Shown: positions 1-64,000 of the stretch, one piece after another | How the letters are laid out: each line of letters starts with the position of its first letter | Position numbering within the stretch: position 1 is the stretch's first letter | The notes under the pieces: model-generated | The model's database searches: none | Seen by the model: the letters and a program-made list of their open reading frames with translations, nothing else | What the model was told of the DNA's origin: nothing | Program-made: the position numbers and the translations under genes | NCBI GenBank assembly: GCA_001724275.1 | Contig: MEDZ01000003.1 | Coordinates: forward strand, 281,230 to 345,229 | DNA length: 64,000 nt | Direction of reading: 5' to 3' | From: Gemmatimonadetes bacterium SCN 70-22 | Lineage (GTDB): Bacteria; Gemmatimonadota; Gemmatimonadetes; Gemmatimonadales; Gemmatimonadaceae

Positions 1-1
1 C

Positions 2-502
2 GACTTCACCGGGAAGGTGAAGCTGCAGGACCTGCAGCCTCCCGCCAGCTACAATATGACGATCGACGGGCAGGGGGCGCAGGGTTTCGTGAAGGCGACG
101 GCGTCGATCGCGCTCGCCGAGGACGGCCCGTCGGCGACGCGCATGCGCTACGACAGCGAGGCCCAGGTGGGGGGGCGCATCGCCAGCGTGGGCCAACGCC
201 TGGTGGAGAGCTCGGCGCGCGCCATCGTGAAGCAGAGCCTGGAGGGACTCGACGCGGCGATACGCGCGCGGGCGGCGGCGGCGCAGACGGTGGCCGCGGC
301 GGGTGGAAGTGTGGCCGAGGCGTCGGCCGCGGCCGAGGCGGCGCTGGCGCCCATCGAGGCGGCCAAGCCGTCCCAGGCGGCGTTCGCCGCCGGCGTCGCC
401 AGGGAAGTGGCGAAGGAAGTGATACCGCCCGGAGTGCGACGCGTGATCATCGCGGTCGTCGCGATCGTGGTGATCCTGTGGATCCTTCGGCAGGTGCTGT
501 AG
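2..502 (+). CDS. coxG: CoxG-family protein (SRPBCC fold, membrane-anchored), 5' end outside the window
   Basis: The reading frame is open at the left edge, so only the last 166 residues are visible. The visible start resembles the middle of a CoxG/SRPBCC domain (TGKVKLQDLQPP..., then a VKATASIAL strand and VGGRIASVGQRLVESSAR helix). An alanine-rich linker follows, then a C-terminal hydrophobic helix (VRRVIIAVVAIVVILWILRQ) that would be a membrane anchor. CoxG proteins accompany aerobic CO dehydrogenase and have been linked to membrane attachment and electron hand-off of the enzyme. It lies 38 bp upstream of coxM on the same strand, which supports the assignment. In the classical cox cluster coxG is downstream of coxMSL, so its upstream position here is a rearrangement. 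Confidence 0.87.
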   Translation, partial: DFTGKVKLQDLQPPASYNMTIDGQGAQGFVKATASIALAEDGPSATRMRYDSEAQVGGRIASVGQRLVESSARAIVKQSLEGLDAAIRARAAAAQTVAAAGGSVAEASAAAEAALAPIEAAKPSQAAFAAGVAREVAKEVIPPGVRRVIIAVVAIVVILWILRQVL

Positions 503-540
503 GGCAGTCGTCCAATCACCCGCAACCCCCGAGAGCCAAC

Positions 541-1413
541 GTGATACCCGCCGCCTTCGACTACCATGCGCCGTCGACGCTGGATGAAGCGCTCCAGTTG
601 CTGGCGCGACACGGCGATGCCGCCAAGCTCCTGGCCGGGGGGCATTCCCTCATCCCGGCGATGCGCTTCCGTCTGGCGCAACCCGAGGTGCTCATCGACC
701 TCAACAAGCTCGACACCCTGCGCTACGTCCGCGAGGAGGGTGGGGCGCTCGTGATCGGGGCGATGACCCCGGAGGCGTGGCTCGAGGAGTCGGCCGTGGT
801 GCAGCAGCGCTTTCCCCTGCTGGCCGATGCCGTCGCGGTGATCGCCGACCCGCTGGTGCGCAATCGCGGAACCGTCGGCGGGAACCTCGCGCACGCGGAC
901 CCGGCCAACGACCAGCCGGCGGTGATGCTGGCTCATGGCGCGACGATCGTGGCCCACGGTGCGCACGGACGCCGCACCATCGCGATCGACGACTTCTTCG
1001 TGAGCCTGTTCGAGAGCGCGCTCCAGCCGGGGGAGATCATGGTCGAGATCCGCGTCCCCGCGCCGGCCCCGTCGTCCGGGGGCGCGTACGTGAAGATGGA
1101 GCGCAAGGTGGGGGACTACGCCACCTCGGCGGTGGCGGTACAGCTGACGATGAGCGGCCAGACGATCGCCAGCGCGCGCGTGGCGCTCACGAACGTGAAC
1201 CCGGTCCCGATGCGATCGGCGGGGGCGGAGGCGGCGCTCGTCGGGAAGGCGGCCACCGAGGAGGTGTTCGAGGCGGCGGGGAAGGCCGCCGCGGCCGAGT
1301 GCGACCCCTCGAGCGACCTGCGCGGCACGGCGGAGTTCAAGCGCGACATCACGCGCGTACTGGCCAAGCGCGCGATCCGGCGTGCGGTGGCGCGCGCCCA
1401 GGGGAGGAGCTGA
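541..1413 (+). CDS. coxM: Aerobic CO dehydrogenase medium (FAD-binding) subunit
   Basis: This is the 290-residue flavoprotein subunit of the molybdenum hydroxylase family, which passes electrons from the iron-sulfur subunit to the respiratory chain. Two FAD-binding motifs are visible: AGGHS at residues 32-36 and TVGGN at about 111-115, followed by a CO_deh_flav_C type C-terminal domain. I chose the GTG at 541, after a weak purine-rich stretch, because translation from there begins right at the family's N-terminus ([16 protein letters not shown]). A longer in-frame start at 478 would run back into coxG. The stop is 2 bp before the coxS start codon, so the genes are certainly co-transcribed. 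The length is normal for CoxM. Confidence 0.95.
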
Positions 1414-1415
1414 GC

Positions 1416-1907
1416 ATGAGCACGCACAAGGTCACGGTGGACGTGAACGGGACGTCGCACGCCGGGGAGGTGGATGCGCGCATGCTCCTGGTCCACTTCC
1501 TTCGCGAGGAATTGCGCCTGACGGGGACGCACATCGGCTGCGACACGACCAGTTGCGGCGCCTGCACCGTCATCCTCAACGGACGCGCGGTGAAGAGCTG
1601 CACCGTGTTCGCCGTGCAGGCCGACGGCGGCGCCGTGGAAACGGTGGAGGGGCTGGAGCAGGGCGGCACGCTCCATCCGCTCCAGGAAGGCTTCTGGGAG
1701 AAGCACGGGCTGCAGTGCGGCTACTGCACCCCGGGGATGCTGATGTGTGCGAAGTACCTGCTGTCGAAGAATCCCGATCCCAGCGAGGCGGAGATCCGCG
1801 CCGGCATCTCGGGCAACCTGTGCCGCTGCACCGGCTACAACAACATCGTCGAGGCGATTCGCTACGCGGCCGAGAAGATGGCTGCGACGCAGGAGGTGGC
1901 ACGATGA
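1416..1907 (+). CDS. coxS: Aerobic CO dehydrogenase small (2x[2Fe-2S]) subunit
   Basis: This 163-residue iron-sulfur subunit relays electrons from the Mo-Cu site of CoxL to the FAD of CoxM. The N-terminal plant-type ferredoxin domain shows Cys42, Cys47, Cys50 and Cys62. The C-terminal helical domain shows the second cluster ligands in QCGYCTPGM (Cys101, Cys104) and NLCRCTGY (Cys136, Cys138). All eight cysteines are present. A strong GGAGGAG ribosome binding site lies about 7 nt before the ATG. The stop codon overlaps the start of coxL (ATGA), which implies translational coupling and fixes the M-S-L order of form I operons. Confidence 0.97.
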
Positions 1908-4342
1908 CGACCCACGTCGCTGATCGCTTCGAGAAGCACTCGCCCAAGCCCGAGGGGTCGTCGGCCCACGTGGCGACGACCGACGAGCTGCGCATCACCA
2001 CGCCGCCGAAGATCTGCGGCATGGGGCATCGCATGAAGCGGAAGGAGGATCCACGCTTCATCCGCGGCAAGGGCAACTACGTCGACGACGTGAAGCTTCC
2101 CGGCATGCTGCACATGGACATCGTGCGCTCGCCGTATGCGCACGCGAAGATCCTGAAGATCGACGCCAGCGAGGCGCTCAAGATCCCCGGTGTGCTGGCG
2201 GTGATTACCGGCGAGGACCTCAAGAAGGCGGGGAACCTGCACTGGATGCCGACGCTGATGTCGGACACGCAGATGGTGCTTCCCATCGACAAGGTGGTGT
2301 ACCAGGCGCAGGAGGTGTGCGCGATCATCGCCACCGACCGCTACATCGCCGCCGATGCGATCGAGAAGGTCGTGGTGGACTACGAGCCGCTCCCGGTGGT
2401 GGTCGATCCCTTCGAGGCGTTGAAGGACAACGTCATCGTCCGCGACGACAAGGAGCTCAAGACGAACCACATCTGGCACTGGGAGGCCGGGAACCGGGAG
2501 GCCACCGACCAGGTGTTCAAGGAGGCGGCGACGGTGGTCGAGGAGAAGATGCACATCCCGCGCATCCATGTGTCCTCGATCGAGACGTGCGGCATGGTGG
2601 CGAACTACAACACCGCCACGCAGCACATGCAGATCTACATGACGTCGCAGGCGCCGCACGCGCACCGCACGGTCTTCGCGCTGGTGAGCGGGCTGCCGGA
2701 ACACAAGATCCAGATCATCTCGCCGGACATCGGCGGCGGATTCGGCGGCAAGGTGCCCGTGTACCCGGGGTACGTCGTCTGCGCGGTGGCATCGCTGGTG
2801 ACGGGGAAGCCGGTGAAGTGGGTCGAGGACCGGAGCGAGAACCTCCAGGCCGACTCGTTCGCCCGCGACTACCACATTTCGTGCCGGCTGGCCGCCGACA
2901 AGGATGGCAGGATCACCGGGATGCAGGTGAAGACGCTTGCCGACCACGGTGCCGCGGACGCCGCGGCGAACCCGTCGAAGTTCCCGGCCGGGCTCTTCTC
3001 GATCGCCACGGGGTCGTACGACATGAAGGCGGCGCACATCGAGGTCGACGCCGCCTATACCAACAAGCCTCCTGGCGGGGTGGCATACCGCTGCTCGTTC
3101 CGCGTCACGGAGGCGGTGCACATGATCGAGCGGATGACCGATGTCCTCGCGCACCAGCTGGGCGAGGACCCGGCCGACTTCCGCATGAAGAACTTCATCA
3201 AGCCGGAGCAGTTCCCCTACAAGTCGCCGACCGGCTGGGACTACGACAGCGGGAACTACCACGCCGCGCTGCAAAAGGCGATGGACGTGATCGGCTATCG
3301 CGAGCTGCGCAAGGAGCAGGCGGAGAAGCGCGCGCGCGGCGAGCTGATGGGGATCGGCATCTCGTCGTTCACGGAGGTGGTGGGCGCGGGTCCCTCGCGC
3401 GACTACGACATCCTGGGCATCAAGATGTTCGACTCGGCGGAGATCCGGATCCACCCGACGGGGAAGGCGATTGCCCGCTTCGGGACCAAGTCACAGGGGC
3501 AAGGGCACGAGACAACCTACGCGCAGATCCTCGCCGAGGAGCTCGGGTTGCCGGCGGAGGACATCCAGGTGGAGGAGGGGGATACCGACACGGCTCCCTA
3601 CGGGCTGGGGACCTACGCCTCCCGCTCCACGCCGACGGCGGGTGCGGCAGGGGCCATGGCGGCGCGCAAGATCCGCGCGAAGGCGAAGAAGATCGCGGCG
3701 TACCTGCTCGAGGTGAACGAGGAGGACCTCGAGTGGAACGTGGACCGCTTCCAGGTGAAGGGGGCGCCCGGCCAGGCCAAGACGATCCAGGACATCGCGT
3801 TTGCGGCGTACACCAACCATCCGCCCGGCATGGAGGCGGGGCTCGAGGCCACGGACTACTACGATCCGCCGAACCTCACCTTCCCGTTCGGGTCGTACAT
3901 CTGCGTGGTCGACATCGACAAGGGGACCGGTGAGGTGAAGGTGCGCCGCTTCGTCGCCGTGGACGACTGCGGCAACATCATCAATCCGATGGTGGTGGAA
4001 GGGCAGATCCACGGCGGGCTCACGATGGGGCTGGCGCCGGCGCTGTACGAGGAGATCGTGTACGACGAGAACGGACAGAACCTGTCCGGAACGTTCTCGG
4101 ACTACCTCCTCCCCACGGCGATGGAGACGCCGAGGTGGGAGACGGACCGGACCATCACCCCGTCGCCGCACCACCCCATCGGGGCGAAGGGGGTAGGCGA
4201 GTCTCCCACGGTCGGTGCGCCGCCGGCGATCGCGAACGCGGTGGTCGACGCGCTCTGGCACCTGGGGGTCAGGCACATCGACATCCCGATCACGCCGCAG
4301 AAGGTGTGGCGGGTGCTGCGCGAGAAGGGGATCAACGACTAG
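1904..4342 (+). CDS. coxL: Aerobic CO dehydrogenase large subunit, form I (Mo-Cu catalytic subunit)
   Basis: This 812-residue protein is the catalytic subunit that oxidises CO with water to CO2. The active-site loop reads AYRCSFR (residues 394-400), the form I signature AYXCSFR, with Cys397 as the expected copper ligand. Form II enzymes carry AYRGAGR instead. The catalytic base is in GVGESP (Glu766), and the molybdopterin-binding stretches GGGFGGK and [13 protein letters not shown] are intact. The length matches characterised form I CoxL proteins of about 809 residues. The start ATG overlaps the coxS stop. The motif and the coxM-coxS-coxL context together make a true CO dehydrogenase much likelier than a generic xanthine-dehydrogenase-family enzyme. 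Confidence 0.97.
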
Positions 4343-4357
4343 GGCGGAATGCGGAGC

Positions 4358-4405
4358 GGGCTCCTGTCATGGCTCCTGTCACGGCGGATGCCGTGGCGGG
4401 AGCCC
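4358..4405 (+). other. Inverted repeat with nested hairpin between coxL and the CoxF-like gene
   Basis: An inner perfect 6-bp stem (CACGGC at 4380-4385, GCCGTG at 4390-4395, GGAT loop) sits inside an outer GGGCTCC (4358-4364) / GGAGCCC (4399-4405) pair. The left side also holds a 12-nt tandem repeat, GGCTCCTGTCAT then GGCTCCTGTCAC (4359-4382). It lies in the only sizeable gap of the cox operon, 94 bp. It could be an mRNA-stability element or attenuator that lowers expression of the downstream maturation gene relative to coxMSL. There is no T-run. Confidence 0.45.
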
Positions 4406-4436
4406 GGCGTCGTCTCTCCCACGGTGGTGACGTGCG

Positions 4437-5483
4437 ATGTACGACGAGTACTTTCACAAGGCAGCCGAGCTGGCCGAGCGCGGACTCCCGTTCGCGACGG
4501 CGACGGTGGTGCGTGCCCAGGCCCCAACATCGGGAAAGCCGGGCGATCGTGCCATCGTCACGCTGGATGGCGTGATGTACGGATGGATCGGGGGGAGCTG
4601 CGCGCAGCCGACGGTGGTCCGCGAGGCGCGACGTGCGATCGTCGAGGACCGCAGCATGCTGATCCGGCTGTCGCCCACCCCGGGCCTCGAGCCCGTCCCC
4701 CCGGGGATGGTGGAGGTGCCGATGACCTGCTTCAGCGGAGGGACGATCGAGGTGTACATCGAGCCGCAACAGCCGCGCCCGCGCCTGGTCGTGGTGGGGC
4801 ACCTTCCCGTGGCCCAGTCCCTCATCCACCTGGGCAAGGCGCTGAACTACCGGGTGATCGCGGTGGCACCGAGCGAGGAGCAGGCGGCGGTGCAGGGTGC
4901 CGACGAGGTGCACGCGTCGAGTGCCGAGATCGCGGGGTGGATCACGCCGCTCACCTTCGTGGTGGTGGCGACGCATGGCTACGGCGACGAGGAGGCGCTG
5001 GCCGATGCCCTGCGGAGCGATGCCCCTTACGTGGGACTCATCGCCAGCCGCAAGCGTGCCGAATCGGTGCGCGACGCGCTGCGCCCCATGGGAATCGCCG
5101 AGGAGCGCCTGGCCCGGCTGCGCGCGCCGGCGGGACTCGACATTCACGCCCGCCGGGGCGACGAGATCGCCCTGTCGATCATGGCGGAGATCGTGCAGGT
5201 GCGTCGCGGGCTGGAGCAGATCGCGTGGGCGCAGCGCGTCGATGACGCCGCGGGCGCGCCGGGGCAGGCCCCCGTGACGGCGATCGACCCGGTGTGCGGC
5301 ATGACGGTCGAGGTCGCGACGGCGCGGGCCACGCACGAGCACGCGGGCGTGACCTACTACTTCTGCTGCCCAGGGTGCCGGGGGCGGTTCGCGCGCACCC
5401 CCGAGCGGTTCCTGCACCCCGAAGCGGAAGCGGCGGAAGGCATCGCGCCCTCCGCCGCATCGCGGGCACTCCCGACGCCCTGA
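4437..5483 (+). CDS. XdhC/CoxF-family CO dehydrogenase maturation protein with C-terminal YHS domain
   Basis: The protein has 348 residues. Residues 1-110 form an XdhC_CoxI domain (WIGGSCAQPTVVREARRAI, ending in TCFSGGTIEVYIEP). Residues 115-270 form the XdhC Rossmann-type domain (RLVVVGHLPVAQSL; YVGLIASRKRAESV). A YHS metal-binding domain follows at about 283-335, with DPVCGMTV (Cys287) and YFCCPGC (Cys310, Cys311, Cys314). XdhC-family proteins mature molybdenum hydroxylases, and CoxF has been implicated in assembling the Cu-S-Mo cluster of CO dehydrogenase. The extra YHS domain, found elsewhere in copper-handling proteins, suggests a metal-delivery role. CoxF versus CoxI identity is not certain. 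No coxD or coxE is visible, so they may lie upstream of the window. Confidence 0.88.
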   Translation: MYDEYFHKAAELAERGLPFATATVVRAQAPTSGKPGDRAIVTLDGVMYGWIGGSCAQPTVVREARRAIVEDRSMLIRLSPTPGLEPVPPGMVEVPMTCFSGGTIEVYIEPQQPRPRLVVVGHLPVAQSLIHLGKALNYRVIAVAPSEEQAAVQGADEVHASSAEIAGWITPLTFVVVATHGYGDEEALADALRSDAPYVGLIASRKRAESVRDALRPMGIAEERLARLRAPAGLDIHARRGDEIALSIMAEIVQVRRGLEQIAWAQRVDDAAGAPGQAPVTAIDPVCGMTVEVATARATHEHAGVTYYFCCPGCRGRFARTPERFLHPEAEAAEGIAPSAASRALPTP

Positions 5484-5492
5484 CCGGCGGTA

Positions 5493-7190
5493 CTACGGGC
5501 GAGCGAGCATGCGGTCGCGCGTCGCCTTGAACTCGTTCCCCGCGCGCCACTGGGGATAGTGATCGGCCTGGGCCACGCGATAGCCAACCGTCAGGAGCAA
5601 CTGCAGGTCCTCCACGCCGCCGCTCATGTCCCACCCCGCCTTGATCTCGTCCTGCGGCGCGTGATAGTCGTGGTTGGTGTACTCGTCGCGCTTGCGCTTG
5701 CCGAAGTCCGCTGGCTGCCCGAGGTAGTCGGTTCCAGCCTCCGCATAGAAGGCGGGAACGCCCTGCTTGGCGAAGTTGAAGTGGTCGGAGCGGTAGTAGA
5801 ACCCCTTCTCCGGCTCGGCATCGGGCTTGAGGACACGTTGCTGCCCGGCGGCGGCCGCCGCGGCGTAATCGTCGAGCTCGGAGGCGCCGAGGCCGATGAC
5901 CACCAGGTCCCTGGTGCGCCCCCAGGTGTTGAGCCCATCCATGTTGATGTTGGCCAGGGTCTTCGCCAGGGGGTAGAGCGGAGCGACCGAATAGTACTGC
6001 GCGCCGAGCAGCCCCTGCTCCTCGGCGGTGACGGCAAGGAAGAGAATGGAGCGCTTCGGCGGGGCGGGCATCGCCTTGAACGCCTTCGCCATGGCAAGGA
6101 GCCCCGCCGTGCCCGTCGCGTTGTCGAGGGCGCCGTTGTAGATCGAGTCGCCGTCGACCGTGTCGCCGATGCCGAAGTGGTCCCAGTGCGCCGTGTAGAC
6201 GATGTACTCGTCCTTGAGCGCGGGGTCGCTTCCCTCGAGCTTCGCGATCACGTTGCGCGAGTCGATGGTGCGCAGCGAGTTGCGGAGCGAGACGCTGGCA
6301 CTCACACCTAACGGGACCGGGGCGAAGTCGCGGGTGGCGGCCCGCGCCTTGAGCGAGTCGAAATCCTGCCCCGCCATGGCGAACAGCGCCTTGGCCTGCG
6401 GGAGCGCGATCCACCCTTCCACATCGCTGCGCGACATGTTCTTGTCGGGCGTGACGAGGTCGAACCGCTCGGCGGCATTCCCCTGCACCACGGTGAACGG
6501 ATACCCGGCCGCTTCGGTCTCGTGCACGAGGAGGACCCCCGCAGCCTTGTGCCGCATGCCCTGCTCGAACTTGTAGGTCCAGCGGCCGTAGTAGGTCATG
6601 CGGGGGCCGCCGAACTGGGACGTGTCGGGGAGCGGCGGATCGTTCACCAGCATGACGAGGGTCTTGCCGGCCACGTCCATCCCCTTGTAGTCGTCCCAGT
6701 TGAACTCCGGCGCCTCGGTACCGTAGCCGACGAAGACGAGCTCCGAGTTGCGCAGGGCGGCGGTTTCGGCGACGTGCTTGGTCCAGGCGACGTAGTCGTC
6801 GCGCCACTTCAGCGTGGTGCGCGACGTCCCCTTCGAGAAGGTGAGGGTGGGAGTCCCTTGCACCGTGATCCCGACGAGGGGGACCTTCTGGATGTACGTG
6901 CCATCCGGGTTGCCCGGTGCGAGACCGATCGCCCTGAACTGCGACTCGAGGTACGCGACGGTCTTGTCCTCGCCGGCGGAGCCGGGGAGGCGCCCGAGGA
7001 GCGAGTCATCGGCCAGGACGCGGATGTGCTGCATGAGCGTCGCGGTGTCGATGGCGGCGAGTGCCTCGGGTGGAACGGGCAAGGCGGCGGTGCGTTCACC
7101 GCCCGACCTGCCGCAGGTGATGGCGACCAGGGCGAGCGACGCGGAGGCGAACGCGGCAAGGAACCGCGACCGGAGAGGGCGATGGGACAT
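5493..7190 (-). CDS. M28-family metallopeptidase lipoprotein with PA domain
   Basis: The protein has 565 residues and is likely an exported zinc aminopeptidase. The N-terminus has an export signal ending at a candidate lipobox (ALVAITC, Cys26). A PA domain is inserted (ELVFVGYGTEAPE...DYKGMDVAGKTL). The M28 catalytic core shows the dinuclear zinc ligands in TAHWDHFG, NGALDNATG, TAEEQGL and RSDHFNF, and all are present. I used the ATG at 7190 rather than an upstream in-frame ATG because the signal peptide starts there. The gene converges with the cox operon, with 9 bp between stops, and is divergent from the epimerase gene across a 273-bp gap. The TTA codon at 6309-6311 lies in a CGTTAGG heptamer. 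The substrate is unknown. Confidence 0.9.
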   Translation of the reverse strand: MSHRPLRSRFLAAFASASLALVAITCGRSGGERTAALPVPPEALAAIDTATLMQHIRVLADDSLLGRLPGSAGEDKTVAYLESQFRAIGLAPGNPDGTYIQKVPLVGITVQGTPTLTFSKGTSRTTLKWRDDYVAWTKHVAETAALRNSELVFVGYGTEAPEFNWDDYKGMDVAGKTLVMLVNDPPLPDTSQFGGPRMTYYGRWTYKFEQGMRHKAAGVLLVHETEAAGYPFTVVQGNAAERFDLVTPDKNMSRSDVEGWIALPQAKALFAMAGQDFDSLKARAATRDFAPVPLGVSASVSLRNSLRTIDSRNVIAKLEGSDPALKDEYIVYTAHWDHFGIGDTVDGDSIYNGALDNATGTAGLLAMAKAFKAMPAPPKRSILFLAVTAEEQGLLGAQYYSVAPLYPLAKTLANINMDGLNTWGRTRDLVVIGLGASELDDYAAAAAAGQQRVLKPDAEPEKGFYYRSDHFNFAKQGVPAFYAEAGTDYLGQPADFGKRKRDEYTNHDYHAPQDEIKAGWDMSGGVEDLQLLLTVGYRVAQADHYPQWRAGNEFKATRDRMLARP

Positions 7191-7463
7191 GGAGTCTCTC
7201 GTCGGGTGAAGGGGCGCGGGAAGGGCCGCGACTGTGCGGGCGTCGGCCGAGTGACGGCGATGGTGCCCGACGGCGGCGCCGCTGCACGGGCGGCCGGTCG
7301 CGGCTGCGGCGGAAACGGCGAAGCGGATCGGCAATCTACAGGTGGTATCGGTCCGCGGTCACCCGGTCGACGTCGGGATCGGCGTGCCCTGTCGATCGCC
7401 GGGTACGGTGCGCATGTTGGGGCGGTCAGTCGTCGTGTCCGCCCTCCTCCCCGTGCGTTTCAC

Positions 7464-8642
7464 ATGAGCAGCCGTCGCAGCTTCCTCAAGACATCAGCCG
7501 CGGCTGGCAGCGCGCTGGCCCTGCGTCCCCTTGGCACGCCGCTGCATGCGGCCGACGAGCCCAGTGTGCCGCTGCCACGCGATGCGGGGCGTGCGCCAGA
7601 GTCGCTCAGCATCCTCATCCTCGGGGGGACGGGGTTCACCGGTCCGGAGCAGGTCGAGTACGCGATTGCCCGTGGGCATCGGGTGACGTTGTTCAATCGC
7701 AACAAGACGCGTCCGGGGATGTTCAAGGGGCGCGTGGCCGAAGAACTGATCGGTGACCTGAACGGCGACACCAGCGCGCTGGCCGGCAAGTCGTTCGACG
7801 TCGTGATCGACAATCCGACGACTCTTCCGGCGTGGGTGCGCAACGTGGCGAGGCACCTCGAGGGGAAGACGAAGCAGTACATCTTCATCTCGACCACCTC
7901 GGTGTACCGCGACCAGAGCCAGATCGGGATCGACGAGAGCTCGCCGACGACGCCGATGCCGGCGGAAGTGGATCCGTACACGCTCGAAGCGGCGCATGCG
8001 TCGCGGTACTACGGGGCGCTCAAGACCCGCGCCGAGGAGGAAGTGGAGCGGCACTATCCCGGGATGAGCACGATCATCCGTCCGTGCCTGATCGTCGGGC
8101 CACTGGATCGCACGGACCGCTTCACCTACTGGCCGGCGCGCATCGACCAGGGGGGTGACGTGCTGGCTCCCGACACGCCGGACGATCCGTGCCAGTTCAT
8201 CGATTCGCGTGACCTGGCCGAGTGGACGATCCGGATGGCGGAGCTGCGGGCCTTCGGCGTCTACAACGCCGTCGGTCCGGAGAAGCCGTTGACCATCGCC
8301 GAGATGCTGTACGGGGTGAAGGCGGTGACCACGGCCGGGGCGCAGTTCACGTGGGTGCCGTGGGAGTTCCTGGAGGAGCAGGGGGTGCGGCCGTGGCGGC
8401 ACATGACGGTATGGCAACCGCCGTACGGTCGCACGGCGGGCTACCAGCGCCGCAAGGCGGAGAAGGCGATCGCCAAGGGGCTGACGTTCCGTCCGTTGGC
8501 GGTGACGGCCAGGGATACGCTGGACTGGCACAAGACGCGTCCGCCCGAGCAGCAGGCCGCCACCCTGCGCGGGGAGATCAACGGCCTGTCGATGGCGCGC
8601 GAGGCCGAGGTTCTGGCGGCCTGGCGGGCGCGTGGTCGTTAG
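7464..8642 (+). CDS. Tat-exported NAD-dependent epimerase/dehydratase
   Basis: The 392-residue protein has a twin-arginine signal (SSRRSFLKTSAAAGSALAL), then an extended-SDR Rossmann fold with the dinucleotide-binding motif ILGGTGFTG (residues 52-60). The catalytic pair is Y183xxxK187 (YYGALK), preceded by a serine/threonine-rich strand (FISTTSVY). The family acts on nucleotide sugars or isoflavone-like substrates. Export through the Tat system is unusual for this fold but is seen in environmental bacteria. The ATG at 7464 is the only start that places the twin-arginine signal at the N-terminus. It is followed 30 bp later by a Tat-signal aminotransferase, so the two probably form an operon. 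The substrate is unknown. Confidence 0.88.
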   Translation: MSSRRSFLKTSAAAGSALALRPLGTPLHAADEPSVPLPRDAGRAPESLSILILGGTGFTGPEQVEYAIARGHRVTLFNRNKTRPGMFKGRVAEELIGDLNGDTSALAGKSFDVVIDNPTTLPAWVRNVARHLEGKTKQYIFISTTSVYRDQSQIGIDESSPTTPMPAEVDPYTLEAAHASRYYGALKTRAEEEVERHYPGMSTIIRPCLIVGPLDRTDRFTYWPARIDQGGDVLAPDTPDDPCQFIDSRDLAEWTIRMAELRAFGVYNAVGPEKPLTIAEMLYGVKAVTTAGAQFTWVPWEFLEEQGVRPWRHMTVWQPPYGRTAGYQRRKAEKAIAKGLTFRPLAVTARDTLDWHKTRPPEQQAATLRGEINGLSMAREAEVLAAWRARGR

Positions 8643-8672
8643 GCTCCTCCTTCCCCTTCCCCATTCGCTCCG

Positions 8673-9932
8673 ATGACCGCTGAAGTCGCGACCCGCCGCG
8701 AGTTCCTGGCCACGGTCGGTGCGCTGACCGCCACTTCGATCGCCGCGCCGCGCCTCGTGCACGGCACCGATGTGTCCGAACCCGGGCTGGCGCGGGAGAC
8801 GACCACACGGGGCCTCGCTCCGTCACCCGACGATTTTCTCCTGGCGCCGGGGCTGACGTACCTGCAGACGGGTTCACTTGGCCCCACGCCTCGCCCGGTG
8901 ATGGAGGCGTCGATCGCTGCGTGGCGCTTGCTCGAGTCGGACCCGGCGGGGCAAGGGTACGGACCGATGGAGCGCGCCATGGAGGAGGTGCGGTCGAAGG
9001 CGGCGGCATTCATCGGCTGCAAGACCGAGGAGCTCGTCCTGACCAACTGCACGACCGAGGGGATGAACTGGGTGGCGCAGGGGCTGGGACTGGTTGCCGG
9101 CGATCGCATCCTGACGACCGACCAGGAGCATCCGGGGGGGCGAGTGTGCTGGGACTACGCGGTCCGTCGATTCGGCGCGGGTCTCGACGTGGTGGAGATC
9201 CCGCCGGGGGAGGGTGACGCGCAGGCGATCATCGATCGGTTCGCACGGGCCATCACGCCGAAGACGAGGGTCCTGTCGTTCTCGCACGTGCTGAGCTCGA
9301 CGGGGCTGCGGATGCCGGTCGCGGCGCTCTCGGCGCTGGCGCGCTCCCGCGGCTGCCTCTCCGTGGTCGACGGTGCACAGGCGGCCGGAGGGATCGCAGT
9401 GGACGTGAAGGGGTTGGGGTGTGACGCGTACGCGACGTCGGGGCACAAGTGGATGCTGGCGCCCAAGGGGACGGGATTGCTGTACCTGAGCGAGGCGATG
9501 GGGACGGCGATCGACCCGATCGCGCTGCAGAGCGGGCGGGCGGCGTACTCGGCGTCGTCGGGGGTGAGCAGCCTGCCGAGCGTGCTGGGGCTTGGCGCGG
9601 CGATCGACTACCTCTCGACGATCGGTATCGATCGGATCGAGGCGCATAACCTCGGACTGCGCCAGCAGCTGTTGGAGGGACTGGCCGCCATCCCGAAGCT
9701 GCGCGTGGTGAGCGCTGGCGCCGGGGCCCTGGCCTCGCCACTGCTGAGCTACGCGCTTCCGCCCGGTTTAACTAGCGCGGCCTTGCGCCAGCGACTGCGG
9801 GAGCGGCACGCCATGGAGGTGAAGGTCGTCCCCGGAAACTGGTTCAACGGGCACCGCATTTCGACGCATTTGTTCAATACGCGCGAGGAGGTCGAGGCGT
9901 TGATCGGGGCGTTGCGCGCCGAGCTGGTATGA
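8673..9932 (+). CDS. Tat-exported class V (PLP-dependent) aminotransferase
   Basis: The 419-residue protein starts with a Tat-like signal (TRREFLATVGALTATSIAAP). The aminotransferase class V fold resembles isopenicillin-N epimerase and cysteine-desulfurase-like proteins. The PLP-binding lysine is in SGHKW (Lys259), and the pyridine-nitrogen aspartate is in VVDGAQAAGG. The product could be a transaminase, epimerase or lyase on an amino-acid-derived substrate outside the cytoplasm. It probably shares a transcript with the upstream epimerase, 30 bp away. It contains the one in-frame TTA codon I found outside a CGTTAGG context (at about 9768). Confidence 0.87.
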   Translation: MTAEVATRREFLATVGALTATSIAAPRLVHGTDVSEPGLARETTTRGLAPSPDDFLLAPGLTYLQTGSLGPTPRPVMEASIAAWRLLESDPAGQGYGPMERAMEEVRSKAAAFIGCKTEELVLTNCTTEGMNWVAQGLGLVAGDRILTTDQEHPGGRVCWDYAVRRFGAGLDVVEIPPGEGDAQAIIDRFARAITPKTRVLSFSHVLSSTGLRMPVAALSALARSRGCLSVVDGAQAAGGIAVDVKGLGCDAYATSGHKWMLAPKGTGLLYLSEAMGTAIDPIALQSGRAAYSASSGVSSLPSVLGLGAAIDYLSTIGIDRIEAHNLGLRQQLLEGLAAIPKLRVVSAGAGALASPLLSYALPPGLTSAALRQRLRERHAMEVKVVPGNWFNGHRISTHLFNTREEVEALIGALRAELV

Positions 9933-10086
9933 CGGGTCGGGGGTCTCGCGCACACGCGCGCTCCGATCCGCGGCTTGCCATTGCCTGTTTTCGCACTACG
10001 TTGGCCGCAATGGTTCCCAGCCGCGGCGGTGCATGTACGAGGTGCCTCGCGGCACTGTTTTCACGGCAGGCGCCGCCGAGGTGCAC

Positions 10087-13000
10087 ATGCAATCACGATT
10101 CGTTAGGCTCGCGCTCACGCTCGCGGCGTTCTTCGGAACGCTCGCGCCACGCGATGGGCTCGCCCAGGGACAGCAGGGGAGCGTCACGGGTCGCGTGACC
10201 GACGCGGCCTCGGGGGCGCCGATCGGCGCTGCGCAGGTGGCCATCGTCGGCACCACGCTCGGGACGCAGACGAACACGGAGGGGCAGTACACGATTCGCG
10301 GCGTCGCGCCGGGACGTGTCGAGGTGCGGGTGCTGCGCCTCGGGTTTGGCGAGCAGCGCCAGGCCGTGACCGTCGTCGCCGGCCAGGCTGCGACGCTCAA
10401 TTTCCAGATGGCCGCAGTGGCGATGACGCTCAACCCGGTCGTCACCACCGCGACGGGGCAGCAGCGCCGCGTGGAAGTGGGGAACGCCATCGCCCAGGTC
10501 GACGCCGCGCAGCTCGTCGAGACGCGTCCCGTGTCGGGGATGGCTGACCTCCTGACGTCGCGCGCGGCGGGGGTTCTCGTGACGCCCGGCACGCAGACCG
10601 GCGCCGGGACACGCATCCGCATCCGCGGCACCAGCTCGCTGTCGCTCACCAACAACCCGATTGTCGTGATCGACGGGATTCGCGTCGAGTCGGCCACCGG
10701 CTCGTCGTCGGTGAGCGTGGGCGGGACGACACCGTCGCGCTTGAACGACCTCAACCCCGAGGAGTTCGAGTCGATCGAGGTGGTACGCGGACCGTCGGCG
10801 GCAACGCTCTACGGGACGGACGCCGCCAACGGCGTCATCGTGATCACCACCAAGAAGGGGACGGCGGGGCGGCCGCAGTGGTCCTTCTATACGGAGCAGA
10901 CGGGGATCACCGACCGGAACGACTATCCCACCGCCTGGCACGGCTGGCGCACGGGCACCACCTCGGGGACGACGTCGTCGCCGTCGAACACGGTGCAGTG
11001 CTTCCTGTCGCAGGTGGTGGCCCGCACCTGCGTGCAGGACAGCGTGACCAGCTACAACCTGCATAACGACAAGGACGCCACGCCGTATGGCGTGGGCTAC
11101 CGGTCCCAGTACGGCGCGCAGCTCCGCGGCGGATCGGACGTGGCGCGCTACTTCCTGCACGGCGAGTGGGAGCGCGAAGACGGCGTGACGAAGGTTCCCG
11201 AGTTCGAGAAGCGCTGGCTCGCCCGTAACAACCGCTCGCTCAGCGAACGGCAGCAGAATCCCGGGCTCATGGGGCGCATCACGGGGCGTAGCAACGTGAA
11301 CATCTCGCTGCCGCGCAACGCCGAGATGCAGGTGAGCGCCGGCTACACGTCGCAGGACATCTACCTGCCCCGCAGCGACGACTCGGGCACCCCGGGGATC
11401 GCGGCCAACACCTTCGGCGGCCCGGGCTTCCGCTACAACCTCAACCCGCAGGGCGATACGCTCTTCGGGTGGCGTCAGTTCACTCCGCGCGACATCTACC
11501 AGACTGAGACGTCGCAAGGCGTGGAGCGCTTCATCGGATCGGTGAACGCCAACTGGCGCGCCTCCGACTGGCTCTCGGCGCGCGGCAACTTCGGGCTCGA
11601 CTACACCAACCGGCTCGACTCGCAGCTCTGCCGGTTCGACAACTGCACCAACACCGGGCAGGACCGGCTGGGCTTCAAGGTCGACAACCGGACCAACTTC
11701 TTCGTCTACACCGTCGATGCTGGCGCCACGGCCACCCGCCGGTTGAGCGAGACGCTCGAGTCCAAGACGACCGCCGGCTTCCAGTTCTACCGCAACGTCT
11801 TTAACCGCAACGGCGCGCGCGGCAGCCAGCTACCGCCGGGGGCCGTCACGGTGACGTCGGGGTCGGTCGCTTCGGCAGACGAGACGACCTCCGAGAGTCG
11901 CACGCTGGGCGCCTTCGTCGAGCAGGCGGTCTCGTATCGCGACAAGCTGTTCCTTACCGGCGCGGTGCGCTCGGATCGGAACAGCGCGTTCGGGGCCGAC
12001 TTCAAGACGGTCTTCTACCCCAAGCTTTCGGCCTCGTGGATCGTCTCCGAAGAAGGGTTCTTCCCCAAGACCGAGTGGATCGACCAGCTGCGGGTGCGCT
12101 CGGCGTATGGTGCCTCCGGCGTGCAGCCCGGGACGATTGACGCCGTGCAGTTCTTCTCCTCGTCGGTGTTCCGTGGCGAGAGCGGCGACCAGCCGACGCT
12201 CGTCTACTCATCGCTGGGCAACCGGCAGCTCAAGCCGGAGCGCTCCACGGAAGTGGAAGTCGGCCTGGACGGGACGTTCTTCAATTCGCGCCTGACGACG
12301 GAGCTGACCTACTACCGCAAGTCGTCGAAGGACGCGCTCATCTCGCGCATCCTCCCGCCGTCCATCGGGACCGGTTCCACCGCGCGCCTGGAGAACCTGG
12401 GCGAGGTACGGAACTCCGGCTTCGAAGCGCTCATCAACGCCCAGCTTGTGCGCCGCGACCGGTTCGGCTGGGACGTGTCGCTCAACGCATCGACCAACGA
12501 CAACGAGTTGGTCAGCCTGGGTGGCGTACCCCCAATCATCGGCACGACGCAACGCCAGATCGAAGGGTATCCGCTGTACGGCTGGTGGTCGCGTCGCCTG
12601 CTGGGGTATGCCGACAAGGATGGCGACGGCATCATCCGTTACAGCGCCGATCCCAACCTGAGCGAGATCACCGTCTCGGACGCGCCCGAGTTCCACGGCT
12701 ATCCGCTGCCGCGCTACGAGCTCGCCCTCACCAACAGCTTCGAGCTCTTCAAGCGCGCACTGCGCCTGTCCGCGATGGTCGACTACAAGGGCGGTCACCT
12801 CGTCTACAACAACTCCGAGCGCATTCGCTGTGCGTCGCGCTTCAACTGCGAAGGGCTCATCAACCCGAAGGCGCCACTGTTCGAGCAGGCGCGCACGGTG
12901 ATGGTGCGCGAGCATCCGAGCCGGTCGGTGGCCGGATTCTTCGAGGAGGGCGACTTCATCCGCCTCCGCGAGCTGTCGGCGAACTGGAACATTCCGCGTG

Positions 13001-13191
13001 ACTGGACGGCGCGACTGCTGCGTGGCCGTTCGGCCTCGGTGACGGCGTCGGCGCGAAACGTCGGGATGCTCTGGACCAATTACCTCGGCGTGGATCCGGA
13101 GGCCTTCGGCACCACCGGCGACGCCCCGTCGTCGTTCCAGGCGTTCGGCCCACCGACGTACTTCGCCTTCCGTTTCAACCTTGCCTACTAG
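10087..13191 (+). CDS. SusC/RagA-family TonB-dependent outer-membrane receptor
   Basis: The 1034-residue outer-membrane protein starts with a signal peptide ending near GLAQ. A carboxypeptidase-regulatory-like beta domain follows (SVTGRVTDAASGAPIGAAQV, about 30-110). The TonB plug, about 120-240, contains LLTSRAAGVLVTPGTQTG, IRIRGTSSL and RGPSAATLYGTDAANGVIVITTKKG. A large beta-barrel ends in the typical aromatic C-terminus (FRFNLAY). The ATG at 10087 is chosen because the signal peptide begins there, although an in-frame ATG lies 54 bp upstream. With the SusD partner 13 bp downstream it would form a nutrient-importing complex for oligosaccharides or peptides. The transported substrate cannot be read from the sequence. 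Confidence 0.95.
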   Translation: MQSRFVRLALTLAAFFGTLAPRDGLAQGQQGSVTGRVTDAASGAPIGAAQVAIVGTTLGTQTNTEGQYTIRGVAPGRVEVRVLRLGFGEQRQAVTVVAGQAATLNFQMAAVAMTLNPVVTTATGQQRRVEVGNAIAQVDAAQLVETRPVSGMADLLTSRAAGVLVTPGTQTGAGTRIRIRGTSSLSLTNNPIVVIDGIRVESATGSSSVSVGGTTPSRLNDLNPEEFESIEVVRGPSAATLYGTDAANGVIVITTKKGTAGRPQWSFYTEQTGITDRNDYPTAWHGWRTGTTSGTTSSPSNTVQCFLSQVVARTCVQDSVTSYNLHNDKDATPYGVGYRSQYGAQLRGGSDVARYFLHGEWEREDGVTKVPEFEKRWLARNNRSLSERQQNPGLMGRITGRSNVNISLPRNAEMQVSAGYTSQDIYLPRSDDSGTPGIAANTFGGPGFRYNLNPQGDTLFGWRQFTPRDIYQTETSQGVERFIGSVNANWRASDWLSARGNFGLDYTNRLDSQLCRFDNCTNTGQDRLGFKVDNRTNFFVYTVDAGATATRRLSETLESKTTAGFQFYRNVFNRNGARGSQLPPGAVTVTSGSVASADETTSESRTLGAFVEQAVSYRDKLFLTGAVRSDRNSAFGADFKTVFYPKLSASWIVSEEGFFPKTEWIDQLRVRSAYGASGVQPGTIDAVQFFSSSVFRGESGDQPTLVYSSLGNRQLKPERSTEVEVGLDGTFFNSRLTTELTYYRKSSKDALISRILPPSIGTGSTARLENLGEVRNSGFEALINAQLVRRDRFGWDVSLNASTNDNELVSLGGVPPIIGTTQRQIEGYPLYGWWSRRLLGYADKDGDGIIRYSADPNLSEITVSDAPEFHGYPLPRYELALTNSFELFKRALRLSAMVDYKGGHLVYNNSERIRCASRFNCEGLINPKAPLFEQARTVMVREHPSRSVAGFFEEGDFIRLRELSANWNIPRDWTARLLRGRSASVTASARNVGMLWTNYLGVDPEAFGTTGDAPSSFQAFGPPTYFAFRFNLAY

Positions 13192-13204
13192 GGTGATCGC
13201 CATC

Positions 13205-14602
13205 ATGCGAGCATATATGAACTTTGTTCCCGCGCATGCGCCGCTCCGTGCCGTGGTGCGGCGCGCAGCGGGCGCCGTCGGCGTTTCCGTCCTGGCGCTC
13301 ACGTCTGCGTGCTCGACGGCGACCGAGATCCTCGAGGTGCAGGATCCGGACATCGTGAACCCGAGCGACGTGGCATCCGTTGCCGGCGCCAACGCCGTGC
13401 GCCTCGGCGCCCTCGGGCGCCTCAATTCGGCGACGAGCGGCGAAGAATCGCTGTTCCTTCTCGGCGGACTGTTCACCGACGAGTGGATCAACGGCGACTC
13501 GTTCATCGCGAGGCAGGAGATCGACCAGCGCACCATCACGCGGGAGAACACGTTCCTCACCGCGGCCAATCGCGCGCTGCACCGCGCGCGACTCTCGGCG
13601 GAACAGGCGGTGGAGCTCCTCGAGCAGCACAATCCCTCCGCCCCCGGGTGGCAGGTCGCCGAGATGTACTTCGTGCAGGGTTACGCCATCAACCTCATGG
13701 CCGAGCACTACTGCAGCGGCATCATCTTCAGTTCCGTAGTGAACGGCGTGGAGCAATATGGCTCGCCGATCACCAGCGCGGCGGCGTTCGACAAGGCGTT
13801 GACGCTGGTGGATCAGGGGATCACGCTCGTCACGGGGAATACCGCCGACGATACGCGGGTGCGCAATGCGCTGCGTGTTCTCAAGGGACGCATCCTCGTG
13901 AACCTCAATCGTCACGCCGAGGCGGCGACGGCGGTGGCGGGCGTGCCGAACACGTTCGCGTACACCATGCTTCATGCGGCCACGGCCACGAGCAACCAGA
14001 TCTGGGCCTTCAACAGCCTGTCGCGCCGCTACAGCATGAGCGTGGCCGAGGGCATCAACGGGATGAACTTCGGGTCGGCGAACGACCCGCGCGTCCCGGC
14101 CTGCCAGGGGGGCGATGCGACGTGCCGCGCTCTCGGCGTGACGCTGGCGACGCGCGACGACCTGCTGCGCCCGATCATCATCGCGACGAACTGGTCGGCG
14201 CGTGAAAGCCCGGTGGCGATCACCAACGGGATCGAGGCGCGCATGATCGAGGCCGAGGCGCAGCTCAAGGCCGGGAATGCAGCGGCCGCGCTGGCCACGC
14301 TCAACGCGGCGCGCGCCACGGTCACGGGGCTCGCTCCGCTCACCGACGCTGGAACCCCCGCGGCCCGGCTGGACCAGCTGTTCCGCGAGCGCGCGTTCTG
14401 GTTCTTCGGGCGCGGGTATCGCACGGGCGACATGCGCCGCCTGATCCGGCAGTACGGGCGGGCGGCCAACACCGTCTTCCCCACCGGGGCCTGGCACAAG
14501 GGCGGCAACTACGGGACCGACGTGAACTTCCCGGTTCCGCAGGCCGAGGACAACAACCCGAACGTTCCCGCGGGCGGGGCGTGCATCGACCGAAACGCCT
14601 GA
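13205..14602 (+). CDS. RagB/SusD-family nutrient-binding lipoprotein
   Basis: The 465-residue lipoprotein has its lipobox in LALTSACS. The body is a TPR-like SusD fold: an N-terminal IVNPSDVASVAGANAVRLGA segment and helical pairs such as LHRARLSAEQAVELLEQHNP. The C-terminal region shows the usual IEARMIEAEAQLKAGN and LFRERAFWFFGRGYRTGD motifs of SusD proteins, which face the binding pocket of the SusC partner. The ATG at 13205 follows an AGGGTGAT ribosome binding site, and a second ATG at 13217 is possible. It is the surface-exposed capture component of the transporter encoded just upstream. A strong inverted repeat lies downstream at 14633-14664. Confidence 0.93.
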   Translation: MRAYMNFVPAHAPLRAVVRRAAGAVGVSVLALTSACSTATEILEVQDPDIVNPSDVASVAGANAVRLGALGRLNSATSGEESLFLLGGLFTDEWINGDSFIARQEIDQRTITRENTFLTAANRALHRARLSAEQAVELLEQHNPSAPGWQVAEMYFVQGYAINLMAEHYCSGIIFSSVVNGVEQYGSPITSAAAFDKALTLVDQGITLVTGNTADDTRVRNALRVLKGRILVNLNRHAEAATAVAGVPNTFAYTMLHAATATSNQIWAFNSLSRRYSMSVAEGINGMNFGSANDPRVPACQGGDATCRALGVTLATRDDLLRPIIIATNWSARESPVAITNGIEARMIEAEAQLKAGNAAAALATLNAARATVTGLAPLTDAGTPAARLDQLFRERAFWFFGRGYRTGDMRRLIRQYGRAANTVFPTGAWHKGGNYGTDVNFPVPQAEDNNPNVPAGGACIDRNA

Positions 14603-14632
14603 TCGCTCAGCAGTGGCACGACTGAATCACGC

Positions 14633-14664
14633 GGCGCCTGCCAGCCCTGACGCTGGCAGGCGCC
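14633..14664 (+). terminator. Perfect 13-bp hairpin after the SusC/SusD pair
   Basis: GGCGCCTGCCAGC (14633-14645) pairs perfectly with GCTGGCAGGCGCC (14652-14664) around a CCTGAC loop, followed by TTCCTCC. This is a likely terminator of the SusC/SusD transcript, although the T-run is poor. It ends only 17 nt before the acylase start codon, so it may act instead as an attenuator or a translational block on that gene. Confidence 0.7.
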
Positions 14665-14681
14665 TTCCTCCATCCATTCCC

Positions 14682-16817
14682 ATGCGTCGCTTGTCACTGT
14701 TCACGGCCGTACTTGTCCTGGCGCCGGCCGTCGCCCTGGCGCAATCCCCGCGGCCATATGCGGACCGCGTGGAGATTCGCCGTACCACGCACGGTATCCC
14801 GCACATCCTGGCCGAGGACCTGGGCGCCTTCGGCTACGCGATGGCGTGGGTGCAACTCGAGGACTACGGCGCGCGCGTGGCGCACGGTCTGGTGCGCGCG
14901 CGCGGGCACCTGGGGCGCTACTTCGGGCGCGACTCGCTCGAGCGGGACTTCGGCGCGCGGTTGGCGCACACGCGGGCCGCCGAGACGTGGCTTCAGCTGC
15001 AACGAGAGACGCGCCAGGTGTACGAGGGTTTCGCGCAGGGAGTGAATGACTACGTCCGGCGGAACCCGACCGACATCCCGGCATGGATGCCGAGCGACTT
15101 CACCGGCGTCGACGTCGCGGCGCTGTGGATGGAGCCGGCGGTGCCTCCGTCCGGACGCGCCTTCACCGACCGCGCCCAGCGCCGGCGTGAGAGGGCGCGC
15201 GCGGACTCGCTGGCGCGCGAGGGCGACGGCTCCAACGCGTGGGCCTTCGCCCCGTCGCGCACGCGATCGGGACGCGCGATCCTGCTGCGCAACCCGCACC
15301 TGGACTGGAGCGCCGGCTACTACGAGGCGCACGTCACGGTGCCGGGCGTGATGGACTTCTACGGTGACTTCCGGATCGGGAACCCCGCCCAGCTGATCGG
15401 GGGGTTCAACGGCCACTTGGGGTGGGCCACGACGAACAACAACACCGACCTCGAGGCGATCTACGCGCTCGACGTCGACAGCGCGCGCATCGACCGCTAC
15501 CTGCTGGACGGGACGAGTCACCCGCTGCAACGCATCGACGTGGTCGCCGAGTACCGCAACGGTCCCGGGCTCTCGTCGGAGGTGCGCACCATGTGGCGCA
15601 CGCACGTAGGGCCGGTCATCGAGCGCGCCGACGGCAAGGTGTATGTCGTGCGCTGGCCGGCTGAGGGAGAGTTTCGCAAGGTCGAGCAGTTCCTGCGCAT
15701 GATGCGCGCGCGCTCCCTCGAGGAGTGGAAGGATGCGATGCGCCTGCGCGCCCACACCACGTCGAACCTCACGTACGCCGACTCGAAGGGAAACATCTTT
15801 TATGTGTGGAACGCCACCGTGCCGCAGTTGCCGCATCCCTCGGGGGGCGACTCGGTGGCGATCCCGGCGCGCACGAGCGCCGACATGTGGCGCGACATGG
15901 TCCCGTTCGACTCGCTCCCGCAGTTGCTCAACCCGCCGGGGGGATACATCCAGCAGTCGAACGACCCGTTCCACTATACGAACCTCAACGCGATCATGGA
16001 CTCGACGCGCTTCCCGTCGAACTTCTCGCGCCCGGCGTTGGGTTTCCGCTCGCAGCTCGGCATCCGCTTGGCCACCCAGATGCGCAAGATGACGCTGGAG
16101 GATGTGGTGCGTCTGAAGCACTCCAACCGGATGCTCGCCGGCGAGCGACTGGCCGACGACCTGCTGGCCGCCGTGCGCGCGAGCTCGCCCACGCCCGAAG
16201 TAGCGGCCGCAGCAGAGATCATCGCGAAATGGGACCGGACCACGAACCCCGAGTCGCGTGGCGGCGTGCTGTTCGAAGCGTGGTACACCCGCCACTTGCA
16301 GGGAGGCGACGGCATGCGCGGACTCCCGATGGCCGAGCGCATGCGTCGCACCTTCGCGCGACCATGGACGTCGGCGGCGCCGAACGACACTCCCGACGGG
16401 CTCGCCGACCCGGCGCGAGCGGCCGCCGATTTCGCCTGGGCCGTGAGCGAGGTGACGCGCCGGCATGGCAGCGCCGACGTGGCGTGGGGTGCCGTGCACC
16501 GGGTGCGGCGCGGCGATGTGGACGTTCCCGTCGGCGGATGCACCGGGGCGTTGGGGTGCTTCCGGGTGATCCAGTACTCCGATGCACCTGACGGCAAGCG
16601 TGTGGCTCGCGGCGGTGACGGGTGGGTCCTCGCGGTCGAGTTCACCCCGGTGCCGCGCGCCTACTCGGTGCTGGCCTACGGGCAGAGCGCTCGCCCGGAG
16701 TCGCCCTACTTCGCCGACCAGGCGGCGATGTTCGCGCGCGGCGAGATGAAGCGCGTCGCGTTCACGCCGCAGGACGTGGAAAAGGCGACGATCCGGAGAT
16801 ATCGCCCCGGGACGTGA
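14682..16817 (+). CDS. Penicillin-acylase-family (Ntn) hydrolase, secreted
   Basis: The 711-residue protein has a signal peptide ending near VALAQ. It is an N-terminal-nucleophile amidohydrolase precursor. An alpha-chain region starts with RTTHGIPHILAEDLGAFGY. A spacer follows, and the beta chain would begin at Ser184 in the cleavage motif GDGSNAWAF, followed by the conserved RAILLRNPHL and GGFNGHLGWATTNN. Members cleave amide bonds of acylated amines such as beta-lactams, acyl-homoserine lactones or acyl-peptides. Arg, Asn and His elements of the family are visible, but the substrate is not predictable. It follows SusC/SusD with a hairpin in between, so co-regulation is possible but not proven. 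Confidence 0.9.
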   Translation: MRRLSLFTAVLVLAPAVALAQSPRPYADRVEIRRTTHGIPHILAEDLGAFGYAMAWVQLEDYGARVAHGLVRARGHLGRYFGRDSLERDFGARLAHTRAAETWLQLQRETRQVYEGFAQGVNDYVRRNPTDIPAWMPSDFTGVDVAALWMEPAVPPSGRAFTDRAQRRRERARADSLAREGDGSNAWAFAPSRTRSGRAILLRNPHLDWSAGYYEAHVTVPGVMDFYGDFRIGNPAQLIGGFNGHLGWATTNNNTDLEAIYALDVDSARIDRYLLDGTSHPLQRIDVVAEYRNGPGLSSEVRTMWRTHVGPVIERADGKVYVVRWPAEGEFRKVEQFLRMMRARSLEEWKDAMRLRAHTTSNLTYADSKGNIFYVWNATVPQLPHPSGGDSVAIPARTSADMWRDMVPFDSLPQLLNPPGGYIQQSNDPFHYTNLNAIMDSTRFPSNFSRPALGFRSQLGIRLATQMRKMTLEDVVRLKHSNRMLAGERLADDLLAAVRASSPTPEVAAAAEIIAKWDRTTNPESRGGVLFEAWYTRHLQGGDGMRGLPMAERMRRTFARPWTSAAPNDTPDGLADPARAAADFAWAVSEVTRRHGSADVAWGAVHRVRRGDVDVPVGGCTGALGCFRVIQYSDAPDGKRVARGGDGWVLAVEFTPVPRAYSVLAYGQSARPESPYFADQAAMFARGEMKRVAFTPQDVEKATIRRYRPGT

Positions 16818-16833
16818 GGCGACCAACACGAGT

Positions 16834-16867
16834 GCGCCCCGGCGACGCGGATGCGTGGCCGGGGCGC
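16834..16867. terminator. Bidirectional GC-rich hairpin between acylase and peroxidase genes
   Basis: GCGCCCCGGC (16834-16843) pairs with GCCGGGGCGC (16858-16867). Inside it is a second small stem, ACGC-GGAT-GCGT. It sits between the convergent acylase and cytochrome c peroxidase genes, so it can terminate both transcripts. CTTCGTTC follows on the plus strand. Confidence 0.65.
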
Positions 16868-16892
16868 CTTCGTTCATACGCGCCGTGTCACC

Positions 16893-17945
16893 TTACGGTT
16901 CGGTTGCCGGCGCCGCCGCGGGGAACGCGCGCGGGAGCTGCGGATAGGGGACGCTCGGGAACTCCCCGGTGAGCGAGTTCAGGAAGGCGACGAGCTGCCG
17001 CACTTCGTCGGGGGTGAGCTTCCGCTTGAGCTGCGAGTCGCCCATGATGGCCACCGCATCCTCCAGCGTCCGGGCCGAGCCGTCGTGGAAGTACGGGTGG
17101 GTCACCGCGATGTTGCGCAGCGGGGCGACGCGGAAGACCCACTTGTCGGCGGCGTTCCCGGTGACGGAGGCACGTCCCACGTCCTTCGAACCCTGCACGT
17201 GCGAGAAGTTGGCGTAGCCGTTGCCCCCGAGGAGGGGACCATTGTGGCAGCCCAGGCACCCAGCCTGCTGGAAGAGCGCGAGTCCGGCTCGCGCGTCGGG
17301 GCCGAGTGCCGCGGTGTCGCCAGCGAGGTAATGGTCGAACGGCGCCCCCGGGGTCAGGAGGGTGCGCTCGAAGGCCGCGATCGCCCTGGCCAGATTGTCG
17401 AAGGTGAGTGCCGTCGTGTCGCTGTCGAACGCTTGGGCGAAGAGCGGGGCATACCCAGTCTCGCGGAGGCGCTGGACCGCTTCATCCGGTGTGAGATCCA
17501 TCTCGACGTGCGCCTGAATGGGCCCCTTGGCTTGCTCTTCGAGTGTAGGGGCACGCCCGTCCCAGAATTGTGCCTTCAGGAATGCCGCATTGAATACGGT
17601 AGGGCTGTTGCGAGGTCCGGTGCGTGCCCCCTCGCCCATGGCGACCGAGCGATTGTCGACGCCGGCGGCACCGACCACGTGGCACGTGTTGCAGGAGATC
17701 GTCGCCGAGCGGGAGAGCTTGGGTTCGAAGAAGAGCTTGTGGCCCAACGCGACTCGCTCGGCCGTCGTCGGGTTGTCGATCGGCGCGGGGGCCTGGGCCG
17801 GGAGCGCCTCGAAGAGTGGGGAGAGGCCGGGGGGGCGCTGCGTCGCGGCGCCTTCGTTACCGGCCGGTGCGGGTTCCTTTCCCTGCTGGCCGCACGCCGC
17901 GAGTGCGGCGGCGATCGCGAGCATGGAGATACTGATGCGCGACAT
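16893..17945 (-). CDS. Di-heme cytochrome c peroxidase (CCP/MauG family) lipoprotein
   Basis: The 350-residue periplasmic protein begins MSRISISMLAIAAALAACG, a lipoprotein signal with Cys19 as the likely acylation site. Two c-type heme motifs are visible, CNTCH in the N-terminal domain and CLGCH in the C-terminal domain, plus the family segments RNSPTVFNAAF and KWVFRVAPLRNIAVTHPYFHDGS. The family reduces hydrogen peroxide with electrons from a small cytochrome, and MauG-type members perform protein modification instead. The lipid anchor suggests attachment to a membrane facing the periplasm. An ATG 51 bp upstream would add a non-signal extension, so I start at 17945. Confidence 0.93.
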   Translation of the reverse strand: MSRISISMLAIAAALAACGQQGKEPAPAGNEGAATQRPPGLSPLFEALPAQAPAPIDNPTTAERVALGHKLFFEPKLSRSATISCNTCHVVGAAGVDNRSVAMGEGARTGPRNSPTVFNAAFLKAQFWDGRAPTLEEQAKGPIQAHVEMDLTPDEAVQRLRETGYAPLFAQAFDSDTTALTFDNLARAIAAFERTLLTPGAPFDHYLAGDTAALGPDARAGLALFQQAGCLGCHNGPLLGGNGYANFSHVQGSKDVGRASVTGNAADKWVFRVAPLRNIAVTHPYFHDGSARTLEDAVAIMGDSQLKRKLTPDEVRQLVAFLNSLTGEFPSVPYPQLPRAFPAAAPATEP

Positions 17946-18080
17946 GAGATGGATCCTCCCGATGCATGGGGCACGGACCCTGAGGCCGTCCGTCACCCCA
18001 CGTTTAGGCTAGCAGCAGGCGCCGTCGCGCTCCAGCGCGGAAATGCCGCGATCTCGGTCGGCGCTTGCCGGACAGCCGTC

Positions 18081-18476
18081 TCACCGGTGGTGGCGCTGCA
18101 CCAGGTCCCATCGATTGCCGTACAGGTCCTCGAAGACGACCACGCGACCGTAATCCTCGTCGCGGGGCCGCTCGATGAAGTTCACGCCCCGTTCACGCAT
18201 GCGGGCGTAGTCCTGTTCGAAGGCGTCGGTGTGGAGGAAGAGAAAGACGCGTCCGCCGCCCTGCCGTCCGACGACCGACAGCTGCTCGGCGTTCGCCGCC
18301 CGGGCGAGGAGGATCGACACGGCACCGTCGCCGGGCGGAGCCACGACGACCCACCGCTTTTCCGGCGTCATGGGGGTGTCCTCGAGGAGGCGGAAGCCGA
18401 GGACGTTCGTGAACCAGGCGATGGCTTCGTCGTAGTCGCGAACGAGAAGGGCCAGGCGGGCGATGTACTGGGACAC
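18081..18476 (-). CDS. VOC-superfamily (glyoxalase/bleomycin-resistance fold) protein
   Basis: From a GTG at 18476 the protein has 131 residues, the normal length of a single vicinal-oxygen-chelate module. It opens with SQYIARLALLVRDYDEAIAWFTNVLGFRLLEDTPM and closes with DEDYGRVVVFEDLYGNRWDLVQ in two pieces of the same fold. Such proteins bind a metal and act as glyoxalases, dioxygenases or resistance proteins. The frame stays open further upstream to an ATG at 18749, but that extension is arginine/proline-rich, has no homologous feel and overlaps the divergent gene's leader. No convincing ribosome binding site precedes the GTG, so the exact start is uncertain. The substrate is unknown. Confidence 0.8.
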   Translation of the reverse strand: MSQYIARLALLVRDYDEAIAWFTNVLGFRLLEDTPMTPEKRWVVVAPPGDGAVSILLARAANAEQLSVVGRQGGGRVFLFLHTDAFEQDYARMRERGVNFIERPRDEDYGRVVVFEDLYGNRWDLVQRHHR

Positions 18477-18754
18477 CGGAACGGGGGTGGAAATGTCGAG
18501 GAAGCGAGCGAGCGGGGGCGCCAGGGGGGTCGCCGCGCGAGCTGCGACGAAGCATGGTCCCACGTGGTCGCGATCGGCAACCGCGGGAGCGGACACTTGG
18601 GGCGTGGCGTCGACCTCATGCTTGGCAGGGGGGTGCGTCACACTCGCCAAGTGACGCGGGGGGGCGCGGGTTGCGGTGATGGGGATGCATCGTGTCTGTG
18701 TATCGGGCCGAGCGCGACTCGCGCGTTCCCCACCCTCAACTGCACTCATACATC

Positions 18755-19375
18755 ATGCGAAAACTGCTGATCCTGGCCGCTGCCACCACTGCCCTGGCCT
18801 GCGGCGATTCGACCTCGAGCGTTCGCGGCAACGGACTCGTTCGCGTCCAGCTGACCGACGCCCCGTTCCCGTACGATTCGGTGCAGAGCGTGGACATCTT
18901 CGTGGTTCGCGTCGACGCCCGGCTGGCCGAGCCGGACTCGGCCCAGGCATCTACCGCGCTCTCGGAGGACAGCGCGAGCTCGGCGGGGTGGACGACGATC
19001 GCCCGTCCGAACCGGTCCTACGACCTGCTGACGCTGCGAAACGGGACGGTGGCCGACATCGGCCAGGATTCGGTCCCGCAGGGGAATTACCGCGGCTTCC
19101 GCCTGGTCATCGATCCGTCGCAGTCGGGGATCACGCTCAAGAGCGGGATGATCCTGACGGGAGCGAGCTCGCCGTCGGTCACCTTCCCGAGTGCTGCCCG
19201 TACCGGGATCAAGATCGTCCTGACCAAGCCGATCCCCGTTGGCGACGACAGCACGTCGACGGTGCTGATCGACTTCGACCTGGACAACTCCTTCGTGATG
19301 CGCGGCAACTCGATCACGAAGAACGGGCTCCTCTTCAAGCCCGTCGTGAAGGCTTCGGCGAAGGTGTCGTCGTAG
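18755..19375 (+). CDS. DUF4382-type lipoprotein
   Basis: The 206-residue lipoprotein has the signal MRKLLILAAATTALACGDS (Cys17 lipobox). The body matches the DUF4382 pattern: VQLTDAPFPYDSVQSVDIFVVRVDA near the start, a YDLLTLRNGTVADIG segment, and a YRGFRLVID strand, consistent with a secreted beta-sandwich domain. The function of the family is not known. The ATG at 18755 sits at the head of the signal peptide, and an in-frame ATG 63 bp upstream is less likely. It is divergent from the VOC gene across 278 bp. Its last 41 bp overlap antisense with the 3' end of rsmD. Confidence 0.82.
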   Translation: MRKLLILAAATTALACGDSTSSVRGNGLVRVQLTDAPFPYDSVQSVDIFVVRVDARLAEPDSAQASTALSEDSASSAGWTTIARPNRSYDLLTLRNGTVADIGQDSVPQGNYRGFRLVIDPSQSGITLKSGMILTGASSPSVTFPSAARTGIKIVLTKPIPVGDDSTSTVLIDFDLDNSFVMRGNSITKNGLLFKPVVKASAKVSS

Positions 19376-19922
19376 CCGGCGGCTCGGCGGTCGTCACCGG
19401 GCCCACGGGGTGGCGATAGATCGTCGCTCGCGTGGTCCCGAAGTCGAGTGTGGCGGTGCCGGGGGGAAGGGGGTGGGTGCTGGCGTGTTCCACCGCCAGC
19501 ACCCGCGAGAAGGCCAGGTCGTGCCACAGGCGAATGACCCAGTCGAGCTGGCGCGACTCGTACGGCGGGTCGGCGAAGGCGACGTCGTATCGATCGGCCG
19601 TGAGCGCCTCGGCGAAGCGGATCGCGTCCTTCCTGAAGATGCGGGTACGATCGCGCAGCTTGAGGGAAGTGATGTTGGACTTGAGCGCGTGGAGTGAGGT
19701 CGGGCGCCACTCCACGAAGTCTGCCGTGGCCGCACCGCGCGAGATCGCCTCGAGGCCGAGTGCCCCGGTTCCCGCGAACAGGTCGAGGACTCGTGCGCCA
19801 GTGATCTCGCCGGCGAGATGGTCGAGCAGCGCGCCGCGCACGGGTTCGGCCGTGGGGCGAACCCGCGGGTCCCTGGGGCCGTAGAGGTCGCGCCCCGCGA
19901 GCCTTCCGCCGACGATGCGCAT
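19335..19922 (-). CDS. rsmD: 16S rRNA (guanine-966-N2)-methyltransferase RsmD
   Basis: This 195-residue Rossmann methyltransferase uses S-adenosylmethionine to methylate G966 of 16S rRNA in the small subunit. Visible family features are the N-terminal MRIVGGRLAGRDL, RPTAEPVRGALLDHL, the SAM-binding VLDLFAGTGALGLEA, and the catalytic DPPY motif in VAFADPPYES. It is 27 bp downstream of the acylase on the same strand and so is likely the last gene of that transcript. A normally housekeeping gene following an extracytoplasmic hydrolase is unusual. Its C-terminus extends about 30 residues past the typical end in a threonine/proline-rich tail that overlaps the DUF4382 gene. Confidence 0.93.
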   Translation of the reverse strand: MRIVGGRLAGRDLYGPRDPRVRPTAEPVRGALLDHLAGEITGARVLDLFAGTGALGLEAISRGAATADFVEWRPTSLHALKSNITSLKLRDRTRIFRKDAIRFAEALTADRYDVAFADPPYESRQLDWVIRLWHDLAFSRVLAVEHASTHPLPPGTATLDFGTTRATIYRHPVGPVTTAEPPATTTPSPKPSRRA

Positions 19923-19949
19923 GACCGGGGCGCGGAGCGAGCCGGGGCG

Positions 19950-22133
19950 CTACTGCCCCGGCTTGTACTCGCGCTCGATGTGCCCTTGCAGCTGCGAGCG
20001 GTGGAAGTACACCTCACGCAGGTTGCCGCTGGCGTATCGCTCGGCCTGGTCGTTGAAGTGCTTGTTCTTCGGGTCGCCGTTGACGCCGCCGGCGGTGACG
20101 GCCCTGGCGCGTACGCTGTCGCCGAACTCCACCACTGCGACGAAGCTGTTGCCGCTGGTCCCGTACCACTTGTGCGTCCCCTTGTAGGCGCGCGCGCCGA
20201 ACGAGGCGAGCGATCCCCAACGGGCCGAGGTGAAGGGGACGGGGATGCTCGGCCCCGCGTCATCGAACGGCTGGACGATGTCGCCCGTGAGGCGCTGGAA
20301 GCGGTTGATCTCGCCCCACGGCGTCTTCCACGTGCCGAATCCCGAGGCGATCGAGTCCGACGCCCTTGCCAGCGCCTGCAGCTTCTGCGTGCCCGTCGTC
20401 CGCTTCGCCATGTAGTCGTAGACCGGCATGTCCTCGCTGTCGGCATCGGCGCTCGACTCACGCCACATGACTTCGCCCCAGAAGACGGCGAGCGAGGTGG
20501 GGACCGAGGTCGCCGACCATCGGTAGTCCCACCGGCGCAGCGAGTCGACCTGCTCCGCGACCCTGGCCTTGAGCGGGTCGCCGGCCGGGGCCTGGTCGTA
20601 CGCCTTGACGAGCGGGGGAATGAGGTCGGCGAAGGCGGGGAGGTAGCTGTCGAACGCCGCCGCGATGAGCGACTCGATCGTGAAGTCCTTCTTGTTCTCG
20701 AGGACGCGGATGGCGTGCACGCCACGCGGGTTCTCGAGGTACTCGTCCATGTACGCCGGATAGTCCGACTTCTTCGGGCTGTTGGGGCCCGACACGGTGT
20801 ACGGCCAGTTGTTGGTGTTCTGGATCCACCCCACCGGCGGGTTCTTCACGTGCGGGCTCTCGTCGATGGAGTGCACGCCGTGCCATTCCGTCATCGTGTC
20901 ATTGCCGGCGACCGGCTTGCTCCAGTCGAAGCGCGTGCTGCGCCGGGGGACATGGTTGGCGTGGAAGTAGGCGATGTTCCCCTCGGCGTCGGCGAAGATC
21001 GTGTTGTTGGACGAGTTGGTGTACAGCTCCATCGACTTGCGGAACTCGTCGTAGTTCTTCGCCTTGGTGCGCGTGTACGACTGCGTGAGCGCCTTCACGG
21101 GCTCGTTCATCAGGTTCACGGCGATCCACTTCCCGCCATCCTCGCGAACGATGGGGCCGTGGTGCGAGCGGTAGACCGTGAACTCCCGGGTGGCCAGCCC
21201 CGTGCCGGACTTGTAGGCGATCGAGAGGGTCTCGGTGCGCAGGGGGCGCTGCTCGCTCCCGTACTCGTAGTAGACCGAATCGCCCTTCTTGACGATCGAC
21301 TCCGCCCATTCGTCGACCACGTCGGCGCCGCTGGAGGTGTGCATCCATCCTGCGGTGTTGTTGAACCCCTGGTAGATGAAGAACTGCCCCCAGGTGATGG
21401 CGCCGTAGGCGTTCAACCCCTCGTCGCTGGATGCGTGCGCCTCCTCGCGAAAGAAGAACGACGTATGCGGGTTGATGAGGAGGAGGGCGTGCTTGTTGGC
21501 GGTGTTCGACGGGGCAATGGCGAAGCCATTGGAGCCCGACGGTTCACGCGGGGTGCGGTCACCGACCGCCGAGACCTGCCTGGCGACGCTGTCGCCGCCG
21601 TAGAAGGCCTTGAGGTCACGGAGCGAGATGTCCTCGATGTCGCCGCCAATGCTCCCCTCGCTGAACGAGAGGGCCATCCACGGCTCGAAGCGCGTGATGA
21701 CGCGCGGCTTCACCTCGGGGTGCCTGGCGAGGTAGAAGTTGAGGCCATCGGCCCAGGCGTTCATCAGCGACTTGAGCCACGGCTCGCTCCCGTCGTACAG
21801 CACCTTGAGCGTGTCGGGATTGATGAAGAGGCGCTGGCGCAGGTCGCGGTATATCTGCGACTCTCCCTCCGCCTCGGCCAGGCGGCCGAGGCTGTAGAGG
21901 TAGTTCGTCTCCACGCGATTGAAGTCGTCCTCGGCCTGCGCGTAGATGAGGCCGAAGACGGCGTCGGCGTCGGTCTTTCCGTGCACGTGGGGAATTCCCC
22001 AGTCGTCACGGGTGATCGTGACGTTCTGGGCCTGCTGTTCCCAGCGGGCGAGGTCGGCCTTGGACGCACCGGTGGCGCCTGGGCGAGGGGAGCACGCCGC
22101 AGCCAGCGCGGCGAGGAGCAGGATGCGCTTCAT
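19950..22133 (-). CDS. Penicillin-acylase-family lipoprotein (acyl-homoserine-lactone-acylase-like)
   Basis: The 727-residue N-terminal-nucleophile hydrolase precursor has a lipobox in ALAAACS (Cys14). The alpha chain shows VTITRDDWGIPHVHGKTDADA and AEDDFNRVE. The nucleophile is Ser201 in PSGSNGFAIAP, and LLINPHTSF follows. The GWMHTSSGADVVDEW and HVPRR regions resemble acyl-homoserine-lactone acylases (PvdQ/QuiP) and aculeacin-type enzymes more than the acylase at 14.7 kb. It could hydrolyse long-chain acyl amides in the periplasm. The ATG at 22133 overlaps the stop of the upstream hydrolase (TGATG), so the two are translationally coupled. The substrate remains inferred. Confidence 0.9.
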   Translation of the reverse strand: MKRILLLAALAAACSPRPGATGASKADLARWEQQAQNVTITRDDWGIPHVHGKTDADAVFGLIYAQAEDDFNRVETNYLYSLGRLAEAEGESQIYRDLRQRLFINPDTLKVLYDGSEPWLKSLMNAWADGLNFYLARHPEVKPRVITRFEPWMALSFSEGSIGGDIEDISLRDLKAFYGGDSVARQVSAVGDRTPREPSGSNGFAIAPSNTANKHALLLINPHTSFFFREEAHASSDEGLNAYGAITWGQFFIYQGFNNTAGWMHTSSGADVVDEWAESIVKKGDSVYYEYGSEQRPLRTETLSIAYKSGTGLATREFTVYRSHHGPIVREDGGKWIAVNLMNEPVKALTQSYTRTKAKNYDEFRKSMELYTNSSNNTIFADAEGNIAYFHANHVPRRSTRFDWSKPVAGNDTMTEWHGVHSIDESPHVKNPPVGWIQNTNNWPYTVSGPNSPKKSDYPAYMDEYLENPRGVHAIRVLENKKDFTIESLIAAAFDSYLPAFADLIPPLVKAYDQAPAGDPLKARVAEQVDSLRRWDYRWSATSVPTSLAVFWGEVMWRESSADADSEDMPVYDYMAKRTTGTQKLQALARASDSIASGFGTWKTPWGEINRFQRLTGDIVQPFDDAGPSIPVPFTSARWGSLASFGARAYKGTHKWYGTSGNSFVAVVEFGDSVRARAVTAGGVNGDPKNKHFNDQAERYASGNLREVYFHRSQLQGHIEREYKPGQ

Positions 22134-23158
22134 CACTTTACCCCGAGGTTCTGCTTCAGGAACGCGATCGTCCGCGGCCAGGCGTCCTTCGTGGCCGCGA
22201 AGTTCGCCGCTTCTTCGGCTTCATCACGCTGGGCCTTTGGGTCGTCCTGCGCGCGCAGGAAGCCGTGCACCGCCCCTTCGTAGTTGATGCCCGTGTAGCG
22301 CTTGCCCAGCGCCTTCATGATCGAGTCGAGCTGCGGCATCGCGGCGGCAATGCGCGCGTCCTTCGATCCGTTGAGGAGCAACATGGGGACGCGAATCTTC
22401 TTCAGCGAGTCGGCATCGATGGACGCCGCGACCGCCGGGGCGTTCGCGGTAGCGGGGGAGCCGCCGCGCATGTAGGGGAGGCCGTAGAACGCCACGCCTC
22501 CCGCGAAGCCGGCAACGCCGCCGTGCACCGCGTGCATGAAAGTCGTCGAACCGCCCCAGCAGTAGCCGATCACGGCGTACTTCTGGGTGGCGGCGGGCTG
22601 CATCATCGCGAAGTTGGCCGCGGCCACGATGGCCCGGTTGCGCTCGGCGGCATCGACACCGCCGATGAGCCGGCGCGCCGAGTCGGCTGGGAGTTCCACC
22701 GAGCTGGGGCCGCCGCGCACGCGCGACAGGAAGTCGGGGGCAATGGCGATGAAGCCGTCGGCAGCCGCCTGGTCGGCCACGGCGCGCACCCACGACGAGA
22801 GCCCGAAGATCTCGTGCACCACCACGACGACCGGCGCCTTCTGTGCCGACTTCGGGTAGACGATCCACGCCATCAGCGAATCGCCAGCGCCGGCCCCCCA
22901 CGGGATCTTGACCCATTCACCGTGCCGGGGGGTGGCCGCGAGGCGGGCGGCGGCGCCGCGCGCGCTGGGCGGAAGCCCGGGGCGGTCCTGTTGCGCCGCG
23001 TCGGCCGTTCCGAAGACCGTGCGAGGCGCCGCCAGGTCGGCGGCACTCATGTGCATTGCGTGGTCATCGGCCGCCACGAAGGATTTCGAGGGGACGACCC
23101 GCTGGACGGTGCAGGCCGGAAGCAGAAGGGCGGCGACGATGGCGGTGCGACGCATCAT
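22133..23158 (-). CDS. Dienelactone hydrolase-family lipoprotein
   Basis: The 341-residue alpha/beta hydrolase has a lipoprotein signal (VAALLLPACT). The dienelactone-hydrolase triad is visible: Cys200 in GYCWGGS as nucleophile, Asp in GSKDARI and His in GAVHGF, with the characteristic glutamate of HEIFG. The N-terminal 75 residues are an exported linker rich in alanine. DLH proteins open lactone or ester bonds. Coupling to the acylase by a 1-nt overlap suggests the pair act on one substrate class, for instance an acylated lactone, but this is inference. Tandem ATG codons (23158, 23155) make the exact start ambiguous by one residue. Confidence 0.88.
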   Translation of the reverse strand: MMRRTAIVAALLLPACTVQRVVPSKSFVAADDHAMHMSAADLAAPRTVFGTADAAQQDRPGLPPSARGAAARLAATPRHGEWVKIPWGAGAGDSLMAWIVYPKSAQKAPVVVVVHEIFGLSSWVRAVADQAAADGFIAIAPDFLSRVRGGPSSVELPADSARRLIGGVDAAERNRAIVAAANFAMMQPAATQKYAVIGYCWGGSTTFMHAVHGGVAGFAGGVAFYGLPYMRGGSPATANAPAVAASIDADSLKKIRVPMLLLNGSKDARIAAAMPQLDSIMKALGKRYTGINYEGAVHGFLRAQDDPKAQRDEAEEAANFAATKDAWPRTIAFLKQNLGVK

Positions 23159-23236
23159 GGGGACATCCTCGTCAGGTGGGACTGCACGCTGGTGACCGAA
23201 GCGTTAACGTGGTGCACCGATGGGTAGTGCCGCCAG

Positions 23237-23419
23237 CTACTTCTCGGTCGAGCCTGCCATGCCGTCGTCCGACGAAACGGCGTCGCCCGTTCCCTGCTCG
23301 GCCAGTCGCTGCGCGTCCTGCTTGCGCTGCAGCTTCTCCTCGCGCTTCTGGTCCTTCTTGCGTTGGCGATCGAGCTCCTTCTTGCGACGCTCGAAGTCGT
23401 AGTTGACGCGCTTCTTCAT
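23237..23419 (-). CDS. Small highly charged 60-residue protein of unknown function
   Basis: The predicted protein is 60 residues. Residues 2-41 are almost entirely Lys, Arg, Glu, Asp and Gln in a heptad-like pattern (VNYDFERRKKELDRQRKK, then REEKLQRKQDAQRLAEQ), which should form one long amphipathic or coiled-coil helix. The tail is short and acidic/serine-rich. Comparable small KR/E-rich proteins occur widely and are often nucleic-acid- or ribosome-associated, but I do not recognise a named family. It starts 78 bp upstream of the dienelactone hydrolase on the same strand. The biased composition could in principle arise in a non-coding GC-rich frame, so confidence is moderate. Confidence 0.65.
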   Translation of the reverse strand: MKKRVNYDFERRKKELDRQRKKDQKREEKLQRKQDAQRLAEQGTGDAVSSDDGMAGSTEK

Positions 23420-23687
23420 CCAATACCTGCCGGGTAGGGGGAGTAGGGCTTCATGAAAGCTACTCCGACGCCCCTCCCCCGTGCGACGAATTGGCGCCAC
23501 TTTCGCGGTTCCCCGACCGTCCCCGGAGCCTGAGCATGTCGCGCGACGTGCCATCCTGGGCGGGGGCTTCTCGGGCCCAACCCGGGGCTCGCGCATCGGT
23601 GGGTGATCTTCCTGGTCGAGCTGCACTGTGAGGACGACGTGACGCCCCCTCCGAAGCCGCATCCGGTGACGAACGGCGAGGCGCCGC

Positions 23688-24782
23688 ATGCCTGACGCGA
23701 AGGCGACGAGCGTGCATCCCTCGCTCGTCGAGGCGCTGCAGGGGGCGGGGGCGCGGCTGCTGTCGCACGTGCCGGGAGCGGCCGTCCTGCGCCTCCTGGG
23801 AGAGCGACCGCACGTGGTGGATGGAATGACGCTCGACCCGCACGTGCAGCTGGTGCGCATGGTGCGCCTGCGCCGGCGCATCCCGCCGCTCTCCGCGGCG
23901 CACGTCGATGCGCGGCGCGCGACGTACCGACGCGAGACGGCGTCGGTGACCGGCACCCCGACGCCGGTGGCGAGCGTGCGCGACGTTGCGATCGAGGGGG
24001 GAGACGGCACGCTCCGGGCGCGGCTCTACGCCGCACCGGGGGGGGCCGGCGAACGTCCACCGCTCCTGGTCTACCTGCACGGAGGGGGCTTCGCCCTCGG
24101 CGACCTGGAGACGCACGACGAACCGTGCCGGCTGCTGGCGCGCCACGCGGGGATGCACGTGCTGAGCGTGGCGTATCGCCTGGCGCCCGAGCACCCCTTT
24201 CCCGCACCGGTGGACGATGCCTGCGCCGCCCTCCGCTGGGCCCTTCGGCATGCGTCGTCGCTGGGCGCGGACCCGCGACTGGTGGGGGTGGGGGGCGACA
24301 GTGCGGGGGCGAACCTGGCGACCGTGGCGGCGCAGGTGCTCGCGGGCGAGGGGAGATCGCCGGCGGGGCAGCTGCTCGTCTATCCAACCACCGATGCGGA
24401 GGCGGCAACGCCGTCGCGCGCTACGTTCGGGGCCGGATACTTTCTGGATACGGCCGACATCGACGCATTCCGCGACATGTACCTGGGGAGCGACGTCGCG
24501 GTGCGCCGCGACCCACGCGTGAGCCCGGTTCGATGCCCGGATTTGCAGCTGGCGCCTCCCGCGCTCGTGGTCACCGCCGGCTTCGACGCGTTGCGCGACG
24601 AGGGCGACGAGTACGCCGGTGCCTTGCGACGAGCGGGGGTGAGGGTGGGGCAGCTGCGGAACGAATCGCTGGTGCACGGCTTCCTGCACATGACGAGCGT
24701 GTCTCCGGGCGCGCGCAACGCCGCCATCGCCATCGCGTCCGCGTGGCGCGCACTCCTCGCCGGGGCGCCGTCGGCCGCGTGA
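23688..24782 (+). CDS. Alpha/beta hydrolase, hormone-sensitive-lipase family esterase
   Basis: The 364-residue esterase of family IV shows the oxyanion-hole motif HGGGF (residues 131-135), the nucleophile Ser205 in GGDSAGAN, the acid in AGFDALRDEG and the His in LVHGFLH. The N-terminal cap is about 90 residues (LVEALQGAGARLLSHVPG...) and longer than usual. There is no signal peptide, so it should be cytoplasmic. The family hydrolyses short-chain esters. A GTG overlapping its stop could begin a 75-residue alanine/glycine-rich frame (24779-25006), but I do not think that is a real gene. Confidence 0.9.
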   Translation: MPDAKATSVHPSLVEALQGAGARLLSHVPGAAVLRLLGERPHVVDGMTLDPHVQLVRMVRLRRRIPPLSAAHVDARRATYRRETASVTGTPTPVASVRDVAIEGGDGTLRARLYAAPGGAGERPPLLVYLHGGGFALGDLETHDEPCRLLARHAGMHVLSVAYRLAPEHPFPAPVDDACAALRWALRHASSLGADPRLVGVGGDSAGANLATVAAQVLAGEGRSPAGQLLVYPTTDAEAATPSRATFGAGYFLDTADIDAFRDMYLGSDVAVRRDPRVSPVRCPDLQLAPPALVVTAGFDALRDEGDEYAGALRRAGVRVGQLRNESLVHGFLHMTSVSPGARNAAIAIASAWRALLAGAPSAA

Positions 24783-25124
24783 CCCCCATGCCGGGAGCCG
24801 CCACGGCGACCGCCCTCCACGGCATGGTCCTCCTCATCGTCGTCGGCACGGCCCGGGGCGCCGGTGCCGCGCCGGCGCGCCTGGTCGTGACGCACGGGGC
24901 CAGGGTCGCGCCGGCGGGACGGAGCGATCGGAAGGACGGCGCCGTGCCGCCGGGCGACACCGCGGGAGGGAACGCCGCGGGTTCGGGGGAGAGCAACCTC
25001 GGGTAGCGGCCGGTGTAGTGCGCGTGCGGTTTGCCGGGTTAGGATTCAGGAGCCGTGGATCTGACCACGCCGCCAGGGCCCCACGCCTCATCACGCCTCA
25101 CCACGCCTCTCCACGAGTCATCTC
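24783..25124. other. Intergenic region with a 10-bp tandem repeat
   Basis: This is the only gene-free stretch longer than 300 bp. From 25081 to 25120 it contains four 10-bp units: CCACGCCTCA, TCACGCCTCA, CCACGCCTCT and CCACGAGTCA. The array ends 4 bp before the next start codon, so it occupies the space where a ribosome binding site would be. The rest is GC-rich with a weak open frame (to 25006) and a lone GGTTAGG at about 25034. I see no RNA gene in it. Confidence 0.6.
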
Positions 25125-25508
25125 ATGTCCCGCATGCGATTCATCATGACGCTCCTCGCCACCCTCGTCCTCGGCGCAACCGCTGCGCAGGCGCAGCAGA
25201 AGGGCGTGGATGTCACCGGCAGGTGGGCCTTTGCCGTCGTGACCGAGAACGGGACCGGGTATCCTGCGGTCGTCCTCAAGCAGGACGGGGAGAAGGTGAC
25301 CGGGACCTACGATTCGCCCCGCATGGGGACACGTCCGCTCGAGGGGACGATCAAGGGCGACACGATTCGCCTGGAGATGAAGGGGGGGACGGAGGGGATG
25401 CCCCCCTTCCTGTTCGTCGGCGTACTGGTGGACAAGGACAACATGAAGGGAACGCTCGAGATGGCCGGCATGGGGAGTGCGCCGTTCACCGGCAAGCGGG
25501 AACCGTAG
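25125..25508 (+). CDS. Small secreted protein of unknown function
   Basis: The 127-residue protein has a clear signal peptide (RFIMTLLATLVLGATAAQA) and then a compact beta-rich body: VTGRWAFAVV, TGYPAVVLKQDGEKVTGTY, PLEGTIKGDTIRLEM and MKGTLEMAGMGSAPFTGK. The alternating strand pattern is like short lipocalin- or avidin-type barrels found in many uncharacterised exported proteins. I do not recognise a specific family. The start could be 25125 or 25134, and neither has a ribosome binding site because of the tandem repeat in front. The MATE gene starts 28 bp downstream, so this may be the first gene of a four-gene transcript. Confidence 0.8.
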   Translation: MSRMRFIMTLLATLVLGATAAQAQQKGVDVTGRWAFAVVTENGTGYPAVVLKQDGEKVTGTYDSPRMGTRPLEGTIKGDTIRLEMKGGTEGMPPFLFVGVLVDKDNMKGTLEMAGMGSAPFTGKREP

Positions 25509-25536
25509 TCCACTCCTATCCCCCGCATCGCCACGC

Positions 25537-26958
25537 GTGAGCGACACCCCCGCGCGCAGGTCGGCCGCGTCGTACGACACGACGATCACCGACGGCCCAC
25601 TTCTCCCGGCCATCTGGCGCATCGCGTGGCCCACGATGCTGCAGAACGTCATTGGGGGACTGCAGGGCGTGATCGACCATGCCATGGTCGGGCACTACGT
25701 CGGCTATACCGGCAACGCCGCCATTGGCGTATCGCTGCAGATCTACCTGGTCGTCATCGCCTTCATCTCGTCGCTCTTCATCGGGATGAGCGTCCTGGTG
25801 GCGCGCTTCGTCGGGGCGCGCGACACCGAGCGCGTGAACCGCACCGTGGAGCAGGCGTTCCTCGTGTCGGTGGTGCTCTCGTTCGGCGTCCTCGCCCCCG
25901 TGGGCTATTTCGCGGCGCCCCACCTGCTGTCGCTGGTGAACGCGGCCCCCGGCGTGCGGGCGCAGGCTCTCCCGTACCTGCGCATCATGTTCGTCTTCGG
26001 CGTCGGGATGCTCCAGTTCTACATGGTGGGCGGAGCGCTGCGGTCGGCGGGCGATGCGCGGACGCCGCTGCGTCTGGGGGTGGCGGTGACGCTCCTCAAC
26101 ATCGTGCTGAACGTGATCCTCATCCGCGGGCTCGGTCCCATTCCCGCACTCGGCACCGCGGGCGCGGCGATGGGGACGGCGATCGCGACGGGGGGCGTCG
26201 GTGCGTACTCGTTCTACAAGCTGTGGAACGGGACGTGGGTGGTGCGCTTCCCGCGCACCGGCGCGCTGCGTCCGGACTGGGAGATCATCCGGGCGCTCTT
26301 CCGCTTTGGCCTCCCGAGCGGGGTACAGGGGGTAGCCATGAATGTCGGCGGGGTCATGCTCCTCGGCTTCGTCGGCTCGCTGGCGCTGAGCGGTCAGGCG
26401 CAAGCGGCCTATGCGGTCGGGTACACGGAGCTCTTTTCCTTCATCACGTGGACGTCGACGGGGCTCACCGGCGCGGTGGCGACCGTGGCGGGCCAAAGCC
26501 TCGGTTCGGGACAGCCGGAGCGCGCCGCGCGCTCGGCGTTCGAGGCGGCGCGGATCGCCGCCATCGGCGCGGCCAGCATCGGCATCCTGTTCCTCACCAT
26601 TCCGCGCACGCTCCTGGGGCTGTTCGGGATGAGCGACCCCGTGGTGCTCGATCTCGGGGCGGAGTTGCTGCGCTACCTGAGCGTTTCCGGCATCTTCATT
26701 GCCGTTGCCCTCACGTACACCGGAGGGTTGCAGGGGACGGGGGACACGCGGAGCCCGCTGTACATCTCGCTCGTCTCCCAGGTGGTCATCCCACTGGGCA
26801 TCTGCTGGCTGGTGCGGCGGTATTCGACGCTCGATCCATGGGACATCTGGCGCGCCATCCTTGCCGGGCACGTCACGCGATGCCTGCTGTCCGTCTGGCG
26901 CTTCCGCCAAGGGAGGTGGCGCGACATCGCACTCGGGGTCGGCGCGAGTCCCGCCTGA
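25537..26958 (+). CDS. MATE-family multidrug/sodium efflux protein
   Basis: The 473-residue integral membrane protein has about 12 hydrophobic helices in two MatE repeats. The first opens at LLPAIWRIAWPTMLQNVIGG and the second at RALFRFGLPSGVQGVAMNVGG. Conserved family segments are visible, such as AGDARTPLRL-like and GGLQGTGDTRSPL. MATE proteins export cationic drugs or metabolites using sodium or proton gradients. I start at the GTG at 25537, which leaves a short cytoplasmic N-terminus, because the frame's upstream part overlaps the preceding gene. It lies 30 bp before an amidohydrolase and probably shares its transcript. Confidence 0.93.
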   Translation: MSDTPARRSAASYDTTITDGPLLPAIWRIAWPTMLQNVIGGLQGVIDHAMVGHYVGYTGNAAIGVSLQIYLVVIAFISSLFIGMSVLVARFVGARDTERVNRTVEQAFLVSVVLSFGVLAPVGYFAAPHLLSLVNAAPGVRAQALPYLRIMFVFGVGMLQFYMVGGALRSAGDARTPLRLGVAVTLLNIVLNVILIRGLGPIPALGTAGAAMGTAIATGGVGAYSFYKLWNGTWVVRFPRTGALRPDWEIIRALFRFGLPSGVQGVAMNVGGVMLLGFVGSLALSGQAQAAYAVGYTELFSFITWTSTGLTGAVATVAGQSLGSGQPERAARSAFEAARIAAIGAASIGILFLTIPRTLLGLFGMSDPVVLDLGAELLRYLSVSGIFIAVALTYTGGLQGTGDTRSPLYISLVSQVVIPLGICWLVRRYSTLDPWDIWRAILAGHVTRCLLSVWRFRQGRWRDIALGVGASPA

Positions 26959-26988
26959 ACCCACCCCAGACACCGATCACGAATCCTC

Positions 26989-28224
26989 ATGTTCCGATCA
27001 TCCGTTCTCGTCGCGTGCGCCCTCTACATCACGAGTGCTGGTGTGGTCGGCGCGCAGTCGCCCGTCCGCGCCTTCACCGGCGCCCGGCTCATCGACGGCA
27101 CCAGCCGGGAGCCCATTGCCAATGCGACGCTCGTCGTGCGTGACGGTCGCGTCGTCGCGGCGGGCCCGGCCTCGGAGGTTCCGATTCCCGCCGGCGCCGA
27201 GCGGATCGCGCTGGAAGGGAAGACCGTGATGCCGGGATTGATCAACGCGCATGGGCACGTGAACGGCGTGCGCGACCTTGCGACCTACGCGGCCTATGGT
27301 GTCACCACCGTGTACTCGCTGGGGGGGGAGCCGCAGGAAGTGTTCGCCGCGCGCCGGACACAGGATGCGCCGACGCAGTCACGTGCCCGCGTCTTCGTGG
27401 CGGGGCCGGTGCTCGATCCGACCACGGCGGAGGGGGCCCGCACGCAGGTGGGGGCGGCGGTGGCGCAGGGGGTGGACATGGTGAAGATCCGGGTCGACGA
27501 CAACCTGGGGACAACGCCGAAGATGCCTGCCGAGGCGTATCGCGAGGTGATCGCGGAGTCGCACCGCCGGGGGAAGCGCGTGGCGGTGCACCTGTTCTAC
27601 CTCGCCGATGCCGAGTCGCTCCTCGCGGCCGGGGCCGACCTGGTGGCGCATAGCGTGCGCGACGCCGAGGTGGATGCGGGGCTCATCGGCGCGCTCACGT
27701 CGCGCGGGGTCTGCGTGAGCCCGACGCTGATGCGCGAGGTGTCGACCTTCGTGTACGAGTCGACGCCGACCTGGTTCGATGATCCGCTCTTCCTGGCGCA
27801 TGCCAACCGCGAGTGGATGGCGTCGGCCATGGACCCGGCGCGCCAGGCGGCGGTGCGCGCCAGCGCGAGCGCCCAGCGCTACAAGGCCGCGCTCGATGTC
27901 GCCAGCCGCAATCTCAAGCGCCTGTCGGACGCCGGCGTGACGATCGCGATGGGGACCGACACCGGTCCGGTGGGGCGCTTCCAGGGGTATTTCGAGCTGA
28001 TGGAGCTCGAGCTGATGGTGAAGGCTGGCCTCACCCCCCGCCAGGCGATCGCCGCCGCCACCCGGGACGCCGCGCGCTGCATGAAGCTCGATGGCGACCT
28101 CGGCACGCTGGAGCCCGGGAAGTGGGGCGACTTCGTGGTGCTGGACGCCGACCCGTTGGTCGACATCGCGAACGTGCGCCGCATCGACTCGGTGTGGATT
28201 GCCGGGAACCGCGTGGCGCGCTGA
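26989..28224 (+). CDS. Secreted amidohydrolase (imidazolonepropionase-like)
   Basis: The 411-residue metal-dependent hydrolase has a signal peptide (ALYITSAGVVGAQ). The metal site is well preserved: NAHGHV at the start of the barrel, the candidate bridging lysine in MVKIRVD, His in AVHLF and VAHSV, and the Asp in GTDTGP. Family hallmarks at the ends are ARLIDGTSREPIANATLVVRDGR and LGTLEPGKWGDFVVLDADP. Relatives include exported Xaa-Pro/Xaa-Arg peptidases and imidazolonepropionases. It is spaced 30 bp from both neighbours in a likely operon with the MATE exporter and the spermidine-synthase-like protein. The substrate is unknown. Confidence 0.9.
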   Translation: MFRSSVLVACALYITSAGVVGAQSPVRAFTGARLIDGTSREPIANATLVVRDGRVVAAGPASEVPIPAGAERIALEGKTVMPGLINAHGHVNGVRDLATYAAYGVTTVYSLGGEPQEVFAARRTQDAPTQSRARVFVAGPVLDPTTAEGARTQVGAAVAQGVDMVKIRVDDNLGTTPKMPAEAYREVIAESHRRGKRVAVHLFYLADAESLLAAGADLVAHSVRDAEVDAGLIGALTSRGVCVSPTLMREVSTFVYESTPTWFDDPLFLAHANREWMASAMDPARQAAVRASASAQRYKAALDVASRNLKRLSDAGVTIAMGTDTGPVGRFQGYFELMELELMVKAGLTPRQAIAAATRDAARCMKLDGDLGTLEPGKWGDFVVLDADPLVDIANVRRIDSVWIAGNRVAR

Positions 28225-28254
28225 GCGAATGGGCCGGCGTCACCGAGGGACGTC

Positions 28255-30513
28255 ATGAACCCGGCGGTCTCTCCCGGCATCGTCGTCTCGATCTTCGCGG
28301 TGGCGACCTTCCTGAATGCCGCGCTCCTGTTCGTGGTGGAGCCGATGTTCACGAAGATGGTCCTGCCGCTGCTGGGTGGCGCGCCGGCCGTGTGGAACAC
28401 GTGCCTCCTGTTCTACCAGGGGGCGTTGATGGCGGGGTACCTGTACGCCCACCTCACCTCGCGCTGGCTCGCGCCTGCGCGCCAGGTAGTCGTCCATCTC
28501 GTCCTCCTCACGGCGTCGGTCGCCCTCCTCCCGATCGCCGTGTCGGCGTCGCCGCTGCCTCCGACGGGAGGGACGGGGCAGGCGGTCACCTGGCTGCTGG
28601 CGCGCCTGGCCACCGTGCTGGGCATCCCCTTCGTGCTGCTGGCGGCGGGGGCGCCGATGCTCCAGCGATGGTTTGCATCCACGCGCCATCCGCTGGCGGC
28701 GAACCCGTACTTCCTGTACGTGGCCAGCAATGCCGGGAGCTTCGTCGCCCTGCTGGCGTATCCCACGCTCATCGAGCCGACGCTGCCGCTGGGCGCGCAG
28801 AGCGCGCAGTGGACGCGTGGGTACGGCATCCTGATCGCCCTCGTGCTGGCGGCGGGGAGCGCGACGTGGGTGTGGCGAAGGATGGACGCCGCCGCCCCGT
28901 CTGCTGCCCAGCGAACGGGCGAGGGAGAGGATGGGGGGGGGACCCGAGACGACGCGGTGGTACTCCCCAGCATCGTCCCCACGCCTGCCTGGCGCCTGCG
29001 TTGGGTCCTCCTGTCGTTCGCCCCGTCATCGCTCCTCCTGGGCGTGACGACGTTCCTGAGCACCGACATCGCCTCGGTCCCCTTCCTGTGGGTCGGGCCG
29101 CTGGCGCTGTACCTGCTCACCTTCATCCTGGTCTTCGCCCGCCGTCCGCCGCTCAACAGGCGGATGATCCTCCTGCTGCAGGCGGCCCTCGGGCTCACGA
29201 TCGTCATCGTGATCGGGGCGAACCCGGCGCGCCATCTCGCGGCAGCGGCGGCGTTCCATCTCGTCACCTTCTTCGTGATGGCGATGGCGTGCCACCGCGA
29301 GCTCGCCGACTCGCGTCCACGCGCCGAGCACCTGACGGAGTTCTACCTGTGGATGTCGCTCGGTGGGGTGCTGGGCGGCGCCTACAACGTCCTCCTGGCG
29401 CCCGTGCTGTACGACCGGGTGCTGGAGTATCCCCTGGCCATCATCGTCGCACTCGCGTTGCGCCCGATGTGGCGCACGCGGGGCCATGCGCGACGTGCGC
29501 TGGCGCTCGACTTCGCGCTCCCGCTGCTCCTCTTCGGCTTCGTGACGCTGGGCTACCGGTTGCCGTCGCTTCCGGGGAAGTGGGCGACGTACGGGCTGTA
29601 CGGCTACCTCGGTGTGGCGGCATTCATGGCCGCGTCGTTCTACCAGCGCCCGCTGCGGCTGGCGCTGGGGGCGGCGGCGATCTTCTTCGCGACCGACCTG
29701 GGGTTGCGCGCCACGAATGACGACCTGTACCGGGGGCGCTCGTTCTTCGGCGTGTATCGCGTGCGCCGGTGGGAGGACTATCACCTGCTGCAGCACGGGA
29801 CCACCACGCACGGTGGGCAGAGCGTGATTGCCAGCCGCCGGACCGAGCCGCTCACGTACTACCATCGCGAGGGGCCGCTGGGCGACCTCTTTCGTTACGC
29901 GACGGATCCTGTCGCGGCGCGGGCGGTGGCGCTGGTCGGGTTGGGCGCGGGGACGACCGCCTGCTACTCGCGCCCCGGCGAGCGGTGGACCTACTACGAG
30001 ATCGACCCGCTGGTGGTGGCCATTGCCCGCACGCCGCAGCTGTTCAGCTACCTGCGGGATTGCCAGCCCGATGTGAAGATCGTGATCGGCGATGCGCGGC
30101 TGTCGCTGGCGGAGGCCCCCGACTCGTCGTTCGACCTCATCATGCTCGACGCCTTCAGTTCCGACGCGATCCCGGTGCACCTGATGACGCGCGAGGCGTT
30201 GCAGCTGTATGCCAGGAAGCTCCGCGCCGGGGGAATCATTGCCTTCCACATCAGCAATCGGTACCTCGACCTTGGGCCCGTCCTCGTGGAGCTGGCGCGC
30301 GACGCACGGCTGGCGGGGGCGACGGTCAACCGCGACGTCGACGACGCCCAGAAGGCGAAGCTGTACTACGGGTCGCGGTGGATCGCGCTGGCGGCGCACG
30401 CTCACACCCTGGCACCGCTCGTCCGCCAGGCCGGGTGGGAGGTGTTGCCCCCCTCGGCGCCGGTGCGCGTCTGGACCGACGACTTCTCGGACGTGCTCGG
30501 CGCCCTCAAGTAG
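28255..30513 (+). CDS. Polytopic membrane protein fused to a spermidine-synthase-like methyltransferase-fold domain
   Basis: The protein has 752 residues. The first ~500 contain about a dozen hydrophobic helices (VSIFAVATFLNAALLFVVEP, LALYLLTFILVFA, and others). Residues from about 540 form a SpeE-like Rossmann domain: VALVGLGAGTTACY binds the nucleotide-like substrate, WTYYEIDPLVVAIA is the next motif, and DLIMLDAFSSDAIPVHLMT holds the catalytic region. Such fusions are annotated as spermidine-synthase-like, but the loop residues that bind putrescine are not obvious, so the reaction is uncertain. A run of nine G (28933-28941) lies in the loop between two helices. It is the last gene of the run starting at 25125. 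Confidence 0.87.
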   Translation: MNPAVSPGIVVSIFAVATFLNAALLFVVEPMFTKMVLPLLGGAPAVWNTCLLFYQGALMAGYLYAHLTSRWLAPARQVVVHLVLLTASVALLPIAVSASPLPPTGGTGQAVTWLLARLATVLGIPFVLLAAGAPMLQRWFASTRHPLAANPYFLYVASNAGSFVALLAYPTLIEPTLPLGAQSAQWTRGYGILIALVLAAGSATWVWRRMDAAAPSAAQRTGEGEDGGGTRDDAVVLPSIVPTPAWRLRWVLLSFAPSSLLLGVTTFLSTDIASVPFLWVGPLALYLLTFILVFARRPPLNRRMILLLQAALGLTIVIVIGANPARHLAAAAAFHLVTFFVMAMACHRELADSRPRAEHLTEFYLWMSLGGVLGGAYNVLLAPVLYDRVLEYPLAIIVALALRPMWRTRGHARRALALDFALPLLLFGFVTLGYRLPSLPGKWATYGLYGYLGVAAFMAASFYQRPLRLALGAAAIFFATDLGLRATNDDLYRGRSFFGVYRVRRWEDYHLLQHGTTTHGGQSVIASRRTEPLTYYHREGPLGDLFRYATDPVAARAVALVGLGAGTTACYSRPGERWTYYEIDPLVVAIARTPQLFSYLRDCQPDVKIVIGDARLSLAEAPDSSFDLIMLDAFSSDAIPVHLMTREALQLYARKLRAGGIIAFHISNRYLDLGPVLVELARDARLAGATVNRDVDDAQKAKLYYGSRWIALAAHAHTLAPLVRQAGWEVLPPSAPVRVWTDDFSDVLGALK

Positions 30514-30548
30514 GCGTCCTGGAGCGCTGCCCCCCGCCGGGCCACTGG

Positions 30549-30569
30549 GGCGCGTCTCATTAACGCGCC
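30549..30569 (+). terminator. Hairpin downstream of the spermidine-synthase-like gene
   Basis: GGCGCGT (30549-30555) pairs perfectly with ACGCGCC (30563-30569) around a 7-nt CTCATTA loop, 36 bp after the stop codon. There is no T-run. It is a plausible end of the operon that starts at 25125. Confidence 0.5.
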
Positions 30570-30708
30570 GTGTAGGGAGCCGGCGCCAAACTGTGGGGGG
30601 TCGACCGTACGGGCGGCCCGACCGCTCCCCCTCGCGCCGGGCCGGGTTCGGCGGCACGTTATGCGCCGGTCCGAAGGTGCGATCCCACGCCCGCTCCCTG
30701 GAGGATTC

Positions 30709-31545
30709 GTGCGCCGAACGCTGCTCGCCGTGATAGCTGGAGGAATCGCCATCTGTGCGCCGTGCACCGGCGCGCAGGAGAGCTCGTCAGCTGCAATCCA
30801 CGCCGATGCCTTCCCGTCCGACACCCTCCGTCACTCGTACGACCCCCGGCTGCCGCTCGTGATGGCGCAGCCGGCGGGGGTGGTGCCGGGGATGCCGGCA
30901 GCGCACGTGGAGGCGGTGGCGCGCACGGCGCCGGCGTTCGTCCGCATGTCGGTCGCGGCGGTGGGGGTGTCGGCGCTGGTCTCGCTCGCCGACGCCCCGG
31001 TGATGCGCGGAATCGCCCGGCTGCGAACCCCGGGTGGCACCGCGCAGCGGGCGTCGGTGGTCGCCGCGTCGCTCGGGGGCACCGTCCCGCTGTCGTTAGG
31101 TGCGGCGCTCTGGGCCGGCGGGGCGATGTCCGGCAATGACTTCGTGGAGCATCTCGGCGTGGAGTCGACGCAGGCGGTCCTCCTGAGCGGTGCGCTGACG
31201 GTCGGAATCAAGGGACTCGTCGGACGGTCACGCCCCAACGCCAGCCCTGACGACCCGGACGAATACCATCTCGGCGGCGGCTTCTTCAACGCCCGCCTGG
31301 CCTCCTTCCCATCGGGGCACACGAGCGCGGCGTTCGCCGTCGCGACCGTGCTCTCCAGGGAGCTCTCGGCGCGGTATCCGTCGCAGCGCTGGCTCATCCG
31401 GTCGGTGCTGTACGGCGCGGCCGGTTCCGTCGGCATCGCCCGCATGTACCAGAACGCCCACTGGCCGAGCGACGTGGTCACCGGCGCGGCGCTAGGGACG
31501 CTGAGCGGGATGCAATCGCTGGCATGGCATCGGGGGAGCCGGTAG
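30709..31545 (+). CDS. PAP2-family phosphatase, exported (first of a tandem pair)
   Basis: The 278-residue protein is read from a GTG at 30709, which has a GGAGG ribosome binding site 5-6 nt upstream and opens a signal peptide (VRRTLLAVIAGGIAICAPC). The three phosphatidic-acid-phosphatase motifs are present: KGLVGRSRPN, PSGHTSAAFA, and ARMYQNAHWPSDV with the catalytic His and Asp. The family dephosphorylates lipid phosphates such as undecaprenyl diphosphate or phosphatidate. Two or three hydrophobic helices in the catalytic part suggest membrane association. The upstream ATG at 30661 would precede the ribosome binding site and is rejected. Confidence 0.88.
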   Translation: MRRTLLAVIAGGIAICAPCTGAQESSSAAIHADAFPSDTLRHSYDPRLPLVMAQPAGVVPGMPAAHVEAVARTAPAFVRMSVAAVGVSALVSLADAPVMRGIARLRTPGGTAQRASVVAASLGGTVPLSLGAALWAGGAMSGNDFVEHLGVESTQAVLLSGALTVGIKGLVGRSRPNASPDDPDEYHLGGGFFNARLASFPSGHTSAAFAVATVLSRELSARYPSQRWLIRSVLYGAAGSVGIARMYQNAHWPSDVVTGAALGTLSGMQSLAWHRGSR

Positions 31546-31552
31546 AGGGTCG

Positions 31553-31582
31553 GGGGGGACACCGCCGGACGATGTTCCCCCC
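31553..31582 (+). terminator. GC hairpin between the two PAP2 genes
   Basis: GGGGGGA (31553-31559) can pair with TCCCCCC (31576-31582) across a 16-nt loop, just after the first PAP2 stop codon. It is a weak terminator candidate, with no T-run. Confidence 0.35.
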
Positions 31583-31631
31583 ACACGCAGCGCGTGCAGA
31601 CGCATGTCGGGCGGCAGGCTAGGTTGATGTC

Positions 31632-32804
31632 ATGCTCGGGGTGATGCGACGGCGGCAGGTCCTGGGATGGCTGGCCCCCTTCCTGTGGGGCGCCGCGGGA
31701 GCGCGCGCGGAGGGGCAGCTCCCTCCGGTGGTCGATTCGCTGGAGCGTGCCGAGCGTGCCGAGCGATTCGCGGGGCCGAGCGGTGGCGAGCGGGGCATGG
31801 GGAGCGGGGGGGCGGGCGGTGCGGCCGGGGCCCGGGTCGTCGCCACCCGGATGCGTGGCCCGGCCCAGCGTTTCGACCTCGGGGGGCATGGGACGTTCGA
31901 GTACCGGCGCCCTGTCCGCCTTCGCGCGCTGCGCGAGATCCCGGCCACCGTCGGCGGGGCGTTCGCGCTCGGTGTGGAGCCGAGCACGCTCCCGGAGTGG
32001 GGGGTGGCGGCCGTGAGCACGCTCGCCTTGTACGCAGCCGACGAGTACGTGCTCGACAAGACGCGCATGCTGGCGCGGCAGGTCGGCCTCCCGCCGAACC
32101 ACCCGTCCATCAACCTGCGCTTCGCCGGGATGAAGCTCCCGGTTCCGACGACGCTGGGGTCGGCGCTGTACTTCCTGGGTGACGGGACGACCGACCTGCT
32201 GGTGGCCGGCGGGTTCCTGGTGCACGGCCTCCGCAAGGACGACAACCGGGCCCGCACGACGGCGAGCGAGATCACCTCCGGGCTCCTCTCGCTCGGCGTG
32301 TACACGCAGCTGCTCAAGCGCTCGTTCGGCCGGCAGACGCCTAACGAATCCACGCAGCCGCGCGGCCGGTGGCGCCCGTTCCCGGCCCCGGGGGACTACA
32401 ACGACAACGTCCCGGCCTACGACGCCATGCCGTCCGGGCACATGGCGGCGGCGATGTCGACGGTGGAGATCGTCGCGCTCAACTATCCCGAGAAGCGCTT
32501 CATCCGTCCGTTGGGCTACTCCCTGATGGCGGTACTGGGGTTCACGATGGTCAACAACGGCGTGCACTGGGCGAGCGACTATCCGCTGGCGCTGATGATC
32601 GGCGGGGGGGTGGCGCATGTGACGGTGGCGCGGGGGCGCGCGGCGCTGCCGTCACCACGGGAGCCGCAAGGGGAGTCGTCGCCCGGCGCCGGCGCCGGGC
32701 GTAGCGGGCGTAGCGGGATTACCGGGCGTACCGGACGCGGCTACTCGTGGTCGCCGATCGTCACCCCGCGCGCCGTCGGGGTGCGCGTGGGGCTTCCGTA
32801 CTAG
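31632..32804 (+). CDS. PAP2-family phosphatase-like protein (second of a tandem pair)
   Basis: The 390-residue protein starts with a signal-like segment (VLGWLAPFLWGAAGARA) and has a ~110-residue low-complexity N-terminal region. PAP2 motifs are QLLKRSFGRQTPNE (divergent first motif), MPSGHMAAAMS (second) and GVHWASDYPLALM (third). The first motif deviates from KxxxxxxRP more than in its neighbour, so activity is less certain. The C-terminal tail holds a short GRSGRSGITGRTGRG repeat encoded by a degenerate 9-bp unit near 32700-32745. Its stop overlaps by 3 nt with the convergent DUF3108 gene. Alternative start: ATG at 31644. Confidence 0.82.
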   Translation: MLGVMRRRQVLGWLAPFLWGAAGARAEGQLPPVVDSLERAERAERFAGPSGGERGMGSGGAGGAAGARVVATRMRGPAQRFDLGGHGTFEYRRPVRLRALREIPATVGGAFALGVEPSTLPEWGVAAVSTLALYAADEYVLDKTRMLARQVGLPPNHPSINLRFAGMKLPVPTTLGSALYFLGDGTTDLLVAGGFLVHGLRKDDNRARTTASEITSGLLSLGVYTQLLKRSFGRQTPNESTQPRGRWRPFPAPGDYNDNVPAYDAMPSGHMAAAMSTVEIVALNYPEKRFIRPLGYSLMAVLGFTMVNNGVHWASDYPLALMIGGGVAHVTVARGRAALPSPREPQGESSPGAGAGRSGRSGITGRTGRGYSWSPIVTPRAVGVRVGLPY

Positions 32805-33616
32805 CGGATCCGGCTCCCCGCCGAGAACTCCTTCAGCTGCAACGAGATCGTGCCGAAGATGACGTGCGTTTCCATGCGCACCATCAGGCGGCGATCGTCG
32901 TCGGTGAACCAGAGCTCGGCGCGCCCGTTCTTGGAGAAGACCCCCTTCGACTTGATGATCGGCTTGACGACGATCGTCTGGAAGGTGCCCGCCGGGACGG
33001 TCAGCTCCTCGCGGCGGTGGGCGATGACCGTGACCGGGTTGCGGTCGGGGATGAAGTAGCGGTTGAAGTCGTAGGTGCGCCCGATCTCGAGCGGCTGGTT
33101 GCGCACGAAGTAGATGAACGCCCCCTCGTCGAGCGGGTGCTCCACCGTGGGGCGCTCCGGCTTCCCGTTCTCGCGATAGACCCCGCGCTCCGGGTAGATC
33201 TCGTACGTCTTGATCCGCTCCCGCTTCCCCTCGACCGTCTCCTGCCGGTGGCGGAGCGAGTTGAAGGTCTCGACGTCGATCCAACTCTCGAGGACGTCGT
33301 GGACGCGATAGCCGGGAATCCCGCCCTTGATCTCGAGCTTGGTGTGCCAGACCCGGCGCCCCCGCAGCGTATCGAGCCCGACGATCTCCATGCGGGCGGT
33401 TCCGACGTTGAACATCCCGTACTTCACGTCGTAGATCATCGACTCCCCCATGCCGAAGACGGGGGGGCGGGCGTCGCCGTTCCACTGAGCGCCGACCATG
33501 CCCTCCGGGACGAGCGGGGCCACCGCTAGCCCCGAGAGGGCGAGGGCTCCCGCCGCGACGAGGGGACGAAGGCGAGAGGCGGTGGGAGCTCGGGGTGCGC
33601 GGTGGATGGGCGACAT
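32801..33616 (-). CDS. DUF3108 secreted protein
   Basis: The 271-residue exported protein has a signal peptide (LRPLVAAGALALSGLAVAPL) followed by a DUF3108 beta-rich domain: FGMGESMIYDVKYGMFNVGTARM at its start, then VWHTKLEIKGGIPGYRVHDV and ELTVPAGTFQTIVVKP. The family is thought to be periplasmic or outer-membrane-associated and of unknown function. The ATG at 33616 places the signal at the N-terminus, and an upstream ATG at 33643 adds only nine residues. It is divergent from the thioesterase across 110 bp. Confidence 0.87.
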   Translation of the reverse strand: MSPIHRAPRAPTASRLRPLVAAGALALSGLAVAPLVPEGMVGAQWNGDARPPVFGMGESMIYDVKYGMFNVGTARMEIVGLDTLRGRRVWHTKLEIKGGIPGYRVHDVLESWIDVETFNSLRHRQETVEGKRERIKTYEIYPERGVYRENGKPERPTVEHPLDEGAFIYFVRNQPLEIGRTYDFNRYFIPDRNPVTVIAHRREELTVPAGTFQTIVVKPIIKSKGVFSKNGRAELWFTDDDRRLMVRMETHVIFGTISLQLKEFSAGSRIR

Positions 33617-33726
33617 GCGGTCCGGGGGGCGTCGGTAAGGCAACCTAGAGGCTTACTCCCCTCTCCCGGCTGGGGTTCCCCAAGGGCAGAATTCGCCGAA
33701 GACGTGTGCCGCAGCGGTTAGCACGC

Positions 33727-34638
33727 ATGCCAATCCAGACCACCCAACACGATCCTCACTCCCAGATGTCCGGTCCGATCGACGCCCTGCTCACCCTGCT
33801 CGACCTCGAGCCGCTGGAGGTCAACATCTATCGTGGCCGGAATCGCGACGTGGGGACGGGACGCGTCTTCGGTGGCCAGGTGTTCGCCCAAGCCCTGGTG
33901 GCGGCGCGGCGCACCGTCGAGGGAGCGCGCGAGGCGCACTCCGTGCATGGCTACTTCATCCTCCCCGGTGACCTGGCGGCCCCCATCGTCTACTTCGTCG
34001 ACCGGCTGCGCGACGGGAATTCCTTCACCACCCGGCGGGTGACGGCGATCCAGCATGGGCAGGCGATCTTCAATCTTTCGGCGTCGTTCCACGTGTCCGA
34101 GCCGGGGCTCGAGCACCAGGACGAGATGCCGAAGGGGGTGACGCCCCCGGAGGAGCTTGCTCCCGAGCTGCAGCTGATCCGGGAAATGGCCGATCGCATT
34201 CCCGAGTCGCTGCGCCCCGTCCTCACGCAGGATCGCCCGCTCGACTTCCGCCCGGTGGCGCCAAGCGACCCGTTCCACCCCGACGTCCGCGCACCGGAAC
34301 GATTCGTCTGGTTCCGGGCCGTCGCTCCGCTTCCCGACGATCCGATCATCCACCAAGCGGTGCTGGCCTACGCATCGGACCATGGATTGCTGCCGACGGC
34401 GCTGGGGCCGCATGGCCTGTCCTTCCGCTCCACGGGGCTGCAGATGGCGTCGCTGGACCACTCGGTCTGGATGCACCGTCCCTTCCGTGCGGACGACTGG
34501 CTGCTGTATGCCATGGACAGCCCGGCGGCGGCGGGGGCGCGCGGATTCGTGCGGGGAGCCGTTTATCGGCGCAACGGCGAACTGGTCGCATCGGTCGCCC
34601 AGGAAGGGCTGACGCGGATGCGCACTCCCAAGGCCTGA
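33727..34638 (+). CDS. tesB: Acyl-CoA thioesterase II
   Basis: The 303-residue double-hotdog protein hydrolyses acyl-CoA to free acid and CoA. TesB signatures are TGRVFGGQVFAQALVAAR, VHGYFILPGD, DGNSFTTRRVTAIQHGQAIF, the catalytic Asp in LAYASDHGLLPTAL, and SLDHSVWMHRPFRADDWLLY. The length matches TesB. I start at the ATG at 33727, though 33706 and 33766 are in frame. It has no signal peptide and should be cytosolic, involved in fatty-acid turnover. Confidence 0.95.
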   Translation: MPIQTTQHDPHSQMSGPIDALLTLLDLEPLEVNIYRGRNRDVGTGRVFGGQVFAQALVAARRTVEGAREAHSVHGYFILPGDLAAPIVYFVDRLRDGNSFTTRRVTAIQHGQAIFNLSASFHVSEPGLEHQDEMPKGVTPPEELAPELQLIREMADRIPESLRPVLTQDRPLDFRPVAPSDPFHPDVRAPERFVWFRAVAPLPDDPIIHQAVLAYASDHGLLPTALGPHGLSFRSTGLQMASLDHSVWMHRPFRADDWLLYAMDSPAAAGARGFVRGAVYRRNGELVASVAQEGLTRMRTPKA

Positions 34639-34847
34639 CCCCGACCCCGGCTCATGACGCGGGGCACGGGTCCACTCATCGTGTGGATCCCGGGGCGCGG
34701 CTGGTGATCGAGTTCATGATCCGCGAGATTCCCAATCGCACGGACCGCCCGGCGAAGCACCCGACTCTCGTGCACCGGGCGCTGACGGGAACGACGCCCT
34801 GGTAGCGCCGGGCGCCGCCCTGCGGCGGAACCAAGCGGAGGAGAGCG
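34639..34847. other. Intergenic region before the PP2C gene with a possible 40-codon frame
   Basis: A GTG at 34683 opens a 40-codon frame ending in TAG at 34803-34805. Its predicted product starts VDPGARLVIEFMIREIPNR. It has no ribosome binding site and no recognised relative, so I do not call it a gene. Near 34810-34830 there is a small GCCGCC/GGCGGC-type inverted repeat. A good GGAGGAG ribosome binding site lies just before the PP2C start. Confidence 0.4.
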
Positions 34848-35753
34848 ATGGCCAGACGCGACGTGCAGGGCGGGCTCCCGGCGGTGCGCAAGCCCACGGA
34901 CGAGGAGATCGACGTCTTCGGCCTGACGCATCCCGGCAAGGTGCGGCCGGAGAACCAGGATCACTTCATGGTGGCGTCGCTGCACCGCCAGATGCGGGTG
35001 CACCTGACGAGCCTCCCCGCGCTGGCCGGGGCGACGCGGGACACCAACCGGCTCGCCTTCCTGGCGATGGTCGCCGACGGGGTGGGGGGAGGGGACGCGG
35101 GCGAGGAGGCCTCGCGTTTCGCCCTCGAGGCGATCACGGGGTTCGTGAGCAACAGCGCGCACTGCTTCTACACCGCCGACGCGAGCAACGACGACGAGTT
35201 CCGGGCGACGCTCGAATCGGCGGCGCTGCGCGTGCACGAGGAGCTGAACCGGCGCAGCGCCCAGCTCCCGGGGCGGCGCGGCATGGCCACCACGCTCACC
35301 CTCTTCCTTGGTGTGTGGCCGCGCATCTACCTCCTGCAGGTGGGCGATTCGCGGTACTACTTCCTGCGCGACGGCCAGCTGACGCAGGTCTCGCGCGACC
35401 AGACGATGGCGCAGGAGCTGATCGACATGGGCGTCCTGACGCGCGGCGACACGAAGGCGAGCCGGCTGTCGAACATCCTCTCCAGCGCCATTGGCGGGAC
35501 GCAGAGCGCCCCGGTCGTGACCGGGGTGGAGAACGACTGGGACACGACCCACCTGTTGTGCAGCGACGGGCTGACGAAGCACGTGAGCGACGAGCGCATC
35601 CGCGAGCGCCTGCTGGCCATGACCTCGGCGCGCGAGGTGTGCGAGCAGCTGGTGCAGGATGCGCTCGACGGCGGGGGACGGGACAACATCACCGTCGTGG
35701 TCATGCGGGCCGTGCGCCGCGACGGGGGTGGCGGCGGCGATGAGGGTCGTTAG
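34848..35753 (+). CDS. PP2C-family serine/threonine protein phosphatase
   Basis: The 301-residue metal-dependent phosphatase shows the PPM motifs: GLTHPGKVRPENQDHF (metal Asp), MVADGVGGGDAGEEAS, GMATTLTLFLGV, VGDSRYYFLRDGQLTQVS, LLCSDGLTKHVSD and GGRDNITVVVM. It is soluble with no membrane segment. It would reverse phosphorylation by Hanks-type kinases, and two such kinases are encoded at 48.9-52.6 kb, though not adjacent. A GGAGGAG ribosome binding site precedes the ATG. The TAG stop codon lies within a CGTTAGG heptamer at 35748-35754. Confidence 0.95.
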   Translation: MARRDVQGGLPAVRKPTDEEIDVFGLTHPGKVRPENQDHFMVASLHRQMRVHLTSLPALAGATRDTNRLAFLAMVADGVGGGDAGEEASRFALEAITGFVSNSAHCFYTADASNDDEFRATLESAALRVHEELNRRSAQLPGRRGMATTLTLFLGVWPRIYLLQVGDSRYYFLRDGQLTQVSRDQTMAQELIDMGVLTRGDTKASRLSNILSSAIGGTQSAPVVTGVENDWDTTHLLCSDGLTKHVSDERIRERLLAMTSAREVCEQLVQDALDGGGRDNITVVVMRAVRRDGGGGGDEGR

Positions 35754-35801
35754 GCGGCGGACGGGAGCGAGGGTGCCGCGGCCGGGGCGACGCGCACGAC
35801 G

Positions 35802-37139
35802 CTACAAGGCCATGGCCGCCAGCGTGCCGATGATGCCCACGGCGAGGAGGGCGACGAACCCGCGCGCCGCGAAGGCGAGCCACCGGGTGTAGGGGACCCC
35901 CGCCGCCAGCAGGATGGCCATCAGCGCCCCGTTGGTCGGGGTCAGGAGCTCGGTGAGCCCGGCGCCCGTCTCGTACGCCATGACGGTGGCCTGGCGCGAG
36001 AGGGCGAGGAGGTCGGAGAGCGGGACCATGACCGGCAACGTGAGCGCGGCCTGGCCACTGACGCTGGGGACGGCCACGTGGATGAGGGCGTGAATCGGGA
36101 TCATGAGGAGGGCGGCGATGGCGGGAGGGTGCCCGGCCAGCGGTGATGCGAGCCCGTGGACGATGGTGTCGATCACGCGTCCGTCGGTGAGGACGACGGA
36201 GATGCCGCGCGCGACGCCGATCAGGACGGCGGCACCGACCATCGTCTCCATCCCCTTGAGGTAGGCGGCGATCCCCTGGCTGACCCCGAGCCCCGACACC
36301 ACGCCGATCACGACGGCGGCGAGGAAGAAGAGGGCCGAGAGCTCGTTGAAGCCGAAGTCGAAGCGGAGGACCCCGACGACGTAGGTGACGAGCGCGACGA
36401 GCGTCAGGGTGACGGCGAGGGCATCCCGCCGGGTGAACGGGTCGGGCAATGCCTCGTCGTGCCCGGCGCCGGGCGCCGAGCGGTGTCGGAGGGCGTGGCG
36501 CATCGTCCAGGCGATCCACGCGGCCAGCCCCACGGCGAGCATCGCCAGGCGCAATCCGGCGCCCGAGAGGAGGGGGAGCTGGGCGAGCTTGAGGGCGATC
36601 CCGGCCTGGAACGGGTTGGTGGGGCCGTACGCGGATCCGACCGCCGCCGCCCCGGCGCTGGCGGCCACCATCGTGAGCGCATCGACGCCGAGTCCGCGCC
36701 CCAGGACGAGGAGGACCGGGACGAGGGCGATGATCTCCTCCTGCATGTTCTCCATGGCCCCGAACGTCGCGAAGATGACCGCGACCACGGGGATGGCCCA
36801 GATTCCGCGTCCCCGGAAGCGCCGGACGATGGCCTGGGCGCCGCGCGCGAGCGCCCCCAACTGCTCCACCAGGGCGAAGGCGCCGCCGACGAAGAGGATC
36901 GAGACGATGACCTCCGCTCCCTCGACCAGGCCCCGCGGAACGGCGACCAGGGCGCCTAACGGGCCGACCGGCGTCGGCTGCACGCGCTGGTAGGTCCCGG
37001 CGACCACCAGGCGGCGCCCGGTGGCGGGGTCGTCGCGCCGCTCGTACTCGCCGGCGGGGAGGACCCACGTGAGCACGGCGGCGATGACGATCCCCAGCAG
37101 GAGGAGCACCACCGGGTGCGGAAGGCGAAGGCGCGACAT
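35802..37139 (-). CDS. YfcC/DcuC-type membrane permease
   Basis: The 445-residue polytopic protein has about 12 hydrophobic helices. Family features are the opening HPVVLLLLGIVIAAVLTWVLPAGEYER in two parts, the FGAMENMQEEIIAL helix, GSAYGPTNPFQAG and the C-terminal VPSVSGQAALTLPVMVPLSDLL and TPTNGALMAILLAAGV. Members of this DcuC/YfcC superfamily are secondary carriers, often for dicarboxylates, arginine-ornithine or peptides. The substrate here is unknown. The ATG at 37139 is preferred over 37229 because it starts at the first membrane helix. It converges with the PP2C gene and diverges from the oxidoreductase at 37.3 kb. Confidence 0.9.
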   Translation of the reverse strand: MSRLRLPHPVVLLLLGIVIAAVLTWVLPAGEYERRDDPATGRRLVVAGTYQRVQPTPVGPLGALVAVPRGLVEGAEVIVSILFVGGAFALVEQLGALARGAQAIVRRFRGRGIWAIPVVAVIFATFGAMENMQEEIIALVPVLLVLGRGLGVDALTMVAASAGAAAVGSAYGPTNPFQAGIALKLAQLPLLSGAGLRLAMLAVGLAAWIAWTMRHALRHRSAPGAGHDEALPDPFTRRDALAVTLTLVALVTYVVGVLRFDFGFNELSALFFLAAVVIGVVSGLGVSQGIAAYLKGMETMVGAAVLIGVARGISVVLTDGRVIDTIVHGLASPLAGHPPAIAALLMIPIHALIHVAVPSVSGQAALTLPVMVPLSDLLALSRQATVMAYETGAGLTELLTPTNGALMAILLAAGVPYTRWLAFAARGFVALLAVGIIGTLAAMAL

Positions 37140-37314
37140 GAGGGGTGTGGTGAGGCGGGAAGGGTGACGCGTCGGCCCGCACGATCCGATGCGGGGGGAA
37201 ATGTGGCACCGGATGCGCCAGCCCTCCACACCCGCTCGTCCTCTTCCGGCTCACCGGCACCGCCCGCACATTCCGCCGGTCACCGCCCCTCGACACCTCA
37301 CCCCCTGCTCCGCC

Positions 37315-38547
37315 ATGCCCCTCGGGATCGGTTTCATCGGCTCGGGCTTCAACACGCGCTTCCACATCCAGGGGTGGCGCGGCGTGCGTGATGCCGACGT
37401 CCGTGGGGTCTGGAGCCCCAACGCGCGCAATGCCGCCAGCGCCGCCCGCCTCGCGCAGGAATGCGACGTCGGCGCCGCCAAGCCCTACAAGAGTATTGCC
37501 GCCATGGTCGCCGACCCGGCAATCGATGCCATCTGGCTGTGCGGTCCCAACCATGCGCGCATCGAGAACGTCGAGGAGATCGTCGACACCATCAAGCGCG
37601 GCAAGGGGACGCTCAAGGGCATCGCGTGCGAGAAGCCGCTGGCCCGCAACGTCGCCGAGGCGAAGGCGGTGCAGAAGATGGTGGCGTCGGTGGGGCTGGC
37701 GACCGGCTATCTCGAGAACCAGCTCTTCGCGCCCCACGTGGAGGCGGGGCGCGCGCTGCTGTGGGCGCGCGGTGCCGCAACCACCGGGCGCCCGTACCTG
37801 GCGCGGGCGGCCGAGGAGCACAGCGGGCCGCACGCCCCCTGGTTCTGGCGCGGGAGCCTGCAAGGGGGCGGGGTGCTCAACGACATGATGTGCCACTCGG
37901 CGCTCGTCGTGCGGCACCTGCTCACCCGCCCGGGCGACGCGCTCGACTCGGTGAAGCCGGTCCGGGTGACGGGGCACATCGCCTCGCTCAAGTGGACGCG
38001 CCCCAGGTACGCCAGGCAGTTGAAGGCCACGATGGGGAAGGCGGTGGACTATGCCCGCGCGCCATCGGAGGACTTCGCCTCGGTGACGATCGAGTTCGAG
38101 ACCGCGGACGGGCATCGGGTGATCGGCGAGGCGAGCACGTCGTGGTCGTTCGTGGGCGCAGGATTGCGGCTGTCGGCGGAGCTGCTGGGGCCGGAGTACT
38201 CGATGCGGTGGAACTCGCTGGACAGCGGCCTGCAGCTGTTCTTCTCGCGCGCGGTGACGGGGCGTGCCGGCGAGGACCTGGTCGAGAAGCAGAACGCCGA
38301 GCAGGGGGTGATGCCGGTGGTCCCCCAGGAGTACCTCGCCTACGGCTACACCGACGAGGACCGGCACTTCGTGCGGGTCTTCCAGGGGAAGGAGGCGCCC
38401 CGCCTCACCTTCGCCGACGGGGTGGAGGTGGTGAGGCTCCTGATGACGGCGTATGCGAGCGCGGAGCAGGGGAAGACGCTCGCCTTCCCCGCGCGCGGCG
38501 TCGACACGTTCATCCCGGCGGTCGCGCGCGGGACGTGGAAGCCGTAG
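37315..38547 (+). CDS. Gfo/Idh/MocA-family oxidoreductase (cytosolic)
   Basis: The 410-residue NAD(P)-dependent sugar oxidoreductase has a Rossmann N-terminus (GIGFIGSGFNTRFHIQGWRGV), the conserved CEKPLARN motif with the catalytic Lys, and a C-terminal alpha/beta domain (SGPHAPWFWRGSLQGGGVL). There is no signal peptide. The family oxidises or reduces hydroxyl groups of sugars, inositols and related compounds. It is followed after 3 bp by a secreted amidohydrolase, so the two are co-transcribed. The substrate is unknown. Confidence 0.92.
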   Translation: MPLGIGFIGSGFNTRFHIQGWRGVRDADVRGVWSPNARNAASAARLAQECDVGAAKPYKSIAAMVADPAIDAIWLCGPNHARIENVEEIVDTIKRGKGTLKGIACEKPLARNVAEAKAVQKMVASVGLATGYLENQLFAPHVEAGRALLWARGAATTGRPYLARAAEEHSGPHAPWFWRGSLQGGGVLNDMMCHSALVVRHLLTRPGDALDSVKPVRVTGHIASLKWTRPRYARQLKATMGKAVDYARAPSEDFASVTIEFETADGHRVIGEASTSWSFVGAGLRLSAELLGPEYSMRWNSLDSGLQLFFSRAVTGRAGEDLVEKQNAEQGVMPVVPQEYLAYGYTDEDRHFVRVFQGKEAPRLTFADGVEVVRLLMTAYASAEQGKTLAFPARGVDTFIPAVARGTWKP

Positions 38548-38550
38548 GCG

Positions 38551-40050
38551 GTGCTGCGCCCGTTGCCCATCACGCGACTCACCGTGGACTGCCCCACGAT
38601 TCCGCCCATCCGGCGCTCCATCGCGCGCCGGCACGCCGCCCTTCACCTGGCCGTCGTCGCCGCGCTCGCCCTCCCCTCGAGCATGGGGGCCCAGCGCCCC
38701 ACGCTCTCCCCGCCGGCGCGCCAGTACGTCAGCGTCGACACGGCGATCCTCGCCCTCACCAACGCGCGGGTGATCGACGGAACGGGGGCGCCGGCGCGCG
38801 AGGGACAGACCCTCCTGGTGCGCAACGGCCGCATCGAGGCGGTGGGGCCGGCGCGGGCGGTCGCCATCCCGGCAGGGGCACAGGTCATGGACCTCGCCGG
38901 CAAGAGCGTGATCCCCGGCCTGGTGATGGTCCACGAGCACCTGTTCTATCCGGTGGGCCCCGGCGTGTACGGCAACCTTTCGGAGTCGTTCGTGCGATTG
39001 TACCTGGCGGGAGGGGTCACCTCCATGCGCACGGGCGGCAACATGAACGGATACGGCGAGCTCAACATCGCCAAGGCGATCGCCCGCGGCGACAAGGCGG
39101 GACCGTGGATCGACGCCACGGCGCCATACGTGAACGGTCCCAACCCGTTCGGGCAGATGCAGGCGCTCACCACCGCGGCCGAGGCGCGGCGCTTCGTGGA
39201 CTTCTGGGCCGACCAGGGGGCGACGTCGTTCAAGGCGTACATGCAGGTGTCGCGGGAGGTCCTGGGGGCGGCCATCGCGCGGGCGCACGACCGCGGCCTC
39301 AAGGTGACCGGACACCTCTGCTCGGTGACCTATCGCGAGGCGGCTGCGTTAGGCATCGACGACCTCGAGCACGGCTTCCTGGCCGCCTCCGACTTCGTGG
39401 CCGACAAGGAGCCGGATCGCTGTCCCGGACAGGGACGGGGACAGCAGTCGGTGAACGCGACCGATACGTCGTCCGCCGAGTTCACGTCCCTCGTCGCGGA
39501 GCTGGTCCGGCGCAAGGTTGCCATCACCTCGACCCTCACTGTCTTCGAGACGTTCACCCCCGGGCGTCCCCTCCCTCCGGGGGTGGACGTCCTCCTCCCC
39601 GAGTTGCGCGAGGCGTACCTCCAGCAGCACGCCCGCGTCGCGCGCCTGCCGCAGTCGATCTACGCCACGCTCTTCCCCAAGGCGATGGCAATGGAGCTCG
39701 CCTTCGTGCGCGCCGGCGGGCTGCTGGTGGCGGGCACCGATCCCACGGGCGGCGGCGGCGTCATCGCGGGCTACTCCAACCAGCGCGCGCTCGAGCTCCT
39801 GGTCGAGGCGGGGCTGTCGCCCGTGGAAGCGATCAAGGTCGGGACGCTGAACGGCGCCACCTACCTGGGGCGCGACGCGCTGGTCGGGTCGATCGCCCCT
39901 GGGAAGCAGGCCGATCTCGTGATCGTGAACGGCGACCCGTCGGCACGCATCGCCGACGTGCGGAACGTGGAGCTGGTGTTCAAGCAGGGGGTCGGCTACG
40001 ACCCGCACAAGCTGATCGACTCGGTGAAGGGGAAGGTCGGATTGTACTGA
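38551..40050 (+). CDS. Secreted amidohydrolase (second copy of the superfamily)
   Basis: The 499-residue metal-dependent hydrolase starts at a GTG 3 bp after the oxidoreductase stop and has a signal region ending near ALPSSMGAQ. Metal-site motifs are MVHEHLF, the lysine strand SFKAYMQV, TGHLC, DLEHGF and GTDPTG. The ARVIDGTGAPAREGQTLLVRNGR strand and GSIAPGKQADLVIVNGDP ending are typical of imidazolonepropionase-like exported enzymes. Co-transcription with the oxidoreductase suggests a shared catabolic role. It carries one of the TTA codons in a CGTTAGG heptamer (39347-39353). Confidence 0.9.
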   Translation: MLRPLPITRLTVDCPTIPPIRRSIARRHAALHLAVVAALALPSSMGAQRPTLSPPARQYVSVDTAILALTNARVIDGTGAPAREGQTLLVRNGRIEAVGPARAVAIPAGAQVMDLAGKSVIPGLVMVHEHLFYPVGPGVYGNLSESFVRLYLAGGVTSMRTGGNMNGYGELNIAKAIARGDKAGPWIDATAPYVNGPNPFGQMQALTTAAEARRFVDFWADQGATSFKAYMQVSREVLGAAIARAHDRGLKVTGHLCSVTYREAAALGIDDLEHGFLAASDFVADKEPDRCPGQGRGQQSVNATDTSSAEFTSLVAELVRRKVAITSTLTVFETFTPGRPLPPGVDVLLPELREAYLQQHARVARLPQSIYATLFPKAMAMELAFVRAGGLLVAGTDPTGGGGVIAGYSNQRALELLVEAGLSPVEAIKVGTLNGATYLGRDALVGSIAPGKQADLVIVNGDPSARIADVRNVELVFKQGVGYDPHKLIDSVKGKVGLY

Positions 40051-40169
40051 CGCCGAGCGCGCTGGTGAGCCGGAACCTCGGCGGCATCGGCGACACGACG
40101 ACGCTCCCCCTCGCTATCGTTCACGGTAGGCGCGCCGCGCGCCATCCCGATCGTCTCTCAGCCTTCCAC

Positions 40170-41192
40170 GTGCCAAGCCTTCGACGCATTCGCCAGTTCG
40201 TGGCCGGGTCGCTCTCGACCGCGCTCCCGGTCACGCTTCCGGTCGCGCTCCTCACCGGTTGCCTCATGGGCCCCTCCAGCGCGCTGAGCGGCGGGCCGAT
40301 CGGGCGCGCCCCCGACTTGCGCGAGGCGGCGCTCCTCCCGGAGCCCGATTCGACGCGCGGCACCGGCTTCACCATCATCGCCAACCGGCGCGACATCCTC
40401 GAGGAGTCTCGGGTCGAGCTCAACGCCGCCGCGCGCGCGTATGAACGCCTCTTGGGCGCTCGCCCGGCGGACGGGGCCATCCGGCTGACGAGCGATGACC
40501 GTCAGGTACATGTCGTCATCCGCGGTGCTCGTCCGCAGCCCACCGCCTTCGTCGCGTCGCTCGGCCGCGAGGCGCGCGGGCGCCCTCTCCTGCCGGAGGC
40601 GATGCGGATCGCCAACGATGTGGTGCTGGCCATGTCGCACGAGTGGCTGTCGAGCGCGGTGCACGACCTCGTCCCGGGCGACACGTCGAGTGCGGGATGG
40701 ATGGCGCGCGCGAGCGTCCCGGCGTGGCTGCGTGCCGGCCTGCTGCTCGGCGTCGCCGAGAACGCGACGCGCGAACGCTGGCTGGTACAGCTGGCGCGAC
40801 AGCGCGATTCGCTCCCGTCGGTCGCCGAGATGCTGCGCTCCGAGGGGTGCGATGCTTGCCTGGCGTCCTTCGCGCGACTCGCGAGGCAAGGTGGCGCAGT
40901 GGATAATGCGGCCGATCCCCTCACCGAGGACGTGTTTCCGGCGGCGCGGCGCGGGCGCGCGGAGGCGATGGACGCGCGCGAGCGCCTCCTGGCCTCGACC
41001 TACTCGCTCGTGCTCTTCATGTCTCGCCGCGAGGGGCCGGAGTTCATGCGGGCCCTGGTCGCCGCCGCAGTCGCCGGGGGCGACGTGAGTGCCGCGTTAG
41101 GCACGGCGCGTTCCTTCACCGCCGACCCGGGCGACATCGACCGGCAATGGCGGGTGTGGCTGGCCTCGTTCGCCAATTCCGGCCGACAGTAG
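40170..41192 (+). CDS. Lipoprotein resembling a degenerate gluzincin-type peptidase
   Basis: The 340-residue protein starts at a GTG and has a lipobox in VALLTGC. It has two elements that resemble the peptidase MA-like family: a helix with SHEWLSSAVH, where a zinc motif HExxH would be expected, and PAWLRAGLLLGVAE, a variant of the usual PxWLxEGLAEY. The zinc motif is broken because the second histidine is seven residues after HE instead of two, and the downstream glutamate pattern is altered. It may be an inactive relative with a binding or structural role. The function is inferred weakly. It is transcribed in the same direction as the amidohydrolase, 119 bp after it. Confidence 0.7.
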   Translation: MPSLRRIRQFVAGSLSTALPVTLPVALLTGCLMGPSSALSGGPIGRAPDLREAALLPEPDSTRGTGFTIIANRRDILEESRVELNAAARAYERLLGARPADGAIRLTSDDRQVHVVIRGARPQPTAFVASLGREARGRPLLPEAMRIANDVVLAMSHEWLSSAVHDLVPGDTSSAGWMARASVPAWLRAGLLLGVAENATRERWLVQLARQRDSLPSVAEMLRSEGCDACLASFARLARQGGAVDNAADPLTEDVFPAARRGRAEAMDARERLLASTYSLVLFMSRREGPEFMRALVAAAVAGGDVSAALGTARSFTADPGDIDRQWRVWLASFANSGRQ

Positions 41193-41252
41193 CCGCTCCG
41201 GCGCTGCGTCGCCGACGGCTCGCTGCGCCATTCACCCCTTCCCGCCCCGGCC

Positions 41253-41705
41253 ATGCCCTCCGTCTTCACTCCCGATCGCGAAGCCGAGTTGCGCACGCGC
41301 GTCGCGCGCCTGTCGCCCGATGCGCCCGCGCAGTTCGGGACGCTGAACGCCCCGCGGATGATCTGTCACCTCATCGACGCCTATCGAAACGCGCTCGGTG
41401 AGAATCCGACCCGGTGGAAGAAGGGGGTGCTGAGCACTCCGGTCATGCGGTGGCTCATTCTCTACGTCATCCCGTTTCCCAAGGGGAAGGCGCAGACGGC
41501 GCGAAGCTTCCTCGCGACGCAGCCCGCCGACTGGGCGGCCGACGTGGCACGCTGGAACGAGCTCCTCACGCGCATCGTGGCGATGGGCAAGGATCCCTCG
41601 CCGCGCTGGGACCTGCATCCGCTCTTTGGCCCCCTCTCCACCAGGGACTGGGGGACGCTGATCTACAAGCACACCGACCATCACCTGCGGCAGTTCGGGG
41701 TGTAG
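41253..41705 (+). CDS. DUF1569 (DinB-like) protein
   Basis: The 150-residue protein matches the DUF1569/DinB helical-bundle superfamily: LSPDAPAQFGTLNAPRMICHLIDAYRNAL in two parts, with the first His of the metal site in CHLIDA, a WDLHPLFGPLSTRDWGTLIYKHTDHHL core and the C-terminal HTDHHLRQFGV. Members bind divalent metal through a His triad and act as thiol-dependent S-transferases or in stress response. There is no signal peptide. It ends the run of four rightward genes from 37.3 kb. Confidence 0.88.
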   Translation: MPSVFTPDREAELRTRVARLSPDAPAQFGTLNAPRMICHLIDAYRNALGENPTRWKKGVLSTPVMRWLILYVIPFPKGKAQTARSFLATQPADWAADVARWNELLTRIVAMGKDPSPRWDLHPLFGPLSTRDWGTLIYKHTDHHLRQFGV

Positions 41706-41734
41706 GGCGGCGCAGCACCGGGCGACACGCGACG

Positions 41735-41771
41735 AAGGGGTGGCCGTGCACCACGCGCACGACCACCCCTT
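41735..41771. terminator. Two-part hairpin between convergent genes
   Basis: AAGGGGTGG (41735-41743) pairs with CCACCCCTT (41763-41771), enclosing a further CGTGC/GCACG pair (41745-41749 and 41757-41761). It lies between the convergent DUF1569 and MocA genes and can terminate both. T-rich sequence follows on the plus strand (TTTCGCG). Confidence 0.65.
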
Positions 41772-41828
41772 TCGCGCCTTCGCCGGCTGCACGCTGGCGA
41801 CGCGCGCGCCCGAGGGGGTTCCGTCAGG

Positions 41829-43166
41829 CTATAGCGCCCACCCGCTGCGGTATGCCGGGAGGATCCACTCCTGCGGGATCCCCGTCGTCGTGAGCCTGCC
41901 GGTGGCGGGGTCGAGCTCGATCACCCGCCCCGAGCGGACCGCGAGGTTTCCGAGCACGATCATCTCGGTGAGCGGGCCGGCGTACCCTGCGAAGTTCGAC
42001 CCCGGCTGCGTCCCGGCGCGGATGGCCGACGTCCACTCCTTGTAGACGCCCTCGGTGCGCGGGTACTTGACCGGCGGCATCGCCTTGGCGAGGGCCGCCT
42101 GCTTCACCGGATCGCACAGTTGCGGCTCCTGCCCGTAGGTGCCGGCGATGAGGGTCCCGCGGTCGCCGATCCACAGCTGCCCGCCATCGGCATCGGGGAC
42201 CCAGGGGCGGTCCATGCCGTATTCCGCGGGGCGGGGCGGGTACAAGCTGCCGTCGCGCCAGGTGAGGGTGACCGCGGGGCGGCCATTGGCGGCCGGGAAC
42301 TCGTAGGTGATGCGCGACATCTTCGGCGCCGTCTCGGCGAAGAGCTGCGTCGACTCGGGGATGACGCGAGCGGGATACTGGAGTCCCAACACCCAGAAGG
42401 CGGCATCCATGATGTGACACGCCATGTCGCCCATCGCCCCCGTCCCGAAGTCCCACCATCCGCGCCAGTTGAAGTGCGCATAGCCCGGGTGGAAGGGGCG
42501 CTCTGCGGCGGGGCCGAGCCAGAGGTTCCAGTCCAGGTTGGGGGGGACGTAGTGCATGTCGGTGGGGCGATTGATGGCCTGGGGCCAGATGGGGCGGTTG
42601 GTCCAGAACTCGACGCGCTGGACCGTCCCGATGTGCCCGGCCTCGACGATCTCGCGCAGCTGGCGCGTCCCCTCGCCGGCGTGCCCCTGGTTCCCCATCT
42701 GCGTGACCTGCCGTGGTCGCCGGGCCGCCTCGTCCTTGAGGGCGCGCACCTCGCCCACCGTGCGGGCCAGCGGCTTCTGGCAGTAGACGTGCTTGCCCGC
42801 CTTGAGCGCCAGCATCGCCGCGGGGGCGTGCGAGTGGTCGGGGGTGGAGATCGTGACGGCGTCGACGTTGGCTCCCTCCCTGGCGAGCAGCTCGCGGTAG
42901 TCGCTGTAGCGCCGGGCTTGCGGGAAGGCCAGCGCGGCCTTTTCCAGGTTGCGGCTGTCGACGTCGCAGAGGGCGTAGATGTTCTCGTGGGCCATCCCCT
43001 TCACGTCGTTGAACCCCATCCCGCCCACGCCGATGCACGCGACGTTGAGCGTGTCCGACGGCGGGCGGTGGCCGCGCCCGAGGACGTGGCGCGGAACGAT
43101 GGTGAAGGCGGCGAGGCCGGTGGCGAGCTGGCGGACCGATTCGCGGCGGTCGATGGGGGTGGACAT
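41829..43166 (-). CDS. Exported Gfo/Idh/MocA-family oxidoreductase
   Basis: The 445-residue NAD(P)-dependent oxidoreductase carries an N-terminal export signal of Tat type (RRESVRQLATGLAAFTIVP). The Rossmann motif is CIGVGGMGFNDVKG, the catalytic Lys is in YCQKPLARTVGEV, and a long C-terminal alpha/beta domain includes FNWRGWWDFGTGAMGDMACH, a variant of the His-based active-site region. This subfamily is typical of cytoplasm-to-periplasm sugar oxidation linked to 3-keto sugars. It is separated from the MFS gene by a 78-bp gap holding a heptanucleotide repeat. The sugar substrate is inferred only from the neighbourhood. Confidence 0.9.
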   Translation of the reverse strand: MSTPIDRRESVRQLATGLAAFTIVPRHVLGRGHRPPSDTLNVACIGVGGMGFNDVKGMAHENIYALCDVDSRNLEKAALAFPQARRYSDYRELLAREGANVDAVTISTPDHSHAPAAMLALKAGKHVYCQKPLARTVGEVRALKDEAARRPRQVTQMGNQGHAGEGTRQLREIVEAGHIGTVQRVEFWTNRPIWPQAINRPTDMHYVPPNLDWNLWLGPAAERPFHPGYAHFNWRGWWDFGTGAMGDMACHIMDAAFWVLGLQYPARVIPESTQLFAETAPKMSRITYEFPAANGRPAVTLTWRDGSLYPPRPAEYGMDRPWVPDADGGQLWIGDRGTLIAGTYGQEPQLCDPVKQAALAKAMPPVKYPRTEGVYKEWTSAIRAGTQPGSNFAGYAGPLTEMIVLGNLAVRSGRVIELDPATGRLTTTGIPQEWILPAYRSGWAL

Positions 43167-43176
43167 GGGGGGCGGC

Positions 43177-43211
43177 GAGACGGGAGACGGGAGACGGGAG
43201 GTGGGAGACGG
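43177..43211. repeat. Five 7-nt tandem repeats (GAGACGG)
   Basis: The units are GAGACGG at 43177-43183, 43184-43190, 43191-43197, the variant GAGGTGG at 43198-43204, and GAGACGG at 43205-43211, followed by a run of G. The array lies in the 78-bp gap between the MFS gene and the MocA gene, 11 bp upstream of the latter's start on its sense strand. Such short arrays change copy number easily. Confidence 0.75.
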
Positions 43212-43244
43212 GGGGGGCGGGTGCGTCGTGATGCGCTCGCGGTG

Positions 43245-44504
43245 TCAGGTCGCGGCGGTGGCGTTCGTGGCGGTGGCCTTCGTGTCCGGGCGGAAGCTCA
43301 CCAGGAACAGCACCAGCACCACGGCGGCCATGATCGCGGGGACGGTCCAGATGCCGGGCCAGTCGTGGAGCTGCTTGAGGCACTCGCCGGCGGCGGCCTG
43401 GGCGTCGGTGCAGTCGGCGTTAGGCGTGGTGTAGCGGTCCACGACGCGGCCCGAGACGAAGGCGCCGATGAAGTAGCCCACGCCGTTGGTGACGAAGTTG
43501 ATGAACCCCTGGGCGGCGGCGCGGATCTTCGCGCCGGCCTTCTCGTCGGTGTAGATCTGCCCGGCCACGAAGAAGAAGTCGTAGCAGATGCCGTGGAGGA
43601 GGATGCCGGCGTAGAGGAGCCACATCCCGCTCCCGGCGTTCCCCGCGCCGAAGGCGAGGTAGCGCAGCGACCAGGCGGCCATCCCCAGCACCATGATGAA
43701 CTTGATCCCGAACCGCCTGAGGACGAGCGGGAGGAGGAGCATGAAGCCGATCTCCGACACCTGGCCGAACGTCATGATGAAGGCCGGCTCCGGCGCCTTG
43801 ATCTCGTTGAGGAAGGGGTTGGCGAAGGCGTAGTAGAACTGGAGGGGGATGCAGAGGAGGAACGAGCCGAGCGTGAAGACGAGGAAGTCGCGTCCCTTCA
43901 GCAGCTGCAAGGCGTCGAGGCCCAGGGCGTCGCGCACCGAGAAGGGGGCGCCCGCGGCCCTGGGCGGGGTGTGCGGGAGGAAGAACGCGTAGAGCCCCAT
44001 CACCACCGACCCCAGCGCCGCCACCCGCATCGGGAGGGCGAGGGCGTCGGCCTGGAGGACCTTCCCGATCAATGTCCCGGCCACGATCCACCCGATGGTC
44101 CCGAGGACCCGGATCAGGGGAAACTCCCGCGCGGGGTCCTTCACGTGGTGGAAGGAGATGGAGTTGGTCAGGCTCAGGGTGGGCATGTAGCACAGCGCGT
44201 ACACGATCAGGAGCGGGTAGAACGTGCCGAACGTGGTCTGCGTCGAGACGACCCACATGAGCGCCCCGCCCACCAGGTGCAACACGCCGAGGATCCGCTC
44301 GCTGGCGAAGAAGCGGTCGGCCACCATTCCCACGAAGAACGGGGAGACGAGGGCGGCGATCGCGGTGGCGCCGTACGCCAGCCCGACCTGGCCACCGGTG
44401 AAGCCGAGCGTCTGTCCCAGGTACGTCCCCATCGTGACGAACCAGCTCCCCCAGATGAAGTACTGGAGGAACATCATGACCGAGAGCGACGCGCGCGCGT
44501 TCAC
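43245..44504 (-). CDS. MFS nucleoside/sugar:proton symporter (NupG/XapB-like)
   Basis: The 419-residue transporter has about 12 hydrophobic helices. Features fitting the NHS (nucleoside:H+ symporter) family of MFS carriers are the opening [20 protein letters not shown], the [33 protein letters not shown] loop in two parts, and [27 protein letters not shown] near the C-terminus. The family moves nucleosides, but Gemmatimonadota- and Planctomycete-type clusters often pair it with sugar oxidoreductases. The start overlaps the stop of the DUF1080 gene by 4 nt (ATGA), so the two are translationally coupled. Confidence 0.9.
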
Positions 44505-45199
44505 GGGAGCACCCGGATGCGGACGTTGCGGAGGGCGAGTGCGCCGTCATGGTCGCCCTGGATGGCGATGTGCCCCGTCTTTTGCCGTCCGTATCCCCCG
44601 GCCGTGGCGAACTTGCTGGCCTTGACGCGCGCTTCCCAGTCGGGCGACCAGAGCTCGTACTCCAGGAGCTTCGTCCCGTTGAGCCAGTGCTCCACGTGCG
44701 CGCCATTGACGACGATGCGCGTGCGGTTCCACTCGCCGGCCGGCTTCACGACCCCCGCGGGCGAGGGGTAGATCGCGTAGGCGGCCCCCGCCGACGTCAG
44801 GCGGTTCCTGGAGTCTGGGGCCTTGGCGTCGTCCAGGAGCTGGTACTCCGGGGCGGTGAGCCAGATGTACTTCTCCGTTTCGGCCCCGCGATACAGGATC
44901 CCCGAGTTTCCCCCCTCGGCGATCTTCCATTCGAGCTCGAGCTCGAAGTTGGCAAACTGCTCCTTGGTGACGATGTCGCCCGTGGCCCCCATCTTGGCCA
45001 TCGTGCCGTCCATCACGTGCCACCCGGCCGGGAGCGCGGCTCCCTTGTAACCGCGCCACGCATCCATCGACTTGCCGTCGAAGAGCGACTTCCATCCGTC
45101 CGGTTGTGCGCCCTGGGCGTCGGCGCGTGTGGCAAGGGTCACGGTGGCGGCGCCAAGCAGCACGCTGCCGGCCACAGCCGCAATGGAAGTGAGGTGCAT
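44501..45199 (-). CDS. Secreted DUF1080 protein (3-keto-disaccharide hydrolase domain)
   Basis: The 232-residue exported protein has a signal peptide ([24 protein letters not shown]) and a jelly-roll beta-sandwich of the DUF1080 family: [40 protein letters not shown] in two parts, YQLLDD, and [20 protein letters not shown]. Family members hydrolyse 3-keto-disaccharides such as 3-keto-trehalose. The partner oxidoreductase downstream could make or use such keto sugars. The ATG at 45199 starts the signal peptide. An alternative frame extends upstream but lacks support. It is the first gene of the leftward sugar module. Confidence 0.88.
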
Positions 45200-45287
45200 G
45201 CGGGGTACGGTGCGCGAGAGGAAGTGATGTACGGCGAGCCAACGTAGGACGGCCCGGACAGAAGCGGAAGGGTCGTGTCCGGCAGGA

Positions 45288-45313
45288 GCATGGGGCCAAA
45301 GCATGGGGCCAAA
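45288..45313. repeat. Perfect 13-bp tandem duplication
   Basis: GCATGGGGCCAAA occurs twice in a row (45288-45300 and 45301-45313), in the 189-bp divergent gap between the DUF1080 gene and the M48 protease gene. It may overlap regulatory sequences of either gene. Confidence 0.7.
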
Positions 45314-45388
45314 CGGCTCGACGCGGGAGGGTGAATCGGTTTGCTTTCATGGCATCCTTGTCTCCGCGCCAGATTCCCGAGGCTGACG

Positions 45389-46837
45389 ATGACCGTCCAA
45401 CTCCGCGCCGTCGCGCGTTCCACCGCCGTCGCCGCCCTGGCCGCAGTGGCGGCCACCTGCGCCACCAACCCGGCCACGGGCAAGCGCGAGCTTTCGCTCG
45501 TGAGCGAGTCGCAGGAGATCCAGATGGGACTCGACGGCGCGAAGGCAGCGGCGGCGCAGATGGGGGTGTACCCCGACAGCGCCGTGCAGCGCTACGTCTC
45601 CTCGTTAGGAAAGCAGGTGGCTGCGGTCGGCGAGCGCCCGGGGCTCCCCTGGTCGTTCACCGTGGTCGACGATCCCATCGTCAACGCGTTCGCACTCCCC
45701 GGCGGCCCCATCTTCGTCTCGCGCGGGATCCTGACGTACATGACCTCCGAGGCCGAGCTGGTCTCGGTGCTCGGGCACGAGGTGGGGCACGTCACCGCCA
45801 GGCATTCGGTGAGCCAGATCTCGAAGCAGCAGCTCCTCGGCGGGCTGTTCACCGTCGGGATGATCGTGCACCCGGCGCTCCAGCAGTACAGCGGCGTGGC
45901 GTCGCAGGGGCTCGGCCTCCTGTTCCTGAAGTACGGTCGCGACGACGAGACCCAGGCCGACGAGCTGGGCTTCCGCTACATGACGCGCGTCGGCTACAAC
46001 CCCGCCGAGATGGCGGCGATGTTCCGGACGCTCGAGCGCGCGAGCGGGGGGAGCTCGCGCTCCACGCCGGAGTGGCTCTCGACGCACCCCGACCCGGGGA
46101 ATCGGGTCGAGCGGACCAACGAGCGGATCGCCGCCGCCGGGGCGTCGATCGCGAGTGCGACCAAGGTCGAGCGCGCGGCCTTCCTGCGCCACATCGACGG
46201 CATGGTCTTCGGTGACGACCCGCGGCAGGGGTACTTCGAGCAGCAGCAGTTCCTGCACCCCACGCTCAAGTTCCGCTTCTCCTTCCCGTCGGGATGGAAG
46301 ATGCAGAACACGGCGTCGGCGGTGATCGGCGCCAGCGCCCAGGGCGATGCCCAGATCACCCTGGAGCATGCCGGGAACGCGGCGCCGTCCGCGGCGCTGT
46401 CGCAGTTCCTGGGGCAGCAGGGAGTTGCGGCTGGCGGAACGAGCACGGCGCCCGTCAACGGACTCCCCGCCGCCGTCGGCCAGTTCGCGGCCACCCTGTC
46501 GGACGGGACGCGGCTCGCGGGCTACGTGGCCTTCATCCAGCTGGATGGAACGACCTATCGCCTGCTGGCCATCACCCCGCAGCAGCTGGTCACGTCGTAC
46601 GACGCGTCCTTCCGCACGACGATCAACTCCTTCGCGCGGCTCACCGACCCCAAGGCGCTCGCCGTGAAGCCGATGCGCGTGCGCCTGGTGACGACGCCGC
46701 GCGCCATGACGCTGGCCGAGTTCAACTCGCATTATCCCTCGGCCGTCCCGCTGGCGACCATCGCGGTCATCAACGGCATGGAGAGCGCGGCAACGATCCC
46801 GGCCGGGACGCTGGTCAAGCGGGTCGTGGTCGAGTGA
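45389..46837 (+). CDS. M48-family zinc metallopeptidase lipoprotein (BepA-like)
   Basis: The 482-residue protein has a lipobox in AAVAATCA. The active site is HEVGH at residues 130-134 in SVLGHEVGHVTARHS, and the third ligand Glu is in DDETQADELGFRYM. A TPR-like region (LERASGGSSRSTPEWLSTHPDPG) follows, and the last ~100 residues are a beta-rich module ending TIAVINGMESAATIPAGTLVKRV, similar to a LysM-like segment. BepA/LoiP-type M48 proteins degrade misfolded outer-membrane proteins. The ATG at 45389 begins the signal peptide. It carries a CGTTAGG heptamer at 45603-45609. Confidence 0.93.
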   Translation: MTVQLRAVARSTAVAALAAVAATCATNPATGKRELSLVSESQEIQMGLDGAKAAAAQMGVYPDSAVQRYVSSLGKQVAAVGERPGLPWSFTVVDDPIVNAFALPGGPIFVSRGILTYMTSEAELVSVLGHEVGHVTARHSVSQISKQQLLGGLFTVGMIVHPALQQYSGVASQGLGLLFLKYGRDDETQADELGFRYMTRVGYNPAEMAAMFRTLERASGGSSRSTPEWLSTHPDPGNRVERTNERIAAAGASIASATKVERAAFLRHIDGMVFGDDPRQGYFEQQQFLHPTLKFRFSFPSGWKMQNTASAVIGASAQGDAQITLEHAGNAAPSAALSQFLGQQGVAAGGTSTAPVNGLPAAVGQFAATLSDGTRLAGYVAFIQLDGTTYRLLAITPQQLVTSYDASFRTTINSFARLTDPKALAVKPMRVRLVTTPRAMTLAEFNSHYPSAVPLATIAVINGMESAATIPAGTLVKRVVVE

Positions 46838-46852
46838 CCCGCGTCCCGGCCG

Positions 46853-47410
46853 TTAGCCGGGATCGGCGACCAGCGCCCTGAGCTTCTCCATCGTGGCGAG
46901 GTTGCGCGCCGTCCCCGTCGCGCCAAGGATGCGCCCCGCGGCCGACAGCACCTCGCTCTTCGAGATGCCGTTGACGCACCAGAAGTAGGCGACGCGGCCG
47001 GCGAGCGCGATGCGCTCCGGCTCCCAACGCTGTGCCAGCAACGGTTTCAGCGGAGCGGTGGCCACGGCGTCTCCCAGGACCCAGAGCAGGAGCCGGGCGG
47101 GATCGGCGGCGAACTCCTGGAGCGGATTGGCGTCGAGCACGGCCGCGACCTCCGTGCCCGCGAGGATCGTGACCTGCGTCGAGACGCGCAGCTCTTCCTC
47201 GATGGCGCGCTCGAGGCGTCGCGCCTCGGCGGCGGCGGCTGTCGGCCTTCCGGAGTACACCACGTTTCCGCTGTTCAGGAGCGTGCGCACGTCGTGGTAG
47301 CCCAGCTCGCCGAAGAGCCGGCGCAGGTCGGCCATCGCGATCCGCTTGGCGGTGCCGACATTGATGCCGCGCAGCAGTGCGACGCGTCGTTCGAGCGGCC
47401 TGGTCACCAT
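46853..47410 (-). CDS. DUF1697 protein
   Basis: The 185-residue protein starts near RRVALLRGINVGTAKRIAMADLRRLFGELGY in two parts and has the DUF1697 hallmarks LLNSGNVVYSGR and RLERAIEEELRVSTQVTILAG. The family has no assigned function. There is no signal peptide. I start at the ATG at 47410, although ATG 47431 is in frame. The gene converges with the M48 protease gene, with 15 bp between stops. Confidence 0.87.
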   Translation of the reverse strand: MVTRPLERRVALLRGINVGTAKRIAMADLRRLFGELGYHDVRTLLNSGNVVYSGRPTAAAAEARRLERAIEEELRVSTQVTILAGTEVAAVLDANPLQEFAADPARLLLWVLGDAVATAPLKPLLAQRWEPERIALAGRVAYFWCVNGISKSEVLSAAGRILGATGTARNLATMEKLRALVADPG

Positions 47411-47474
47411 GCCACCCAAGGTAACAGGCACGCGACGTGGCGCGACGCCGTTGGCGCCGCGCCCGGTCGTCCAC

Positions 47475-47501
47475 CGCTCGGCGTCGCGTGGACGCCGAGC
47501 G
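47475..47501 (-). terminator. Perfect 11-bp hairpin downstream of the unknown lipoprotein
   Basis: CGCTCGGCGTC (47475-47485) pairs with GACGCCGAGCG (47491-47501) around a 5-nt GCGTG loop, 33 nt beyond the stop of the leftward lipoprotein gene. There is no T-run in the transcript direction. Confidence 0.6.
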
Positions 47502-47533
47502 CCCGATGCGTCAGGCAGGGCGGGGGCGTGTCG

Positions 47534-48208
47534 CTACTTCGCGTACGCGCAGCTCACCTTGGGGTTCCACGCGGCGAACATCCCGCTGGGATTCGGCCGC
47601 CACGCCCAGATGTGCAGCGCCCAGACCCCCAGCGGTTCGTTGCGCATGAACGGGACGCCAAGGAGCGTCGGCGGCTCCGCGGAGGCGGCCAGCGGGACCA
47701 CGTAGTCCACGCCGACCAGCTGCAAGGAGCCGTTGGGCTGCGGCTCGTACATCAGGAGCTCCGGGTGCAACAGCTCGACCTTGTCGTTGACCAGGCTGTC
47801 GTTGAGGTAGTGGTACGCTTGCGCCCCGGCGGCGGACTGGGAGCAGCCGGCCGGGTACTGCGTCGTGTAACCCGCGGCCTTGGCGACGGCGATGTCGTGG
47901 AATCGCGCCGTGGCATTCCGGACCTGGGCCACGGCTTGCAGCTGCTGGGGGGTCAGCTCGCCGTTGTCCATGCGCGCGTGCATGGTGTGCGAATCGGGCT
48001 CGGTGACCGACTTCGCGACGGCATTCGGCGCCTTGGCGCCGCCGGAACAGGCGGCCATCACGGCCAGCAGGGGGACGACGAGCGGCCGGAGGAGTGCGGC
48101 GGCGCCGGCGCGCGCGTGGGGCGTGGGCGCCGGGGCGGGTGCAGGGCGAACAGAGGGGACACAGGGGACAGAGGGGACTGCGCGGCGCTGCAACTGGCTG
48201 ATGTGCAT
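47534..48208 (-). CDS. Lipoprotein of unknown function with repeat-bearing leader
   Basis: The 224-residue protein has a lipobox in LLAVMAACSGG (Cys65 or so), preceded by an unusually long ~50-residue leader. This contains a proline/alanine-rich stretch and an in-frame 9-bp tandem repeat (VPSVPCVPS, at 48152-48178). The mature part is mostly unremarkable: ELTPQQLQAVAQVRNATARF, AYHYLNDSLVND, PEPQPNGSLQL-like turns and a cysteine near the end (VSCAYAK), which could pair with the earlier Cys. I do not recognise the family. It is divergent from the sigma-factor gene across 132 bp. Confidence 0.75.
   Translation of the reverse strand: MHISQLQRRAVPSVPCVPSVRPAPAPAPTPHARAGAAALLRPLVVPLLAVMAACSGGAKAPNAVAKSVTEPDSHTMHARMDNGELTPQQLQAVAQVRNATARFHDIAVAKAAGYTTQYPAGCSQSAAGAQAYHYLNDSLVNDKVELLHPELLMYEPQPNGSLQLVGVDYVVPLAASAEPPTLLGVPFMRNEPLGVWALHIWAWRPNPSGMFAAWNPKVSCAYAK
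48152..48178. repeat. 9-bp in-frame tandem repeat (three copies)
   Basis: AGAGGGGAC, ACAGGGGAC and AGAGGGGAC run from 48152 to 48178. On the coding (minus) strand they give VPS-VPC-VPS in the lipoprotein's leader, so copy-number change would keep the reading frame. Confidence 0.7.
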
Positions 48209-48271
48209 GGAAGTCTCCAGACGGTGGTGTGCCGAGCGGACCACTGAGGCGGGTCGCCCTTCACCCTGAAA

Positions 48272-48296
48272 AGCCGAATTCGCCGCGAATCCGGCT
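48272..48296 (+). promoter_or_regulatory. 11-bp inverted repeat in the sigma-operon leader
   Basis: AGCCGAATTCG (48272-48282) and CGAATCCGGCT (48286-48296) form a hairpin or operator-like dyad with one mismatch and a 3-nt CCG centre. It is in the divergent gap between the unknown lipoprotein and the sigma-factor gene, where no gene end needs a terminator, so a regulatory role is likely. Confidence 0.5.
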
Positions 48297-48307
48297 CATC
48301 GTCCGAC

Positions 48308-48337
48308 TTGCCATCCCCGGAAGGCACGCGATAGTAT
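48308..48337 (+). promoter_or_regulatory. Possible sigma-70-like promoter before the sigma/kinase operon
   Basis: TTGCCA (48308-48313) matches the -35 consensus at five of six positions. After an 18-bp spacer, TAGTAT (48332-48337) matches a -10 box at four of six. The -10 lies in the palindrome at 48319-48349. If used, transcription would begin at or just after the annotated ATG, so the protein would be leaderless or start downstream. Confidence 0.3.
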
Positions 48338-48349
48338 CGCATGCCTTCC
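48319..48349. promoter_or_regulatory. 31-bp near-perfect palindrome across the sigma gene start
   Basis: Arms 48319-48333 (GGAAGGCACGCGATA) and 48335-48349 (TATCGCATGCCTTCC) match at 14 of 15 positions around a single G at 48334. The right arm contains the predicted start codon (48341-48343). It could be an operator for a dimeric regulator or an mRNA hairpin that hides the start codon. A purely structural terminator makes no sense here, because no transcript ends at this point. Confidence 0.6.
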
Positions 48350-48925
48350 CCCTCCGATCCCCGCGTCATCTCGCCGAGCCAGGAGACACCGCTGTCGATC
48401 ACATCCGAGCAGTCGGGACGCGACGGACTGCACGATGTCTTCCCGTCGGTCTACCAGGAGTTGCGGCGAGTGGCACACCGTCACCTGCGGGGGGAACAGT
48501 CCGGTCATACCCTCGGCACCACCGGGCTGGTGCATGAAGCGTATCTGGAGTTGGCCAAGCTCGACCACGTGCGCTGGCACGGAAGGGGCTACGTCCTCGC
48601 CGCGGCGTCGCGGGCGATGCGCCGCATCCTCGTCGACTATGCCGTGGCACGGCGTGCCCAGAAGCGCGGCGGCGGCGTCGTCGTCGAGTCGCTCGACGAT
48701 GCCCTGGCGATGGCGGTCGCTCGCGGCGACGAGCTCGTCGCCCTGGACGAGGCGCTCGAGCGCCTCGCGGCAGTCAACGAACGCTGCGCGCGGGTCGTCG
48801 AGTGCCGCTTCTTCGGCGGCATGAGCGTGGAGGAGACGGCGGAAGCGCTGGAAACCTCGCCAGCCACGGTGAAGCGCGATTGGACGGTGGCCCGCGCGTG
48901 GCTCAACCGGGAGCTGGGCGCGTGA
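48341..48925 (+). CDS. ECF-like RNA polymerase sigma factor (PF07638/TIGR02999 type)
   Basis: The 194-residue protein is an ECF-family sigma factor of the type found next to Hanks kinases. Region 2 reads LHDVFPSVYQELRRVAHRHLRGE, with the conserved HTLGTTGLVHEAYLEL, and a central RGYVLAAASRAMRRILVDYARARR-like stretch follows. Region 4 reads RCARVVECRFFGGMSVEETAEAL and SPATVKRDWTVARAWLNREL. It recognises promoters of target genes and recruits RNA polymerase. The annotated ATG lies inside the palindrome and a downstream start near 48392 is possible, since an AGGAG lies at 48381-48385. The stop overlaps the kinase GTG start (GTGA). Confidence 0.93.
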   Translation: MPSPSDPRVISPSQETPLSITSEQSGRDGLHDVFPSVYQELRRVAHRHLRGEQSGHTLGTTGLVHEAYLELAKLDHVRWHGRGYVLAAASRAMRRILVDYAVARRAQKRGGGVVVESLDDALAMAVARGDELVALDEALERLAAVNERCARVVECRFFGGMSVEETAEALETSPATVKRDWTVARAWLNRELGA

Positions 48926-51540
48926 CGCCGACACCAGCGCCGGAACGGTGGCGTCGCATCGAGGACGTGCTCGCCCAAGCGCTGCAGCGCTCACCCGACA
49001 CGCGGGATGCCTTCCTGAATGCGGAGTGCGCGTCCGACACCGAGCTCCGGCGCGAAGTCGACTCGCTCCTGGCGGCGCACGAACGCCAGGGGGCGGTCGA
49101 TCGCCTCGCCGCCGACATCGAGCCGCTGGCGGCACAGTTGCGCCCGTCGGACGACACGTTGTCGGGACGCACGATCGGTCACTACGTCCTCGGCGAGCGG
49201 GTCGGCGGCGGCGGCATGGGCGTCGTGTACAAGGCCCACGATACGCGCCTTGGACGCATCGTCGCGCTCAAGTTCCTCCAGGCGCACTTCGCCAGCGAAG
49301 ACAAGGCGGCCGAGCGCTTCCGCCTGGAGGCACGGGCCATCGCCGCGCTCGAGCACCCCAACATCTGCACGGTCCACGAGATCGGCGAGACGGACGACGG
49401 CCGGCTCTATCTCACGATGCCGTTGTACGAGGGTGAGACGCTGCAGCAGCGCATCGCGCGCGGTCCACTCCCCATCGGCGAGGCGGTGTCGATCGCGGTG
49501 CAGGTGGCGCGCGGGCTGGCCAAGGCGCACGCCCGCGGCATCGTGCACCGCGACGTGAAGCCGTCCAACGTCTTCATCACGAGCGACGGCGTGGCCAAGC
49601 TCCTCGACTTCGGGATCGCCAAGCTGGTCGACGTGACCCTCACGGGAACCGCGGTCGGTCCGCTGGGGACGGTGGCCTACATGAGTCCTGAGCAGGCGAT
49701 GGGAGTCGGAGTAGACCATCGGACCGATCTCTGGGCGCTCGGCGTGGTGCTGTACGAGATGCTCACCGGCGAGCGCCCGCCGTCGGGGATGGCGATCGCG
49801 ATGCGCGATCCGGGGCAGCGAACGGCGACACCACGCCCCTCGGCACAGCGCCCCGAAGTCTCCGCTGCCCTCGACCGCATCGTGCAGCGCTCGCTCGCCT
49901 GGTCGGCCGACGAGCGGTATCAGGGGGCGCAGGAGCTCGAACGGGAGCTGTTGGCACTGGGCTACTCCACCGACGTGCCTGGAGGGGGGGCGCCGGTCGC
50001 GTCGGGAAGCACACGTCCTGCTGCGGGGCGGGTCCCCGCCTGGAGGAGTCGCCGCGCGGCGATTGCCGGCGTGGCGACGGGCGTCCTCGCGCTGGCGGGA
50101 TGGTTCGGCACCGCGCGCCTGCGCGACGAGGGGCGAGGGGCCGCAGCTGGCGTCGCCCCGGCGGCGACGACGATCGCCGTCCTCCCCTTCGCGGATCGCA
50201 GCCCGTCGGGCGACCAGGAGTACTTCAGCGACGGCATCACCGACGAGCTGATCGCGACGCTCGCGCGGGTGGACGGATTGCGGGTCGCCTCGCGTACGTC
50301 GGCATTCGCCTACAAGGGGCGCAACGCCGACATCCGGACCGTGGGTGCACAGCTCGGCGTCGACAAGGTGCTGGAGGGGAGCGTGCGCCGCGCGGGCAAC
50401 AGGCTTCGCATCACGGCGCAACTGGTGAACGTGGCGGACGGCTACCAGCTCTGGAACGAGAGCTACGATCGTGAAGCGGGAGAAGGGTTCGCCATCCAGG
50501 AGGAGATCGCCCGCGCGATTGCGCAGACGCTGCAGGTGCGCCTCATTGGCGCGGTCGCGCGAGGGGGCGAGGGAAGTGCGCCCGACGCCGAGGCGTATGA
50601 CCTGTACCTCAAGGGGCGCCATGAGTGGTATCGCCGCACCGAGGATGGGCTGCGGAACGCGGTGAAGTACTTCGAGCAGGCCGTGGCCAGGGCGCCGGGG
50701 TACGCGCGTGCGCACACGGGGCTCGCGGATGCGTACGCCGTGCTCGGGTTCTACGACTACCTCCCTCCCGCCGAGGCCTTCCCGAAGGCCGAGGAGGCCG
50801 CGAATCGCGCGGTGGCGCTCGACCCGACGCTCGCGGCGCCGCACGCCACGCTCGGCTACGTGGCGCTGTATCACCACTGGGATTTCGTGCGTGGCGAGGA
50901 ATCGTTCCGGCGTGCCATCGCCCTCGACCCGAACTACTCGACGGCGCACCAATGGTACGCCAACCTTCTCACCGCGGCCGGGCGCTTTTCCGAGGCCGAG
51001 GGCGAGATGCGGCGAGCGCAGCAGGATGACCCGCTCTCGCTGATCGCGACCGTCGCGCTGGGGTGGGTGCAGTACCACGCGGGGAGCAACACGGCGGCGC
51101 TCGACCAGCTTCGCAGGGCGATGGAGCAGGACCCGAACTACCCGCTCACGCACCTGTGGGAGTCGATGACGCTCGAGGCGATGGACTCGCTGGGTGCGGC
51201 GGTGGAGGCGAGCCGGCGCGCGGTCGCGACGTCGGACAGCGGGGCGATCCACGTGGCGCAGCTGGCGCGCGTCCTGGCCCTGTCCGCATCGCGGGGCGAG
51301 GCGGAGCGACTCCTCCAGCGCCTGCTCGTGCGTGGATCGGGAGGCGGTTACGTCCCGTCGTACGAGGTTGCCAAGATCTACGAGGCGCTCGGCCAGCCGG
51401 AACAGGCGTTCGCCTGGCTGGAGCGTGCGCGCGCGCAGCGATCGCACTCGCTCGTCTTCCTGCGGGTGGATCCGCAGCTGTCGCGGCTTCGCAAGGATGA
51501 ACGGTTCGAACGCCTGGCTGCACGCGTGTTCGGGGGGTAG
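48922..51540 (+). CDS. Hanks-type serine/threonine kinase with TolB/FlgO-like and TPR regions
   Basis: The 872-residue membrane kinase uses a GTG start that overlaps the sigma stop, after GGGAG about 8 nt upstream. A helical N-terminus of 75 residues precedes the kinase domain: VGGGGMGVV (94-102), catalytic Lys117 in ALKFL, HRDVKPSN (His209-Asp211) and DFG (Asp229). A single membrane helix lies at about 374-395 (AIAGVATGVLALAGWF). The periplasmic part opens with TTIAVLPFADRSPSGDQEY and DGITDELIATLARVDGL, a TolB/FlgO-like domain, and then about seven TPR-like repeats to the end (ARAHTGLADAYAVLGFYDY, AHQWYANLLTAAGRFSEAE). It probably phosphorylates the sigma factor or its regulator. Confidence 0.95.
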   Translation: MTPTPAPERWRRIEDVLAQALQRSPDTRDAFLNAECASDTELRREVDSLLAAHERQGAVDRLAADIEPLAAQLRPSDDTLSGRTIGHYVLGERVGGGGMGVVYKAHDTRLGRIVALKFLQAHFASEDKAAERFRLEARAIAALEHPNICTVHEIGETDDGRLYLTMPLYEGETLQQRIARGPLPIGEAVSIAVQVARGLAKAHARGIVHRDVKPSNVFITSDGVAKLLDFGIAKLVDVTLTGTAVGPLGTVAYMSPEQAMGVGVDHRTDLWALGVVLYEMLTGERPPSGMAIAMRDPGQRTATPRPSAQRPEVSAALDRIVQRSLAWSADERYQGAQELERELLALGYSTDVPGGGAPVASGSTRPAAGRVPAWRSRRAAIAGVATGVLALAGWFGTARLRDEGRGAAAGVAPAATTIAVLPFADRSPSGDQEYFSDGITDELIATLARVDGLRVASRTSAFAYKGRNADIRTVGAQLGVDKVLEGSVRRAGNRLRITAQLVNVADGYQLWNESYDREAGEGFAIQEEIARAIAQTLQVRLIGAVARGGEGSAPDAEAYDLYLKGRHEWYRRTEDGLRNAVKYFEQAVARAPGYARAHTGLADAYAVLGFYDYLPPAEAFPKAEEAANRAVALDPTLAAPHATLGYVALYHHWDFVRGEESFRRAIALDPNYSTAHQWYANLLTAAGRFSEAEGEMRRAQQDDPLSLIATVALGWVQYHAGSNTAALDQLRRAMEQDPNYPLTHLWESMTLEAMDSLGAAVEASRRAVATSDSGAIHVAQLARVLALSASRGEAERLLQRLLVRGSGGGYVPSYEVAKIYEALGQPEQAFAWLERARAQRSHSLVFLRVDPQLSRLRKDERFERLAARVFGG

Positions 51541-51574
51541 GAGGAGACGGTGGGAACCGGCGACTGGGGGGGAG

Positions 51575-52564
51575 ATGGCCGATAGCGAGTTGCGGGAAGA
51601 GCTCCAGGAGGCGCTGGGGGCGGACTACGCCATCGAGCGGGAGTTGCCGCGCGGGGGGATGTCACGCGTCTTCGTGGCCACGGAGCGCGCGCTCCAGCGC
51701 CACGTCGTGATCAAGGTGCTGTCTCCCGAGCTGGCGCGCTCGCTCTCCGCCGAGCGGTTCAAGCGCGAGATCGCGTGGGCGGCGCGACTGCAGCACCCGC
51801 TCATCGTGCCGTTGCTCTCGGCGGGGGTGGCCGGGACGCACTTGTACTACACCATGCCGATGGTGGATGGCGAGTCGCTCCGCGAGCGCATGAACCGCGA
51901 GCGCCCCATGCCCATCGTCGACGCCTGCCGCATCCTCGAGGACGTGGCGAGCGCGCTGGCCTACGCGCACGAGGAGGGGGTGGTGCACCGCGACATCAAG
52001 CCCGAGAACATCATGTTCTTCCATGGGCGGGCGGTGGTGCTCGACTTCGGTATCGGCAAGGCGCTGATCGACGCGGCAACGGGCGAGACCGAGGCGCTGC
52101 GCATCACGGCGGCCGGGATGAGCCTCGGGACGCCGATGTACGTCGCCCCGGAGCAGGCGCGCGCCGATCCGGCGCTGGATCATCGCGCCGACCTGTACGC
52201 GTTAGGCGTGGTGGCGTACGAGATGCTCACGGGGCACCCCCCATTCACCGGGAAGTCCGCTGTGGCGGTGCTGGATGCGCACGCCCACCGCGCGCCCGGG
52301 CCGATCGAGGCGCGCCGCCCAGACGTCCCCCGCCGTTTGTCGGCCCTCGTGATGAAGTGCCTGGCCAAGGACCCGTCGCAACGGCCGCACGGGGGGGACG
52401 AGATCGTGCGGGCGCTGTCGCCGACGACCTCTCCCGCGGGACGCCAGGCGAGCGGTGTCGGTGCCCTCGCGGCAAACCTTCCGGCCTGGCTCCCCTGGGC
52501 GCTCGCCGGGGTGTCGACGCTGGTGGCCATCGCCCTGGCGATCCTGTACGCGAGGGCGCGTTGA
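51575..52564 (+). CDS. Short Hanks-type serine/threonine kinase with C-terminal membrane helix
   Basis: The 329-residue kinase shows a glycine-rich loop (LPRGGMSRVF), a lysine in VVIKVL, HRDIKPEN (His138-Asp140) and DFG (Asp157), then APEQARADPALDHRADLYALGVVAYEML. The catalytic residues are intact. It ends with a single membrane helix (LPWALAGVSTLVAIALAILYARAR) and no extracellular domain. It starts 34 bp after the long kinase and likely shares its transcript, giving two kinases downstream of one sigma factor. A CGTTAGG heptamer lies at 52200-52206. Confidence 0.95.
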   Translation: MADSELREELQEALGADYAIERELPRGGMSRVFVATERALQRHVVIKVLSPELARSLSAERFKREIAWAARLQHPLIVPLLSAGVAGTHLYYTMPMVDGESLRERMNRERPMPIVDACRILEDVASALAYAHEEGVVHRDIKPENIMFFHGRAVVLDFGIGKALIDAATGETEALRITAAGMSLGTPMYVAPEQARADPALDHRADLYALGVVAYEMLTGHPPFTGKSAVAVLDAHAHRAPGPIEARRPDVPRRLSALVMKCLAKDPSQRPHGGDEIVRALSPTTSPAGRQASGVGALAANLPAWLPWALAGVSTLVAIALAILYARAR

Positions 52565-52649
52565 GCACATGAGGCGTAGCCGGACTCCCACGCGCCAGCG
52601 CTAGATTGGCGTCAGCATCGTCGCACGCCCCCAGAATCGCCCAGCCTCC

Positions 52650-53552
52650 GTGCCCGAGCACCCGCACAAGGGGATCCAGTCCGCCCAACTCGGCCTCCTG
52701 GTCAATACGCTCCTGGCCGGGGTGAAATTCGTTGCCGGGATCCTGGGGAATTCGTACGCCCTGGTGGCCGACGCGGTGGAGTCCACCTCGGACATCCTGT
52801 CGTCGGCGATCGTGTGGGGCGGGCTGCGGATCGCGGCGCGCGAGGCCGACAGCGAGTTCCCCTTCGGTTACGGGAAGGCGGAGTCGCTGGCCGGGGCGGT
52901 GGTGGCGCTCATGCTCCTCGGCGCCTCGTTCGGGATCTCCGTGGAGGCGATCCGCGAGATCCGCACCCCGCATCACGCGCCAGCGCCGTTCACGCTGGTG
53001 GTGCTGGTGGTGGTCGTCCTGGTGAAGGAGACGTTGTTCCGGCGCGTCTTTCGTGTGGCGGACGAGGTGGGAAGTTCGGCGGTACGCGCCGACGCATGGC
53101 ACCATCGTAGCGACGCCATCACGTCAGTAGCGGCATTCATCGGCATCAGCGTGGCGCTGTGGAAGGGAGAGGGGTGGGAGTCGGCCGACGATTGGGCCGC
53201 ACTCGTCGCCGCGCTCGTCATCGCCATCAACGCCGTCATCCTGCTCCGTCCCGTGGTCTACGACCTCATGGATCGCGCCCCCGCTCCCGACATCATCGAC
53301 CACGTCCGCCTGGCTGCACTCGGCATCCCCGACGTCCTGGCGATCGAGAAGCTCAAGGTCCGTCGCGCGGGTACCGGGCTCTATGTCGACCTGCACGTCC
53401 AGTCGGACCCCGAGCTCTCGCTCCACGACGCCCATATCGTGAGCGGGAAGGTGAAGAGCGCCATCCTTGGCGCCGTCCCCCGCGTGAGCGGGGTCCTCAT
53501 CCACATGGAGCCGTTCGAGGGGAAGAGCCGCCCCCGGACGCGCAGGGTGTGA
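52650..53552 (+). CDS. Cation diffusion facilitator (CDF) efflux protein
   Basis: The 300-residue transporter (GTG start at 52650) has six hydrophobic helices and a cytoplasmic C-terminal domain (KLKVRRAGTGLYVDLHVQSDP...LHDAHIVSGKVKSAI). Metal-site residues are Asp41, Glu44 and Asp48 in ADAVESTSD (helix 2) and the HHRSD motif in ADAWHHRSD (helix 5). Glu44 replaces the His of zinc-type CDFs, so the metal is uncertain and could be Zn, Fe, Mn or Co. It is 85 bp downstream of the short kinase in the same direction, and its link to the kinase operon is only positional. Confidence 0.92.
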   Translation: MPEHPHKGIQSAQLGLLVNTLLAGVKFVAGILGNSYALVADAVESTSDILSSAIVWGGLRIAAREADSEFPFGYGKAESLAGAVVALMLLGASFGISVEAIREIRTPHHAPAPFTLVVLVVVVLVKETLFRRVFRVADEVGSSAVRADAWHHRSDAITSVAAFIGISVALWKGEGWESADDWAALVAALVIAINAVILLRPVVYDLMDRAPAPDIIDHVRLAALGIPDVLAIEKLKVRRAGTGLYVDLHVQSDPELSLHDAHIVSGKVKSAILGAVPRVSGVLIHMEPFEGKSRPRTRRV

Positions 53553-53565
53553 CGCTGCGCGGGGG

Positions 53566-53616
53566 GAAGGCGACAGGGGGGCGATCCCGTCGTGGAACCG
53601 CCCCCCTGTGGCCTTC
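53566..53616. terminator. Long hairpin between convergent CDF and plug-protein genes
   Basis: An 18-nt arm (53566-53583, starting GAAGGCGACAGGG) pairs with 53599-53616 with one mismatch around a 15-nt loop. It lies between the stops of two convergent genes, so it can terminate both. Confidence 0.75.
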
Positions 53617-53630
53617 GGCGTTGCGCTGAC

Positions 53631-55208
53631 CTATTGACGCCCCGCCGGGCGATCGACGCGCTGCTTGCTCCAGAGCACGATCGCCGCGCACGAGCTGTTC
53701 CCCGCCTGCTGGAACTGCGCCGGGACCGAGATCCCGTTGTAGACCTCGATGGCGGCGATCTCTCCCGGCGGGAGGAGGCGATCGACGTCGCCCGGAAAGA
53801 CGGCCTCGAACGGTGCCCCGTCCACGAAGTAGCGCACGCAGCTCCCCACCACCGCGCGGGCGCTCTCGACCTGGTAGTCGATCCCGTTCCCCGACGGGAC
53901 GACGCGCAGCCCGGGGATGGTGCGGAAGAGGTCGGTGAGCATGTTGGGGGCGCGCTTCACGATGTCGTCGCCGTCCAGGTAATAGCCGCCCCCCGACTTC
54001 TTGCGCTGACTGAAGCCGACCCGTTCGAGCCCGACATCGCGATCGGCGCGCACGACGACCGTGTTCAGGACCGTCGCCGGGCGTGACATGGCGATCTCGA
54101 TGCGTGCCGGGGCGCGCGTCGAGAGCTCGACGGGGCGCTCCTCGGGGGCGAAGCCGATCTGGCGCACCACCACCGATTGCGTCCCCGAAGGGAGGCCGCT
54201 GATCGAGAACTCCCCGTTCTCCCTGGTGAGCGTCGCTCCCGGGGTGCCGATGACGTCCACCCGGGCGCCGACGACGGGCTGTCCCGCCGCGTTGACCACG
54301 CGCCCATTGAGCACGGCATTGCCGGTCTGGAGGCGCGCTGCCGAGAAGGTGGGGCCGGTGGCCGCCTCCTTCTGGCGGCGCTGCGCGGCCGAATCGGTGG
54401 CGGCAGCGACGACGGTGTTGGGGTTCCCGATCTTGAGCCCCTGCACCACCAGGGGGAATCCTTCTGCCTTGACGCGCACCTCCGACGTCGTGATCCCCTT
54501 GAGTTGCGCCTGGAGCGTTCCCTCGAAGTTGGCCGGGAGGCCGCAGATGCGGAACATCCCGTCGGCGGTGCTCAGCGCCTCACGGACGCGGGGGATCTTC
54601 CGGAGCCCCGCGTTGAGCGACATCTCGAGCCACGCCACCGAGACTCGCGCCCCGGCCACGGGTTGGTCGGTGTCGGCGTCGAGGAGGCGACCGATGACCG
54701 CTCCCGGGCCGAGGTTCCGCCGCGCGGCCGGACACGACACTTCCACCAGCGTCTCAGCCGAGGGGATCGCCAGCTGCATCGTGCTCTCGTCGCCGTCCTT
54801 CAGGTCGAACGGCGCGGTGACCATGACGATGCCCAGTGAATCGAGGACCGGGTGGTCGACGCGCATCCGGTGGGTCCCGGGGGGGATGCTGTCGAGCAGG
54901 AAGAGCCCGAGCCGGTTGGTGGACGTCATGCGCGTCGTCCCCTCGATGCTCACGAGCGCTTCGCCCAGGGGGGCGCGGTGCAGCGAGTCGTACACCGTCC
55001 CGGTGAGCGTTGCGATGGGGAGGGGTGGTGCCGTATCCGGCTTGGGAGCGGGGGCGACGCTGGCGCTATCCGCCTTCTTCGGCGCGGGGGCCTTGGCCGG
55101 GACGCGCTTGGGGGGCGTGCGCTGCTGAGCCGGGAGCGCGGTGCCGACCAGCGCCAGCGCGGCGACGACCCCGAGACGGGGGGCGAGATGGCGAAAGTGG
55201 AAGAGCAC
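53631..55208 (-). CDS. Exported protein with regulatory-like beta domains and a TonB plug but no barrel
   Basis: From a GTG at 55208 the protein has 525 residues. The N-terminus is a signal-like helix (GVVAALALVGTALPAQQ) followed by a low-complexity AP/K-rich linker. Three carboxypeptidase-regulatory-like domains follow: LTGTVYDSLHRAPLGEALVS, VIGRLLDADTDQPVAGARV and LNGRVVNAAGQPVVGARVD. Then comes a TonB-plug-like domain (DIVKRAPNMLTDLFRTIPGL, GNGIDYQVESARAVVG, RYFVDGAPF, EIAAIEVYNG). No beta-barrel follows, because the protein ends about 45 residues later. It may be a plug- or sensor-only surface protein. The start codon choice is moderate, since an ATG exists further upstream. Confidence 0.83.
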   Translation of the reverse strand: MLFHFRHLAPRLGVVAALALVGTALPAQQRTPPKRVPAKAPAPKKADSASVAPAPKPDTAPPLPIATLTGTVYDSLHRAPLGEALVSIEGTTRMTSTNRLGLFLLDSIPPGTHRMRVDHPVLDSLGIVMVTAPFDLKDGDESTMQLAIPSAETLVEVSCPAARRNLGPGAVIGRLLDADTDQPVAGARVSVAWLEMSLNAGLRKIPRVREALSTADGMFRICGLPANFEGTLQAQLKGITTSEVRVKAEGFPLVVQGLKIGNPNTVVAAATDSAAQRRQKEAATGPTFSAARLQTGNAVLNGRVVNAAGQPVVGARVDVIGTPGATLTRENGEFSISGLPSGTQSVVVRQIGFAPEERPVELSTRAPARIEIAMSRPATVLNTVVVRADRDVGLERVGFSQRKKSGGGYYLDGDDIVKRAPNMLTDLFRTIPGLRVVPSGNGIDYQVESARAVVGSCVRYFVDGAPFEAVFPGDVDRLLPPGEIAAIEVYNGISVPAQFQQAGNSSCAAIVLWSKQRVDRPAGRQ

Positions 55209-55321
55209 GGTCCTGATGCGTGGGGATGTGAAGCGGGCCAACAGGTAATGTCTATTCCCGGGGGACGCGGCTGACAACCTTCTCCCTAACCGCCCCAGCG
55301 CCCGGGGTTCCACGAAAAAGT

Positions 55322-55357
55322 CGACGCCCCCGCCCCCTGATCGGGGCGAGGGCGTCG
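55322..55357 (-). terminator. 15-bp hairpin downstream of the VPS10-like gene
   Basis: CGACGCCCCCGCCCC (55322-55336) pairs with 55343-55357 (GGGGCGAGGGCGTCG) with one mismatch around a 6-nt CTGATC loop. It lies 19 bp past the stop of the leftward VPS10-like gene, before the plug-protein gene. Confidence 0.75.
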
Positions 55358-55375
55358 GATGAGGGCCATGCGAAG

Positions 55376-58300
55376 CTAGTGCCGGTCGTCTTCCTCGAAG
55401 AACGAGGAGACGACCCCGCTCCCGCTGGCGCGCTCGACGCGGAGCGTCTGCTTGAGCGTCTTCCCGTTCAGGGTGACGGAGACCAGGTAGTCGCCCGGCT
55501 GGACGATGGGGGCCTGACCGCGAGCGGCGCCGGGGAGCTGGAAGCCGCCGCCACCGAAGCCGCCGCCGCGCGGCATGATGAGCTGGACGATCTGGAAGGC
55601 GAGGGTGGGATCGGTGATCCCGGCCGCCGCCGCGGCACCGGCCGCACCGCGCCCGCCGCCGCCACCACCGCGCTGTCCGCCGGCCTGTTCACCCGGCCGC
55701 GGGTTCCAGACGGTGGACTGCCCCATCCCGCCCCCCATGAACATCTGGGCCATCTGCTGCATGTCGCCGCCCATCAGCATGCGGCGGAAGCGCCCGAGCG
55801 CGGCGGTGTCGAGTCCGGCCTTCCCGAGCGAGTCGAAGACGAAGTCGGCGCGCCGGACGGCGAGGATCGAGTCGCGCTTCCCCGCTGGGGAGAGCGGCGG
55901 CTGGGGCGCGGCCTTGCCGCGGAAGTCCCAGACCACCTTGTGGACGCCCGCGCCCGAGGGGCCGTTGAGCGTGCGGATGGTGTCGCCGCTGACGTCCTGG
56001 ATCACGACGCGCACCGGGCCGTTGCCGCGCGTCGTCAGGCGGTACGAGATCTCGGCGCCGTACTGAGGGCTCGGCGTCTGGAACCACTGGTGTCCCACCG
56101 ATTGTCCCTCGAACGCCATGTCGCCGAACTGGAAGGCGGTCTTCGGCTTGAAGAGGTACGACTCGGCGGCCGCCACCTGCGGCGTCATCTGCTGGAGCGC
56201 GGCGATGTCCACCACCCAGATCGCGCGCCCGTGCGTGGCGGCGATCAGCTCCTTGTCGCGGGGGTGGATCTTGAGGTCGTTGACCGGGACCGTCGGGAGC
56301 CCCGACATGAAGCGCTGCCAGCTCTGCCCGCGGTTGAGCGACACGTACGCGCCGACGTCGGTTCCCACGAAGAGGAGGTCCGGGTTGACCGGGTCCTGCC
56401 TGATGACGTGGACGAAGTCGGGGCCGCCGCTGGGGAGGGTGCCGGCAATGGACCGGAACGACTTCCCGAAGTCGGCCGACTGGTAGACGTAGGGCGCGTA
56501 GTCGCCGACGCGATGGTTGTCGAAGGTGACGAAGACCGTCATCGAGTCGTGCGGCGACGGTTCGATCTCGCTCACGTACGCGTTAGGCGGGAGCCCGGGG
56601 AAGTGCTTCGACAGCTCTTCCCACGTCCCGCCGTCGTTCTTCGTGACCCAGACGCGCCCGTCGTCGGTTCCGGCAAAGAGGATTCCCGGGCGGATCGGCG
56701 ACTCGGCCAGCGACACGATGGTCCCGTACGTCTCGGCGCCGGTGGCGTCGACCGTGATGCCGCCGGTGGTGCGCGTCGAGATCCGGATCTTCTCGGGGTC
56801 GGCGTAGGTGAGGTCGGCCGAGATGGGGTACATCTCCTCGCCGCGCCTGGTGCTCTTGAGCACGCGGTTGGCGCCGAAGTACAGCACCTGCGGGTTGTGG
56901 GCGGAGATGATGTACGGGGTGTTCCAGTTCCAGCGCAGGTCGAAGGCGACCGAGTCGGTCTTCTGCTGCGCGCGGAAGGCGTCGATGCGCTTCTTCTGGT
57001 CCCTCGAGATCGGCGCCGTGGTGTCGGGGCGCTCGGTGAGGATGGAGTCTTCCCACTGCTGGTACCGGGGGCGCCAGTTGGGCTTCACCAGCGAGGTGCG
57101 CTCGCTGGTGGCGAAGTCGAAGCGCGAGATGTTCCCGCCCTGCGACTCGGCGTAGACGGTGTTGGGGTCGGTGGGGTCCTGCTGCGTGACGAAGCCGTCG
57201 CCCCCGGCCACCGTGGCCCACATCGCGTTGGTGATCGCCCCCTGGCGGCGGCGCGACGGCCCGCACCACGAACCGTTGTCCTGGAGGCCGGTGCAGACGC
57301 GGTAGGGGACCGACATGTCGAAGGAGACGTTGTACGCCTGCGAGACCGGGAGCGTCATCGGCACGTCGTAGCTCCCGCCCTGGTCGTACGAGATCGCGAT
57401 CCCGCCGTCGTTGCCGACGATCATGCGCTCTGGATCGTTGGGGTCGATCCACATGGCGTGGTGATCCACGTGGATGCCGACGGTGGCGTTCTTCGCGGTC
57501 TTGCCGCCGTCATCCGAGACCTTGACCGGGGTGGACGACCAGTAGACGCGGTCGGGGTTCTTCGGGTGGACGCGCACCTGCGAGTAGTAGAAGGGGCGCA
57601 CGTTCTCGCTGCTGGTGCGCACCCAGGTCACGCCGCCGTCGTCGGAGCGATAGAGCCCGCTCGGCTTCTCCTGCGGCTTGGCCCCCTTGGCCGGCTTCGG
57701 GTTGGGGGCCGTGTCCGCCTCGACCATGGTGTACATCACCCTGGGGTTCGAGGGCGCGATGGCGATCGAGATGCGGCCCTTCGTCGTCCCGGGGAAGCCG
57801 CCCCCCTTCACCTCGGTCCAGCTCTTCCCGGCGTCGGTCGACTTCCAGAGCGCCGAGCCCGGGCCGCCGGACTGGAGGAAGTACGGGCCGCGCACGCGCT
57901 CGTAGCTCGCCGCCCATACGATGTCGGGGTTCGACGGATCGAGCTGCACGTCGACGAAGCCGGCCTTGTCGGAGATGAACTTGACCAGCTCCCAGGTGGT
58001 GCCGCCGTCGATGGTCTTGTAGAGCCCGCGCTCCTTGTTGGCGTTCCACGGCGCACCTAACGCGGCGACGTAGACGATGTTGGGGTTGGTGGGGTGCACC
58101 TGGATGCGCCCGATGGCCTGGGTCTTCTCCAGCCCCATGAGCTTCCAGGTGATCCCGCCGTCGGTGGACTTGTAGACGCCGCCCCCCGGGGAGATCGAGT
58201 TGCGCGAGTTGGGCTCGCCGCTCCCGGCCCACACCTGCATGGTGTCGCTGGGGGCAATGGCGAGCATCCCCATGGAGATGACGCGCTCGTGGTCGAAGAC

Positions 58301-58588
58301 GGGGCGCCAGGTGGTCCCGTTGTTGGTCGACTTCCAGATCCCGCCCGCCGCCGCGGCGACGAAGAGCGTCTTGGAGGGGGAGGGGATGCCGGCGACGTCG
58401 GAGATGCGCCCCATCGTGTTGGCGGGGCCGATCAGCCGCCAGCGGAAGGCGGAGAGGGTGGCCGAGTCGACCTCGAAGGGGGCGCCTTGCGCGGGGAGCA
58501 CGGCGGGGGGGCCGGCCACGGCCAGCCATCCGGCCGCGAGGCCGATGGCCCTGCCGAGAGTCGCGCGGCGAAGCGGGGATCGAAGCAT
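55376..58588 (-). CDS. Secreted VPS10/sortilin-like BNR-repeat protein, giant
   Basis: The 1070-residue protein has a signal peptide near GLAAGWLAVAGPPAVLPAQ. The body is a series of BNR-type beta-propeller repeats, each with a KSTDGGxTW core: WKSTNNGTTWRPV, YKSTDGGITWKLM, YKTIDGGTTWELV, WKSTDAGKSWTEV, YRSDDGGVTWVRT and WVTKNDGGTWEEL. Sequence like HDSMTVFVTFDNHRVG and FVGTDVGAYVSLNRG fills the spacing. It ends in a beta domain (YLVSVTLNGKTLKQTLRVERA). A glycine-rich segment with GGQRGGGGGGRGAAGAAAAAG lies near residue 980. Such exported proteins in Gemmatimonadota resemble sortilin/VPS10 folds and may bind ligands or act as glycosyl hydrolases; activity is unclear. Confidence 0.9.
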   Translation of the reverse strand: MLRSPLRRATLGRAIGLAAGWLAVAGPPAVLPAQGAPFEVDSATLSAFRWRLIGPANTMGRISDVAGIPSPSKTLFVAAAAGGIWKSTNNGTTWRPVFDHERVISMGMLAIAPSDTMQVWAGSGEPNSRNSISPGGGVYKSTDGGITWKLMGLEKTQAIGRIQVHPTNPNIVYVAALGAPWNANKERGLYKTIDGGTTWELVKFISDKAGFVDVQLDPSNPDIVWAASYERVRGPYFLQSGGPGSALWKSTDAGKSWTEVKGGGFPGTTKGRISIAIAPSNPRVMYTMVEADTAPNPKPAKGAKPQEKPSGLYRSDDGGVTWVRTSSENVRPFYYSQVRVHPKNPDRVYWSSTPVKVSDDGGKTAKNATVGIHVDHHAMWIDPNDPERMIVGNDGGIAISYDQGGSYDVPMTLPVSQAYNVSFDMSVPYRVCTGLQDNGSWCGPSRRRQGAITNAMWATVAGGDGFVTQQDPTDPNTVYAESQGGNISRFDFATSERTSLVKPNWRPRYQQWEDSILTERPDTTAPISRDQKKRIDAFRAQQKTDSVAFDLRWNWNTPYIISAHNPQVLYFGANRVLKSTRRGEEMYPISADLTYADPEKIRISTRTTGGITVDATGAETYGTIVSLAESPIRPGILFAGTDDGRVWVTKNDGGTWEELSKHFPGLPPNAYVSEIEPSPHDSMTVFVTFDNHRVGDYAPYVYQSADFGKSFRSIAGTLPSGGPDFVHVIRQDPVNPDLLFVGTDVGAYVSLNRGQSWQRFMSGLPTVPVNDLKIHPRDKELIAATHGRAIWVVDIAALQQMTPQVAAAESYLFKPKTAFQFGDMAFEGQSVGHQWFQTPSPQYGAEISYRLTTRGNGPVRVVIQDVSGDTIRTLNGPSGAGVHKVVWDFRGKAAPQPPLSPAGKRDSILAVRRADFVFDSLGKAGLDTAALGRFRRMLMGGDMQQMAQMFMGGGMGQSTVWNPRPGEQAGGQRGGGGGGRGAAGAAAAAGITDPTLAFQIVQLIMPRGGGFGGGGFQLPGAARGQAPIVQPGDYLVSVTLNGKTLKQTLRVERASGSGVVSSFFEEDDRH

Positions 58589-58677
58589 GGATCGTCCGGG
58601 ATTGCAGTGGAGTGCACGGGCACCGCTCCAGGGGCGGCGCGCGGGGAACATGTCCGCAGAGCGGGGCGAACGGAATG

Positions 58678-58707
58678 CGCCCTGCGCCGATTTAACGGCG
58701 CAGGGCG
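58678..58707 (-). terminator. 12-bp hairpin downstream of the cupredoxin-like gene
   Basis: CCCTGCGCCG (58680-58689) pairs with CGGCGCAGGG (58696-58705) perfectly, extended by two more pairs on either side, around an ATTTAA loop. It lies 28 bp beyond the leftward stop of the cupredoxin-like gene. Confidence 0.7.
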
Positions 58708-58734
58708 TCGGAAGCGTTGAAGGGGCGCCGCCGC

Positions 58735-59625
58735 TCACGGGACCACGCGCACCAGCCTGACCATGCCGTGCTGCGAGTGCAGCTGCCTGGAGAGCGGGTT
58801 GTACGTGGTGCACAGGAGGGCGTAGTCGCCCGGCATCAGGTCGACGGTGACGTTCACGGCGCGTCCGCGCTCCAGGTTGGTCGTCCCGCCCACGGCTTCG
58901 TAGGGCGACGCCCCCACCGGCTGCTCGGCGAACCGGACGGCCTGCTCGAGCGTGCGCCCCGGGAGGAGCCTAACGATGGAGACGTGGTGCTCGAACTGTC
59001 CCTTGTTCTCCACGCGGATGGTGCGGCGCCCCGCATGGAGCGGCCCCTCGAGCGTGAATCCCCACTCGTTCATGAGGAGCGCCACCTCGGTGACCGGGAG
59101 CATCTTCGGCGCGCCGCCATCGGCAGGCCGGATCACCGACAGCTCCTGGACTTCCGTGAGGACGAGCGGTCCCCCGCGCGTGGGCGGCACCGGGAGTTGC
59201 GCCATGACGTACCGCCCCGGCTCGAGGACCATCGACACCGACGACACGCCGCCAGGGACGCTCGATTCGGGTCCGCCCATGCGGTTGATCCACGGGACGT
59301 TCCAGTCGCCCGAGCGCAGGTAGTCGGCGATGGCCGCCACGCGGTCGAGGCGGCCGACCCTGAGGATGGCGATGTGCTGCGTGGTGCCCGAGCGGTTGAA
59401 GAGACGGATGTTCACCAACCCGGCCTCCACCTGCGACGGTGCGTCGAACCCCTTGTCGCGCGCCACGATGACGAGCTCGGCGCCCGGGATCCCGCCGATG
59501 CGTTGGGCGGCGGGGCGAGGCTGCTGGCCCTGCGCGCCCTTGCCTGTGGCCTGGGCGCCGAGCGGGGCGACCAGTGCGGGGGTGAGGGCGAAGGTGAGGA
59601 GTGCGGCGGCGAAGCGGATGCGCAT
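58735..59625 (-). CDS. Exported cupredoxin-like protein
   Basis: The 296-residue secreted protein has a signal peptide (RFAAALLTFALTPALVAPLGAQ). The first half is a beta-rich domain (VIVARDKGFDAPSQVEAGLVNIRLFNRSGTTQHI in pieces). The second ends with a candidate type-1 copper site: His213 or His214 in QFEHHVSIVRL, then Cys272, His283 and Met288 (with an extra His286) in the loop that starts DYALLCTTYN. The C-x10-H-x4-M spacing resembles nitrite-reductase-type and other long-loop blue copper proteins. It could be an electron carrier or copper protein in the periplasm. The family name is not certain to me. Confidence 0.75.
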   Translation of the reverse strand: MRIRFAAALLTFALTPALVAPLGAQATGKGAQGQQPRPAAQRIGGIPGAELVIVARDKGFDAPSQVEAGLVNIRLFNRSGTTQHIAILRVGRLDRVAAIADYLRSGDWNVPWINRMGGPESSVPGGVSSVSMVLEPGRYVMAQLPVPPTRGGPLVLTEVQELSVIRPADGGAPKMLPVTEVALLMNEWGFTLEGPLHAGRRTIRVENKGQFEHHVSIVRLLPGRTLEQAVRFAEQPVGASPYEAVGGTTNLERGRAVNVTVDLMPGDYALLCTTYNPLSRQLHSQHGMVRLVRVVP

Positions 59626-59679
59626 GCGGTCCCTCCGGCACGAAGTGGGGTGACCCCAAGCTCGGCCTTATCGGGACGA

Positions 59680-59720
59680 GGCGCCAGCAGCGGATCCCGG
59701 ACGCTGAGGGAGCTGGCGCC
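59680..59720 (-). terminator. 9-bp hairpin downstream of the giant signalling protein
   Basis: GGCGCCAGC (59680-59688) pairs with GCTGGCGCC (59712-59720), loop 23 nt. It follows the leftward stop at 59745 by about 25 nt. There is no T-run. Confidence 0.5.
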
Positions 59721-59744
59721 CGCGACGCACCGCCAGGTGCCGGA

Positions 59745-62700
59745 TCAGGTGGAGGCGGGCTCCTCGAGACGCTCGGCCAGGGGGACGAACGCGAGGGTAC
59801 GGGCGCGCTCGGCGGCGAAGCGCCGCGTGGCGTCGATGGCGGGGAGGCCGGCGCGCTCGAGCACGCCGGCGCACTCGGCGACCAGCCACGCCCCGGCGTA
59901 CGGATCGACGGCGTCGAGGCGGTGCCGGGCGCGGGAGAAGAGGTCGAACGCGGCCCCGGTATGGCCGGAGGCCAGCGCCATCTGCAGCGCCAGCGCGTCG
60001 ACCATCTCGCGCCCGGGGAACCACCACTCCGGCACAGCGCTGGTCATGAGCTCGGTGGCGCGCTCCCAGCGCTTCCAGGTGGAGGGGGATTCGGGGCCAC
60101 CGTTGGTGAGGGCAGCGCCGGCCAGCGAGGCCAGCTCCAACCACGCCACCTCCAGCGTTCGCGCCCTGGATGTTGCAGCGTTGTAGAGCGCATGGGCGCG
60201 CGAACGCTCGCCCATGTCACGCGCGACGTTGGCGGCGACGAAGGTCGTGCGCAGCGACTCGGGGACGTCGCCGATGGCGGTGAAGATGCGCTCGGCGTCG
60301 CCCAGCCACTGTGCCGCCTCGCCGAAGGTGCCCTGGCGCGAGCGCAGCTCGCCCAGCGCCCGCGAGACGCCGGCGGCCAGCGGGGCGGCGTGAGCGCTGC
60401 GGGCCGCCTCGAGCGCATCGCCCAGCGCCTCCTCGGCTTCTCCCACGCGCCCCCTTCGCAGCTGCAATTCGCCGAGCGCCAGCCGGGCGCGGGCCATGGC
60501 AAGGCGGTCTCCCGAGGCCGTGGCGTGGGCCACCGCGTCGTGGGCCAGCGAGATCGCCTCGTCGGGGGCCGCGCCGTCACGGGCGAGCGCCAGGAGCCGG
60601 CCTGCCGCACCCCGGTGGGCGAGGGTGGCCCGGTCGCCGAGCGTCTCCAGCGCCTTGCGGGCGAGCGTCGCCGCCAGCGGCCAGTCGGCGACCGCCGTGG
60701 CCACCGCCGACGCCGTCAGCTGCACGTCGGCCCGGAGGGCGACGTCGCCTTCCGGGGCGGCCGCGAGGATGGCGCGCAGCTCCTCGAGGGTGCGAAGCGG
60801 CGGCTTGCCGCTGTGCATCCGGACGCACTCGCGCAGGCGTCGCACCTCGAGCGCCGCGTGCGCGTCGCCGCTCCCCTCGATCCACTCCAGCGCCAGGTCG
60901 CACCAGGCTTCCGCCGGGGCGTACCGCCCCGCGCCGACGGCCACTGTCGCCAGGCGCACCCTGAGCGTCGCCAGGTCGCGCGCCGAGGGGGCGTACCGCT
61001 GCGCCACCTGCAACGCCTCGAGCGCGAGGTCGTGCGCGAAGGCAGCGCCCATGCGGTCGGCGGCCGCAACGGCGTACCGATAGGCCTCGGCGTCCAGCCC
61101 GGCGGCGTGATAGTGGCCGGCGATCTCGTCCACCGACGATGGCGTGCGCAGCTCGAGAAGGCGCGCCGCCACCTCGTGCATGCGCTGGCGCCGCCGCTCG
61201 GGGACCTCGCGCGTGATGGCCTCGCCGAGGAGGGCGTGGGTGAAGGTGAAGGCGCCGTCGCGCCCCGCCACCGGCGTGACGATCCCCGCCGCCACTCCCT
61301 CGTCCAGGGCGGCGGTGACCTGTGCCTCGGGGGCGTTGGCCGTGGCCACCAGCAGCTCCACGGCAAACGGGGCCCCGAGGACCGCGGCCGTGGCGAGAAT
61401 CCCCCGGGCGGGGGGCGACAGGCGTTGCAGCCGGCGCTCGAGGATGAAGGCGACGCCCGGGGGGAGCGCCTCGAGCGAGGTGGGGCGCCACTCCCAACGC
61501 GTCCCGCCGTACCAGATCCCCCCCGATTCGGCGAGGGCGCGCAGGACGTGCACGACGTGCAGCGGGATCCCCTCGGTGTAGGCGTGCAGCACGCGCGGGA
61601 ATTCGTCGCCCGGGTCGGCATCGTGAAAGACGACCTGGACCCATCGGCGCAGCTCGTCGAGGGTGAAACGCTGCAGCGCGAGCTGCTCGGCGCGCGGATG
61701 CTGCATGAGGCGCCGGCGCCAGTCGGCGGCGGCGCGTGCCTCGTCGGGGCGAAGGGTCAGGACGACGAAGAGCTGCTCGCCATCCAGCGCGCCGAGCAGG
61801 GCGTCGAGCACCGTCCAGGTGGCGGTGTCGGCCCACTGCACGTCCTCGAAGACGAGGACGAGGAGGCGCTCGCGCGCGGCCCGACGCACGGCGCGCACGA
61901 TCTCCTCGTGCAGGAGCGAGGGGGTAAGGGCCCACTCGTCGCCGTCGCCCGACGGCGGAATTCCCGGGACGAGTTGCGGAAGGGCGCGCCACTGGTTCTG
62001 GGCCAGGAGGCCAGTCGCGTGGAGGCGCGCGAGGACGTCGGCCCAAGGCGCGTACGCCGAGGCCTGGTCGCCCTCCAGGCATTGCGCCGTCACGAGGGTT
62101 CCGGCGCGCAGCCGGATCTCGGGTTCCAGGCGCCTGACGAGTGCGGACTTCCCGATCCCTTCCTCGCCGGAGATCGACACGAGGCGCGCGTCGCCGCGGC
62201 TGGCCAGGTCGAGCAACCCGACCATGGTGCGCAGCTCTTCTTCGCGTCCCACGAAGGTGTCGAACGCCAGGCGGGCGCGCGCCGCGCCGGCGTCTCCGTG
62301 CTCCGCCACGACCACGCGATCGCGCCCGTCGCGCTTGGCGCGGTGGAGCGCGCGGTCGGCCGCCGCCAGGAGCGCCTCGACGGAGTCGCCGTCCTGCGGC
62401 GCGCCGACGACCGCGATCGAGACGGAGATGGCGATCTGCTGGTCTGGTGCGTCGCGACGCGCGCAGCGCAGCTGGGCGCACGCCTCGCGCAGGCGGTGGG
62501 CCACCTCGAGCGCGACGTCGGGGGGGGTGGCGGGGAGGAGGACGAGGAATTCGTCGCTCCCGCGTCGTCCCACGAGGTCGCCGGTCCGGAGGCCGCGCTG
62601 CAGCACCTTGGCGACGGCCCAGAGGAGGTCGTCGCCCTGGAGCCGCCCGTAGGCGGCGTTCACGCGCTCGAAGTGGTCGATGTCGAGGAGGAGGACGGCG

Positions 62701-64000
62701 ACCGACTGGTCGGCGCCGCGGCGCCTGGCCAGGGCGTGGGCGGCGCGCTGCATCCACGACGAGCGGTCGGCGACCGAGGTGAGCTCGTCGTCGACGATGG
62801 CCGGCTCGCGCGACTCGGCGCGGACGGGGAGTGCCGCCGCCGAAGTGACGCCGGGGATGGCGACCCCCTCGCGGACCACCTCCTCGAAGACGCGGAAGAC
62901 CGCCGGATCGAACTGTCGCCCGACGTCGCGGCGCATGACGTCGATGGCCTCGTCGTGGCCGAGCGCCGACTTGAAGGCGCGGCGCGAGACGAGGGCGTCG
63001 TAGACGTCGGCGACGGTGAAGATGCGGGCGGCGAGGGGGATCTCCTCGCCCGCGAGCCCGTGCGGGTATCCCGAGCCGTCCCAGCATTCGTGGTGCGACT
63101 CGACGATGGGGCGCACCTCCCACGGGAAGTCGACGTCGCGGAGCATTTCCGCCCCGGCCACCGGGTGGCGCTTGACGATGGTCCACTCCTCCGGCGTGAG
63201 GCGTCCCGCCTTGTTGAGGATGGCGGCCGGGATGCCCAGCTTCCCGATGTCGTGCAGGAAGGCGCCGACCCGGTACCAAACGAGCGATTGCCGGTCGGCT
63301 CCCATGCGCCGTGCGATCTCGCAGGTGAGGTCGGCGACCCTATCGAGGTGGCCGGCGGTGGCGTGGTCCTTTCCCTCGATGCGTTGCGCCCAGCGCCGGA
63401 TGACGTTCAGGAAGCCGTCGTCGAAGCGGCGCAGCCGCCGGGTCGTCTCGCCGTCCACGTCGCGGGCGCGCAGCTGGGTGGCGGCGCGGTACGCGCGGTT
63501 GAGCGCCTGCAGCGCCTCGGCGTGCCGGTCGTCGCGGGCGAGGAGGTCGGCGTGCTCGCGGGCGGCCTCGGCGACGAGGAGGAGGTCGCCGGCGTCCTCG
63601 GCGAGGCGCTCCCCCTGCTCCAGGAGACGCGCCGCGCGATCGCGGTCGCCGAGCTCCCGGGCCACGGCGCCGTTCAGCACGAGGGCGCGGGCCACCAGCG
63701 ACGCGTCGTCGAGCTTGCGCGCCAGGTCGATGGCGCGATCGGCGCTGGCGTGGGCGCGCTCGACGTTCTCGCGATCCAGCGCCATCCCGGCGCGGGCCAG
63801 CTCGATCGTGGCCAGCAGGCGCTCGTCATGTAGCTGCGTGGCGGCCGTGGCCGCCTCGGCGAATGCCTGCTCGGCCGCATTCCACCGCTTGAGCTCCGCG
63901 TAGAGCGTGGCGAGGCGGGCCAGGGCGGCCGCCTCACCCCGGCTGTCACCGGCGGCATGGAGGTCGGCGCGCGCCTCCTCGTGCAGGGCAATGGCCTGCG
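59745..64000 (-). CDS. Giant TPR - HD-GYP - GGDEF - NTPase - TPR signalling protein, 5' end outside the window
   Basis: The frame is open to the right edge, with TPR-like helices before an internal Met at 63785, so only the last ~1418 residues are visible. Numbering from that Met: TPRs to about 110; HD-GYP phosphodiesterase at about 130-310 with HDIGKLGIP (His178-Asp179), ESHHECWDGSGYP and a KHPVAGAEML-like motif; GGDEF cyclase at about 350-490 with the variant GSDEF (409-413) and an inhibitory-site RTGD five residues upstream (400-403); an AAA-like NTPase from about 515 with Walker A GEEGIGKS (540-547) and Walker B LVFEDVQWAD; then winged-helix/TPR segments to 1346. It would couple c-di-GMP turnover to an ATP-driven switch. 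I see no DNA-binding domain. Confidence 0.92.
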   Translation of the reverse strand, partial: QAIALHEEARADLHAAGDSRGEAAALARLATLYAELKRWNAAEQAFAEAATAATQLHDERLLATIELARAGMALDRENVERAHASADRAIDLARKLDDASLVARALVLNGAVARELGDRDRAARLLEQGERLAEDAGDLLLVAEAAREHADLLARDDRHAEALQALNRAYRAATQLRARDVDGETTRRLRRFDDGFLNVIRRWAQRIEGKDHATAGHLDRVADLTCEIARRMGADRQSLVWYRVGAFLHDIGKLGIPAAILNKAGRLTPEEWTIVKRHPVAGAEMLRDVDFPWEVRPIVESHHECWDGSGYPHGLAGEEIPLAARIFTVADVYDALVSRRAFKSALGHDEAIDVMRRDVGRQFDPAVFRVFEEVVREGVAIPGVTSAAALPVRAESREPAIVDDELTSVADRSSWMQRAAHALARRRGADQSVAVLLLDIDHFERVNAAYGRLQGDDLLWAVAKVLQRGLRTGDLVGRRGSDEFLVLLPATPPDVALEVAHRLREACAQLRCARRDAPDQQIAISVSIAVVGAPQDGDSVEALLAAADRALHRAKRDGRDRVVVAEHGDAGAARARLAFDTFVGREEELRTMVGLLDLASRGDARLVSISGEEGIGKSALVRRLEPEIRLRAGTLVTAQCLEGDQASAYAPWADVLARLHATGLLAQNQWRALPQLVPGIPPSGDGDEWALTPSLLHEEIVRAVRRAARERLLVLVFEDVQWADTATWTVLDALLGALDGEQLFVVLTLRPDEARAAADWRRRLMQHPRAEQLALQRFTLDELRRWVQVVFHDADPGDEFPRVLHAYTEGIPLHVVHVLRALAESGGIWYGGTRWEWRPTSLEALPPGVAFILERRLQRLSPPARGILATAAVLGAPFAVELLVATANAPEAQVTAALDEGVAAGIVTPVAGRDGAFTFTHALLGEAITREVPERRRQRMHEVAARLLELRTPSSVDEIAGHYHAAGLDAEAYRYAVAAADRMGAAFAHDLALEALQVAQRYAPSARDLATLRVRLATVAVGAGRYAPAEAWCDLALEWIEGSGDAHAALEVRRLRECVRMHSGKPPLRTLEELRAILAAAPEGDVALRADVQLTASAVATAVADWPLAATLARKALETLGDRATLAHRGAAGRLLALARDGAAPDEAISLAHDAVAHATASGDRLAMARARLALGELQLRRGRVGEAEEALGDALEAARSAHAAPLAAGVSRALGELRSRQGTFGEAAQWLGDAERIFTAIGDVPESLRTTFVAANVARDMGERSRAHALYNAATSRARTLEVAWLELASLAGAALTNGGPESPSTWKRWERATELMTSAVPEWWFPGREMVDALALQMALASGHTGAAFDLFSRARHRLDAVDPYAGAWLVAECAGVLERAGLPAIDATRRFAAERARTLAFVPLAERLEEPAST

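Follow-up and report, generated by a model that had tools for sequence, protein, structure and literature searches.

Several described systems come close to the protein analysed here. STAND ATPases are related to the immune receptors of animals and plants; in MalT, PH0952, AfsR and the LuxR-type LAL regulators, the FVGR, Walker A/B and GxP motifs, a winged-helix histidine and a C-terminal TPR superhelix are combined with a DNA-binding output. In the class III adenylate/guanylate cyclase-AAA_16-TPR proteins, including TOMM kinase/cyclases, a cyclase-fold domain lies N-terminal of the STAND core and the TPRs. Domains that make and break c-di-GMP occur on one chain in the bifunctional GGDEF-EAL enzymes; one activity is usually dominant in such hybrids (PMC12943098), and in several of them the GGDEF domain has been described as a GTP-binding allosteric regulator. 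The co-occurrence of GGDEF or EAL with HD-GYP was never observed in five alphaproteobacterial orders (PMC9756655). A Clostridium thermocellum protein of 1826 aa, composed of a Ser/Thr kinase, TPRs and GGDEF, is likewise a very large TPR protein whose output domain is GGDEF (PMC1262709), and in vWA-MoxR (VMAP) systems GGDEF occasionally replaces the cNMP cyclase in NTPase-dependent signalling (PMC7159879).

The window, i.e., the whole stretch of 64,000 nucleotides that was analysed, harbors on its minus strand an ORF with an internal ATG (59745-63785), whose reading frame stays open to the window end. The gene runs past this end, with a likely ATG at L005:7672 (extrapolated window position 64442); the missing N-terminus was retrieved in this way, and the full protein would be 1565 aa long. 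Its modules follow one another in the order TPR, HD-GYP, GGDEF, STAND ATPase (with AAA_16 as its nucleotide-binding domain and a winged helix) and long MalT-like TPR array. Pfam finds TPR_12 in six stretches and TPR_MalT weakly, and roughly half of the chain consists of the two long TPR arrays. The features are the following:

59745..64000, minus strand: whole gene, in-window part (ORF open to the window end)
63438..64000, minus strand: N-terminal TPR array, in-window part (residues ~149-335 of 1-335; Pfam TPR_12/TPR_16)
62883..63410, minus strand: HD-GYP domain, residues 345-520 (HD_5; PDB 5z7c, V-cGAP3, and 4mcw)
63249..63254, minus strand: His397-Asp398 (motif; invariant in a 17-row alignment)
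63063..63077, minus strand: GSGYP, residues 456-460 (motif)
62307..62798, minus strand: GGDEF domain, residues 549-712 (Pfam; PDB GGDEF structures)
62577..62588, minus strand: I-site RTGD, residues 619-622 (motif)
62547..62561, minus strand: GSDEF, residues 628-632 (motif)
61728..62267, minus strand: STAND nucleotide-binding domain, residues 726-905 (AAA_16; model matches PH0952 6mfv)
62145..62168, minus strand: Walker A GEEGIGKS, residues 759-766 (motif)
61842..61862, minus strand: Walker B LVLVFED, residues ~861-867 (motif)
61113..61727, minus strand: STAND helical and winged-helix domains, residues 906-1110 (GxP, winged-helix His; secondary structure of the model)
61563..61571, minus strand: GxP motif (GIP, residues 958-960; sequence motif)
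61236..61238, minus strand: winged-helix His1069, counterpart of PH0952 His382 (sequence comparison)
59748..61112, minus strand: C-terminal MalT-like TPR array, residues 1111-1565; putative sensor of an inducer (Pfam; model)

Pfam thus bears out the TPR/HD-GYP/GGDEF/NTPase/TPR layout of the original prediction, which recurs collinearly in dozens of genomes; its motifs were also right, once 219 is added to its numbering (His397-Asp398, GSGYP, GSDEF and Walker A as listed). Judging from the sequence, there is about an even chance that this protein from a soil bacterium is a soluble STAND-type signalling ATPase with a c-di-GMP output.

Compared with the STAND-TPR regulators, the DNA-binding output is replaced here by a predicted pair of c-di-GMP enzymes. 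With respect to the class III cyclase-STAND-TPR proteins, GGDEF stands instead of the class III cyclase, an HD-GYP domain and an N-terminal TPR array are added and the kinase domain is absent; a Pfam search of the 1565-aa protein for a class III nucleotide cyclase domain found none. Nevertheless, as had been proposed, GGDEF occupies the class III cyclase place: the ATPase part matches the TOMM kinase/cyclase model, and several plasmid relatives are annotated as adenylate/guanylate cyclase proteins. The protein may act like the class III cyclase-STAND-TPR proteins without belonging to them. Differently from GGDEF-EAL enzymes, it has HD-GYP instead of EAL and a predicted control by a STAND ATPase, whereas the Clostridium thermocellum protein has a kinase where HD-GYP stands here, and its GGDEF is C-terminal. 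The VMAP systems rely on another ATPase family in a conflict-system setting; the 1565-aa protein matched none of the PADLOC defence models at E 1e-5 and, even if Avs3 is among its fold matches, so are other STAND proteins, and a role as a defence system was discarded. Within Gemmatimonadota, TPR-HD-GYP proteins (~550-650 aa) share the N-terminal half and lack both GGDEF and the ATPase. No description of an HD-GYP + GGDEF + STAND + TPR architecture was found in the literature searched, which took in few subscription papers. Every part is known and the combination was found in no paper searched; a STAND sensor with a cyclase-like output is a known kind.

The AAA-type NTPase originally proposed retains its P-loop Walker A/B assignment and is refined to a STAND ATPase by the GxP motif and the ADP-contacting winged-helix histidine, both with counterparts described in PH0952 (PMC6468293). 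AAA_16 matches residues 729-894 (E 9.5e-25, Pfam), and the N-terminal hhGR motif of the STAND core is present as FVGREEE. The predicted ATPase-TPR model (pLDDT 88.2, pTM 0.66, with pLDDT mostly >90 in the C-terminal TPR array) has as its top Foldseek match the TPR-STAND protein PH0952 (6mfv, E 2.1e-13, prob 1.00); over the whole length, the TM is only 0.32/0.40 with an rmsd of 29, so the relative domain positions differ. CED-4, Sr35 and MalT 8bob are also retrieved along with Avs3, and the C-terminal TPR array superposes on MalT domain III (1hz4) with Z 24.6 and rmsd 3.8 over 349 aligned residues. Since the NTPase is a STAND ATPase, the suggested gating is more likely to consist of ADP/ATP exchange and oligomerisation, according to the STAND mechanism (PMC6468293, PMC4381067), rather than of hydrolysis. 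The 801-aa HD-GYP/GGDEF/ATPase model has a pTM of 0.47, an interdomain confidence too low for the placement of HD-GYP and GGDEF on the switch to be read.

HD_5 matches residues 356-515 (E 9.5e-36, Pfam). The family motif, HD and HHExxDGxGYP, is present together with the further metal ligands; H365, H397, D398, H426, H450, H451 and D479 align with the ligands of V-cGAP3 and PmGH and are invariant in the 17-row alignment. The third-metal Glu of PmGH, four residues before the GH histidine, is replaced by Ala here and mostly by Tyr in the homologues, and a bimetal site is therefore predicted; this Glu is not required in the HD-GYP family, so that its absence leaves the membership standing. The domain is accordingly regarded as a predicted c-di-GMP phosphodiesterase.

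The GGDEF match in Pfam spans residues 552-709 (E 3.2e-35). The metal/catalytic acids and the guanine-binding Asn/Asp are present (D587, N595, D604, D630 and E631) and invariant in the same alignment. The textbook GGDEF signature is [A/S/G]G[D/E]E[F/Y]; GSDEF, which departs from it, is found in the 1565-aa protein and in L009, L019 and L069, most other full-length forms having AGDEF or GGDEF, and L066 AGDEL. A GSDEF site has been termed 'imperfect' in a protein whose mutation gave a c-di-GMP phenotype (PMC4395868). At the sequence level, the loss of GSDEF that was to speak against the original prediction is not seen, the catalytic D and E being retained. The RxxD announced five residues upstream of GSDEF corresponds to RTGD; an RxxD I-site is present in 13/17 aligned sequences and missing from the other four. 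GGDEF dimerisation is required for catalysis (PMC7825114), and the domain is a predicted c-di-GMP synthase.

The messenger might instead be 3'3'-cGAMP or another cyclic dinucleotide akin to c-di-GMP. The top solved-structure match of HD-GYP is the cGAMP phosphodiesterase V-cGAP3 (5z7c, E 2.4e-44), and a search of the genome for PilZ domains found none despite 12 GGDEF matches. However, the next HD-GYP matches are c-di-GMP enzymes, receptors of c-di-GMP other than PilZ exist, and the base-specificity position is the canonical guanine-specifying Asp604 in 17/17 rows: the Ser/Thr hallmark of Hypr GGDEFs, which make cGAMP and carry Ser there (PMC6456294), was looked for and not found. A cGAMP synthase is thus disfavoured, and we consider this messenger very unlikely.

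The same collinear layout was retrieved from 42/179 Gemmatimonadaceae species genomes, belonging to 11/35 genera, and from no other family in a sample of 346 Gemmatimonadota genomes. A contig scan reaching close relatives only gave full-length matches solely in Gemmatimonadota, and no record in the plasmid search reached 80% coverage of the query. The window end falls inside the gene and its parts are separate genes in relatives, as in an assembly chimera or a fortuitous fusion in one genome; this possibility is refuted by the collinear fusion in 42 genomes and 11 genera, by purifying selection throughout and by the ATPase tree, in which a single branch (97/95) divides the full-length forms from the shorter ones. 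The fusion is thus real, though separate paralogues exist. The HD-GYP tree is mostly unresolved and gives no date for it.

Sixteen homologues were aligned end to end, one of them ending at a contig end, and five more were added. The 22 full-length forms inspected keep Walker A, the winged-helix His, the metal- and base-binding residues of GGDEF and, with small exceptions, the HD-GYP ligands; in terms of motifs, HD, HHE..GYP (with W[D/N]G ahead), DxD.....N, GD and DE[F/L], and GxxGxGK[ST]. Single-position deviants are L016 at GxP (GNA) and L069 at WDG, and L020 and L069 have a poor Walker B region. In the three pairs measured, dN/dS was 0.07-0.21 for HD-GYP, 0.15-0.32 for GGDEF and 0.14-0.35 for the STAND core; the three enzymatic modules are under purifying selection in these pairs.

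HD-GYP shows the lowest dN/dS and the best conservation (57-90% identity vs 36-85% for GGDEF). This would suit a net phosphodiesterase, with HD-GYP as the sole working output, GGDEF binding GTP as an allosteric regulator and the STAND/TPR part tuning it; so would the dominance of one activity in many hybrids (PMC12943098), as well as L049 and L056, which have lost the STAND part and retain HD-GYP with a decayed GGDEF. Nonetheless, this reading appears somewhat improbable: the GGDEF metal/catalytic acids are invariant in the alignment, all 22 full-length forms checked retain them, and most forms have an I-site, beyond the needs of a GTP-binding regulator.

The relatives also harbor partial paralogues of the types TPR-HD-GYP, GGDEF-STAND-TPR and TPR-HD-GYP-GGDEF. 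GGDEF is degenerate in eight of the 11 checked, and Walker A in five, which are most of those devoid of HD-GYP. To judge from this decay, the full domain set tends to stay together. Several of these paralogues persist with catalytic GGDEF and Walker A both lost, which, together with the extent of the TPR arrays, would agree with a signalling scaffold whose nucleotide domains are mainly ligand sensors, whose TPR arrays recruit partners and whose turnover is incidental; we deem this quite unlikely, since full-length forms, unlike the decayed paralogues, retain their catalytic residues across 36-80% identity.

The best explanation, to which we assign about half of the total probability, is a ligand- and nucleotide-gated oligomerising switch for c-di-GMP synthesis with an opposing phosphodiesterase built in. 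The architecture, its conservation and the intact catalytic motifs are observed here and the STAND fold is predicted; the activities, the oligomerisation and the way in which control runs are inferred from the families named, and the ligand is a supposition. At rest, the protein would bind ADP, its nucleotide-binding core being shut by the C-terminal TPR sensor together with the winged helix. Binding of an inducer (a small molecule or a peptide) to the TPR superhelix would permit exchange to ATP and multimerisation through the STAND core. The multimer would pair GGDEF domains and, since their catalysis needs two domains, c-di-GMP synthesis from GTP would begin; STAND assembly would thus be a direct physical on-switch, and the RxxD I-site would limit synthesis once the product builds up. 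HD-GYP, which directly precedes GGDEF and would be governed by a separate TPR array at the N-terminus, would degrade c-di-GMP with synthesis off or with these TPRs engaged, so that a single chain might both raise and lower c-di-GMP locally. A bolder version, which we regard as tentative and would not favor, is an NLR-like oligomerising hub making c-di-GMP by induced proximity, whose assembly silences or is opposed by HD-GYP, as an ATP-dependent two-way switch across Gemmatimonadaceae. PAS, GAF, receiver or membrane sensors are the usual regulators of c-di-GMP enzymes; in this protein, control appears to lie with an ADP/ATP oligomerisation switch of the immune-receptor-like STAND kind. Cultured Gemmatimonadaceae would offer a clean system for studying how a bidirectional second-messenger enzyme avoids futile cycling.

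Finally, the neighbouring genes were sought in the same arrangement in L021, L073 and L074 and not found; being kept in close relatives only, they give no general clue to an operon-based function. L020 retains the downstream 296-aa gene and a Sortilin/VPS10-like gene beside the fusion gene, and in L071 both the 296-aa gene and the TonB-dependent receptor gene located upstream have homologues.

The open reading frame of the original prediction, read there as a fusion of TPR, HD-GYP, GGDEF, NTPase and TPR parts, exists; it lies on the minus strand of the window (G000:C3:281230-345229 in our genome numbering) and remains open past its right edge. The missing N-terminus was retrieved from the stretch that follows (L005), which completes a gene for 1565 residues whose likely start codon is an ATG at L005:7672 (window position 64442 by extrapolation) and whose stop lies at 59745. 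An alternative in-frame GTG further upstream would give a product of 1632 residues; the similarity with homologues (blastp) starts near residue 1 of the 1565-residue form. The motifs described previously are all right, provided that 219 is added to their residue numbers, and Pfam gives the following layout on the minus-strand product:

Residues 356-515, HD_5 (HD-GYP)
Residues 552-709, GGDEF
Residues 729-894, AAA_16
On both sides of these three domains, TPRs

The HD-GYP/GGDEF/ATPase architecture is conserved as one unit. Probing with this core retrieved full-length matches from other Gemmatimonadaceae (about 40-86% identity), and in blastp the entire protein could be aligned over its full length with 16 homologues of about 1580-1720 residues, one of them truncated by a contig end, and with five additional full-length ones. 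In a phylum sample of 346 genomes, scored at only two candidate places per genome, complete matches were confined to Gemmatimonadaceae, the other families harboring the TPR-HD-GYP half or GGDEF-ATPase proteins instead. An equally strong match was present in 42 out of 179 Gemmatimonadaceae species genomes (11 of 35 genera), nearly always spanning the full core and in some genomes in two or three copies; one of these carriers (L016) is a single contig of 4,636,964 bases. A species-wide scan, which reaches close relatives only, gave full-length matches solely in Gemmatimonadota. Adjacent tandem copies about 6 kb apart occur on four contigs (G263:C12, G261:C165, G347:C27, and G350:C6), and the ORF at L066 1251-7583 (G258) would encode 2111 residues, with the conserved protein beginning at about residue 512.

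The enzymatic modules of the full-length form look intact at the sequence level. The 22 full-length sequences inspected keep, with few small exceptions, the HD and HH..GYP residues, the metal-binding acids, Asn, Asp and DE of GGDEF, and the Walker A motif. The exceptions are AGDEL in L066, WNG instead of WDG in L069, a missing Pro of GYP in L015 (a gap in the alignment), GNA instead of GxP in L016, and a Walker B region that is poor in both L020 and L069. The signature reads GSDEF in the closest relatives and L069, AGDEF in most others, and GGDEF in L021; of 17 aligned sequences, 13 have the I-site RxxD. The residue deciding between guanine and adenine is Asp, matching canonical diguanylate cyclases; Hypr GGDEF enzymes making cGAMP carry Ser there (PMC6456294). 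The HD-GYP metal ligands align with those of V-cGAP3 and PmGH, and the third-metal Glu of PmGH is replaced by Ala. In dN/dS estimates from three pairs (NG86), HD-GYP gave 0.07-0.21, GGDEF 0.15-0.32, and the STAND core 0.14-0.35, the N-terminal TPRs evolving fastest (0.33-0.47).

Motifs and modeled fold identify the ATPase as a STAND protein, with FVGR, Walker A, Walker B, GxP, and the histidine of the winged helix all present. A model of residues 720-1565 (pLDDT 88.2, pTM 0.66) gave as its top Foldseek match PH0952, a TPR-STAND protein (6mfv), then Avs3; CED-4, Sr35, Roq1, MalT (8bob), and the human apoptosome were matched as well. The TPR region of this model can be superposed on MalT domain III (Z 24.6, rmsd 3.8 Å, 349 residues) and also on peptide-binding Rap proteins; since TPR superhelices match widely, no ligand is to be inferred from these alignments. 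The earlier idea that GGDEF takes the cyclase place is borne out, as relatives of the ATPase part include proteins with an adenylate/guanylate cyclase annotation as well as the TOMM kinase/cyclase model; thus, GGDEF occupies a site often held by a cyclase. This swap is not limited to the full-length protein, because GGDEF-STAND proteins of about 1450 residues with HEAT repeats, their GGDEF and Walker A intact, occur in other families of Gemmatimonadota (L064 1828-6186, for which Pfam domains were determined, and L065 1966-6318).

Relatives of about 1030 residues lack the HD-GYP half (GGDEF-STAND-TPR), and one branch of the ATPase tree (97/95) splits them from the full-length form. GGDEF has decayed in most of them (L018, L050, L051, L052, L053, and L059), five of these six having also lost the Walker A lysine; L054, L058, and L070 are apparently intact. 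Most of the six keep open frames of about 1000 residues despite the decay, and they are candidate enzymatically dead regulators. Two further proteins (L049 and L056) keep TPR-HD-GYP-GGDEF, with the ATPase lost and degenerate GGDEF motifs, and the HD-GYP tree places their HD-GYP among full-length forms (97/97). Since GGDEF or Walker A has decayed in most partial paralogues, the modules may tend to stay intact together and to decay once separated, a pattern that is suggestive only, coming from few, mutually related sequences.

At rest, STAND proteins are ADP-bound closed monomers, and an inducer on the sensor leads to exchange to ATP and multimerisation (PMC6468293, PMC4381067); two GGDEF domains must come together for catalysis (PMC7825114). 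On these grounds, the most economical interpretation is that assembly driven by an inducer would switch on c-di-GMP synthesis, which the I-site would limit and the HD-GYP activity would oppose.

All the component parts are already known. Described arrangements include cyclase-STAND-TPR proteins, kinase-TPR-GGDEF (PMC1262709), and a different NTPase system in which GGDEF replaces a cyclase (PMC7159879). The HD-GYP and GGDEF combination was absent from five alphaproteobacterial orders that had been surveyed (PMC9756655), and our search, with most subscription journals outside it, found no published description of HD-GYP, GGDEF, STAND ATPase and TPR combined. The combination is well conserved and testable, its function being predicted.

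The genome itself contains 12 GGDEF, seven HD_5, and six EAL matches and no PilZ match; judged by position, GGDEF and HD_5 share a frame only at the present gene. Other genes noted in the window are:

58735-59625, minus strand, predicted secreted protein of 296 residues with a signal-peptide-like N-terminus
55376-58813, minus strand, Sortilin/VPS10 and BNR repeat protein of 1145 residues
51194-52564, plus strand, ORF with a Ser/Thr protein kinase domain (HRDIKPEN, DFGIGKA) and a C-terminal hydrophobic segment

The 296-residue protein, without a Pfam match, is encoded 119 bases downstream of the full-length gene on the same strand. No homologue of it was found near the full-length gene in L021, L073, and L074; one lies nearby in L071 (12640-13665), and another adjoins it in L020 (12594-13520), where a Sortilin/VPS10-BNR homologue also comes after the full-length gene.
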